This document shows positions 1 to 40,666 of a stretch of 40,666 nt of DNA, piece after piece (position 1 is the first letter of the stretch; every line of letters begins with the position of its first letter). The notes below the pieces were generated by a model, which saw only the letters and a list, made by a program, of their open reading frames with translations, was not told the DNA's origin and ran no database searches. The stretch comes from Serratia sp. M24T3. GTDB lineage: Bacteria; Pseudomonadota; Gammaproteobacteria; Enterobacterales; Enterobacteriaceae. The stretch lies in contig NZ_AJHJ01000042.1 in the NCBI RefSeq assembly GCF_000257645.1, forward strand, positions 1-40,666. The letters are read 5' to 3'. The position numbers and the translations under genes were made by a program.

Positions 1-360
1 GATCCCCTGACCCAGCGGGCCGGTGGTGGTTTCAACGCCAGCGGTGTAGCCGTACTCCGGGTGGCCCGGAGTTTTTGAGTGCAGCTGACGGAAGTTTTCC
101 AGCTCGGTGATAGGTAAATCGTAGCCGGTGAGGTGCAGCAGGCTGTAAATCAGCATCGAGCCGTGACCGTTTGACAGCACGAAGCGGTCGCGGTCGGCCC
201 AGTGCGGGTTGGTCGGGTTGTGGTTCATATAATCGCGCCACAGGACTTCGGCGATGTCGGCCATGCCCATTGGGGCACCGGGGTGGCCGGAATTTGCTTT
301 CTGCACGGCGTCCATGCTGAGTGCGCGGATAGCGTTCGCAAGCTCTTTACGAGAGGACAT
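1..360 (-). CDS. tktA: Transketolase, N-terminal 120 residues (cut by window edge)
   Basis: Transketolase moves two-carbon ketol units between sugar phosphates in the non-oxidative pentose phosphate pathway, using thiamine diphosphate and Mg2+. The 120 visible codons run from ATG (358-360) to the window edge without a stop. The start [20 protein letters not shown], the [11 protein letters not shown] segment (TPP domain, about residues 25-35), the SNGHGSML motif around residue 65 and the TGPLGQGI stretch at the edge are typical of enterobacterial TktA. A GGAG sits 6 nt before the ATG. The rest of the gene lies outside, so integrity cannot be judged. E. coli has loiP (yggG) between tktA and speB; here the gap holds no gene. 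The tktA symbol, rather than the paralogue tktB, rests mainly on the speB neighbourhood. Confidence 0.95.
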
Positions 361-626
361 GTTCTACTCCAGGTCGGATTAAAAAAGCAGTCGAAAAAAT
401 CATTTTCTCAAACTACGGATTAAAACAGCAATCTCTATTACGGCAGGAACACACTTCAGGAAGCGAGCGCTGGGGGTATAGAGTTTTTAGTCTTGCCAAC
501 TATATCGCCAGCGCCGACAAAAACCAATCGCGGCACACGGCTTATAAGGAGATGTTGTTTTGGCAACGTTTCCATAAAAATTTTTGCCGCCGTTTTCAGC
601 ATTTCACTGCCAAGTTGCCGAATTAA
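361..626. other. tktA upstream region, no gene seen
   Basis: With the terminator at 627-653, this is the space between the divergently read tktA start and the speB end. It is moderately AT-rich near 380-440 and must hold the tktA promoter on the minus strand. I could not pick a convincing -35/-10 pair. The open frames here are short, lack a ribosome binding site and resemble nothing I know. Confidence 0.5.
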
Positions 627-653
627 CAAACAAAAAACCCGGCATTGCCGGGT
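627..653 (-). terminator. Intrinsic terminator after speB
   Basis: On the minus strand a 7-bp GC-rich stem (ACCCGGC / GCCGGGT, arms 647-653 and 637-643) with loop AAT is followed by a run of six T (632-637 read as A on the plus strand). It lies about 30 nt past the speB stop and closes the speA-speB unit. Confidence 0.85.
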
Positions 654-684
654 CTCATAAACGTGATACTGAAAAGAAGGACGC

Positions 685-1611
685 TTAAGCGCCTTTCTTG
701 TCTGCCTGCACGTGCAGCATTTCAAGAGCCAGCGTTGCCGCTGCCAATGCCGTGATGTCTGACTGATCGTAAGCCGGAGCAACTTCCACGATGTCCATAC
801 CGACAATATCGAGGTCCAGATTTTTCAGACCGCGAACCAGTTTCAGGGCGCGATCGGAGGTCAGGCCGCCGATAACCGGAGTGCCGGTGCCAGGCGCGTG
901 AGCCGGGTCCAGACAGTCGATATCAAAGCTCAGATACACCGGCAGATCGCCAACGATTTGCTTAACCTGTGCAAGAATATCGTCAACGGTGCGGTCATTA
1001 ACCTGAGCAGCATCCAGCACGGTGAAGCCGAGATCTTTATCAAACTCAGTGCGGATACCAATTTGTACCGAGTTTTCAGCGGAAATCAGCCCTTCTTTCG
1101 GTGCATGATAGAACATGGTGCCGTGGTCGAATTTGCTGCCGTTGGAATAGGTATCGGTGTGGGCATCAAAGTGAACCAGCGCCATCTTGCCGAACTTGCG
1201 ATGGTGAGCGCGCAGCAGTGGCAGAGTGACAAAGTGGTCACCGCCGAACGACAGCATGCGCTTGCCAGCCGCCAGCAGTTTGTCCGCGTGCTCTTCCAGG
1301 TTATCGACCAGAGTTTGTGCGTCGCCGAATTCGTACACCACATCACCGCAGTCTACTACGTTCAGGCGCTCGCGCAGGTCGAAATCCCACGGCCAGCGCT
1401 TGCCTTCCCACGCCAGATTCACTGACACCTGGCGGATAGCCGCCGGGCCAAGACGCGAACCAGAACGGCCTGAAGTCGCCATATCGAAAGGAATACCGGT
1501 AATTACCCACTCGGCATCGCTATCGTAAGGCTCGAAATTCACCGGGAAACGCAGGAACCCAAAAGCGTTGGAAACCAGCGAATTATCAAACTTGTGCCCC
1601 AAAGTACTCAT
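685..1611 (-). CDS. speB: Agmatinase (agmatine ureohydrolase)
   Basis: SpeB hydrolyses agmatine to putrescine and urea, the second step of the arginine route to polyamines, in the cytoplasm. The 308-residue product starts [20 protein letters not shown], nearly as in E. coli (306 aa). It carries the binuclear manganese motifs of the arginase/ureohydrolase superfamily: GGDH (about residue 125), DAHTDT (about 150) and [16 protein letters not shown] (about 230). ATG 1609-1611 is preferred over the GTG one codon upstream because AAGGA precedes it at normal spacing and it gives the family N-terminus. It lies 94 nt downstream of speA on the same strand with only a weak hairpin between, so co-transcription is likely, with a separate promoter possible. 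Confidence 0.97.
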
Positions 1612-1630
1612 CACTTATCCTTTTATAGAA

Positions 1631-1658
1631 ACCTCGCCCGAGCACTGACTCGGCGAGG
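1631..1658 (-). terminator. Hairpin between speA and speB (partial terminator or attenuator)
   Basis: Arms 1649-1658 and 1632-1642 pair as CCTCGCCGAG with CTCGGGCGAGG (one bulged base). The following minus-strand tract, TTTCTATAAAA, is a poor U-run. This may only partly stop speA transcripts before speB. Confidence 0.45.
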
Positions 1659-1705
1659 CTATAGTTCTGTATTGTCTAATCCAGCGAATAGTCTATCGAA
1701 CAGAC

Positions 1706-3685
1706 TTATTCGTCTTCTAAATAGGTGTAACCGTACAGTCCGCTCTCGAACTCTTCGATAAACTGTGCCTGCAGCTCGGCATCAAGATCGGTTTCTTTAA
1801 CCTGATCGCGGAAGCGGGCCAACAGCACGTTGGGGTCAAGTTGCACATATTCCAGCATATCGGCAACGGTATCGCCCTCGTCGGACTGCTGTACCTCGAT
1901 GCTGCCATCAGGGAATACAAACACGTCTACCGCAGCAGTGTCGCCGAACAGGTTATGCATGTTGCCAAGGATTTCCTGATACGCGCCAACCATAAAGAAG
2001 CCCAGCGCCGGAGGATTTTCCGGATCATAAGGAGGCATCGGCATGGTAGTTGCTACCCCGTCGCCGTCCACGTAATGATCGATAGTACCGTCTGAGTCAC
2101 AGGTAATGTCGAGCAGCACGGCGCGGCCAACCGGTGGCTTGTCGAGACCTTCCAGCGGCAACACCGGGAACAGCTGATCGATACCCCAGGCATCCGGCAT
2201 CGACTGGAACAGCGAGAAGTTGACGTACAGCTTGTCGGCCATACGTTCTTGTAGCTCATCAATGATTGGGCGGTGCGCGCGATTGCTGGGATCAAGCTGC
2301 TGCTGGATCACGTTACAGATATTCAGGTAAATCTCTTCCGCCCAGGCGCGCTGGGTCAAATCGAGAATACCGTGCGCGTACTGAGAATGAACGTCGTGCA
2401 GGTCCATCTGACAGTCATGCAGCCACTCACGCAGCGAACGACGGTTTTCTGGATCGTGCATTTCGTTCCAGGTATCCCACAGGCTCAGCAGCGCACGCGG
2501 CGCATCTTCGGCAGGGGCAATCGGCGGCGTAAATTCATTGCGCTCAACGCCGATAACATTTGAAACCAGTACCGTGTGGTGTGCCGTTACTGCACGACCA
2601 GACTCGGTTATCACTGTTGGATGCGGCAGGCCGTGTTCATTACAGGCATCGCCAATCCCCCAGATCACATTGTTGGCATATTCGTTCAGGCCATAGTTCA
2701 CCGAGCAGTCAGACTGCGAGCGGGTTCCTTCGTAATCCACACCCAAACCGCCGCCGACGTCGAAACACTGAATGTTTACGCCAAGCTTGTGCAGTTCGAC
2801 GTAGAAACGCGCCGATTCACGCACACCGGTCGAGATATCTCGAATGTTCGACAGTTGAGATCCAAGGTGGAAGTGCAGCAGTTGCAGGCTGTCTAAACGA
2901 TCTGCTTTACGCAGCATTTCAACCAGTTGCAATACCTGCGCGGCGGCCAGGCCAAATTTGGATTTCTCGCCACCGCTGGACTGCCATTTGCCAGAACCTT
3001 GCGAAGACAAACGCGCACGCACGCCAAGGCGCGGGATCACGTTCAGGCGTTCGGCTTCTTCAAGCACCAGTTTAATCTCGGTCATTTTTTCAATAACCAG
3101 ATAAACCTTGTGACCGAGCTTTTCGCCGATCAATGCCAGGCGAATGTATTCACGGTCTTTATAGCCGTTACAAACGATCACCGAACGAGTCATGCCCGCG
3201 TGCGCCAAAACGGCCATCAGCTCGGCTTTGGAACCTGCTTCAAGACCCAGCGGTTCACCGGATTCAACCAGTGACTCAATCACGCGGCGATGCTGGTTAA
3301 CCTTGATTGGATAAACCAGAAAATAGTCACCCTCGTAGCCGAAAGATTCGCGCGCACGTTTAAAGGCGGCGTTAATCGAGCGCAGACGGTGTTGTAAAAT
3401 TTGTGGGAAACAGAACAGCGCAGGCAGACGTTGACCATCCTGCTCACGCAAGTCTTTCACCAGCTGAGCCAGGTCTACGCGGGCCGAAGGTACGTCCGGA
3501 TCGGGACATACGCTGATGTGACCGAGCTCGTTGATGTCGTAATAGTTATTGCCCCAATAGGCAACGTTATAAGTGCGCAGCATTTTGCTGGCATCACGGT
3601 CGTTCACGGCAACCTCCTGCATGGAGCGCAAAGAAACACTGTCGCCCGCATGTGACGGACGGTGGGAATGCATGTCATCAGACAT
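1706..3685 (-). CDS. speA: Biosynthetic arginine decarboxylase
   Basis: SpeA decarboxylates arginine to agmatine with PLP and Mg2+. The 659-residue protein matches E. coli SpeA (658 aa) in length and sequence from start ([14 protein letters not shown]) to end (GYTYLEDE). It is a fold type III (alanine racemase-like) decarboxylase: the PLP lysine is K128 in [11 protein letters not shown], the [16 protein letters not shown] loop lies near residue 240, the Gly-rich phosphate site [12 protein letters not shown] near 310, and the active-site cysteine region ITCDSDG near 540. The first 25-30 residues are the variable leader that in E. coli was reported to be processed. The gene overlaps the end of the small yqgB-like frame by 8 nt, suggesting translational coupling, and speB follows. 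Confidence 0.98.
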
Positions 3686-3836
3686 AGTTAATACCCTTTT
3701 CTACACTGACAGCATGGCCAGCCACTATTGCAGTAACAACAGGTGAGAACAACCCGGACAAAGCTGATAAACGGCGTGCAAATGCCGGTTGTTCAACCTG
3801 GGCGAGAAGTTGATCACTCATATAATTGTAAATCAC
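3678..3836 (-). CDS. yqgB: YqgB-like small protein (virulence promoting factor family), overlaps speA
   Basis: This 52-codon frame is easily missed. From GTG 3834-3836 it reads [20 protein letters not shown] and ends VEKGINYV with a TGA inside the first codons of speA (8-nt overlap). E. coli YqgB, about 43 residues and also just before speA, has as I remember it AQLE near the start, a central YGLLSQFQAAIV and a C-terminal LNKII. Here [16 protein letters not shown] and VEKGI occupy matching places. GGAG (3846-3849 on the plus strand as CTCC) lies 9 nt before the GTG, while the internal ATG at 3819-3821 has no such site; an ATG start would give 47 residues. YqgB has been linked to acid stress. 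Position and weak similarity support the call; the function is unproven here. Confidence 0.65.
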
Positions 3837-4275
3837 GTTGTCAGACTCCGTGAAACGAGCCAGTAGAAACCATAGGACATAAGCCCCAAATGGTCGCAGG
3901 CTATCTCAATATTTGTGCGGTTGACGGCGTTTAACCGGCCCGAGAATCTTGAGTAGCGCCAAAATGTCTGAACCTGACCTGTCTATAAGCATGCGGCGTT
4001 ATTACCCGCTGTTTATAACATTGGATAGATGACAGAATTTTTTCACAGTGGTGGGACGCAGAAATAAAATGCGTCTGCTGAGGATGCTGTTGAAATGTAA
4101 CAAGCGGTAAAAAGTGGGTCATTAACCTAACCACCTCCACAGGTGCCACGCAAAGCCACGGGCATCCGGCCATATAGGGCAAAAAGAGAACAGTAATTAC
4201 TGGAATACGCTGAGTTAATCCTAGAGTGATGAAACATGCCAGCGCGGGGGCGTTTATACCGATAAGGATGTAAAA
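3837..4275. other. speA-metK intergenic region, left part
   Basis: About 440 nt between the divergent yqgB/speA and metK transcription units. It must contain the speA-side promoter on the minus strand. A 130-codon minus-strand frame (3931-4323) has no family resemblance, is rich in His, Cys and Phe, and overlaps a better-supported small plus-strand frame, so I do not count it as a gene. E. coli has small genes of unknown role (yqgC, yqgD) in this interval; none is recognised here. Confidence 0.4.
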
Positions 4276-4398
4276 ATGCAAAATGAAAATGGGGCCAAAA
4301 GGGTATTCATCGTTGAATATCACGCTAATTGGGCACGATATGAATACGGGTGCAGTAAAAAAGGGCTGGCAATCACCTCAAAAGCTAGCCTAAAATAG
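4276..4398 (+). CDS. Possible 40-residue small protein or leader peptide upstream of metK
   Basis: The frame starts MQNENGAKRVFIVEYHANWA and ends TSKASLK at TAG 4396-4398. It is supported by a good AAGGA ribosome binding site 7 nt before the ATG, by its orientation towards metK and by a charged, globular-looking composition. It ends 7 nt before a putative MetJ site and 134 nt before metK. I recognise no family. It contains one Cys and no Met after the start, so a methionine-codon attenuation leader is not suggested. It could be a real small protein or chance. Confidence 0.3.
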   Translation: MQNENGAKRVFIVEYHANWARYEYGCSKKGLAITSKASLK

Positions 4399-4404
4399 CC
4401 ATCC

Positions 4405-4420
4405 AGATGTTAATCCGTCT
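4405..4420 (+). promoter_or_regulatory. Candidate MetJ operator (two tandem met boxes)
   Basis: Two adjacent 8-mers, AGATGTTA and ATCCGTCT, each resemble the MetJ met-box consensus AGACGTCT (5/8 and 6/8). MetJ binds tandem boxes with SAM as corepressor, and metK belongs to its regulon in enterobacteria. The pair lies 112 nt before the metK ATG, a plausible promoter position. The match is imperfect. Confidence 0.4.
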
Positions 4421-4531
4421 ACTTTTTGCAACCGTCAAACGGCTTCAGGAAGGGCTTCAAATCTGACCTATTTTCATGCTGCCTAGTTTGGTAGCAGTCT
4501 CTAACCCGTCGTATGAAAGGTAAAGAAGATA

Positions 4532-5683
4532 ATGGCTAAACACCTCTTTACGTCCGAATCTGTTTCAGAAGGACATCCAGACAAAATCGCTGACCAAATC
4601 TCTGATGCCGTTCTCGACGCGATTTTAGAACAAGATCCAAAGGCGCGTGTCGCGTGTGAAACTTACGTTAAAACCGGTATGGTTCTGGTTGGCGGCGAAG
4701 TAACCACCAGCGCCTGGGTTGATATCGAAGAAATCACCCGTAACACCATCCGTGAAATTGGCTACGTCAACTCAGAAATGGGCTTTGATGCCAACTCTTG
4801 CGCCGTGTTGAGCGCCATTGGCAAACAGTCTCCAGACATCAATCAGGGCGTTGACCGTAGCGACCCACTGGAACAGGGTGCTGGCGACCAGGGCCTGATG
4901 TTCGGTTATGCAACCAACGAAACCGACGTTCTGATGCCTGCTCCGGTGACTTACGCTCACCGCCTTGTGCAACAACAGGCTGCAGTTCGTAAATCAGGAT
5001 CACTGCCCTGGTTGCGTCCAGACGCCAAAAGCCAGATCACCTTCCAGTATGATGAAGGCAAAATCGTCGGTATCGATGCTGTTGTGCTGTCTACTCAGCA
5101 CTCAGAAGAAGTTAGCCTGAAAGATCTGCAAGAAGCGGTGATGGAAGAGATCATCAAGCCGGTTCTGCCGACCGAATGGCTGAACGCCTCTACCAAATTC
5201 CACATCAACCCGACTGGCCGTTTCGTTATCGGTGGTCCAATGGGTGACTGCGGTTTGACTGGTCGTAAAATTATCGTTGATACCTACGGCGGCATGGCTC
5301 GTCACGGTGGTGGTGCATTCTCCGGTAAAGATCCATCCAAGGTTGACCGTTCTGCTGCCTACGCTGCACGTTATGTTGCTAAAAATATCGTGGCTGCTGG
5401 CCTGGCTGACCGCTGTGAGATTCAGGTTTCTTACGCAATCGGCGTAGCTGAACCGACTTCAATCATGGTTGAAACCTTCGGTACGGGTAAAGTTTCCAAC
5501 GAGCAGCTGACTCTGCTGGTTCGCGAGTTCTTCGACCTGCGTCCATATGGCCTGATTCAGATGCTTGACCTGCTGCACCCAATCTACAAAGAGACGGCAG
5601 CTTACGGTCACTTCGGTCGCGAACATTTCCCTTGGGAAAAAACCGACAAAGCCGCTCAGCTGCGTGAAGCTGCCGGTTTTTAA
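4532..5683 (+). CDS. metK: S-adenosylmethionine synthetase
   Basis: MetK makes SAM from methionine and ATP, releasing phosphate and pyrophosphate. SAM feeds methylation, and after decarboxylation feeds spermidine synthesis, which links it to speA, speB and speC in this window. The 383-residue product starts [20 protein letters not shown] and carries the family signatures: EGHPDK near residue 12-17, GAGDQG near 116-121 and the Gly-rich [16 protein letters not shown] near 260. Length agrees with E. coli MetK (384). The start has an AAAGG/GAAGA ribosome binding region. A strong terminator follows, so it is monocistronic. Many codons are of the highly expressed type (CTG, CGT, GGT), fitting an essential abundant enzyme. 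Confidence 0.99.
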
Positions 5684-5736
5684 TAGCTTCGCTACTAAAG
5701 CCTTCGCTTAGGATAAAAACTGAGCAACAGGTTATG

Positions 5737-5763
5737 AACCCTGCCTTCGCGGCGGGGTTTTTT
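5737..5763 (+). terminator. Intrinsic terminator of metK
   Basis: The stem AACCCTGCC / GGCGGGGTT (arms 5737-5745 and 5751-5759), with one T-G wobble and a TTCGC loop, runs into TTTTTT (5758-5763). It lies 54 nt past the metK stop. Confidence 0.92.
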
Positions 5764-5815
5764 ATGTCTGGGATTTGGTCTCGCTTTGATTAAAAACAGA
5801 CAGAAAATGCCTAAA

Positions 5816-5831
5816 ATGAAAACGGTTACAA
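5816..5831 (+). promoter_or_regulatory. Upstream GalR/GalS-like operator for galP
   Basis: ATGAAAACGGTTACAA fits the GalR/GalS consensus GTGKAANCGNTTNCAC, with mismatches at the first, fourth and last positions. It is weaker than the site at 6000-6015, whose centre is 184 bp downstream. A distant paired operator is what GalR looping would need, but this copy alone is only suggestive. Confidence 0.4.
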
Positions 5832-5890
5832 GTTATAATCTTTTACGAATTAAGCTATTACACTAATAGTAAATAACAAACGGACAGGAA

Positions 5891-5918
5891 TTGATTGCTT
5901 TAAAGCAAGGGATATACT
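5891..5918 (+). promoter_or_regulatory. Candidate sigma-70 promoter upstream of galP
   Basis: TTGATT (5891-5896) and TATACT (5913-5918) are separated by 16 bp and each is close to consensus. The start would fall near 5925, between the two GalR-like operators. A second, CRP-dependent start nearer the gene is also likely. Confidence 0.4.
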
Positions 5919-5999
5919 AAAAACTGTAAGCCGCTAACGGCCCACCTTAATAAAGTCATAATAAAGCAAGCCCTGACACAGTTACCCGCGCTGGATTAA

Positions 6000-6015
6000 G
6001 TGTAAGCGATTACAA
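6000..6015 (+). promoter_or_regulatory. GalR/GalS operator for galP
   Basis: GTGTAAGCGATTACAA matches GTGKAANCGNTTNCAC at every defined position except the last base (A instead of C). It is centred 19 bp upstream of a CRP-like site, the same spacing I recall between the external operator and CRP in the E. coli gal promoter. The repressor would be released by D-galactose. Confidence 0.75.
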
Positions 6016-6018
6016 CTA

Positions 6019-6034
6019 TGTGATCTGGCGCACT
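6019..6034 (+). promoter_or_regulatory. CRP-cAMP site for galP
   Basis: TGTGA-N6-GCACT keeps 8 of 10 bases of the TGTGA-N6-TCACA consensus. It lies 64 nt before the galP ATG and next to the GalR operator, fitting catabolite control of galactose uptake. Confidence 0.6.
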
Positions 6035-6097
6035 TTTTAGTACTGTAAGGGCCAATAACATAACAGGCTAAGCATTATAGTCATTTTCGGAGGCAGG

Positions 6098-7495
6098 ATG
6101 AGTAACTCAACGTCATATAAGGCAGGGAAGCGCTCTAACAAGAGTGTGACTTTTTTTGTCTGTTTTCTCGCTGCATTGGCTGGGCTGCTATTCGGTCTGG
6201 ACATCGGCGTAATCGCAGGTGCGCTGCCATTTATTAGTCATGATTTCCAGATTTCAAGCCATCAGCAAGAGTGGGTTGTAAGCTCGATGATGTTCGGCGC
6301 AGCGGTTGGTGCTGTGGGCAGTGGCTGGATGAACTTCCGCATTGGCCGCAAGTATAGCCTGATGATCGGTGCCGTGCTGTTCGTAATCGGCTCACTGGGT
6401 TCATCCCTGGCTCCAAACACCGAAGTTCTGGTTATCGCTCGCGTGCTGCTGGGTCTGGCAGTGGGTGTTGCGTCTTACACTGCCCCGCTGTATCTGTCAG
6501 AAATCGCTCCGGAAAAAATTCGCGGCAGCATGATTTCCATGTACCAGTTGATGATTACTATCGGTATTCTGGCGGCTTATCTGTCTGATACCGCGTTCAG
6601 CTATAGCGGCGCATGGCGCTGGATGCTGGGTGTGATCACCATCCCGGCCCTGCTGCTGTTGGTTGGCGTGTTCTTCTTGCCAGACAGCCCGCGCTGGTTG
6701 GCTGCTCGTGGTAACGATGAAAAAGCCCGTCGCGTGCTGGAAAAACTGCGCGATACCAGTGAGCAAGCGAAAAACGAACTGAATGAAATTCGTGAAAGCC
6801 TGAAAGTTAAACAGGGCGGCTGGCAGCTGTTTACCGCCAACAAAAACTTCCGCCGCGCGGTATATCTCGGTGTTGGCCTGCAGGTCATGCAGCAGTTTAC
6901 CGGTATGAACGTCATCATGTATTACGCGCCAAAAATCTTTGGTCTAGCCGGCTTTGCCAGCAGCGCCGAACAGATGTGGGGCACAGTTATTGTCGGATTG
7001 GTCAACGTTCTGGCGACCTTTATCGCTATTGGCCTGGTTGACCGTTGGGGCCGTAAACCTACTCTGATCCTCGGTTTCCTGGTAATGGCCGTCGGTATGG
7101 GCATTCTTGGGACCATGCTGCACATCGGCGTGGAATCAATGGCCGCGAAATACTTCTCGATTGCTATGCTGCTGATGTTTATTGTTGGTTTCGCAATGAG
7201 TGCCGGTCCGCTGATCTGGGTACTGTGCTCCGAAATTCAGCCGCTGAAAGGCCGCGATTTTGGTATCACAGTTTCCACTGCGACCAACTGGATTGCCAAT
7301 ATGATCGTCGGTGCAACCTTCCTGACCATGCTGGACAGCCTGGGTAACGCCAATACCTTCTGGGTCTACGGCGCGCTGAACGTGGTGTTTATCTTCATCA
7401 CCCTGGCACTAATTCCGGAAACCAAAAACGTTTCTCTGGAACATATCGAACGTAATCTGATGAGCGGTAAAGCTCTGAAAGATATCGGCCAGTAA
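6098..7495 (+). CDS. galP: Galactose:H+ symporter
   Basis: GalP is an inner-membrane major facilitator of the sugar porter family that takes up D-galactose and glucose with protons. The 465-residue protein is collinear with E. coli GalP (464) and has 12 predicted membrane segments. Sugar porter signatures are visible: [10 protein letters not shown] after TM2, the RXGRR-type motif DRWGRKPTL in the second half, PESPRW-like PDSPRW near residue 190, [14 protein letters not shown] in TM7 and [12 protein letters not shown] at the C-terminus. The charged central loop (about 200-245) is normal. The start is supported by GGAGG 5 nt upstream. Control is probably by GalR/GalS and CRP (sites at 5816, 6000 and 6019), and a terminator follows, so it is a single-gene unit after metK. 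Confidence 0.97.
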
Positions 7496-7512
7496 TACTC
7501 CGCATGCTTGAC

Positions 7513-7540
7513 AAGGCGCTCAATGAGCGCCTTTATTTTT
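7513..7540 (+). terminator. Intrinsic terminator of galP
   Basis: A 9-bp perfect stem AAGGCGCTC / GAGCGCCTT (7513-7521 and 7525-7533) with loop AAT leads into TTTATTTTT. Confidence 0.92.
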
Positions 7541-7619
7541 GCCTCGTCAGGCAAGGTAAGAACTTCTTCTATCGCCATTTTTCTTGCCTAAAACCGGCTA
7601 TCAGATTTATGCTTTACCC

Positions 7620-8135
7620 ATGAAAAGCACTAGAATCCCCATTGCTCTGCAACAAGCCGTCATGCGCTGTATGCGCGAAAAACTTCAGCTTGCCAATCAG
7701 AAACTGTCGGCCACGTATCCTGAACCTGAAATAAACTATCAGCAGCGCGGCACCAGTGCGGGCACCGCCTATCTGCAATATTGGCAGATACGCCTCAATC
7801 CGGTGTTGTTGATGGAAAATCAGCAGGATTTTATCGATGAAGTCGTGCCGCACGAGTTGGCGCATCTGCTGGTCTATCGCCATTTCGGCCGCGCCGCTGC
7901 GCCTCATGGCAAAGAGTGGCGCTGGATGATGGAGTCGGTTCTCGGCGTATCCGCCAGCCGCACTCATCAGTTCACCGTGACCTCGGTGCAAAGCAAAACT
8001 TATCCCTATGTCTGCCAGTGTCGCGATCATCAACTGACCGTGCGTCGACACAATAAAGTGATGCGCAAAGAGGCGGAATATCGCTGTAGCCACTGTGGGT
8101 CAGTGCTGCATTTTAAGGTTGGGAATACCGGTTAG
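7620..8135 (+). CDS. sprT: SprT-family zinc metalloprotein
   Basis: This is a member of the SprT/SprT-like family, with a zinc metallopeptidase fold. The bacterial protein has no well-established substrate; the eukaryotic relative SPRTN cleaves DNA-protein crosslinks. The 171-residue form starts [15 protein letters not shown], aligned with E. coli MKTSRLPIAIQQAVM. The HELAH metal motif is H78-E79-H82, followed by a C-terminal four-cysteine zinc ribbon (CQC near residue 140, CSHC near 160). A TTG start 36 nt upstream would add 12 residues the family lacks, so ATG 7620 is chosen although no strong ribosome binding site is visible. It sits between galP and endA as in E. coli. Confidence 0.93.
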
Positions 8136-8246
8136 TCCTCTCGATTAGACCTCTGCCTAACTCGTTAAAATTTATCAAAATTCTCATTGATAGCAAATTT
8201 TGCATCCAGTACTCTGCCTGCTTTTGATTATCAGGCTGTCTGGAAT

Positions 8247-8963
8247 ATGTCTCGCAAAATTCTGCCGTTGCTGTCTTTGTTTATTTTTACTTCTGCCCAC
8301 GCTTCTAGTGAATCCCTCAATCATCTCAAGATTAACAATTTCAGCCAGGCCAAGGCGGCGGCAGTGAAAATCAACCACGATGCGCCGACGTTTTATTGCG
8401 GCTGCAAAGTAAGCTGGAATGGAAAAAAAGGCACGCCTGACCTGCAATCCTGTGGCTACGTGCCGCGTAAAAGCGCCCAGCGCGCCAGCCGTATCGAATG
8501 GGAGCACGTCGTTCCTGCCTGGGAATTTGGCCATCAGCGCCAATGCTGGCAAAAAGGTGGCAGAAAAAATTGTGCCAAAGATGCTGGCTATCGTCAGATT
8601 GAAACTGACCTGCATAATCTTGAACCCTCCATTGGCGAGGTTAATGGCGATCGCAATAATTTCCAGTACAGTCAATGGAATAGCCCGGCGGATCAATACG
8701 GTCACTGCGAGATGAAAGTCGATTTCAAAGCCAAGGTAGCCGAACCGCCAGTCCGCGCGCGAGGAGCGATTGCCCGCACCTATTTCTACATGCGTGACCG
8801 CTATAACCTGAGCCTGTCGCGCCAGCAAACGCAGCTTTTTAACGCGTGGAACAAGCTTTATCCAGTAACCCCATGGGAATGTGAACGCGACAATCGCATC
8901 GCTGTCGTGCAGGGGAATCATAACAACTATGTTCAGCAGGCTTGCCAGCGGGGAAACAGCTAA
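8247..8963 (+). CDS. endA: Periplasmic DNA-specific endonuclease I
   Basis: EndA is a periplasmic beta-beta-alpha (HNH-like) nuclease that cuts double-stranded DNA and is inhibited by tRNA in E. coli. The 238-residue product begins with a signal peptide ([20 protein letters not shown], cleavage probably after AHA). The mature part keeps CGCKVSW (51-57), the catalytic EWEHVVPAW with H87, [13 protein letters not shown], the metal-site EVNGDRNNF and CERDNRIA near the C-terminus; the cysteines form disulfides in the family. ATG 8247 is preferred because the longer TTG frame would bury the signal peptide. The ribosome binding site is weak. It lies between sprT and rsmE, as in E. coli. Confidence 0.95.
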
Positions 8964-9079
8964 CCTACTATATCTGACTAATACGCCTGTCACGCACGCC
9001 CCTGCCCTTTTTGCCTGGCCGGGCGTGCTGCCTAACCGCGCCGAGGCGCTGTTTTTTTATCATAGGATTAAAGCCTCAC

Positions 9080-9811
9080 ATGCGAATACCCCGCATTTAT
9101 CATCCTGAGTTGCTCAGCCCGCATAGCGAAGTCATTCTCGGCGAAGACGCAGCCAATCACGTCGGCCGCGTGCTGCGTATGCAACCAGGGCAGCAAATCC
9201 AGCTGTTTGATGGTTCAAATCAGATCTTCACCGCCAGTATTACCGTGGTAGACAAGAAAAGCGTGCGCGTGCAGTTAGCCGGGGGCGAACTGGCTGATAA
9301 CGAGTCGCCATTGAATCTGCATCTTGGTCAGGTTATTTCTCGCGGCGAGAAGATGGAATTCACAATTCAAAAATCCATCGAATTGGGCGTGAACACTATT
9401 ACACCGCTGTTTTCTGAACGCTGCGGCGTTAAACTGGACGGCGAGCGGCTGGCCAAAAAACTGCAGCAATGGCAAAAAATCGCCATCGCAGCCTGCGAAC
9501 AATGCGGGCGTAATCGTGTTCCGGAAATTCGCGAGGCCATGCAGTTGGAACAGTGGTGCGCCGAAGGAGACAACAGCCTGAAGCTAAATTTGCATCCACG
9601 AGCCAGCCACAGCATAAATACGCTGCCACTGCCGGTGGAACGTGTGCGATTATTGATTGGTCCAGAAGGCGGGCTTTCCGCCGACGAAATTGCAATGACC
9701 ACGGGCTATGGATTTACTGATATCCTGTTGGGACCGCGCGTTTTACGCACAGAAACTACAGCGCTCACCGCCATTACCGCCCTGCAGGTGCGATTTGGCG
9801 ACCTGGGCTAG
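9080..9811 (+). CDS. rsmE: 16S rRNA m3U1498 methyltransferase
   Basis: RsmE methylates U1498 of 16S rRNA in the 30S subunit with SAM. It is a SPOUT (trefoil-knot) methyltransferase with an N-terminal PUA-like domain. The 243 residues equal the E. coli length and the start [20 protein letters not shown] aligns directly. The knot motifs are [14 protein letters not shown] (about 195-208) and [20 protein letters not shown] near the end. A longer frame upstream has no homology, and AGGA lies 11 nt before this ATG. gshB follows after 23 nt, so they are probably co-transcribed. Confidence 0.97.
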
Positions 9812-9834
9812 AAGCCGTCTCTAAAGGAGAGAAG

Positions 9835-10788
9835 ATGATTAAGCTTGGCATCGTGATGGACCCTATTTCATCCATCAATATCAAGAAAGACACCAGCTTC
9901 GCCATGTTGCTGGAAGCTCAGCGTCGCGGCTATGAACTGCATTATATGGAGATGAATTCTCTATATCTGCGCGGCGGTGAAGGCCGTGCACACACTCGTA
10001 AAGTGCTGGTCAAACAGGATTACGAAAGCTGGTATCAGTTTGGTGACGAGCAGGACATTGCTCTGCAAGACCTCGACGTGATCCTGATGCGTAAGGATCC
10101 ACCGTTTGATACCGAGTTTATCTACGCAACCTATATTCTCGAACGCGCGGAAGAGAAAGGCACGCTGATCGTCAACAAACCGCAAAGCCTGCGCGACTGT
10201 AATGAAAAGCTGTTTACCGCCTGGTTCCCCGATCTGACGCCTGACACGCTGGTAACCCGCAATGCCACGCAGCTGAAATCATTCTATAAAGAACATAACG
10301 ATGTGATCCTCAAGCCGCTCGACGGCATGGGCGGCGCGTCTATTTTCCGTTTGAAGCCGGAAGATGCCAACGTATCAGTGGTGATCGAAACCCTGACCGA
10401 ACACGGCAGCCGCTACTGTATGGCCCAGAATTACCTGCCTGCGATCAAAGACGGCGACAAACGCGTGCTGGTTGTTGACGGCGAACCAGTGCCCTACTGC
10501 CTGGCGCGCATTCCTTCTCAGGGCGAAACCCGTGGCAACCTCGCGGCCGGTGGTCGTGGTGAAGCGCGTCCATTGAGCGAAAGCGATTGGGCGATTGCCC
10601 GTGCCGTAGCGCCAACTCTGAAGAAAAAAGGCCTAATCTTTGTCGGCCTCGACATCATCGGCGACCGCCTGACCGAAATTAACGTCACTAGCCCGACCTG
10701 TGTCCGTGAAATCGAAGCGGCATTCCCGGATATTTCTATCACCGGAATGCTGATGGACGCAATCGAAGCCCGCCTGGCTGCGCGATAA
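9835..10788 (+). CDS. gshB: Glutathione synthetase
   Basis: GshB joins gamma-glutamylcysteine and glycine with ATP to form glutathione. The 317-residue protein is an ATP-grasp enzyme collinear with E. coli GshB (316). Visible are MIKLGIVMDPISSINIKKDT at the start, the ILMRKDPPFD substrate region (about 80-92), the ATP-binding KPLDGMGGASIF loop (about 160-171) and the metal-site EINVTSPTCVREIE near 280-293. GGAG precedes the ATG at 6 nt. It follows rsmE and is followed, after a 140-nt gap containing an ERIC-like sequence, by yqgE. Confidence 0.98.
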   Translation: MIKLGIVMDPISSINIKKDTSFAMLLEAQRRGYELHYMEMNSLYLRGGEGRAHTRKVLVKQDYESWYQFGDEQDIALQDLDVILMRKDPPFDTEFIYATYILERAEEKGTLIVNKPQSLRDCNEKLFTAWFPDLTPDTLVTRNATQLKSFYKEHNDVILKPLDGMGGASIFRLKPEDANVSVVIETLTEHGSRYCMAQNYLPAIKDGDKRVLVVDGEPVPYCLARIPSQGETRGNLAAGGRGEARPLSESDWAIARAVAPTLKKKGLIFVGLDIIGDRLTEINVTSPTCVREIEAAFPDISITGMLMDAIEARLAAR

Positions 10789-10849
10789 GCTTAAATCATC
10801 ATAACTGACTAAAGATCCTTTAGATTTCGTGTTCTGGCAAGACAGCACG

Positions 10850-10895
10850 CAGGAGCCTACTCAGGTAAGTGACTGCGGCGAGCGAAAGCTACAGC
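10850..10895 (+). repeat. ERIC-like core sequence in the gshB-yqgE gap
   Basis: The stretch beginning AGGAGCCTACTCAGGTAAGT and continuing through GACTGCGGCGAGCG matches the central core of the enterobacterial repetitive intergenic consensus. I count 19 of 22 identities to the remembered ERIC2 primer, and the preceding AGGAGCYTAC also fits. The flanks (from about 10826 and to about 10915) are much weaker, so this is a decayed or partial copy. It would be transcribed into the yqgE leader, ending shortly before the ATG at 10929. Confidence 0.6.
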
Positions 10896-10928
10896 CGGGG
10901 CGCGAAATATATTGGATGGACATAAGAA

Positions 10929-11492
10929 ATGAATTTACAGCACCACTTTTTAATTGCCATGCCCGGACTGGAAGAGCCCATGTTCAAACGCTCGGTCATC
11001 TACGTGTGCGAACACAACGATGAAGGTGCCATGGGCCTGGTTATCAATAAACTTGTCGATGACTTCACCATTAAAAACGTACTCGACAAGCTGGAAATTG
11101 AACCCACTCCGCGCGATCCGGCAATTAATCTCGATCGCCCGGTGTTTTCCGGCGGCCCGCTGGCTGACGATCGCGGATTTATCCTGCACACGCCGCGCAA
11201 AGGTTTTGGTTCAAGCATTCAGATTTCCGATCAAACCATGATCACCACGTCAAAAGACGTGCTGGAAACTCTTGGCACTCCCGACCAACCGAAAGACGTG
11301 CTGGTTGCGCTGGGTTACGCCGCCTGGGAGCAGGGTCAGCTTGAGCAGGAACTGCTAAACAACAGCTGGCTGACTATCGAAGCCAATAGCGATATTATTT
11401 TCCGCACGCCGATTGCCGAACGCTGGCGCGAAGCAGCCAAAATGATTGGTATCGAAGTCAGTCAGTTGGCGACTCATGCAGGTCACGCGTAA
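10929..11492 (+). CDS. yqgE: YqgE/AlgH family protein (DUF179)
   Basis: This is a conserved cytoplasmic protein of the UPF0301/AlgH family with no settled biochemical role. AlgH was named for an effect on alginate genes in Pseudomonas. The 187 residues equal E. coli YqgE and start [19 protein letters not shown]. Family signatures are [17 protein letters not shown] (about 26-42), [13 protein letters not shown] (about 75-87) and [13 protein letters not shown] (about 135-147). Its TAA shares one base with the ruvX ATG, a tight coupling preserved across enterobacteria. Confidence 0.95.
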
Positions 11493-11926
11493 TGGGTAAC
11501 CGCACGTTATTTGCTTTTGATTTCGGAACGAAAAGTATTGGCCTGGCGATTGGTCAGGAAGTCACCGGCACCGCACGCCCACTGACTTCTTTCAAAGCTC
11601 AGGACGGCACTCCAGACTGGCAAAAAATCGAAAAACTGCTTAAAGAGTGGCAGCCTGATTTAGTGATTGTTGGTCTGCCGCTCAATATGGATGGCACCGA
11701 GCAGCCGTTGACCGCCAGAGCGCGCAAGTTTGCCAATCGTCTGCACGGCCGTTTTGGCGTTCAGGTCGAGCTGCACGACGAGCGACTCAGTACCGTCGAG
11801 GCTCGCGCCGATTTGTTTGAACGCGGCGGTTTTCGCGCGCTGGACAAAGGCAGCGTGGATGCCGCATCGGCAGTGATCATTCTTGAAAGCTGGTTCGAAA
11901 ATCAGTGGAACAAACCCGAAGCGTAA
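11492..11926 (+). CDS. ruvX: Holliday-junction resolvase-like protein / 16S rRNA processing factor
   Basis: RuvX (YqgF) has an RNase H-like fold. In E. coli it is essential and has been tied to maturation of the 5' end of 16S rRNA, while the resolvase role was inferred from structure. The 144-residue protein shows the first acidic motif [13 protein letters not shown] (about residues 8-20), VGLPLNMDG (about 60-68), the second acidic motif in [12 protein letters not shown] (about 92-103), and the third acidic residue in [16 protein letters not shown] near the C-terminus. It starts in an ATG overlapping the yqgE stop by one base (TAATG), so it is translationally coupled. The convergent yggR ends 34 nt away. 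Confidence 0.96.
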
Positions 11927-11960
11927 TATTGCCATACGGTTTCGCTCAATAGGTTATTGC

Positions 11961-12959
11961 CTAGCCTGCCAGCAACCCGGCGTTGATTCGCTGTTGCCTG
12001 CTTTGTTCGAAAGTTTGCATGCCGGCATCAGCGCCGGTTTGCAGGCTGTCTTGCAACTGATGCGTTTTACCTTCACGAATCAAATTGCACACTGCCGGTG
12101 TTGATGTCAGCATTTCGTACAACCCGATTCGACTACCGTGCTGTCCCGGCACCAGCTTTTGCGCCAGAATTCCGCGCAGACTTCCAGCTAGCTGTGCGCG
12201 AACATAGGCCTTTTCATCGACAGAGAAAACGTCTACCAGCCGGTCTACCGCCTGCGCAGCATGACGTGCATGCAGTGTTGCCAGCACCAGATGCCCGGTC
12301 TCAGCAGCAGTAAGTGCTAAACGAATGTTTTCACTGTCACGCAGCTCGCCCAGCAATAGCACGTCGGGATCTTCACGCAGTGCCGCGCGAATAGCCTGAG
12401 AAAATGACGGCGTGTGCGTACCCAACTCACGCTGCTGAATTAAACAACGCTGGCTGGTGTGCAAGAATTCTATCGGGTCTTCCAACGTGATAATGTGCCG
12501 GGGTCGAGTCTGATTGAGATAACCTATCATCGCTGCCAAAGTGGTCGATTTTCCACTGCCTGTGGCACCCGTTATCAATATCAATCCGTCTTCCAGCGCG
12601 CTGAGATGCTGCAAAACACTCGGCGTCTGCAAATCCTCAAGGCTGGGGCACGAATTCGGCAAAGGGCGAATCGCCAGTGACAAACCGTTAATCTGCTGGA
12701 AAAAATTAACTCTGACACGACGTCCGTTGACCAGCGTCACCGCAGCGTCAGTTTGACCCTGCTGCAGTAAATCAATCTGCTGCGCATCGGCAAGCCAGCG
12801 CTCGCTAAGGGCTTTAAGCTCTTGGTGCTCAACCAGTGACGAGTCTTGACAGGCAACCAGCTCACCGTCAACGCGTAACATTGGTCGATGCCCGGCACAA
12901 AGGTGCAGATCGGAGGCGTTTTGCTTTACACTAAGCTCCACAAAATTATCGATATCCAT
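11961..12959 (-). CDS. yggR: PilT-like secretion/retraction ATPase YggR
   Basis: This is a hexameric ATPase of the PilT/GspE family; relatives drive type IV pilus retraction. The 332-residue protein starts MDIDNFVELSVKQNASDLHL, in line with E. coli YggR, and has an N-terminal PAS-like domain. Walker A GATGSGKSTT lies near residue 130, the Asp box around EDPIEF near 160, Walker B LREDPDVLLLGELRD near 195-209 and the His box TAAETGHLVLATLHA near 220. The 13-codon-longer frame is rejected: AGGAG sits just before this ATG and the extension is not conserved. It diverges from yggS, with 21 nt between the two starts. No pilus assembly genes are in the window, so its target is unknown. Confidence 0.93.
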   Translation of the reverse strand: MDIDNFVELSVKQNASDLHLCAGHRPMLRVDGELVACQDSSLVEHQELKALSERWLADAQQIDLLQQGQTDAAVTLVNGRRVRVNFFQQINGLSLAIRPLPNSCPSLEDLQTPSVLQHLSALEDGLILITGATGSGKSTTLAAMIGYLNQTRPRHIITLEDPIEFLHTSQRCLIQQRELGTHTPSFSQAIRAALREDPDVLLLGELRDSENIRLALTAAETGHLVLATLHARHAAQAVDRLVDVFSVDEKAYVRAQLAGSLRGILAQKLVPGQHGSRIGLYEMLTSTPAVCNLIREGKTHQLQDSLQTGADAGMQTFEQSRQQRINAGLLAG

Positions 12960-12980
12960 TTGAAACACTCCTGAGCCACT

Positions 12981-13694
12981 ATGAATCAACGTCAGCAATC
13001 AGCTATTGCAGAAAATCTACAGCAAGTCAGGGATCGTATCGCGTCTTCTGCGGCGCTTTGCGAGCGTTCTCCACAAGAAGTGACTTTACTTGCAGTCAGC
13101 AAAACCAAACCTGCGAGCGCTATCGAAGAAGCAATCGCCGCCGGGCAACTGGCCTTTGGTGAAAACTATGTGCAAGAAGGCGTAGAGAAAGTTGCCGCCT
13201 TCGCCGATCATCAACCCGCGCTGGTCTGGCACTTTATCGGGCCTTTGCAGTCCAATAAAAGTCGATTGGTGGCTGAGAATTTTGACTGGTGCCATACCCT
13301 CGATCGACTAAAAATTGCTCAACGCCTTAACGAACAGCGTCCTGCAGGCAAGGCACCGTTGCAGGTGCTGATTCAGGTGAATATCAGCGATGAGCAAAGT
13401 AAGTCCGGGATCAAACTGAACGACGTTGCGCAGCTGGCGGCAGCTATTGCCGAGATGCCTAACCTCACCCTGCGCGGCCTGATGGCTATCCCTGCGGTAG
13501 AGACAGAATATTCGCGCCAGCTGGCAGTTTTCAGTCAAATGAGTGAGGCTTACCAGCAATTGAAGCAGAACTATCCTCAGGTCGATACGCTTTCAATGGG
13601 CATGACCGACGATATGCCCGCTGCGATTGCCGCAGGCAGCACGATGGTCCGTATCGGCACTGCTATCTTTGGTGCTCGGGATTATTCAGCTTAA
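12981..13694 (+). CDS. yggS: PLP homeostasis protein (YggS/PLPBP family)
   Basis: YggS binds pyridoxal phosphate and affects vitamin B6 and amino-acid homeostasis; it is not known to catalyse a reaction. The 237-residue protein is a single alanine-racemase-like TIM barrel. The PLP lysine is K41 in LLAVSKTKPAS, followed by FGENYVQE (about 54-61), WHFIGPLQSNKSR (about 77-89), the conserved LMAIPA near 167 and the phosphate-binding SMGMTDDMPAAI...GSTMVRIGTAIFG at the C-terminus. It leads the cluster yggS-proC-yggT-rdgB-hemW; no strong ribosome binding site is evident. Confidence 0.96.
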   Translation: MNQRQQSAIAENLQQVRDRIASSAALCERSPQEVTLLAVSKTKPASAIEEAIAAGQLAFGENYVQEGVEKVAAFADHQPALVWHFIGPLQSNKSRLVAENFDWCHTLDRLKIAQRLNEQRPAGKAPLQVLIQVNISDEQSKSGIKLNDVAQLAAAIAEMPNLTLRGLMAIPAVETEYSRQLAVFSQMSEAYQQLKQNYPQVDTLSMGMTDDMPAAIAAGSTMVRIGTAIFGARDYSA

Positions 13695-13793
13695 AAATTG
13701 GAAATTTTAAACGGCTACCCCAACTCACTGGCGTTGTCAGCCGACACATAATGCAGCGACGACCTCAGGTTTGACGGGTATAAAGGAGCAATG

Positions 13794-14615
13794 ATGCAAC
13801 ATCGTAAAATATGCTTTATTGGTGCCGGCAACATGGCAGGCGCCATTATTGCCGGTCTGGTCACCAGTGGATACCCTGCTGATTTGATCACCGTCTGCGC
13901 GCCATCAGCCAAAAACCGTGATGCTCTGGCCGAAAAATACGGCATTAACAGCAGCGGCGATAACATTAATGGCGCTAAAGAAGCCGCAGTTGTGGTGCTT
14001 TCCGTAAAACCTCAGCTAATGGCTGACGTCTGCACTGAACTGCAAAAGCAGGTCGATTTTGCTGACAAGCTGGTGTTGTCCATCGCCGCTGGCATTAGCG
14101 TCGAGCGTTTCTATACACTGCTTGGCAACGGATTGAATATAGTACGTATTATGCCTAACACGCCGTCTCTTGTGGGCAAAGGTATGAGCGGATTATTCGC
14201 TCCCGAGCTAGTCAGTAAACAAGATAAAGAATTCAGCGGCGAGCTGATGACCGCAGTCGGCAAGATTTGCTGGGTCGACAGTGAAGCAGGCATCAATCAG
14301 GTGATTGCCGCCGCTGGCAGCGCTCCGGCCTATTTCTTCCTGTTTATGGAAGCAATGCAAAAAGAAGCCGAGCGTCAGGGACTGAGTGCCGACAATGCGC
14401 GCCTTCTGGTGCAACAGGCGGCGAGCGGTGCAGCCGCGTTGGTCGAGGCTAACCCTGAAACGCCACTGTCTACATTACGCGAAAATGTGACCTCTAAGGG
14501 CGGTACGACTTTCGAAGCGCTTAAAGTGTTCAACGAACGCCAGCTTCCTGCGATTGTGGCTGAAGCAATGCAGGCGGCCATCACCCGCGCGCAGGAAATG
14601 GAAAAGCTTTTTTAG
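13794..14615 (+). CDS. proC: Pyrroline-5-carboxylate reductase
   Basis: ProC carries out the last step of proline synthesis, reducing pyrroline-5-carboxylate with NAD(P)H. The 273-residue product has the Rossmann motif FIGAGNMAGAIIAGL at residues 8-22, the VLSVKPQ strand near 65, MPNTPSLVGKGMSGLF near 120 and the C-terminal family signature around LRENVTSKGGTTFEAL (about 225-240). Two ATG codons stand in tandem. The second (13794) is chosen because GGAG lies 5 nt before it; the first would add one Met. In E. coli proC is elsewhere, while Yersinia and Serratia carry it between yggS and yggT, a lineage marker here. Confidence 0.96.
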   Translation: MQHRKICFIGAGNMAGAIIAGLVTSGYPADLITVCAPSAKNRDALAEKYGINSSGDNINGAKEAAVVVLSVKPQLMADVCTELQKQVDFADKLVLSIAAGISVERFYTLLGNGLNIVRIMPNTPSLVGKGMSGLFAPELVSKQDKEFSGELMTAVGKICWVDSEAGINQVIAAAGSAPAYFFLFMEAMQKEAERQGLSADNARLLVQQAASGAAALVEANPETPLSTLRENVTSKGGTTFEALKVFNERQLPAIVAEAMQAAITRAQEMEKLF

Positions 14616-14746
14616 GTTTTGAGTTTGAGTTTTAAAGGTTTAGTTTTACCTCGGGCCTGCTGCGGCAGGCTTGAAACTAACTAGAGTAAAGCGTCAACGA
14701 TTCAAAGTGTTGCTTTGAATTTCCGATCACAAGAATAAGGTTATTT

Positions 14747-15301
14747 ATGCTCACGCTGACTTTTCTGGTCAAAACACTGATTGACCTCTACGTCATGGTT
14801 TTACTTTTACGCATCTGGATGCAATGGGCGAGAACCGATTTTTACAATCCATTCTCGCAATTTGTTGTTAAAATAACCCAGCCGATTATTGCGCCGCTGC
14901 GCCGAATCATTCCACCGCTAGGGCCAATCGACAGCGCATCGCTGCTGTTGGCATTCCTGCTGATGACAATAAAGTATCCGCTGCTGCTGCTGATTCAGGG
15001 AGGAGGGATCGCGCTTAGCCCGTATAACCTGTTGTTCGGCCTGATTGCGCTGGTCAAGTCAGCCGGTTATCTGGTGTTTTGGCTAATCATCATCCGCTCG
15101 CTAATGAGCTGGGTGAGCCAAGGTCGCGGCGCGATGGATTACGTGTTAATGCAGCTTACCGAACCGCTGATGGCACCGATTCGCCGCATTATTCCAGCAA
15201 TGGGCGGCATCGATTTTTCGGCCATGGTGGTGATCCTTATTCTGTATATGCTGAACTATCTCGGCATGGATTTGTTAGGCGAGCTTTGGTTCCTGTTGTG
15301 A
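14747..15301 (+). CDS. yggT: YggT family inner-membrane protein
   Basis: A 184-residue integral membrane protein of the YggT (YlmG-like) family, whose plastid and cyanobacterial relatives have been linked to nucleoid or thylakoid organisation. Its bacterial role is not settled; an osmotic-stress effect was reported for E. coli. Two YggT repeats are visible, each with membrane helices and the amphipathic motif P-L-x-P-x-R-R-I-I-P: [14 protein letters not shown] (about 49-62) and [14 protein letters not shown] (about 144-157). About four hydrophobic segments are expected. It follows proC after 131 nt and a hairpin terminator follows. Confidence 0.94.
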
Positions 15302-15316
15302 TCCCAGGCTGCTAAA

Positions 15317-15358
15317 AACGCCGCGGCCAGGAGCTTTCCTGCTCGCGGCGTTAAATTT
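15317..15358 (+). terminator. Terminator or attenuator between yggT and rdgB
   Basis: A perfect 9-bp arm pair AACGCCGCG / CGCGGCGTT (15317-15325 and 15344-15352) with a small inner stem CAGG/CCTG is followed by AAATTTTTC. The A/T tract is imperfect, so read-through into rdgB-hemW is possible. Confidence 0.7.
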
Positions 15359-15377
15359 TTCAATTCAGGAAGTAGAA

Positions 15378-15986
15378 ATGCAAAAAGTAGTACTGGCCAC
15401 CGGCAATCCCGGAAAAGTGCGTGAACTCGCGCACTTACTCGCAGACTTTGGTCTCGAAGTCGTGGCGCAAACCGAGCTGGGCGTTGATGACGCAGATGAA
15501 ACCGGTCTGACCTTTATCGAGAACGCCATTATCAAGGCCCGTCACGCAGCTCAGATAACTGGCTTGCCGGCTGTTGCCGATGATTCGGGGCTGGCGGTAG
15601 ATTTTCTCGGCGGCGCACCGGGTATTTATTCTGCCCGTTATTCGGGTGAAGGTGCGACCGATCAGAAGAACCTCGAGAAGCTGCTTGATGCCTTGAAAGA
15701 CGTGCCGGAAGGCCAGCGTCAGGCACAATTTCACTGTGTTCTGGTCTATATGCGCCACGCAGAAGATCCAACGCCGCTGGTGTGTCACGGCAGCTGGGCG
15801 GGTGAAATTATTCGCGCTCCGGCCGGTGAAGGCGGCTTTGGCTATGATCCGATATTCTATGTTCCGTCGCTGGGCAAAACTGCCGCAGAGCTGACGCGTG
15901 AAGAGAAAAGCGCCGTTTCTCACCGAGGTCTGGCATTGGCTCAGTTACTGCAAGCCATGTCCGGGGCTGCTGAAAAAAATGCGTAA
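15378..15986 (+). CDS. rdgB: dITP/XTP pyrophosphatase (RdgB/HAM1)
   Basis: RdgB hydrolyses non-canonical purine triphosphates (dITP, ITP, XTP) to monophosphates, protecting DNA and RNA from deaminated bases. The 202-residue protein starts [20 protein letters not shown] with the nucleotide-binding TGNPGKVRE motif (8-16). It continues with [13 protein letters not shown] (about 48-60), [22 protein letters not shown] (about 67-88) and the C-terminal [12 protein letters not shown] (about 153-164). Length is normal (E. coli 197). AGGA lies before the ATG. The last 8 nt overlap hemW, so the two are translationally coupled. Confidence 0.97.
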
Positions 15987-17115
15987 GCTACCGCCGTTAA
16001 GCCTTTATCTTCATATTCCGTGGTGTGTCCAGAAATGCCCTTACTGCGATTTTAATTCGCATGCCCTTAAGGGCGAAGTGCCGCATGACGATTATGTCGC
16101 CCACCTGCTGGCAGATTTAGATGCCGATGTGCATCTGACTTCAGGTCGCACGATCGACACCATTTTCATTGGTGGCGGCACGCCAAGTCTGTTAAGCAGC
16201 GAAGCGATGCAAAACCTGCTCGACGGTGTTCGCGCTCGCCTGCCTGTTTCGCCCAACGCTGAAATCACCATGGAAGCGAACCCTGGCACGGTTGAAGCCG
16301 ATCGTTTCAGCGGTTACCAGCGCGCCGGGGTGAACCGCATTTCAATCGGCGTGCAAAGTTTCAGTTCTGAGAAGTTAGAGCGTCTCGGTCGTATTCACGG
16401 CCCTGATGAAGCTAAACGCGCCGCGCATCTGGCAACCGATTTGGGGCTGCGCAGTTTTAACCTCGACCTGATGCACGGCTTGCCGGATCAGACTCTGGAA
16501 CAGGCGCTGGACGATTTGCGTCAGGCAATTGCTCTGAATCCTCCCCATCTGTCCTGGTATCAGCTGACCATCGAACCTAACACCCTGTTCGCCTATAAAA
16601 CGCCGGTTTTACCCGATGACGACGCGCTATGGGACATCTTCGAGCAAGGCGATCAACTGCTCACAGCAGCAGGCTATCAGCAGTACGAAACCTCTGCCTA
16701 TGCCAAACCGGGTTACCAGTGTCAGCACAATCTGAACTACTGGCGTTTTGGCGATTATCTGGGCGTTGGCTGTGGCGCACACGGCAAACTGACTCAACCG
16801 GACGGCAGCATTCTGCGCACGGTAAAAACCAAGCATCCGCGCGGTTATATGCAGGGTCGTTACATGGACAAACAGCATGAGGTTGAGAGTAAAGAATTGC
16901 CGTTCGAATTCTTTATGAATCGCTTCCGGCTGCTGGAAGCCGCGCCGCGAGAAGAGTTCGCAATTTACACAGGACTGGAAGAAAACAGCATCCGCTCGCA
17001 GCTCGACGAGGCGATTGCAAAAGATTATCTGCTGGAGACGGCGACCCATTGGCAGATTACCGAAAAAGGAAAACTGTTCCTAAATTCACTGCTGGAACTG
17101 TTTTTAGCAGACTAA
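15979..17115 (+). CDS. hemW: Haem chaperone HemW (coproporphyrinogen III oxidase-like radical SAM protein)
   Basis: HemW resembles HemN but does not oxidise coproporphyrinogen; it binds haem and has been described as delivering it to membrane respiratory enzymes. The 378-residue protein starts [20 protein letters not shown], and the radical-SAM cluster cysteines are C16, C20 and C23 (CxxxCxxC). [17 protein letters not shown] and GVQSF motifs follow, with the HemW-type C-terminal domain to the end. The fourth cysteine that marks true HemN (CxxxCxxCxC) is absent: the residues after C23 are D-F. The longer in-frame start inside rdgB is rejected as it precedes the family N-terminus. Length equals E. 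coli HemW. Confidence 0.96.
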
Positions 17116-17128
17116 GCGGGTTCACTCC

Positions 17129-17166
17129 AAAAAAACGGGGGAAGGGATCGCTATCATCCCCTCCCC
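17129..17166 (-). terminator. Strong intrinsic terminator of yggN (between convergent hemW and yggN)
   Basis: On the minus strand an 11-bp stem (arms 17156-17166 and 17138-17148, GGGGAGGGGAT / ATCCCTTCCCC with one G-U pair) with a 7-nt loop is followed by CG and a run of seven T (17129-17135). Read on the plus strand it also ends in an AT-rich tract, so it may serve hemW weakly. Confidence 0.85.
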
Positions 17167-17223
17167 TATCTTTAATTTAAAACTGCCAATAACAGCCTGC
17201 CGTTACAATGCAGCTAACAGAAA

Positions 17224-17952
17224 TTACTTAATATCTGCCAAAAGTTCGCGGCGCTGCTCTTCCAGCGAGGTCACGCGGTTACACACGTTATGACCAAAGC
17301 CTTCAAACTCACCCTGCTGACGTTGCCACTCGGCTTTCACTGCCTGCTGCAAGCCGCCAAGGTTGCTCATCATCGCCTGCAACGGATTACCACCGCTGGA
17401 CAACTGACGGGTGCCCATCTCGTTCATGCTGTCTTGCATTACGCCGCCCATAGTCTGATCAATCAATTGCTGGCCTTGCTGCTGCACCTGATCGATTGCC
17501 TGATGGTGGAATACCAGCGAGTCCGGACGTTGCTCGATAATGCGGTTCATCTGCTGTTTAAGTTGGCCATCCAGGGTCTTGAGACGATTACGAACATTGC
17601 TTTCAGGGCCTAACTGCTTGACGATCACGCCGTCCATCGCCACCCGTGCCTTCTCAAGATGCTCTTTGGCGCCTTGATCGATCCACGGTAAATCACGACG
17701 CAGCGCTGACTGATAGTCCACAGCTTCCTGACGCTGTTTGGCGTTCAGGGAAATAGATTTGCCGTTCTGGCTTAAATCGCCATTTGGCGAAATCAGCAGG
17801 TTTCCGCTAGCCCCCACTACCTGCACGGTATCTTGCTTGATAACTACGTCGTCCTGAGGCTTGGCGCTGCACTGAAATTCGGCATGTGCCTGAAGCGCAG
17901 TCAAAGCCAGCAGGCCGATCAGGCCGTTTTTCAATCCCGTTTTTGCTAACAT
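17224..17952 (-). CDS. yggN: DUF2884 periplasmic protein YggN
   Basis: A conserved exported protein of unknown function (DUF2884). The 242-residue product has a clear signal peptide, MLAKTGLKNGLIGLLALTAL followed by QAHA, with cleavage before EFQCS. The mature part is hydrophilic and rich in Gln and in heptad-like stretches: the repeated VDYQSALRRDLPWIDQGAKE area near 80-100 and LKQQMNRI near 130 suggest helical or coiled-coil structure. Two mature cysteines (CS near 28, CN near 222) could form a disulfide. It has its own terminator and sits 60 nt downstream of glsB on the same strand. The catalytic or binding role cannot be inferred. Confidence 0.9.
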   Translation of the reverse strand: MLAKTGLKNGLIGLLALTALQAHAEFQCSAKPQDDVVIKQDTVQVVGASGNLLISPNGDLSQNGKSISLNAKQRQEAVDYQSALRRDLPWIDQGAKEHLEKARVAMDGVIVKQLGPESNVRNRLKTLDGQLKQQMNRIIEQRPDSLVFHHQAIDQVQQQGQQLIDQTMGGVMQDSMNEMGTRQLSSGGNPLQAMMSNLGGLQQAVKAEWQRQQGEFEGFGHNVCNRVTSLEEQRRELLADIK

Positions 17953-18012
17953 ATTTACTCCCTTGAGTACGGACGGCGGCAGGAAATTTTAGCAGTCCTG
18001 CCAGCACCCGAT

Positions 18013-18939
18013 TTAGAATATTGAACGGCCAATGCGTTGTGCCAGTATTTCTAAGGCAGCGGTTCCTGCCAAAGAGTTCCCTGCGGCATCAAGTTCAGGT
18101 GACCAGACGGCAATACACATCTCTTCTGGCACAACGGCGATAATTCCGCCCCCAACGCCCGACTTGCCCGGCATCCCTACGCGATAGGCGAATTCACCCG
18201 CGCCGTCGTACATGCCGCTGGTGACCATGAGTGCATTGATGTGACGCGCCTGACCAGGCTCAAGTAAAGGCTCTTCACTGCCCGGTGCCTGACCTTTGTT
18301 GACCAGGTAGAGGAATGTTCGCGCCAGCTCGCAACAACTCATTTTAAGCGAACAGTAGTTAAAATAGGTTTGCAGTACGGTAATAACATCGTTTTCAAAA
18401 TTACCAAACGACTTCATCAGATAGGCGATGGCCGCATTGCGATCTGAATGCTCGAACTCTGAACGCGCCACCAGCGGATCGTAATGAATATCCTGCTCGC
18501 CGGAGAGCTGGCGGACCACTTCCAGCATCCGCTGCTTGGGTGCCGCGAGGCGTGATTGCAGCATGTCGCAAATAACCAGCGCGCCGGGATTGATAAATGG
18601 GTTGCGCGGTTTGCCCTTTTCCAATTCCAACTGTACCAAAGAATTAAACGGCTGCCCGGAGGGTTCTTTACCTACGCGCTGCCAAATCTCGTGCTCTTCA
18701 TAGCGGCCCAGCGCCAGCGTAAGGCTCAGCACTTTGGAAATCGACTGGATGGAAAAACGCGTTTGAGCATCACCGGCAAAAAATTGCTGGCCGTCCACTG
18801 TGCAGACCGCAATGCCTAGATTATTGGGATCTACCGAGGCCAGCGCCGGAATGTAGTCCGCCACTTTTCCCTGACCAATCAAAGGCCGCACCTGCAACAG
18901 AATTTCTTCCAGCAGCCCGTTATCTAATTCAGTCACCAC
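18013..18939 (-). CDS. glsB: Glutaminase
   Basis: Glutaminase deamidates glutamine to glutamate and ammonia. The 308-residue protein matches the E. coli glutaminase 2 (YneH) family in length and sequence. It has a serine beta-lactamase-like fold with the catalytic pair S66-x-x-K69 in [12 protein letters not shown], then [13 protein letters not shown] (about 113-125), [15 protein letters not shown] near 245 and the [13 protein letters not shown] signature near 264-276. The start [20 protein letters not shown] aligns with E. coli. It lies between yggN and yggL on the minus strand, an arrangement I associate with Yersinia and Serratia; the E. coli gene is elsewhere. An ERIC element stands upstream. 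Confidence 0.95.
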
Positions 18940-18976
18940 CGTCGTTCCTTAAGATATTTATAAAATACTTAAAACG

Positions 18977-19117
18977 ATCCCCAAAGTAATTGGAGCGACA
19001 GCAAGGCGGCAAACAGACGAAGCCCGATGAGTTTATTTGTAGTTCATAACTACAAGTAAGTGATTCGGGTAAGCAAGAGCAGCCAGCACAGCTGTGGTTT
19101 CAAGAACAACGGGGATT
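18977..19117. repeat. ERIC element
   Basis: A roughly 141-bp imperfect palindrome between glsB and yggL, bounded by ATCCCC-like and GGGGAT ends. Its core AAGTAAGTGATTCGGGTAAG, and the following AGCAAGAGCAGCCAGCAC, match the remembered enterobacterial repetitive intergenic consensus (18 of 22 identities to the ERIC2 primer). The centre holds a perfect stem TTGTAGTT / AACTACAA with a 3-nt loop. The left arm (CAAAGTAATTGGAGCGACAG, GCGGCAAACAGACGAAG) also fits the consensus. Its size is close to the canonical 127 bp. It lies upstream of glsB (minus) and just past the yggL terminator. Confidence 0.85.
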
Positions 19118-19144
19118 AAAATAAAAGCGCCATGAAGGCGCTTT
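19117..19144 (-). terminator. Intrinsic terminator of trmB-yggL
   Basis: On the minus strand the stem AAAGCGCC / GGCGCTTT (arms 19137-19144 and 19124-19131) with a 5-nt loop leads into TTATTTTAAT. It directly abuts the end of the ERIC element. Confidence 0.85.
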
Positions 19145-19165
19145 GGATAGCTGCGGATTTAGAAA

Positions 19166-19492
19166 TCAATCCCACCAGATATCGAACAGTTCGCTAACTT
19201 CAACGTCCTGCATTTTATGGTCTTCCAACCATTTTTTCACCAGCTCACGATGCTCATCGGTGCAAAGACCGATTTCCTGCAGGCAAACCAGACCTTCCCA
19301 TTGCAGATAACCGCTGCCGTCAAAAGCCAGTTTGCCTGGCTCGATAGCGCCTTCGATGAATGCGTCCAGAGATTCGTCAATAGTATTAACGTCAGTGCCT
19401 TCCGGGAAGCGCCATTTTACTGAGAAACCCAGCTCTTGAAACTCTTCGATGTGTAACTTCTTACGTAAACGACGACTACGGTTCTTAGCCAT
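19166..19492 (-). CDS. yggL: YggL family protein (DUF469), ribosome-associated
   Basis: A 108-residue protein starting [20 protein letters not shown], closely matching E. coli YggL throughout: FSVKWRFPEGTDVNTID, AFDGSGYLQWEGLVCLQEIG and a C-terminal SELFDIWWD. YggL is reported to associate with the 50S subunit, and the very basic N-terminus (about seven Arg/Lys in the first dozen residues) fits RNA contact. Its start overlaps the trmB stop by one base (TAATG), so both RNA-linked proteins are translated from one message. Confidence 0.94.
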   Translation of the reverse strand: MAKNRSRRLRKKLHIEEFQELGFSVKWRFPEGTDVNTIDESLDAFIEGAIEPGKLAFDGSGYLQWEGLVCLQEIGLCTDEHRELVKKWLEDHKMQDVEVSELFDIWWD

Positions 19493-20211
19493 TATTGCTT
19501 CCTCTCAAACATCAGATCCCATACGCCGTGGCCTAAACGCTGACCACGCATTTCGAACTTGGTAACCGGGCGCGACTCTGGGCGTGGCACAAAGTTGCCT
19601 TCCGCCGACAGGTTACCGTAAGCCTCAACGCCGCTCATCACTTCGAGCATGTGTTCCGCATAAGGTTCCCAGTCAGTCGCCATGTGGAATACGCCACCCA
19701 GCTTTAATTTACGACGCACGAGTTCAACAAACGGGGTCTGAACGATGCGGCGCTTGTTATGACGCGCTTTATGCCACGGGTCAGGAAAGAATAGCTGCAC
19801 CATGTCGAGTGAGCCATCGGGGATCATGGTTTCGAGAACTTCGACTGCGTCATGGCACATCACGCGCAGGTTCTCGACACCCTCTTCCTTTGCAGTCATC
19901 AGACAGGCACCGACGCCCGGTGAATGGACCTCAATGCCGATAAAGTTATGTTCCGGGTGCTGCTGGGCCATTGTCACCAGCGAAGTTCCCATTCCGAAAC
20001 CGATTTCCAGCACAGTATGGGCTTCACGGCCAAACAGCGAGGCAATCTCGACAGGCTGCGACTGATACTCAACGCCCATCACCGGCCACAAATTTTCCAG
20101 CGCATACTCTTGACCTTTAGTCAGGCGGCCCTGGCGGCGCACAAAACTGCGGATACGGCGCATGGCGCGACCGTTTTCATCAAACTCCGGTGAAATGACG
20201 TCATTTTTCAT
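19492..20211 (-). CDS. trmB: tRNA (guanine-N7)-methyltransferase
   Basis: TrmB methylates G46 in the variable loop of tRNAs with SAM. The 239-residue protein begins [20 protein letters not shown], as in E. coli (239 aa), with a basic [12 protein letters not shown] segment near 24-35. The SAM-binding [10 protein letters not shown] motif follows near 70, then [13 protein letters not shown] near 95, CHDAVEVL near 118 and the signature [15 protein letters not shown] near 140-154. A frame 17 codons longer exists but its extension is not conserved. It diverges from mutY, with 221 nt between the starts, and is coupled to yggL. Confidence 0.96.
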
Positions 20212-20432
20212 AGTGCTTTCTATCTGTCTGGCGATAAATTTAGGGAAAGGCGCATTATCCAAAGATACCCAGCTTTAGCAAGCGATCGTTTAAAATCGGT
20301 CGGGAACATCTGCCATCACCCTTGCATTGCGAAGAATGAAGGTGATAAGGGAAAGTTCCGGTTTACACGCAAACCACTCTATGCTGCAATCCTTAGCTAA
20401 ATTTTAACCCCGATGGGATCTGTAATACGCCT

Positions 20433-21488
20433 ATGATGGAAGCGCATCGCTTCGCGCCTGCGGTACTCGATTGGTATCAACGTTATGGTCGTAAGACCCT
20501 GCCGTGGCAGCTCGAAAAAACACCTTATAAAGTCTGGCTCTCCGAGGTTATGTTGCAACAAACGCAGGTTGCAACGGTAATCCCTTACTTCCTGCGCTTT
20601 ATGCAACATTTTCCAGACGTAAAAGCGCTGGCTGCTGCTCCGCTGGATGAAGTTCTGCATTTGTGGACCGGATTAGGTTATTACGCCCGCGCCCGCAATT
20701 TACACAAAGCCGCGCAAACTATTGTGGCACAACATAACGGCGAATTCCCGACCACTTTTGAAGAAGTTAACGCATTGCCTGGCGTGGGTCGCTCAACAGC
20801 AGGCGCGGTACTTTCTCTGTCGCTTGGTCAGCATCACCCGATCCTCGACGGTAACGTCAAACGCGTGCTGGCTCGCTGCTATGCTATCGACGGCTGGCCG
20901 GGCGAGAAAAAGGTTGAAAACCGCCTATGGGAGATCAGCGAAAAAGTGACTCCCGCCGAAGGCGTCCAGCAATTTAACCAGGCAATGATGGACCTTGGCG
21001 CGATGGTCTGCACGCGTTCTCGTCCGAAATGCGAGCTGTGTCCCTTGAGTTTTGGCTGCGTTGCCTATGCCAATCATAGCTGGGCGAGTTATCCTGGAAA
21101 AAAACCCAAGAAAACTCTGCCAGAAAAAACTGCCTGGATGCTGATGATTCAGCAAGGAGATAAAGTTTGGCTGGAACAGCGCCCGCCGGTAGGCCTTTGG
21201 GGCGGTCTGTTTTGCTTCCCACAGTTCAGCAATGAAGATGAGTTAATAGGCGCAGGCAAGAAATACGAGGTGCCGCGTAAGTCGATGCAACAAATGGTCG
21301 CTTTCCGCCACACTTTTAGCCATTTCCATCTAGATATCGTCCCAATGTGGATAAATATCGACTCGGCAGCAGGTTGCATGGATGAAGGCTCAGGTCTCTG
21401 GTATAACTTAGCGCAGCCACAGTCTGTCGGGCTGGCTGCCCCGGTCGAACGCCTGCTGGCGGAGTTGACCAAGGGGTTGCCGCGATAG
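20433..21488 (+). CDS. mutY: Adenine DNA glycosylase
   Basis: MutY removes adenine mispaired with 8-oxoguanine. The 351-residue protein (E. coli 350) has the helix-hairpin-helix [10 protein letters not shown] near 115-124, catalytic residues corresponding to E38 ([11 protein letters not shown]) and D139 ([10 protein letters not shown]), and the four iron-sulfur cysteines C193, C200, C203 and C209 (CX6CX2CX5C). The C-terminal MutT-like recognition domain includes [14 protein letters not shown] near 240 and [12 protein letters not shown] near 290. Two Met codons open the frame. It is the first gene of the usual mutY-yggX-mltC run, and yggX starts 92 nt downstream. Confidence 0.97.
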
Positions 21489-21580
21489 CAATACTTTAAC
21501 CCAACCTGCTGACAATATTGAATAATTATCCAATCGACAAGTGGGAAACGGCCCTCGGGGCCAATGACGAGGAATGAGTT

Positions 21581-21852
21581 ATGAGCAGGACAATTTTTTG
21601 TACGTTCTTGAATAAAGAAGCTGAAGGCCAGGATTTTCAGCTGTATCCGGGCGAAATCGGCAAACGTATTTATAACGAAATCTCCAAGGAAGCCTGGTCA
21701 GAGTGGATGAAGAAACAAACCATGCTCATCAACGAAAAAAATTAAGCATGATGAATCCGGAAGATCGCAAACTGCTGGAGCAGGAAATGGTCAAGTTCCT
21801 GTTCGAAGGCCATGATGTCCACATTGAAGGCTATACCCCGCCTTCTGAGTAA
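21581..21852 (+). pseudogene. yggX: YggX Fe(II)-trafficking protein, frameshifted at a 7-A run as read
   Basis: YggX protects Fe-S clusters from oxidative damage in E. coli and Salmonella. From ATG 21581 the reading [20 protein letters not shown] follows the family to MLINEKN, then hits TAA at 21743-21745 (54 codons). In the -1 frame the rest continues exactly as expected: [20 protein letters not shown] through EGYTPPSE, stop 21850-21852. The break is at AAAAAAA (21735-21741): one more A would restore a 90-residue protein, one shorter than E. coli. All other codons look intact. A sequencing or assembly slip in the homopolymer is the simplest explanation; a real mutation, or slippage that rescues the frame, is possible. 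Confidence 0.93.
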
Positions 21853-21920
21853 CATCAATATAATTGGGGCCGGATCCATTAGGATTTGGCCCTATTTTTC
21901 ATCACGATACGGCTATTAAG

Positions 21921-22997
21921 ATGAAGAAAATTTTAGCGTTGCTAGTGATCGCGCCTTTACTGATTTCCTGCTCGAGCCATAAGAATCAATTTAACGAAGC
22001 GTACGTCAAAGATACCAACGGTTTTGATATTTTGATGGGTCAATTTGCCCACAACATCGAAAACATCTGGGGCATTAATGAAGTTCTGATTGCTGGTCCA
22101 AAAGATTACGTAAAATATAGCGATCAGTATGAAACCCGCAGCCACATCAACTTTGAGGCGGGTACCATTACTATTGAAACAATTTCAGGTATCGATCCCA
22201 CTGATAAGCTGCGTCAGGCAATCGTCAAAACCTTGCTGGTTGGTGAAGATGCCAGCGGCGTAGACCTTTATTCCGACGCCAACGATATCCAGATCAGCAA
22301 AGAGCCGATGCTCTATGGTCAGGTGCTCGACAACACCGGGCAGCCGATCCGCTGGCAGGGTCGCGCCACCAGCTTTGCCGACTATCTGTTGCAATACAAG
22401 CTGCAACAGCGCCAGTCTGGCCTGCATATTATTTATTCCGTGACCATTCAGATGGTGCCAAACCACCTTGACAAACGTGCGCACAAATATCTGCCACTGG
22501 TGCGCGAAGCAGCAGCCAGATACGGCGTCGATCAGTCGTTGATTCTGGCGATTATGCAGACCGAATCGGCATTTAACCCGTATGCGGTCAGTAATGCCGA
22601 TGCTCTTGGGCTGATGCAGGTGGTGCAACACACTGCCGGTGCCGACGTTTTCAGGTCTGAAGGTCACTGGGGTACGCCGAGCCGAAGCTATCTGTTTGAT
22701 CCGGCTAATAACATTAATACTGGTACCGCCTATTTGGCCATTCTGCAAAACTCTTATCTCGCGGGTATCGCTAACCCTACAGCCAGGCGTTATGCGGTCA
22801 TTACTGCCTACAACGGCGGTGCGGGAAGTGTGTTACGTGTGTTCTCGAGCGACAAGACTCAGGCATTCAATATTATCAATAACATGTCGGCAGGTGATGT
22901 TTACGATACCCTGATCAATCGCCATCCGTCCGCGGAATCGCGCCGTTATCTGTATAAAGTTAACAACACTCAGAGAAGCTATCGTCGGACTGACTGA
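21921..22997 (+). CDS. mltC: Membrane-bound lytic murein transglycosylase C
   Basis: MltC is an outer-membrane lipoprotein that cleaves peptidoglycan between MurNAc and GlcNAc, forming 1,6-anhydroMurNAc. The 358-residue product starts [17 protein letters not shown], where LISC is the lipobox (lipid on C17). An N-terminal DUF3393 domain (about 30-185) precedes the SLT goose-lysozyme-like domain with catalytic E215 in [13 protein letters not shown], then [10 protein letters not shown] and [10 protein letters not shown] 19-codon-longer frame would put the lipobox too far in, so ATG 21921 is chosen. It follows yggX by 68 nt and ends at a strong terminator, as in E. coli. Confidence 0.97.
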
Positions 22998-23018
22998 CGA
23001 AAATTTCTCGCCTAGTGA

Positions 23019-23048
23019 AACGGAGACCCTGTGGTCTCCGTTTTTTTT
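23019..23048 (+). terminator. Intrinsic terminator of mltC
   Basis: A 10-bp perfect stem AACGGAGACC / GGTCTCCGTT (23019-23028 and 23033-23042) with loop CTGT runs into eight T (23041-23048). Confidence 0.95.
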
Positions 23049-23230
23049 GCCTCAAGCTCCCCCTTGCAACAGGCCGATGAGATAAATTTATTTTAATTTG
23101 GTCGAAATTTGAAAATAGCGGCCGGGAAATCGCTTTATAGTCATTCTGTATGCCTTTAACTAACGTAATGACGTAATTACTTCTTTCAGCTCGCCGATTG
23201 CTTCCGTCGGCATTGGTTCATGGATGGATC

Positions 23231-24574
23231 ATGGTCATAAATAAAACCTCATCGCCTGCAATGCTGCGTTCGGTATCTGAATCTTCTATCTATCAATCTA
23301 CTTGTGACAGTGATTCTACCCATTCGCTGGACTATCTGGATCTCGCGCAAGCCAGCCAACAATTAACCAACAAACTGCTTTTCGCCCTGCAACAGCCCAG
23401 TGAAGCTGAAATCACCGCCACGTTAGGAGCATTAAACGAGATTCTCATTGCGGCCGAAAGGCAGGAAAGCGATGATTCGTTTTCCACGTTATCGACTGAC
23501 GCTCAGCTACTTTGCGACGAACTGAGTCACTATATTTTCGAAAACGAGGCACTGGTTGACTGCGAGTTGTGCAGCAGGCTACGAGATATCAATGACAGCA
23601 ATCCGCCCCCCCAGAGCCACTACGAGGGATGCTGGATGCGATTAAAAAACGTGTTGTGCATGGCCGCTGACGGTGACGTATGCCGCTATCTGCACAACGC
23701 CAGAAATATCGCCGTGCGCACCGTGCTCTGCGTCGCGCTACCTACTTTGTTACGGCAAATAGTCGCCTATGGAACTGAGTATATATTCAGTGAAGCTTCC
23801 CGATTTACTCTGGCGACTTTAGCCGGTACTTTGCCGTTAATCCTGAATCTGGCTGGCGGTGTTCGTGAGTATTTGCAGGGAACCAGTACGGCTGTCGGCA
23901 CCTTCTCAAGAGCGCTAAATATTGGTGTTTCTGCTGCGGCAATGATTGCGGCAGCCTCGACAGGTGTATTAGCGGGATTAGCCTCAACAATGGTTTCCTT
24001 TCAGGCTTATAGCGTGATGCGAGAAGGAGCTCAGTCTTGTATTCGCTTGGACAATCACCTGCCAGTGAAAGCTATCAGTACTTTTGCCACTGCCGGAATG
24101 TATATTCCCAATCAGATAGCAACTTCGCTAACCATGTCAGCAATCGCCTCGCCGTCGGGAAGCGCGGCAGCACTGTTGCAGGCCAACTATCGCGACGTCT
24201 GGCTCAATGATTTGAGTCGTGCAGCGTTGAATACGCTGGGTGAGGCGGCAGATTTAAGCGTATTTAGTGGATTAAACGCGATGCAAAACAGGATTAAATT
24301 ACGCAACGAACTGACTATAGGACTGCCGGACAAAAAGCACATGGCTGATACCTTTTTCAATGCCCTGGCCGCACGAATGGCGCTGATGAATACGCCGATC
24401 CTGGTCAGTACAGCGCTGAATACTGCTCTGGCCGAATATTTTGACCAACACACGCTTGGGCAGCTCGATGACATAATCTGCGCTGGCGTGCTCGGCTGCC
24501 TGTATCCCAGTTTTGTTGCGACCATCGTCGCTCATCCAGATAAACCCGACATATCAGACATATCGGAAGCCTGA
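23231..24574 (+). CDS. Unrecognised 447-residue protein with several hydrophobic segments
   Basis: I do not recognise this family. ATG 23231 follows a GGATGGATC stretch; a TTG 33 nt upstream would add 11 residues. The N-terminal 40 residues are Ser/Thr-rich and polar without a signal peptide (MVINKTSSPAMLRSVSESSI). Residues 40-150 are acidic and probably helical, with clustered Cys (111, 114, 134, 143, 151). From 159 to the end, six hydrophobic or amphipathic Ala/Thr/Ser-rich stretches alternate with loops (about 159-178, 192-212, 229-262, 280-308, 383-402, 414-434). The C-terminus is HPDKPDISDISEA. It is a single-gene unit between the mltC terminator and a bidirectional terminator, where E. 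coli has nupG. Base composition resembles its neighbours. A membrane-acting secreted effector is one guess from the shape, without motif support; an integral membrane protein is the other. Confidence 0.75.
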   Translation: MVINKTSSPAMLRSVSESSIYQSTCDSDSTHSLDYLDLAQASQQLTNKLLFALQQPSEAEITATLGALNEILIAAERQESDDSFSTLSTDAQLLCDELSHYIFENEALVDCELCSRLRDINDSNPPPQSHYEGCWMRLKNVLCMAADGDVCRYLHNARNIAVRTVLCVALPTLLRQIVAYGTEYIFSEASRFTLATLAGTLPLILNLAGGVREYLQGTSTAVGTFSRALNIGVSAAAMIAAASTGVLAGLASTMVSFQAYSVMREGAQSCIRLDNHLPVKAISTFATAGMYIPNQIATSLTMSAIASPSGSAAALLQANYRDVWLNDLSRAALNTLGEAADLSVFSGLNAMQNRIKLRNELTIGLPDKKHMADTFFNALAARMALMNTPILVSTALNTALAEYFDQHTLGQLDDIICAGVLGCLYPSFVATIVAHPDKPDISDISEA

Positions 24575-24583
24575 TTGCCGCAT

Positions 24584-24608
24584 AAAAAAACGGAGCTCGA
24601 GAGCTCCG
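24584..24608. terminator. Bidirectional terminator between the orphan gene and speC
   Basis: The perfect 7-bp stem CGGAGCT / AGCTCCG (24591-24597 and 24602-24608) with loop CGAG has seven A on its left (24584-24590, a T-run for the minus-strand speC transcript) and GCTTTACTTTTT on its right for the plus-strand gene. Confidence 0.88.
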
Positions 24609-24635
24609 CTTTACTTTTTAATCAGCCGAAATGCT

Positions 24636-26795
24636 TTATTCCGCGATGACATAACCCATGACGCGTTTCCAGCCCACGGTTTTTTCAACGTAAACACCCT
24701 GCAACTCTGGAGAGAAGCCCGGCAATATGTTGATGCCCTCTTCCAGCGCCATAAAGTAGCGCTGAACCGCGCCGCCCCAGAGTTCTCCCGGCACCACGCA
24801 AAGCACGCCCGGAGGATAAGGCAATGCCCCTTCCGCCGCGATACGCCCTTCGGCCTGGCTGATTGGCACCAGCTCAACGTTGTCACGAATAAATTCGCTG
24901 TGTGCGTCCTGCGCGTTCATCACCACCTGCGGGAAGCCCTTTTCGCGGAACATCTCTTTTTGCAGCTCTTTCACGTCAAAGCTGACATACAGATTGTGCA
25001 TTTCCTGACACAGCTGACGAATAGTGTAATCGCGATAACGCTCTTCGTTTTTGCGATACACGGTCGGCAACACTTCGCTCAGCAAGGCATCGTCTTCAAT
25101 GTAGCGCTCGAAACGGGCAATCTCTGCGACCAGATGCTGCATTTTCGCTGGCGTTTCGGCCGGCGTCAGCAGGAAAAGGATCGAGTTGAGGTCGCATTTT
25201 TCAGGAACAATGCCGTTTTCGCGCAAATAGTTGGCCAAAATCGTTGCCGGAATACCAAACTCGGTGTACTTACCGCTGCTGGCGTCAATGCCCGGCGTAG
25301 TCAGCAACAGCTTGCAAGGATCGACAAAATACTGCTTCTCGGCATAACCGGCGAAGGCGTGCCAACGCTCGCCAGGCACAAAATCAAAGAAGCGCACGTC
25401 GCTGGCCATCTGCTCGGTATCGTGATCTTGCCACGGCTTGCCGTCGATAACCGGCGGCACAAACGGCTGGATCATTTTGCACTGGTCAAGCAGCATTTTG
25501 CGGGTATCGATACCCAGTTTCACGCACTCCATCCACATGTGCCTGCCGCTGCCGCCTGCATGCATGCGCGCATTGACATCCAGCGCGGCAAACAGCGGAT
25601 AAAACGGGCTGGTCGAGGCGTGCATCATAAAGGCGTTATTGAGTTTTTTATGGCTGCAATGGCGCTTTTGACCCTTGATATGGTTGTCTTTTTTATGGAT
25701 CTGCGAGGTCTGCGAGAACCCGGCCTGCTGCTTGTGCACCGATTGGGTCACAATAATCCCCGGATCGTTTTCGTTCAGATCCAGCAGCAGCGGCGAGCAC
25801 TCTTTCATCATCGGAATGAATTGCTCATAGCCGACCCATGCAGAGTCAAACAGGATGTAATCACAAAGGTGGCCAATCTTCTCAACGACCTGACGGGCGT
25901 TATAAACCGTGCCGTCGTAGGTGCCAAGCTGGATAATTGCCAGGCGGAACGGGCGCTTCTCTGCCGCACGCTCTGGGGCAACTTCTTGAATTTGCTTGCG
26001 AAGGTAGCGCTCATCGAAACAAGCGGCATCAATACCTCCGATGAAACCAAACGGGTTACGCGCGGTTTCAAGATATACCGGCGTCGCACCGGCCTGAAGC
26101 AGAGCGCCGTGGTGGTTCGATTTATGGTTATTGCGGTCAAACAGCACCAGATCGCCGCGAGTTAGCAGCGCGTTGGTCACGACCTTGTTGGCCGCCGAGG
26201 TGCCATTCAGTACGAAATAGGTCTTGTCGGCGCTGAATACTTTTGCCGCATGCTTCTGCGCATCTTTGGCCGATCCTTCATGGATAAGTAAGTCACCGAG
26301 CTTAACGTCAGCGTTGCACATATCGGCACGAAAGATGTTTTCGCCAAAAAATTCAAAGAATTGGCGACCAGCAGGATGACGACGGAAAAATTCGCCCCCC
26401 TGATGTCCCGGACAGGCGAAGGTCGAATTTTCCATTTCGACGTATTTTTTAAGCGTGTCGAAAAACGGTGGGAATAATCCCTGCTCGTATTCGTCTGCAG
26501 CGGCTTCAAGCTGAGCGGCGTAGAACGCCTGGTTGGCATCGGCCAGCGCAAAAACGCCCTTCAGTGCCGCAAGATAATTTGGGGAAACCTGTTCCGCACC
26601 CTGTACTGCAACAAACGCAGGGATGCTGAATCCCAGAGCTTCGACTTCTGCCAGTCTGCCGTTATTAAGGTCATCCACGGAAATCACTATCGCCGCAACG
26701 TCGGTATAGTCGGCGTTTTCGAGGGCAACGACGCCGCGCGGTGTGTCGAGATGGGATGCCACGGAGGCGCTTGCTGCTATTTTTAACTGTTTCAT
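24636..26795 (-). CDS. speC: Ornithine decarboxylase
   Basis: The enzyme decarboxylates ornithine to putrescine. The 719-residue fold-type-I PLP protein has an N-terminal response-regulator-like wing domain (about 1-110), FACPGHQGGEFFRRHPAG (about 125-142), the PLP lysine near residue 363 in TQSVHKQQAGFSQTSQIHKK, LLTTPGID and a C-terminal domain with EGALPYPPGVLCVVPGE. The position beyond mltC is that of speC. In sequence, however, several stretches (MKQLKIAAS, DVAAIVISVDDLNNGRLAE, YLETARNPFGFIGG, CSPLLLDLNENDPGI) look as close to inducible SpeF as to SpeC, so the symbol is positional. No speFL-type leader peptide or adjacent potE antiporter gene is seen. GAGAG precedes the ATG. Confidence 0.9.
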   Translation of the reverse strand: MKQLKIAASASVASHLDTPRGVVALENADYTDVAAIVISVDDLNNGRLAEVEALGFSIPAFVAVQGAEQVSPNYLAALKGVFALADANQAFYAAQLEAAADEYEQGLFPPFFDTLKKYVEMENSTFACPGHQGGEFFRRHPAGRQFFEFFGENIFRADMCNADVKLGDLLIHEGSAKDAQKHAAKVFSADKTYFVLNGTSAANKVVTNALLTRGDLVLFDRNNHKSNHHGALLQAGATPVYLETARNPFGFIGGIDAACFDERYLRKQIQEVAPERAAEKRPFRLAIIQLGTYDGTVYNARQVVEKIGHLCDYILFDSAWVGYEQFIPMMKECSPLLLDLNENDPGIIVTQSVHKQQAGFSQTSQIHKKDNHIKGQKRHCSHKKLNNAFMMHASTSPFYPLFAALDVNARMHAGGSGRHMWMECVKLGIDTRKMLLDQCKMIQPFVPPVIDGKPWQDHDTEQMASDVRFFDFVPGERWHAFAGYAEKQYFVDPCKLLLTTPGIDASSGKYTEFGIPATILANYLRENGIVPEKCDLNSILFLLTPAETPAKMQHLVAEIARFERYIEDDALLSEVLPTVYRKNEERYRDYTIRQLCQEMHNLYVSFDVKELQKEMFREKGFPQVVMNAQDAHSEFIRDNVELVPISQAEGRIAAEGALPYPPGVLCVVPGELWGGAVQRYFMALEEGINILPGFSPELQGVYVEKTVGWKRVMGYVIAE

Positions 26796-27425
26796 ATTAC
26801 AGGACTCTCAAACGGTTAAGTAAGAGGGTGTGCCAACTGGCACGGCAATGAGCAGGTTTGTTTAAAGACACCGGCCCGGCAAAGTGACGTTAGCTAAGTG
26901 GTGGAAGTCCAGATTTAATCAGGCAAGGCTTATGATTAAGCCTAACTGTTACAGAACGATGTACCGTCTTAGCTACGTCTGATAGACATCAGTAAAATCA
27001 GAGCAACGCTCTATTTTTAATAATGCCTAACAGCAAGCAAAGGGTAGCCTTACCGCATGAAAGGATTTACAACGGGAGAAAAACAGGAAGTCGTGAGGTC
27101 ACTGCACCCTGGCGTCATCATCAATGTTCTGTGGCACTTGCTGAAAGTGCAATGTGATAAACCGTTCATGTGCCGCAACCCTCTTGAGCTGTCGCGAAGA
27201 AAGAAAATAACGCGTCTGATTCAAATAAATCGGCGCAATAATCGCACCTTTTACCCTTGGGTTCAAGCCACAAACTTTATCAAAAAATGATTGGTTTTAA
27301 GGTCAAGATTAGCCGTTGAATCTTCAGTGAAAATCCAACGGCCAAGCCGTGTGGCAGGTAATAAAACTTTGCAGAATTAGCCAGATTTTCTCGCCGACTG
27401 ATCTTTTAACCGGGCCACAAGTCGT
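26796..27425. other. Intergenic region between speC and the alcohol dehydrogenase gene
   Basis: About 630 nt. The left part is the speC leader on the minus strand, with small hairpins such as AGGCTTA / TAAGCCT around 26930-26947 and GTGCC / GGCAC near 26830-26843, but no arginine-, ornithine- or His/Phe-rich leader peptide. A 77-codon plus-strand frame (27057-27290) resembles nothing I know. A perfect 7-bp arm pair GCCGTTG / CAACGGC (27312-27318 and 27336-27342) lies downstream of the dehydrogenase on the minus strand without a T-run and could be part of its 3' end. Confidence 0.4.
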
Positions 27426-28481
27426 TTACGCCTGCAAAGTATCCATATCGATAACGAACCGATATTTCACGTCGCTTTTAATCATCCGTTCATAGGCGTC
27501 GTTAATCTCGGGCATTTTGATCACCTCAATATCCGAGACAATGCCGTGCTCGCCGCAGAAATCGAGCATTTCCTGCGTTTCCTTGATGCCGCCAATTGCC
27601 GAACCGGTCACCGAGCGACGCCCCATGATCAGTGGCAAAGTGCTCAGCACTGGCGTGATGTCGCCCAGCAGTCCGACAAACACCAGCGTGCCATCCAAGG
27701 TCAGCGTTGGCATATACGGATTGATATCATGCTCATACGGAACCGTATCAATAATCAGGTCAAACTGGCCGCTGACGGCTTTCATCTGCTGATCATCGGT
27801 GGAGATCACAATATGCTGCGCGCCTAAACGACGAGCGTCATCCTCTTTGCCCGGCGAACGGGTAAAAAGCGTGACATCCGCACCGAGTGCATGGGCGAGT
27901 TTCAATGCCATATGCCCCAGCCCGCCAAGCCCGACAACGGCGACCTTGCTGCCTTTGCCCACTTTAAAGTGACGCAGCGGCGACCAGGTGGTGATACCGG
28001 CACATAACAGTGGTGCCGCCCCTTTCAGATCCAGCCCGTCAGGCATTTTGAGAATGAAATCCTCAGACGCCAGAATAGTTTTGGAATAACCGCCGTAGGT
28101 TGGCAGGCCGTCATGACGATCAAAACCGTTGTAAGTCTGCACGCAGCCTTCCTGGCAATATTGTTCAATGCCGTGCTGACAGGGTTGGCAAACGCGGCAG
28201 GAATCAACCATACAGCCAATGCCGACGTTATCGCCCGCTTTGAATTTGGTGACGTTTTTCCCCACAGACTTCACGCGTCCGACGACTTCGTGACCGGGGA
28301 TCACCGGATACTGGCTGCCGCCCCAGTCGTTGCGCGCCTGATGCAAATCGGAATGACAGACGCCACAGTATAAAACGTCGACAACCACATCATCGTCTCG
28401 CGGACTGCGGCGGGTGAACTCAAACGCAGCCAGAGGAACTTTGGCAGACTGCGCGGCATAACCGAGTACTTTCATCGTCAT
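27426..28481 (-). CDS. Zinc-dependent NADP alcohol dehydrogenase / aldehyde reductase (YahK-like)
   Basis: A 351-residue medium-chain dehydrogenase of the cinnamyl-alcohol-dehydrogenase type, closest in memory to E. coli YahK, a broad NADPH aldehyde reductase. Catalytic zinc ligands are C39 (YCGVCHSD), H64 (PGHEVVGRV) and the Cys in LLCAGITTWSPLRH near 160. The structural zinc site is C95, C98, C101 and C109 (CxxCxxCx7C). The Rossmann motif is VVGLGGLGHMALKLA near 184-198. GGIKETQEMLDFCGEHGIVSDIE near 310 is typical of the YahK group. AGGAG lies 7 nt before ATG 28481. It diverges from an ene-reductase gene, suggesting shared response to reactive carbonyls or quinones. Confidence 0.9.
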   Translation of the reverse strand: MTMKVLGYAAQSAKVPLAAFEFTRRSPRDDDVVVDVLYCGVCHSDLHQARNDWGGSQYPVIPGHEVVGRVKSVGKNVTKFKAGDNVGIGCMVDSCRVCQPCQHGIEQYCQEGCVQTYNGFDRHDGLPTYGGYSKTILASEDFILKMPDGLDLKGAAPLLCAGITTWSPLRHFKVGKGSKVAVVGLGGLGHMALKLAHALGADVTLFTRSPGKEDDARRLGAQHIVISTDDQQMKAVSGQFDLIIDTVPYEHDINPYMPTLTLDGTLVFVGLLGDITPVLSTLPLIMGRRSVTGSAIGGIKETQEMLDFCGEHGIVSDIEVIKMPEINDAYERMIKSDVKYRFVIDMDTLQA

Positions 28482-28846
28482 GTTATTTCTCCTGATTTAG
28501 AGGCAACGTTTCAGGCTCGAGGAACCCGAAAGTATTATCACAGCACGTGCTTGTAGGGCTTGACTTTTTGACGCAGAACTTGGGAGATGCCGCGTTGATC
28601 GCAGCATAATTAGAGCTTTAAGCAGCAACCTTGTGAATCGCACCTCCACCTAAAATTAATCAAGGCAATGGAAAGGTAGCAGTGATCGGATGCCTGGTAC
28701 AGGCAACTAGAAAGGTTAAATCTATGAGTAAAACTCATTAATCATGCAGCACCGATTGGCAATCAATTAACACTCCACGTGACGCATCATTGCAGCAATA
28801 TTCCGATCTTGATGTTATTAATCAAAAAACAAATCTGAGGATCTCA
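28482..28846. other. Divergent promoter region of the alcohol dehydrogenase and ene-reductase genes
   Basis: 365 nt that must carry promoters in both directions. I see no clear palindromic operator and no open frame with a ribosome binding site. The plus-strand side ends in GAGG before the ene-reductase ATG. Confidence 0.4.
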
Positions 28847-29947
28847 ATGGCTGGTTTATTCTCCACCTTCAAACTGAAAGACGTCACCTTGCGCAACCGC
28901 ATTGTCATCCCACCAATGTGCCAGTATAGCGCGGTTGACGGCCTGCCGAACGACTGGCACAGCGTGCATTACGCCAGTCTGGCGCGTGGTGGTGCTGGTC
29001 TGGTCATTGTCGAGGCAACGGCCGTTTCCCCCGAGGGGCGTATCACCCCCGGATGTCTGGGACTGTGGAACGATGAACAGGCTGCACGCCTGGCGAAAAT
29101 TGCTAAAGAGATCAAGGCTGCCGGTGCCGTACCGGGGATCCAGATTGGTCACGCGGGCCGTAAAGCCAGCGCCAATCTGCCGTGGGAAGGTGACGATCAC
29201 ATTCCTGCCGGTGACAGCCGCGCGTGGGAAACTATTGCCCCTTCAGCGGTCGCCTTTGGTGCCAACCTGCCAAAAGTGCCTCACGAAATGACGCTGGCCG
29301 ACATTGAGCGCGTCAAGGCCGACTTCGTTGCAGCAACTCGTCGTGCCCGCGATGCCGGTTTTGAGTGGATTGAACTGCACTTTGCCCACGGTTATCTGGC
29401 ACAGAGTTTCTTCTCGGTACATGCCAATAAACGTCAAGATGCCTATGGTGGCAACGTTGAAGGCCGCAGTCGTTTCCTGTTGGAAACATTGGCCGCTGTG
29501 CGCGAAGAATGGCCTGATAATCTGCCGCTGACCGCGCGTTTTGGCGTAATTGAGTATGACGGGCGTGATGAAGAAACCCTGCAAGAGGCGATTGATCTTA
29601 CCAAAAAATTCCGCGCGGGCGGTCTGGATTTGCTCAGCGTCAGCATTGGCTTCTCGACTCCTGATTCCAATATTCCATGGGCCGCTGGCTTCCTGGCCCC
29701 TATCGCCGAGCGCGTCCGCAAAGAAGCACAGATTGCAGTGGCTTCGGCCTGGGGTATCGACTCACCGGTCATTGCCAATGATACAATCGAGAAAGATCAG
29801 CTGGACCTGGTGATGGTAGGCCGCGCGCATCTGGCTAATCCTAACTGGCCTTATCAGGCGGCAAAGGCGCTGCAAAAAGAACAGCCTTCATGGGTTCTGC
29901 CAGCGCCTTACGCTCACTGGCTTGAGCGTTATAAAACGGCTGAGTAA
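28847..29947 (+). CDS. Old yellow enzyme family NADPH ene-reductase (XenA/YqjM type)
   Basis: A 366-residue FMN TIM-barrel oxidoreductase that reduces activated C=C bonds (enones, quinones, nitro compounds) with NADPH. It belongs to the thermophilic-like/XenA subclass: C25 in VIPPMCQYSA modulates the flavin as in Pseudomonas XenA and Bacillus YqjM. Others are QIGHAGRKAS near 105, the substrate-binding His pair in WIELHFAHGYL near 180, SVHANKRQDAYGGNVEGRSRF near 200-220, and MVGRAHLANPNWP at the C-terminal flavin site. The frame opens 19 codons earlier, but GAGG precedes ATG 28847 and the family starts here. A terminator follows. It is divergent from the dehydrogenase. Confidence 0.93.
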   Translation: MAGLFSTFKLKDVTLRNRIVIPPMCQYSAVDGLPNDWHSVHYASLARGGAGLVIVEATAVSPEGRITPGCLGLWNDEQAARLAKIAKEIKAAGAVPGIQIGHAGRKASANLPWEGDDHIPAGDSRAWETIAPSAVAFGANLPKVPHEMTLADIERVKADFVAATRRARDAGFEWIELHFAHGYLAQSFFSVHANKRQDAYGGNVEGRSRFLLETLAAVREEWPDNLPLTARFGVIEYDGRDEETLQEAIDLTKKFRAGGLDLLSVSIGFSTPDSNIPWAAGFLAPIAERVRKEAQIAVASAWGIDSPVIANDTIEKDQLDLVMVGRAHLANPNWPYQAAKALQKEQPSWVLPAPYAHWLERYKTAE

Positions 29948-29967
29948 GCCGCCAGGAAATGAGAAAA

Positions 29968-29988
29968 CCGTCAACTGGCGGGTTTTTT
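29968..29988 (+). terminator. Terminator of the ene-reductase gene
   Basis: CCGTC / GGCGG (29968-29972 and 29977-29981, one T-G pair, loop AACT) is followed by G and six T. It is a short stem but correctly placed 21 nt past the stop. Confidence 0.7.
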
Positions 29989-29999
29989 CTATTTAACGC

Positions 30000-30185
30000 T
30001 TAAAGCTCGTCAAACGGCACGCCGCCGCGCGATTTGTTGCTCTTTTTGGTTTCAACAATCGATACCACGACGCGTTCGGCATCAACCTCAAAAGAATCAA
30101 CCACGGCTTCAGTAATCTTCTTCATCAGCTTTTTTTTCTGCTCATTGGAACGGCCTTCTACGGCATAAACCACGATTTCCGGCAT
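30000..30185 (-). CDS. 4-oxalocrotonate tautomerase family protein
   Basis: A 61-residue tautomerase. The start matters: ATG 30183-30185 gives Met-Pro-Glu-Ile-Val-Val, so that removal of Met exposes Pro1, the catalytic base of this superfamily. The upstream ATG (30191) would bury the proline, and GGAG lies 6 nt before 30185 but directly against 30191. The family pattern (EGRSNEQKKKLMKKITEAVV, then SIVETKKSNKSRGGVPFDEL) is present, though the second half keeps no classical 4-OT Arg39/Phe50 set that I can place. The substrate is unknown. It lies convergent to the ene-reductase and divergent from the LacI-type regulator. Its proximity to two detoxification reductases may or may not be functional. 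Confidence 0.85.
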   Translation of the reverse strand: MPEIVVYAVEGRSNEQKKKLMKKITEAVVDSFEVDAERVVVSIVETKKSNKSRGGVPFDEL

Positions 30186-30384
30186 CTTCATCTCCTATGC
30201 GCTGACCATTGCGGTCAAATAATAACCCATAAAAAATAATACACTAGCCATTAACCAACACTATTAATTTTAGTAACAATAATTGAACACTTTAACCAAA
30301 GGTTATGAAGGGATATTATGGGCAGATTCTAAAATGATTGCGCAAACATTACCCTTTTACGACGCAAGTCGGCTTATGTAACCT

Positions 30385-31419
30385 GTGGAAAATGCTTTGA
30401 ATAACGAAAAAAACGCTAACAAAAATCCATCGCGATCCCCAACCCTTGAGGACGTAGCCAAAGCTTCGGGGCTCTCGCCGATGACCGTAAGTCGGGCGTT
30501 GAACAACCCTAAAGTCGTTCGCCCAGCAACGATTGCCCGCGTGCTGGAAGCCGTCAATCTCACCGGCTATATCCCCAATATGTTGGCCGGAGGTTTGGCG
30601 ACCAAACGCACCAAACTGATTGCTGTGGTAGTGCCGCAAATCAATAACAACATGTTTGTTGACACCGTGCAGGCGATTGGCGATGAGCTGGCCTTGCGCG
30701 GCTATCACATGCTGCTGTGTATAGTCGGGTATGCCCCTGAATCAGAGACGGAAATTGTCGCAACCTTATTGTCGCGCCGCCCGGACGGCATTGTGCTGAC
30801 CGGCATCCATCACACTTCCGAACTCAAACGCATTATTTTGAATGCCAATATTCCGGTGGTGGAAATCTGGGATCTCACCCCGACACCGCTGGATATGCTG
30901 ATTGGATTTTCACATGAAAAAATCGGTCACGCGATTGGTGACTACTTCCTTAAGCAGGGCTTTAGCCGGTTTGGTTTTATTACTGCCAGCGACCGCCGCG
31001 CGCAGGTGCGTAATAAAGGTGCAGTTGAGGTCCTGAGCAGAAACTCTGATCACCTGATCCGCGAAATCACCGTGCCAGCCCCGGCGAATATGGCGGTAGG
31101 CCGCAGCGCTTTTCGCGAGTTGATTCAACAAGGCCAGCAGTTTGATGCCATTATCTGTACCTCAGATACGTTGGCGCAGGGCGTGATCATGGAAGCCGAA
31201 GCTCAGGGGCTAAGCGTGCCTGCGGATCTCAAGGTGATTGGTTTCGCCGACTTAAATTTTGCTGCCCACAATAGACCTGCTATCACCACCGTGAGTGTCG
31301 ATAAAGAAAAGATAGGCCAGCAGGCCGCCACCATGCTGGCCGATAAAATTGAAGGCTACGAAATATCCGAGAACGTGGTCGATACTGGTTTTACACTCAT
31401 CGTTCGTGAATCAGCATGA
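30385..31419 (+). CDS. LacI/GntR-type transcriptional regulator
   Basis: A 344-residue LacI-family repressor. The helix-turn-helix is at about 20-40 (TLEDVAKASGLSPMTVSRAL) with hinge helix NMLAGGLATKRT near 65-76. The periplasmic-binding-protein-like domain follows: AVVVPQINNNMFVDTVQAIG, RPDGIVLTGIHHT, VVEIWDLTPTPLDMLIGF near 155-172 and CTSDTLAQGVIMEA. VVEIWDL...DMLIGF resembles VVELMDS...DIAVGF of E. coli GntR, so a gluconate-type ligand is likely, and gluconate dehydrogenase genes lie just downstream. The start is GTG 30385 or TTG 30397: an in-frame ATG-TAA pair (30376-30381) closes the frame upstream and the first internal ATG falls inside the helix-turn-helix. No strong ribosome binding site is seen. 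Confidence 0.9.
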   Translation: MENALNNEKNANKNPSRSPTLEDVAKASGLSPMTVSRALNNPKVVRPATIARVLEAVNLTGYIPNMLAGGLATKRTKLIAVVVPQINNNMFVDTVQAIGDELALRGYHMLLCIVGYAPESETEIVATLLSRRPDGIVLTGIHHTSELKRIILNANIPVVEIWDLTPTPLDMLIGFSHEKIGHAIGDYFLKQGFSRFGFITASDRRAQVRNKGAVEVLSRNSDHLIREITVPAPANMAVGRSAFRELIQQGQQFDAIICTSDTLAQGVIMEAEAQGLSVPADLKVIGFADLNFAAHNRPAITTVSVDKEKIGQQAATMLADKIEGYEISENVVDTGFTLIVRESA

Positions 31420-31584
31420 GTCGTTAAGTTTTATCCGCCTGTTCCAAATCAGGAATAGGCGAAGTATTTACCCCCACCTTTAGTAGAATTCCTCCCCTGA
31501 ATTTAAAATCATCCTGTAGGCTTCCTTATTAATGGTCAATATCATTAGTTAACCAGAATACGCCCTCGGTTATTTACCTTTAAT

Positions 31585-31599
31585 TGAAAACCATTCTTA
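31585..31599 (+). promoter_or_regulatory. Candidate Fur box
   Basis: TGAAAACCATTCTTA keeps 10 to 11 of 14 bases of the 7-1-7 Fur pattern TGATAAT-N-ATTATCA, and the flanks are AT-rich. The operon downstream encodes three haems and a probable Fe-S cluster, so iron control is plausible. AT-rich DNA gives chance matches. Confidence 0.3.
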
Positions 31600-31619
31600 T
31601 TTGTTTATTTTGTTAGAAA

Positions 31620-31631
31620 TGTTAGCTAACA
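31620..31631. promoter_or_regulatory. Perfect 12-bp palindrome, candidate operator
   Basis: TGTTAGCTAACA is fully self-complementary and lies in the only long gap between the LacI/GntR-type regulator and its presumed target operon. Size and symmetry fit a LacI-family half-site pair, but the centre is GC rather than the usual CG, so assignment to this regulator is a guess. Confidence 0.35.
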
Positions 31632-31964
31632 AAACCAACATTTAATAACAGTGAATTTCATTGTTTAATTATATTAAAGGAAGATAAATCTAAATTAAAA
31701 ACTGTACCAAATGGAACATCATGATACCTAAATGCTTTATTTAACACTGAATTTATCAACAAGAAAAATTAAAATAAACTCATATAAAACAATAAAATAC
31801 AAATAAAAACAGCTTCAATTAAAGCAGATGAATTTAAGCACCCATAATTAGCATGGAATTTAATAATTTATTTTTAATGTAGCAGTGATATTATAAATTT
31901 GTACCCAAACAACAATAAAAACTAACCCCTTTCTAACATTTAAACATGTGAGAGTTGTAATGCT

Positions 31965-32690
31965 ATGCTTCTTCAAAAGAAAACTACTCGTCGTAAATTC
32001 TTACTAGGGTCAGTAATGGCTTTGCCTGTGAGTGCAGTCATTATGAAAGGATTCACTGCTGCACAAGCAGCAGAAATGGCAGCACCTGAATTAAGCGATT
32101 ACAAGCCAGTATTTTTTAGCGCCGATGAATGGCAATTTATTATGGCCGCTGCCGATCGTCTGATCCCGGCTGGCGGTAAAGGTAAAGCCCCGGGCGCACT
32201 GGAAACTAACGTGCCTGTTTTTATCGATCAGCAAATGCACGGCGAATTTGGTGAAGAGATCTATATGCAGGGACCTTTTAACGTCCACGCCCCTGCCACT
32301 ATGGGCTACCAATTACCCTATCGCCCGCAGCAAATCTATAAAATTGGCATCCGACTCGCCAATAGCTGGTGCCAGCAAAATCATCAAAAAGCCTTCCACG
32401 AATTGTCTGAAAAAGATAAAGACGACGCCCTGACTCAGTTGCAGAAAAACGGTATTAAATTCGCCGACATGGGCGAGGAGTCTCTGCTGGCTTCGCAATT
32501 CTTCAGCGAATTGCTCTCCGATACCAAACATGGCTATCTCGCAGACCCGATTTACGGCGGTAATAAAGGCATGAAAGCCTGGATAGCCATCGGATTCCCA
32601 GGGGCGCGAGCCAGCTACACGGAATGGGTCAAGCAGCACAATATCCCTTACCCATTGGGTCCTGTCAGTCTGGCTGGTGCACGCGCCTAA
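31965..32690 (+). CDS. Gluconate 2-dehydrogenase subunit 3 (small, Tat-exported subunit)
   Basis: This is the small subunit of the membrane-bound FAD gluconate (or related sugar acid) dehydrogenase. It escorts the flavoprotein, which lacks its own signal, through the Tat system. The 241-residue product has a twin-arginine signal near the start, TTRRKFLLGSVMALPVSAVI, with cleavage probably after AQAAE-region Ala. The mature part is a Gluconate_2-dh3 domain: FFSADEWQFIMAAADRLIPA (about 50-69), PVFIDQQMHGEFGEEIYMQG (about 83-102) and a C-terminal GYLADPIYGGNKGMKAW (about 186-202). GAGAG lies about 10 nt before the ATG. It is first in a three-gene operon with the GMC flavoprotein and the cytochrome c. 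Confidence 0.9.
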   Translation: MLLQKKTTRRKFLLGSVMALPVSAVIMKGFTAAQAAEMAAPELSDYKPVFFSADEWQFIMAAADRLIPAGGKGKAPGALETNVPVFIDQQMHGEFGEEIYMQGPFNVHAPATMGYQLPYRPQQIYKIGIRLANSWCQQNHQKAFHELSEKDKDDALTQLQKNGIKFADMGEESLLASQFFSELLSDTKHGYLADPIYGGNKGMKAWIAIGFPGARASYTEWVKQHNIPYPLGPVSLAGARA

Positions 32691-32743
32691 CAGACCTGAC
32701 TGTATTCAAACTTTCCGTTTCTTATGATTTGACAGGATTAATG

Positions 32744-34513
32744 ATGGCACAAGTAACTAAAGAAGAAGTCGACGTCGTTGTTGTCGGCCTGGGCTGGGCT
32801 GGCTCGTTGATGAGTATCGAGCTGGCGATGGCAGGACTGAAAGTCCGTGCCTTGGAGCGCGGGGGCGATCGCGGCTATGAAGAGTTCGCCTACCCAAAAC
32901 CAGCAGATGAATACGCTTACGCGGTCAGAAATAAAGTGATGGCGACTCCGGCAGAGGCCGCAGTTACCGTTCGCTATAATATGAGCGAAACCGCGCTGCC
33001 AACCCGAAAATGGGGCGCTTTTGCACCAGGTACCGGCGTTGGTGGATCGGGTCTGCACTGGACAGCGGTACTGATCCGCCCCACACCAACCGATTTGAAA
33101 CTCAAAACTTATGCCGATCAGGCCTACAAGCCGGGGATCTTGCAGGAAGAAATGCGGATCATGGACTTCCCGTTCACCTGGGACGAGATCGAGCCTTATT
33201 ACACTAAGTTCGAGCACATCTGCGGGCAGTCAGGAAAAACCGGCAACCTGCGCGGGAAAATCATGGAAGGTGGCGATCCGTTTGAAGGCCCACGTTCTGA
33301 ACCGTTTCCCCTTCCCGCGCTGGAAGATACCCTCAACAGCAGCATGTTTGCTGACGTGGCAAAGAAAATGGGTTATCACCCGTTTCCAAATCCGTCGGCC
33401 TGCGTTTCGCGCGCCTGGACCAATCCTTACGGCAACCAGATCGCTCCCTGCAACTATTGCGGCTATTGCAGTAAATATCCTTGCCTGAACTACTCTAAAG
33501 CCTCGCCACAAACTGCGGTGATGGACGCACTAAAGCGCATGGAAAACTTCTCTTACGAAGTTCACGCCAACGTACTGAAAGTGGTGCTGCACGACGATAA
33601 AAAGACGGCCAAAGGCGTTATCTATATGGACGCACAGGGCAACGAGTGCTTCCAGCCGGCAAAAATTGTGGTGCTGAGCAGCTTCCAATTCTGCAACGTG
33701 CGGCTGATGCTGCTGTCCGGGATCGGCAAGCCTTACAACCCGATCACCGAGGAAGGCGTGGTGGGTCGCAACTATGCATTCTTGAGCAACGGCGGTTCGA
33801 CGCTGTTCTTCAAAGACAAAAACTTCAATCCGTTTGCAACCGCTGGCGCGACCGGGCAAATGATCAACGATATTTCTCCGGGCAACTACGACGGTCCTGG
33901 CCTTGGCTTTATCGGCGGTGCCAAGATCCACAGTTCCCAGGCTACCGGCACACCTATCAGCACCGCGTTGCCAAAAGGCACGCCGAGCTGGGGAACCGGC
34001 TGGAAAGAAGGGATGGAAGATTGGTACGGCCATTCGATGAAGATAAGTATCACCACGACCTGCCAGTCCTATCGCGATATTTATCTCGACCTGGATCCGA
34101 ACTACAAAGATGAATACGGCATGCCGCTGCTGCGTATGACTTTCGACTGGAAGCAGAATGAACTCAAACTGCAGCAGTATCTGAAAGGCATCGTCGGCAA
34201 TATCACCAAAGAGTTAAATCCAGACAGCTACAGCGAAAGCTTCCTGCCGATGGATGCTCACTTTGATCTGACCAAATACGTGTCGACTCACAACGTTGGC
34301 GGTGCGGTGATGGGTGATAACCCGAAAACTTCGGCGCTGAATAAGTACCTGCAAAGTTGGGACGTACACAACGTCTTTGTGCCGGGCGGCAATGCTTTCC
34401 CGCAAAACTTCCAGGCCAACCCAACCGACACTATCGGAGCGATCACTCTGATGGCCGCACAGGCAATTAAAGATCACTATCTGAAAAATCCCGGCCCACT
34501 GGTACAGGTATAA
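32744..34513 (+). CDS. Gluconate 2-dehydrogenase flavoprotein subunit (GMC family)
   Basis: This is the catalytic subunit, which oxidises gluconate (to 2-ketogluconate) or a related sugar acid in the periplasm. The 589-residue GMC oxidoreductase opens with the FAD motif VVVVGLGWAGSLMSIELA (G15, G17, G20) and ALERGG at the end of beta-2. VGGSGLHWTAVLIRP follows near 99-113. The cysteines C236, C239, C242 and C247 (CNYCGYCSKYPC) match the Fe-S motif described for the FAD-dependent glucose/fructose dehydrogenase complexes. Catalytic H516 (STHNVGGAVMG) and N559 (NPTDTIGA) are in place. Two ATGs stand in tandem; the second has AGGA at 6 nt. There is no signal peptide, fitting co-export with the small subunit. 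Substrate rests on family and the GntR-like neighbour. Confidence 0.92.
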   Translation: MAQVTKEEVDVVVVGLGWAGSLMSIELAMAGLKVRALERGGDRGYEEFAYPKPADEYAYAVRNKVMATPAEAAVTVRYNMSETALPTRKWGAFAPGTGVGGSGLHWTAVLIRPTPTDLKLKTYADQAYKPGILQEEMRIMDFPFTWDEIEPYYTKFEHICGQSGKTGNLRGKIMEGGDPFEGPRSEPFPLPALEDTLNSSMFADVAKKMGYHPFPNPSACVSRAWTNPYGNQIAPCNYCGYCSKYPCLNYSKASPQTAVMDALKRMENFSYEVHANVLKVVLHDDKKTAKGVIYMDAQGNECFQPAKIVVLSSFQFCNVRLMLLSGIGKPYNPITEEGVVGRNYAFLSNGGSTLFFKDKNFNPFATAGATGQMINDISPGNYDGPGLGFIGGAKIHSSQATGTPISTALPKGTPSWGTGWKEGMEDWYGHSMKISITTTCQSYRDIYLDLDPNYKDEYGMPLLRMTFDWKQNELKLQQYLKGIVGNITKELNPDSYSESFLPMDAHFDLTKYVSTHNVGGAVMGDNPKTSALNKYLQSWDVHNVFVPGGNAFPQNFQANPTDTIGAITLMAAQAIKDHYLKNPGPLVQV

Positions 34514-34518
34514 GTGAC

Positions 34519-35781
34519 ATGAACATGATGAATTTAAAACGCTTTTTTATTGCTAACGTCGTGTTGATGGGCGCGGGCTTTATGGCACATGCGCAGGCCG
34601 ACGACGCTCAGTTGATTAAACAGGGTGAATACATTTCTCGCCTCGGAGACTGCGGCGCATGCCATACCGTCGCGGGCAAGCCGGCCTTTTCCGGCGGGCT
34701 GGCGATTAAGTCAGATTTAGGCACTATTTATTCGACCAATATCACGCCGGACAAAGACCACGGCATCGGAGGTTACAGCGAGCAGCAGTTCGCCGATGCG
34801 GTGCGCAAAGGCGTATTGCCCGACGGCACCCGCCTTTATCCTGCGATGCCTTATCCTGATTATGCCAAAATCAACGATGAGGATATGCATGCGCTCTACA
34901 CCTACTTTATGCAGGGCGTGAAACCGAGTGCGGAAGAACCCTCAAAAACCGATTTGAGCTTCCCGTTCAACCAACGTTGGGGGATGCGTTTCTGGAACTG
35001 GGCATTTACTTCCGAGAAACCATTCAAGCCGATTGAAGGTGCGTCTGCAGAAGTAAATCGCGGAGCCTATCTGGTTGAAGGCCTCGGTCACTGCGGCAGC
35101 TGCCACACGCCGCGCGGGCTGGGAATGAACGAAAAAGCCCTCGACAGCAGCGATGCCAAGTTCTTGGCAGGCGGCAGTCTCAACGGTTGGGAAGTGCCCT
35201 CTTTGCGCGGTGTTGCTCACTGGAATGAACAAGAAATCGTTGATTATCTTGGTAAAGGCCGCAATGACAAAGCAGCGGTTGGCGGGGAAATGACTTCAGT
35301 TGTCGAGAATAGCACCAGTTATATGACTGATGCAGACCTCAAAGCTATCGCCGCTTATGTGAAGTATTTAGGCGGTAATCCACCGGTTCCAGCAGCCAAT
35401 GTTCAGGCTGCCAGCACGACCGAGGCCAAGCTAACGACAGCCAAAAATCTTAGCGTAGGTGAACGTTTGTATCTCGACAACTGCGGTGCATGCCACTTTG
35501 TCACCGGTAAAGGTGCGCCGGGCGTGTTCCCACAGCTGGATCAGGCGACGATCGTCAACGCTCAGGATCCTACCGGCCTAATCCACACAATTCTGGCCGG
35601 GGCTCAGCAACCTTCTACCGCGCGGGCACCTTCAACGTTGGCAATGCCAGGCTTTGCGGCTCGGCTATCAGATGATGACGTCGCGCAGCTATCTACCTTT
35701 ATTCGCCAAGGCTGGAGTAACAAAGCGCCAGCAGTTACAGCGGATCAGGTCAGTAAGGTTAGAAAAACGCTGGAAAAATAA
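34519..35781 (+). CDS. Gluconate 2-dehydrogenase cytochrome c subunit (tri-haem)
   Basis: This is the membrane-anchored electron-transfer subunit passing electrons from the flavoprotein to ubiquinone. The 420-residue product has a Sec signal peptide (MNMMNLKRFFIANVVLMGAG, cleavage after AHAQA) and three covalent c-haem motifs: C45-GA-C48-H49, C192-GS-C195-H196 and C322-GA-C325-H326. Each haem domain has a later Met ligand candidate, for example YPAMPYPDY near 107-115 and TLAMPGFA near 373-380. It starts 5 nt after the flavoprotein stop, so the genes are coupled, and ends before a strong terminator. The same architecture occurs in alcohol, sorbitol and fructose dehydrogenase complexes, so the substrate comes from context. 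Confidence 0.92.
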   Translation: MNMMNLKRFFIANVVLMGAGFMAHAQADDAQLIKQGEYISRLGDCGACHTVAGKPAFSGGLAIKSDLGTIYSTNITPDKDHGIGGYSEQQFADAVRKGVLPDGTRLYPAMPYPDYAKINDEDMHALYTYFMQGVKPSAEEPSKTDLSFPFNQRWGMRFWNWAFTSEKPFKPIEGASAEVNRGAYLVEGLGHCGSCHTPRGLGMNEKALDSSDAKFLAGGSLNGWEVPSLRGVAHWNEQEIVDYLGKGRNDKAAVGGEMTSVVENSTSYMTDADLKAIAAYVKYLGGNPPVPAANVQAASTTEAKLTTAKNLSVGERLYLDNCGACHFVTGKGAPGVFPQLDQATIVNAQDPTGLIHTILAGAQQPSTARAPSTLAMPGFAARLSDDDVAQLSTFIRQGWSNKAPAVTADQVSKVRKTLEK

Positions 35782-35873
35782 GTCCCTAAGCGGATGGAAT
35801 GAGACTGGTTATAAACTTCAAGAACAGCTCTTGTAAAGTTCGCTGAATTTCTAGCCAGTTTAATTAGCCCCTC

Positions 35874-35902
35874 ACGGCCACCTTAACGGGGGCCGTTTTT
35901 TT
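35874..35902 (+). terminator. Intrinsic terminator of the gluconate dehydrogenase operon
   Basis: The stem ACGGCC / GGCCGT (35874-35879 and 35891-35896) with an 11-nt loop is followed by TTTTTTT (35896-35902). Confidence 0.85.
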
Positions 35903-35917
35903 ATGCAGCCTCCCCAG

Positions 35918-35933
35918 CGTGAGATGGCTCACA
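35918..35933 (+). promoter_or_regulatory. CRP-cAMP site upstream of the sugar permease gene
   Basis: CGTGA-N6-TCACA keeps 9 of 10 bases of the TGTGA-N6-TCACA consensus. Its centre (35925.5) is about 90 bp before the predicted start of transcription, close to the -93.5 position of CRP at E. coli araBAD. Confidence 0.75.
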
Positions 35934-35946
35934 AAGCTTTCATGCG

Positions 35947-35984
35947 CAGCAGATTTTTCTATGTTAGCAGCGTCTCTTTACCTC
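35947..35984 (+). promoter_or_regulatory. Candidate AraC-type I1-I2 operator (direct half-sites, 21 bp apart)
   Basis: The first half-site, CAGCAGATTTTTCTATG (35947-35963), matches E. coli araI1 TAGCATTTTTATCCATA at 11 of 17 positions, including AGCA and the T-tract. The second, CAGCGTCTCTTTACCTC (35968-35984), shares the AGCG and TACCT elements of araI2. They are direct repeats starting exactly 21 bp apart, as in araBAD. The second half-site overlaps the predicted -35 by 4 bp, again as in araBAD. Confidence 0.6.
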
Positions 35985-36009
35985 TTTATCAGGATTATTA
36001 GCGTTAAAT
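35981..36009 (+). promoter_or_regulatory. Predicted promoter of the permease-GH42-regulator operon
   Basis: TTAAAT (36004-36009) is the best -10 upstream of the permease. A 17-bp spacer places the -35 at ACCTCT (35981-35986), which is far from consensus, as expected for an activator-dependent promoter. The start would be near 36016, giving a 30-nt leader. Confidence 0.45.
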
Positions 36010-36045
36010 TAAGCCAATAACCCATCGGGGGAAAAGAGGTGGATC

Positions 36046-37278
36046 ATGCCAAAACTTAATAATAATTATTTCATGTGTTGCCTGTTCTTTTTATTCTTCT
36101 TTATTGGCTGGGGAAGTTGTTATCCCTATTTGTCATTATGGCTAACGGATACTATCGGCATAGATTATGCTGATGTAGGGTTAGTTTATTCTTTTACTGC
36201 TATTGTTTCTGTCTGCGTGCAGCCTATTTTTGGTTTTATCGCCGACAAGTTGATATTCAGAAAAAATCTAATGTGGATGCTAGCAATAATAGTCACACTT
36301 TTTGCTCCTTACTGGATCTGGATCTTTGCACCACTGCTAAAATATAACGTTATTCTCGGTGCATTTGCCGGTGGGGTATATATTGGCTTTGCCTTTGGTG
36401 CAGGCTGTGGTGTGTGCGAAGCTTACATTGATAAAGTCAGCCGCATGACCGGTTTTGAGTTTGGTAAAGCTCGAATGTTTGGCGGTATTGGCGCTGCAAT
36501 CGCCACATTTCTGGCTGGAATACTCTACGGCATCGATCAGAATTACATTTTCTGGATGGCAAGCCTGGCAGGTGTAGTATTACTGTTTATTGTCTGGAAG
36601 ACCAACCCAAAGATTTCAATTGCAGATGCCGCGCAAGGCACCAAACGGGCTCCGGTTACTTTACGCGACGTCCGTAATTTACTGAAAATGCGAAAATTCT
36701 GGTTCTTCGCACTCTACATGATTGGCGTTGGAGCCGTCTATGAGACCTACGACCAGCAATTCGCTATTTACTATAGCCACTTTTTTTCAACTAAAGCCCG
36801 TGGCGCGGAAGTATTCGGTTATCTGTATACGGCGCAAATATTCCTCGACGCCATCGTCATGTTCTTCTCGCCGTGGTTCGTAAACAAAATCGGCCCTAAA
36901 AATGCGCTTATTTATTGTGGCTTGATTATGAGTTTACGAATCATTGGCTCTGCTTACGCAGTCGGACCTGTCTCTATCAGCGCGGTTAAAATGCTGCATG
37001 GTTTTGAAAGCTCTGTATTTCTGGTTGCCGGATTAAAATATATTGCCAAAAACTTTAATCCCTGGTTATCAGCAACAGTGTATTTAATTGGCTTTCAATT
37101 TTCGAAACGATTTAGCGAAATATTTCTGTCCAGCGCTATAGGCCATATGTATAAAAACTTTGGTTTTGCCGACAGCTATCTGGTGCTTGGTTTCATTGCA
37201 TTCTCATTCACACTAATTTCCTATTTTACTCTGGATAAAACACGCGTTTTCATTCCTCAAAAGACAATCACTGACTAA
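36046..37278 (+). CDS. LacY-family oligosaccharide:H+ symporter
   Basis: A 410-residue major facilitator of the oligosaccharide:H+ symporter family (LacY, RafB, CscB, MelY), with 12 membrane segments. Aligned by eye with LacY, it keeps the Glu126-Arg144 sugar pair as E125 (VCEAYIDKVSR) and R143 (FGKARMFG), plus Arg302, His322 and Glu325 as R298 (SLRIIGSA), H318 and E321 (LHGFE). The position of LacY Glu269 is Ile265 (YTAQIFLDA), a change I recall in sucrose-type CscB, so lactose itself is doubtful. GAGG lies before the ATG. The GH42 gene follows after 14 nt and an AraC-like regulator after that, so the three probably form one operon. Substrate is inferred to be a galactoside or arabinose-containing oligosaccharide. 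Confidence 0.92.
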   Translation: MPKLNNNYFMCCLFFLFFFIGWGSCYPYLSLWLTDTIGIDYADVGLVYSFTAIVSVCVQPIFGFIADKLIFRKNLMWMLAIIVTLFAPYWIWIFAPLLKYNVILGAFAGGVYIGFAFGAGCGVCEAYIDKVSRMTGFEFGKARMFGGIGAAIATFLAGILYGIDQNYIFWMASLAGVVLLFIVWKTNPKISIADAAQGTKRAPVTLRDVRNLLKMRKFWFFALYMIGVGAVYETYDQQFAIYYSHFFSTKARGAEVFGYLYTAQIFLDAIVMFFSPWFVNKIGPKNALIYCGLIMSLRIIGSAYAVGPVSISAVKMLHGFESSVFLVAGLKYIAKNFNPWLSATVYLIGFQFSKRFSEIFLSSAIGHMYKNFGFADSYLVLGFIAFSFTLISYFTLDKTRVFIPQKTITD

Positions 37279-37292
37279 TATCAGGAGGCAGT

Positions 37293-39314
37293 ATGTCGAA
37301 GATTTACTATGGTGTTGCTTATTATGACGAATATATGCCAGAGGACAGGCTGGCAGCAGATATTAGCATGATGAAAGAAGCTGGCATTAACATCGTGCGT
37401 ATTGCCGAATCAACCTGGAGCACCTTGGAACCGCAGGAAGGGGAATACTGTTTTTATCATATTGATCGGGTACTTAATGCCATGCATGAGGCTGGTATTG
37501 CAGTCATTATCGGCACGCCAACCTATGCCATTCCTTCATGGCTGGCCCGTAAACACCCAGAAGTGATGGTCACCACGCTTAAAGGCCAGGAAAAATATGG
37601 CCGTCGACAAATCATGGATATCGTCAGTCCGGTATTTCTTCGCTATGCGGAAAATATCATCCGCGTACTGCTGAAACATGTTCATTCTCACCCAGCAATT
37701 GTCGGCTATCAGCTAGATAATGAAACCAAGCATTACGATAATGTCGGTCCGGTAATGCAGCAAAAATTTATCGCCAATCTGCGACAGCGTTATCCCGATT
37801 TGAACCAGCTGAATAAAGACTTCGGGCTTGATTACTGGAGTAATCGTATAGATAACTGGGAGGATTTTCCTCCTTTAGAATCAACGATTAATGCTAGCCT
37901 TGGCTGTGCATTTTCAGCCTTTCAGCGTAAAACCGTGACCGAGTATCTGGCATGGCAGAGTCAGATCGTTAGAGAATATTCTCGCCCTGAACAGTTTATT
38001 ACCCACAATTTCGATTTTGAATGGCGCGGTTTTTCTTACGGCGTTCAGCCTCGCGTCGATCATTTTGAGGCAGCCAAATCATTAACGATTGCCGGGGTGG
38101 ATATATATCACCCTTCACAGGAACAGCTTACTGGGCGTGAGATTTCATTTGGTGGCGATATCGCCCGAGCATTAAAAAAGGGAGCCGGATATTTAGTACT
38201 TGAAACCGAGGCTCAGGGATTTGCCCAATGGACTCCCTTCCCTGGCCAGCTTCGCCTGCAAGCCTTTAGTCATATTGCTTCAGGCGCGAAAATGGTTTCA
38301 TACTGGCACTGGCACTCAATCCACAATTCTTTTGAAACCTATTGGAAAGGATTACTCAGCCACGACTTCGCACCCAATCCTACGTATCTTGAAGCCAAAA
38401 CCATTGGGGCAGACCTCGCCAGATTAGCCGATCATTTTGATGGCATGAAAATGAATAACGACGTGGCCATTCTGGTTAGCAATCAGGCGATGGATGCCGT
38501 GAACTGGTTCAAGCCCGGTGATGCACAAACTAATGTTTACAACGATGTATTTCGCCGATTTTACGATGCGCTCTATGACAGCAATATCTCGGTAGATATC
38601 ATCAATGATGTCGATTCAGCCTGTTCACGTTATCGGGTAATTGTTATTCCTGCCCTTTACGCCGCCGATGATGCACTTTTAAAACGTATTAATCATTATG
38701 TGGAATCTGGCGGCAATGTGCTTATCGGTTTCAAAAGCGGTTTCAGCGATCAGAATGTTAAAGTCAGAACAGGAAAACAGCCCGGTATACTGAATGAAAG
38801 TTGCCGAGTGAGCTACAGCCAATTTGTTCTACCTCAGAATGTAGGTTTTAAAAGCTGTGCAGCCGATTTTGAGATAGATGCTGAAGAACGGGCTGAATTA
38901 TGGATGGAGCTATTAACCGCCGATGATTCTGATCAAGTAAAGGTACTTGCAACCTATCAGCATCCTAATTGGGGGAAATATGCCGCAATAACGGAATCAC
39001 GATACGGAAAAGGTTCAGCAATTTATATAGGCTGCCTGAGCAGTAAAACCGTGATTTCACAGCTGATAATGCGCTTTGGCAAACAGACCACGCTATCATC
39101 TTGCCACTCGGCTCACAGTTTTCCAATCATTGTTAAAAAGGCCGTAGCCAAGGATGGTCAAACCCTGACATTCTATTTTAACTATTCTGAAGATACGCAG
39201 CAGATCCAGACGCCCGAGAATGCAGTTTGCCTAATAGGTGACCATGTTGCGAATGCCACCAACTGTCAGCAAATTGAACCTTGGGGATTACGTATTTACC
39301 TGTCAGATATTTAG
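37293..39314 (+). CDS. GH42 family beta-galactosidase (or alpha-L-arabinopyranosidase)
   Basis: A 673-residue cytoplasmic glycoside hydrolase of family 42, without a signal peptide. The catalytic TIM barrel starts YYGVAYYDEYMP and has NIVRIAESTWSTLEPQEGEY near 33-52, the acid/base E144 in IVGYQLDNETKHYDN and the nucleophile E304 in YLVLETEAQGFAQWTP. SGAKMVSYWHWHSI follows, then the trimerisation domain (from about 390) and a short C-terminal domain ending GLRIYLSDI. AGGAGG stands before the ATG. GH42 members split beta-galactosides from plant polysaccharides, and some release alpha-L-arabinopyranose. With a LacY-type importer upstream and an arabinose-type regulator downstream, the substrate is probably an imported oligosaccharide from arabinogalactan or similar material. 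Confidence 0.93.
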   Translation: MSKIYYGVAYYDEYMPEDRLAADISMMKEAGINIVRIAESTWSTLEPQEGEYCFYHIDRVLNAMHEAGIAVIIGTPTYAIPSWLARKHPEVMVTTLKGQEKYGRRQIMDIVSPVFLRYAENIIRVLLKHVHSHPAIVGYQLDNETKHYDNVGPVMQQKFIANLRQRYPDLNQLNKDFGLDYWSNRIDNWEDFPPLESTINASLGCAFSAFQRKTVTEYLAWQSQIVREYSRPEQFITHNFDFEWRGFSYGVQPRVDHFEAAKSLTIAGVDIYHPSQEQLTGREISFGGDIARALKKGAGYLVLETEAQGFAQWTPFPGQLRLQAFSHIASGAKMVSYWHWHSIHNSFETYWKGLLSHDFAPNPTYLEAKTIGADLARLADHFDGMKMNNDVAILVSNQAMDAVNWFKPGDAQTNVYNDVFRRFYDALYDSNISVDIINDVDSACSRYRVIVIPALYAADDALLKRINHYVESGGNVLIGFKSGFSDQNVKVRTGKQPGILNESCRVSYSQFVLPQNVGFKSCAADFEIDAEERAELWMELLTADDSDQVKVLATYQHPNWGKYAAITESRYGKGSAIYIGCLSSKTVISQLIMRFGKQTTLSSCHSAHSFPIIVKKAVAKDGQTLTFYFNYSEDTQQIQTPENAVCLIGDHVANATNCQQIEPWGLRIYLSDI

Positions 39315-39353
39315 TACCCAACAATTCTCTTATCGGCAACCGAGCAGGACACA

Positions 39354-40229
39354 ATGGAATTAAACCCGCAGGATATGGTGAGCTATTCACCTCTAATGAA
39401 AAGCTTTACTTTCAATGCCTATCTGGTTGCCGGTTATACCCCCATTTCGCGAGCCAGCCAGCTCGATTTTTATATTAATCGCCCTGGAGGAATGAAAGGT
39501 TATATCCTGCATTTGACGCTAAGAGGAGAAGGAAGGATCAAAGCAGGCAATCGTTACATCACCAGCCGTATAAACGACCTATTCCTTTTCCCACCTGATG
39601 TAGCCCACTACTACGGACGTGCAGAAACGAGTGAACACTGGGATCACTTATGGATCTATTTTCATCCACGTCCCTATTGGCTAGATTGGCTACGCTGGGA
39701 CAGGTTAGAAGATCATATTGGTATAACCCATCTTCATGCCCCTGCATTGTCCGAGATTATTCAGAGCTGTTTTTGGGAAGTTATCCAGCAGAATGCCAGC
39801 AATGAATTACTGAGTGAAGCACTGGCAATGAACGCACTCGAGCGGCTAATTATATCGTGCTTTAAATTACAACCTTTATCCAACCACCAAAGTCTCGATC
39901 CACGAATTAGTACCCTATGCCATTATATCACCGAGCATATAGTCGAGGATCTGACCATTGAACATCTGGCAAAACAGGTTTTTCTCTCTCCCTCACGATT
40001 GGCTCATTTGTTTAAAGATCAAATGCAGGAAACTATCTTTGCATGGCGTGAGAAACAGCGTGTTAACCGCGCCAGAAACCTGCTCCAGTCCACGCATCTG
40101 ACCATCGGCCAAGTTTCTCAGGCGGTAGGTTATGAGGATGCACTTTATTTTTCACGCATTTTCAGGCATCACGTCGGAGTCAGTCCGCGTCAATATAAAA
40201 AACGTTATGAACATATGATCTCTATTTAG
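39354..40229 (+). CDS. AraC-like regulator with a conserved arabinose-binding pocket
   Basis: A 291-residue regulator aligned end to end with E. coli AraC (292). The N-terminal cupin domain (about 10-170) reads NAYLVAGYTPI, INRPGGMKGYILHLTLRGEG, LFLFPPDVAHYYGR and HWDHLWIYFHPRPYW. The residues known to contact arabinose in AraC (Pro8, Thr24, Arg38, Tyr82, His93, Trp95) appear as P13, T29, R43, Y87, H98 and W100, all with a constant offset of 5. The DNA-binding domain has two helix-turn-helices (LTIEHLAKQVFLSPSRLAHL near 200-219 and LTIGQVSQAVGYEDALYFSR near 246-265). AGGA lies 7 nt before the ATG. It is third in the permease-GH42 operon and is expected to act at 35947-35984. Whether the genome also has a separate araC cannot be seen. 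Confidence 0.92.
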   Translation: MELNPQDMVSYSPLMKSFTFNAYLVAGYTPISRASQLDFYINRPGGMKGYILHLTLRGEGRIKAGNRYITSRINDLFLFPPDVAHYYGRAETSEHWDHLWIYFHPRPYWLDWLRWDRLEDHIGITHLHAPALSEIIQSCFWEVIQQNASNELLSEALAMNALERLIISCFKLQPLSNHQSLDPRISTLCHYITEHIVEDLTIEHLAKQVFLSPSRLAHLFKDQMQETIFAWREKQRVNRARNLLQSTHLTIGQVSQAVGYEDALYFSRIFRHHVGVSPRQYKKRYEHMISI

Positions 40230-40236
40230 TAGCATT

Positions 40237-40255
40237 AATACTTTGGTATTTTTTT
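40237..40255 (+). terminator. Weak AT-rich terminator after the AraC-like gene
   Basis: The short stem AATAC / GTATT (40237-40241 and 40246-40250) with loop TTTG leads into TTTTTTT (40249-40255), 8 nt past the stop codon. The stem is weak, but the T-run and position fit. Confidence 0.5.
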
Positions 40256-40628
40256 ATAGGCTTTTTATATGGAAACGTTTTTCTTGGCATTAAAAATCAT
40301 AAGAAATTATCATAATAATATCACGCAAACAGTTTATCGATTAGGTTAATTAGAATGATCTAATATTAAAAATAATGAAACGTTAATTTTAATAAGTTAT
40401 TTTCGCAGCCTTAATATTAACTTGCTGGTACACTGCTCGCGGGTGCTCTGGATCTTTTTGTCCCGAGCATGATGTCCTGTTTTATACGTTTAGTATTTGC
40501 TGTAACCGGTATGCGGAAGACAAAAAGAGAAAAGCCCCGAATTGAAATTAATCAAAACGAGGCCTACTCGATGCGTCAGAAACATCAGGTTAGCCTCTTA
40601 CCCGCCGAAAGGCAAGGAGTCGGAGTCT
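40256..40628. other. Intergenic region and probable long leader of the last gene
   Basis: The left half is very AT-rich and carries two GAAACGTT motifs 105 bp apart (AAACGTTT at 40273-40280, GAAACGTT at 40377-40384). The right half is more GC-rich and structured: a hairpin TGCTC-GGA / TCC-GAGCA (40444-40469), then GCC-GAAA-GGC near 40605. TACACT (40429-40434) could be a -10. A 62-codon frame (40469-40657) crosses the next gene's start in another frame and looks spurious. Confidence 0.4.
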
Positions 40629-40631
40629 ATG

Positions 40632-40666
40632 ATGCTGCAAATCCCCAAACTACTTAATCGGATGAT
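40632..40666 (+). CDS. Start of an unidentified gene, cut by the window edge
   Basis: Two tandem ATGs (40629 and 40632) follow GGAG (40622-40625); the second has the better spacing of 6 nt. The visible protein is only MLQIPKLLNRM, too short to assign. Evidence for a gene is the ribosome binding site and an apparently structured leader upstream. Confidence 0.45.
   Translation, partial: MLQIPKLLNRM

What the first reader, a model, noticed from the sequence alone, without database searches (positions are those of the whole stretch)
39354..40229. An AraC paralogue with an intact arabinose pocket is linked to a GH42 glycosidase and a LacY-type permease
Seen: residues aligned with AraC Pro8, Thr24, Arg38, Tyr82, His93 and Trp95 are all identical (P13, T29, R43, Y87, H98, W100), and the protein is collinear with AraC throughout. 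Known: these residues bind L-arabinose in E. coli AraC, and GH42 includes beta-galactosidases and some alpha-L-arabinopyranosidases. Inference: the operon is induced by arabinose, or by a close pyranose such as D-fucose or galactose, and serves uptake and cleavage of arabinose- or galactose-containing oligosaccharides, for example from arabinogalactan. I know of no described operon pairing AraC-type arabinose sensing with a LacY-type importer and GH42.
Basis: partly seen in the sequence, partly recalled or inferred. Interest (0 to 1): 0.72.

Follow-up and report, generated by a model that had tools for sequence, protein, structure and literature searches.

The report
Likely arabinopyranoside operon with AraC paralogue
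A Rouxiella bacterium carries, besides its normal arabinose regulator, a second copy that sits in a small operon with a sugar importer and an enzyme that looks built to clip arabinose, not galactose, off other sugars; annotated relatives of that enzyme are labelled beta-galactosidase.

Summary
The gene is an AraC paralogue with an intact sugar pocket, last in a three-gene unit (LacY-type permease, GH42, AraC). The genome (genus Rouxiella) has another araC near araB and araA. In one scan of named genomes, 32 of 80 loci belong to a separate clade (100/100 support). All 32 have GH42 upstream, with a LacY-type permease (21) or a GPH symporter (11); of the other 48, 47 have araB and araA.

The substrate guess needs changing. 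The closest solved GH42 is 5XB7, an alpha-L-arabinopyranosidase (664 bits; next 194). The tryptophan pair W-X12-W, whose second member blocks galactose C6, is in 37 of 37 operon GH42s examined; 26 of 26 other GH42s found in 394 genomes have F-X12-H. The permease keeps LacY's proton-coupling residues but lacks W151, E269 and N272. An AGC-AGC repeat at AraC's 21-bp spacing precedes 31 of 33 operons.

Best reading: the operon imports alpha-L-arabinopyranosides (vicianose, for example), splits off L-arabinose and is switched on by it; it is not for galactosides or arabinogalactan. A 2026 Ewingella paper describes a sister locus as lactose-hydrolysing. I found no assay that tests this reading.

The parts
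35885..35904 (+). terminator-like hairpin and T run between the upstream gene and this operon
   Evidence: pattern scan, (10 such patterns found in 35600-40666 against a mean of 4.8 in shuffles, so weak by itself); sequence
35918..35933 (+). CRP-like site CGTGA-N6-TCACA; 14 bases separate its TCACA from the first AGC, as counted in E. coli PBAD (13 in the K. pneumoniae locus)
   Evidence: sequences; an NGTGA-N6-TCA pattern is found upstream in 26 of 33 operons and not in 7 (L079-L085); CRP consensus recalled; no binding data
35947..35984 (+). araI1-I2-like tandem site, AGC repeats 21 bp apart
   Evidence: AGC..AGC at 21 bp in 31 of 33 operon promoters (17 of 19 after thinning), next commonest spacing 13 of 33
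36046..37278 (+). LacY-family sugar/H+ symporter, 410 aa, galactoside-binding residues replaced
   Evidence: (PF01306 447 bits; PRK09528 485.5 against cut-off 429)
37293..39314 (+). GH42, 673 aa, predicted alpha-L-arabinopyranosidase, no signal peptide by eye; E144 and E304 catalytic by alignment
38304..38345 (+). codons of W338 to W351, the W-X12-W signature
   Evidence: 37 of 37 operon GH42s examined
39354..40229 (+). AraC paralogue, 291 aa, intact L-arabinose pocket, predicted activator of this operon

Best explanation
The three genes form a self-regulated operon for alpha-L-arabinopyranosides. The LacY-type symporter imports a small arabinopyranosyl sugar (vicianose, alpha-L-Arap-(1-6)-D-Glc, is my best guess from general knowledge; others are arabinopyranose-capped oligosaccharides or small plant glycosides). 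The GH42, with no export signal seen, splits off L-arabinose in the cytoplasm. L-arabinose fills the unchanged first shell of the AraC paralogue's pocket; the paralogue binds two direct half-sites 21 bp apart next to a CRP-like site upstream of the permease gene and turns the operon on, itself included. The same arabinose should switch on the genome's separate araC/araBA. Shown here: gene order, clade separation, pocket identity, W-X12-W signature, permease residue changes, promoter repeat. Inferred: substrate, ligand, binding, activation.
Against: I found no assay of any member of this group on an arabinopyranoside or of its regulator with any sugar. The Ewingella homologue BgaA gave o-NPG activity and was named lactose-hydrolysing (PMC12842569), though at about 0.0005 U/mg from inclusion bodies. 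Other GH42 enzymes are bifunctional (PMC10673005, passages). The AraC pocket also holds D-fucose (2AAC), so the pocket alone does not tell arabinose from a galactose-like sugar. Residues next to the pocket differ from AraC in nearly all paralogues (D37 to N/H/Q, Y92 to D in 30 of 32, R/Q94 to L in 31 of 32, L10 to M/I/V/F, Y13 to F), so the ligand or the switch may have shifted. A matrix from araB sites scores single operon promoters weakly: 12 of 33 beat all 40 shuffles, and the window itself is beaten by 1 of 40. The CRP-like pattern is missing in 7 of 33. The loop next to the second tryptophan is of low confidence in the model (residues 344-350 under pLDDT 50).
Confidence: 0.72

Rival explanations
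1. A beta-galactoside (lactose or galacto-oligosaccharide) operon whose AraC-type regulator senses galactose or lactose, as the first reader and the Ewingella authors suppose.
For: Annotation as beta-galactosidase in the five plasmid-collection records viewed; NCBIfam galactoside permease cut-off passed; o-NPG activity of Ewingella BgaA (PMC12842569); a lactose-sensing AraC-family protein, BgaR, exists.
Against: W-X12-W in 37 of 37; galactoside-binding residues absent from the permease; separate LacI/LacZ/LacY-like cluster in the genome; BgaR aligns at only 13-15% identity to the regulator.
Confidence: 0.13
2. Same arabinopyranoside operon, but the regulator binds the intact arabinoside, or another pentose or hexose, not free L-arabinose; the changed second-shell residues would be the adaptation.
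For: Near-fixed second-shell changes D37 to N/H/Q, Y92 to D, R/Q94 to L, L10 to M/I/V/F, Y13 to F.
Against: First-shell residues kept; the AraC homologue beside the W-X12-W GH42 of G346 keeps the E. coli-type D37, Y92 and Q94.
Confidence: 0.12
3. The operon is driven by the true AraC, and the paralogue is a modulator or a relic.
For: The operon sites resemble araB sites (A-box AGC, 21-bp spacing).
Against: The paralogue is linked to GH42 in 32 of 32 loci, 31 of them unbroken; the second box differs from the araB box; the operon occurs on plasmids with its own regulator.
Confidence: 0.03

Closest known systems
E. coli AraC with araBAD
   Different: separate clade (100/100), not beside araBAD, last gene of its own operon, changed second shell and changed second promoter box
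BlArap42B, GH42 alpha-L-arabinopyranosidase of Bifidobacterium animalis subsp. lactis (PDB 5XB7)
   Same: 45% identity, W-X12-W active-site signature
   Different: other phylum; its gene neighbourhood was not examined here
Ewingella americana L47 rafB-bgaA locus with an AraC-type regulator (PMC12842569)
   Same: same kinds of genes; BgaA is 668 aa with Trp351, as in the E. americana locus L083 found here
   Different: published as a lactose system; the tryptophan was noted but read as possibly lowering lactose affinity, and the regulator was not analysed in the parts seen
BgaR (AraC-family lactose sensor, PDB 6NWH) and the AraC-type regulator of Bacillus megaterium beta-galactosidase (both by title only)
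   Same: AraC-family regulator tied to lactose or beta-galactosidase
   Different: BgaR is only 13-15% identical to this regulator and senses lactose; the B. megaterium one was not compared
E. coli LacY
   Same: about 42% identity for the permeases of three congeners, proton-coupling residues kept
   Different: W151, E269, N272, N119 and N245 replaced in all 15 examined

Membership tests
AraC, arabinose operon regulator (orthologue) | passes NCBIfam PRK10572.1 cut-off | tested here: met
   391.4 bits against 208
AraC, arabinose operon regulator (orthologue) | arabinose first-shell pocket residues (list partly recalled) | tested here: met
AraC, arabinose operon regulator (orthologue) | next to araBAD and in one clade with araBAD-linked AraC | tested here: not met
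   own clade, own operon; a different araC lies near araBA
AraC, arabinose operon regulator (orthologue) | binds and responds to L-arabinose | not testable with these tools
   needs binding and reporter assays
GH42 alpha-L-arabinopyranosidase (BlArap42B type) | GH42 fold and catalytic glutamates | tested here: met
   PF02449 262 bits; E144 and E304 in 37 of 37
GH42 alpha-L-arabinopyranosidase (BlArap42B type) | tryptophans in place of the Phe and His of galactosidases | tested here: met
   W338 and W351, 37 of 37; other GH42s of the order sample F and H, 26 of 26
GH42 alpha-L-arabinopyranosidase (BlArap42B type) | cleaves arabinopyranosides and not galactosides | not testable with these tools
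   needs enzyme assay
LacY galactoside/H+ symporter | family score | tested here: met
   PRK09528 485.5 bits against 429
LacY galactoside/H+ symporter | galactoside-binding residues W151, E269, N272 (roles recalled) | tested here: not met
   A, I, D in the window and in 14 of 14 relatives

The most novel reading that the evidence does not exclude
A dedicated vicianose-type (alpha-L-arabinopyranoside) catabolic operon, unrecognised as such in at least 18 genera of Enterobacterales including Klebsiella (genera of the 32 loci), whose regulator is an old AraC duplicate rewired to its own operon and whose GH42 gene is misannotated as beta-galactosidase; its changed second shell lets it sense the arabinoside or tune its arabinose response apart from araBAD.
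Probability: 0.35. Interest if true: 0.65.

Novelty: new variant of a known kind. Interest (0 to 1): 0.52.

Why it matters
If right, genes called beta-galactosidase and AraC in Klebsiella, Rahnella, Pantoea, Erwinia and others are a plant-glycoside pathway, which changes functional predictions for gut and plant bacteria. It also gives a natural pair of AraC paralogues with the same first-shell pocket but a changed second shell and promoter box, a ready test bed for how AraC ligand choice and DNA choice evolve, and a LacY-fold permease with altered sugar specificity.

Tried and rejected
Arabinogalactan use: no GH53 match in the genome. Presence in E. coli: no near match of the operon and no distant match of the permease gene in the collection of complete genomes. 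Wider spread of the enzyme: at E<=1e-100 only 2 of 398 genomes drawn from the phylum have this GH42 (own and G266). Papers on vicianose use by bacteria: the 4 papers are plant-extract or review papers by title and abstract start. Papers linking arabinopyranosidase with AraC or operon: searches listed none on this system by title (searches showed 25 of 878 and 20 of 159); two searches listed the Ewingella paper. PMC5457731 and PMC4730625 (passages) concern GH2, GH3 and other families; PMC4428132 (passages) mentions a Geobacillus arabinopyranosidase whose cited reference gives it as GH27; PMC5928203 (word counts and passages) has no GH42. W-X12-W GH42s on Hymenobacter, Persicobacter and Sphingomonas plasmids have no AraC match (E<=1e-8) in the 10-14 kb flanks taken, so the pairing is not universal for the enzyme. 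Which Klebsiella GH42 is the deposited AEA30144.1 (named in PMC12654650) was not resolved: K. pneumoniae CP125156 has both types. A search for a single AraC half-site at 8 of 10 consensus positions found nothing in the operon promoters looked at; the spacing test was made after I had seen the repeat by eye.

Full report

Which organism, and is it the only araC? The window is contig C42 of genome G000. Operon orthologues (87-89% for the regulator) are in 3 of 4 congeners searched (G001, G003, G004, not G002). A different araC lies on C14, about 4.3 kb from araB and araA, and an araD on C5. So the gene is a paralogue.

How wide and how tight is the link? One scan of named genomes returned the best 80 of 325 AraC-like loci. 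In 32 of these (L057-L086, L088, L093) GH42 lies directly upstream, or with one gene between, and the transporter is of LacY type in 21 and a GPH symporter in 11; in 47 of the other 48, araB and araA lie in the locus (the exception, L094, showed neither). The L093 copies (Pectobacterium PL152) are broken. A tree of 32 paralogue rows (31 loci and the window; L093 left out) and 50 true AraC rows (48 loci, E. coli, own) splits them with 100/100 support, with some long branches. Annotated records of the plasmid collection show the same group in Rahnella, Pantoea and Erwinia, and a K. pneumoniae record carries it between tamA and ytfJ. In a distant genome (G346) a W-X12-W GH42 lies beside a divergent AraC homologue on the other strand and a GPH symporter; a quick tree puts that AraC outside the clade on a long branch, so its place is unsure, which hints at a separate origin of the pairing. 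The enzyme type is not common: 4 of 394 genomes of the order (with the motif) and 2 of 398 of the phylum.

Pocket. Because the scan used peptide patterns over M42 and over H93/W95, those three are partly selected for. The next shell differs almost cleanly between the clades: D37 to N/H/Q, Y92 to D (30 of 32), R/Q94 to L (31 of 32), L10 to M/I/V/F, Y13 to F. D-fucose occupies the same pocket in AraC (2AAC title), so the pocket alone does not settle the sugar.

The permease agrees. E126, R144, K319, R302, H322 and E325 are kept, but W151, E269, N272, N119, N245 are A, I, D, G, I in the window and 14 of 14 relatives, while the genome's other LacY has the E. coli residues at those five places (residue roles are recalled). 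That LacY lies in a LacI/LacZ/LacY-like cluster on C23, so lactose is probably served there.

Promoter. In the 300 bases before the first gene of 33 operons, AGC..AGC at 21-bp spacing occurs in 31; the next commonest spacing from 6 to 59 is found in 13 (17 of 19 against at most 6 of 19 after thinning alike promoters). 21 bp is the spacing of araI1-I2 in the E. coli sequence, and in the window the CRP-like site stands 14 bases before the first AGC, as there; an NGTGA-N6-TCA pattern is present in 26 of 33 operons. A matrix trained only on 42 araB sites picks this repeat as its best place in 29 of 33, though single scores beat all 40 shuffles in only 12 of 33, the window not among them. The second box (TCTATG in Rouxiella, TTACTG in Klebsiella, TTTCAT in Ewingella) differs from the araB box (TNCATA), which suggests a changed DNA choice; this is inference.

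Prior work. PMC12842569 (abstract, sections 2.2 and 2.3, and passages seen; [quoted passage not shown] its BgaA length of 668 aa equals that of L083 here. Its o-NPG activity came from washed inclusion bodies (about 0.0005 U/mg). PMC8074230 (passages) reports GH42 BglY in Rahnella with no syntenic block. No paper that I saw in the ten searches (some listings were cut) describes this gene group as an arabinopyranoside operon, judged from listings and the passages named.

Judgement. Observation confirmed. Interpretation partly right: arabinose sensing is likely, galactoside or arabinogalactan use is not. Probability about 0.72 for an arabinopyranoside operon induced by L-arabinose; the main gap is that I found no assay of enzyme or regulator that tests it.

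Noticed in passing
L067:8881-9741 (Klebsiella sp. BIGb0407): A second araC-like gene, 74% identical to E. coli AraC (M42 is I), lies directly after the paralogue; upstream of the operon are genes that look like xylA and xylB by eye.
   Followed up: partly
L093:3698-4423 (Pectobacterium sp. PL152): A lone araD (79% to E. coli AraD) lies directly upstream of the permease gene; permease, GH42 and regulator of this record are each broken into several frames.
   Followed up: partly
   Followed up: partly
L053-L055, L072-L082: A second form of the operon has GH42 first and a GPH symporter in place of the LacY-type permease; both forms occur in Enterobacter sp. JUb54 (L079 and L088).
   Followed up: partly
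L203, L204, L205 (Hymenobacter, Persicobacter, Sphingomonas plasmids): W-X12-W GH42 genes at 48-56% identity lie without AraC neighbours, near other carbohydrate-active genes in the first two.
   Followed up: partly
window 30385-35781: A GntR-like LacI-family regulator and what looks like a three-gene FAD dehydrogenase set (small subunit, FAD subunit, cytochrome c) precede the operon.
   Followed up: no
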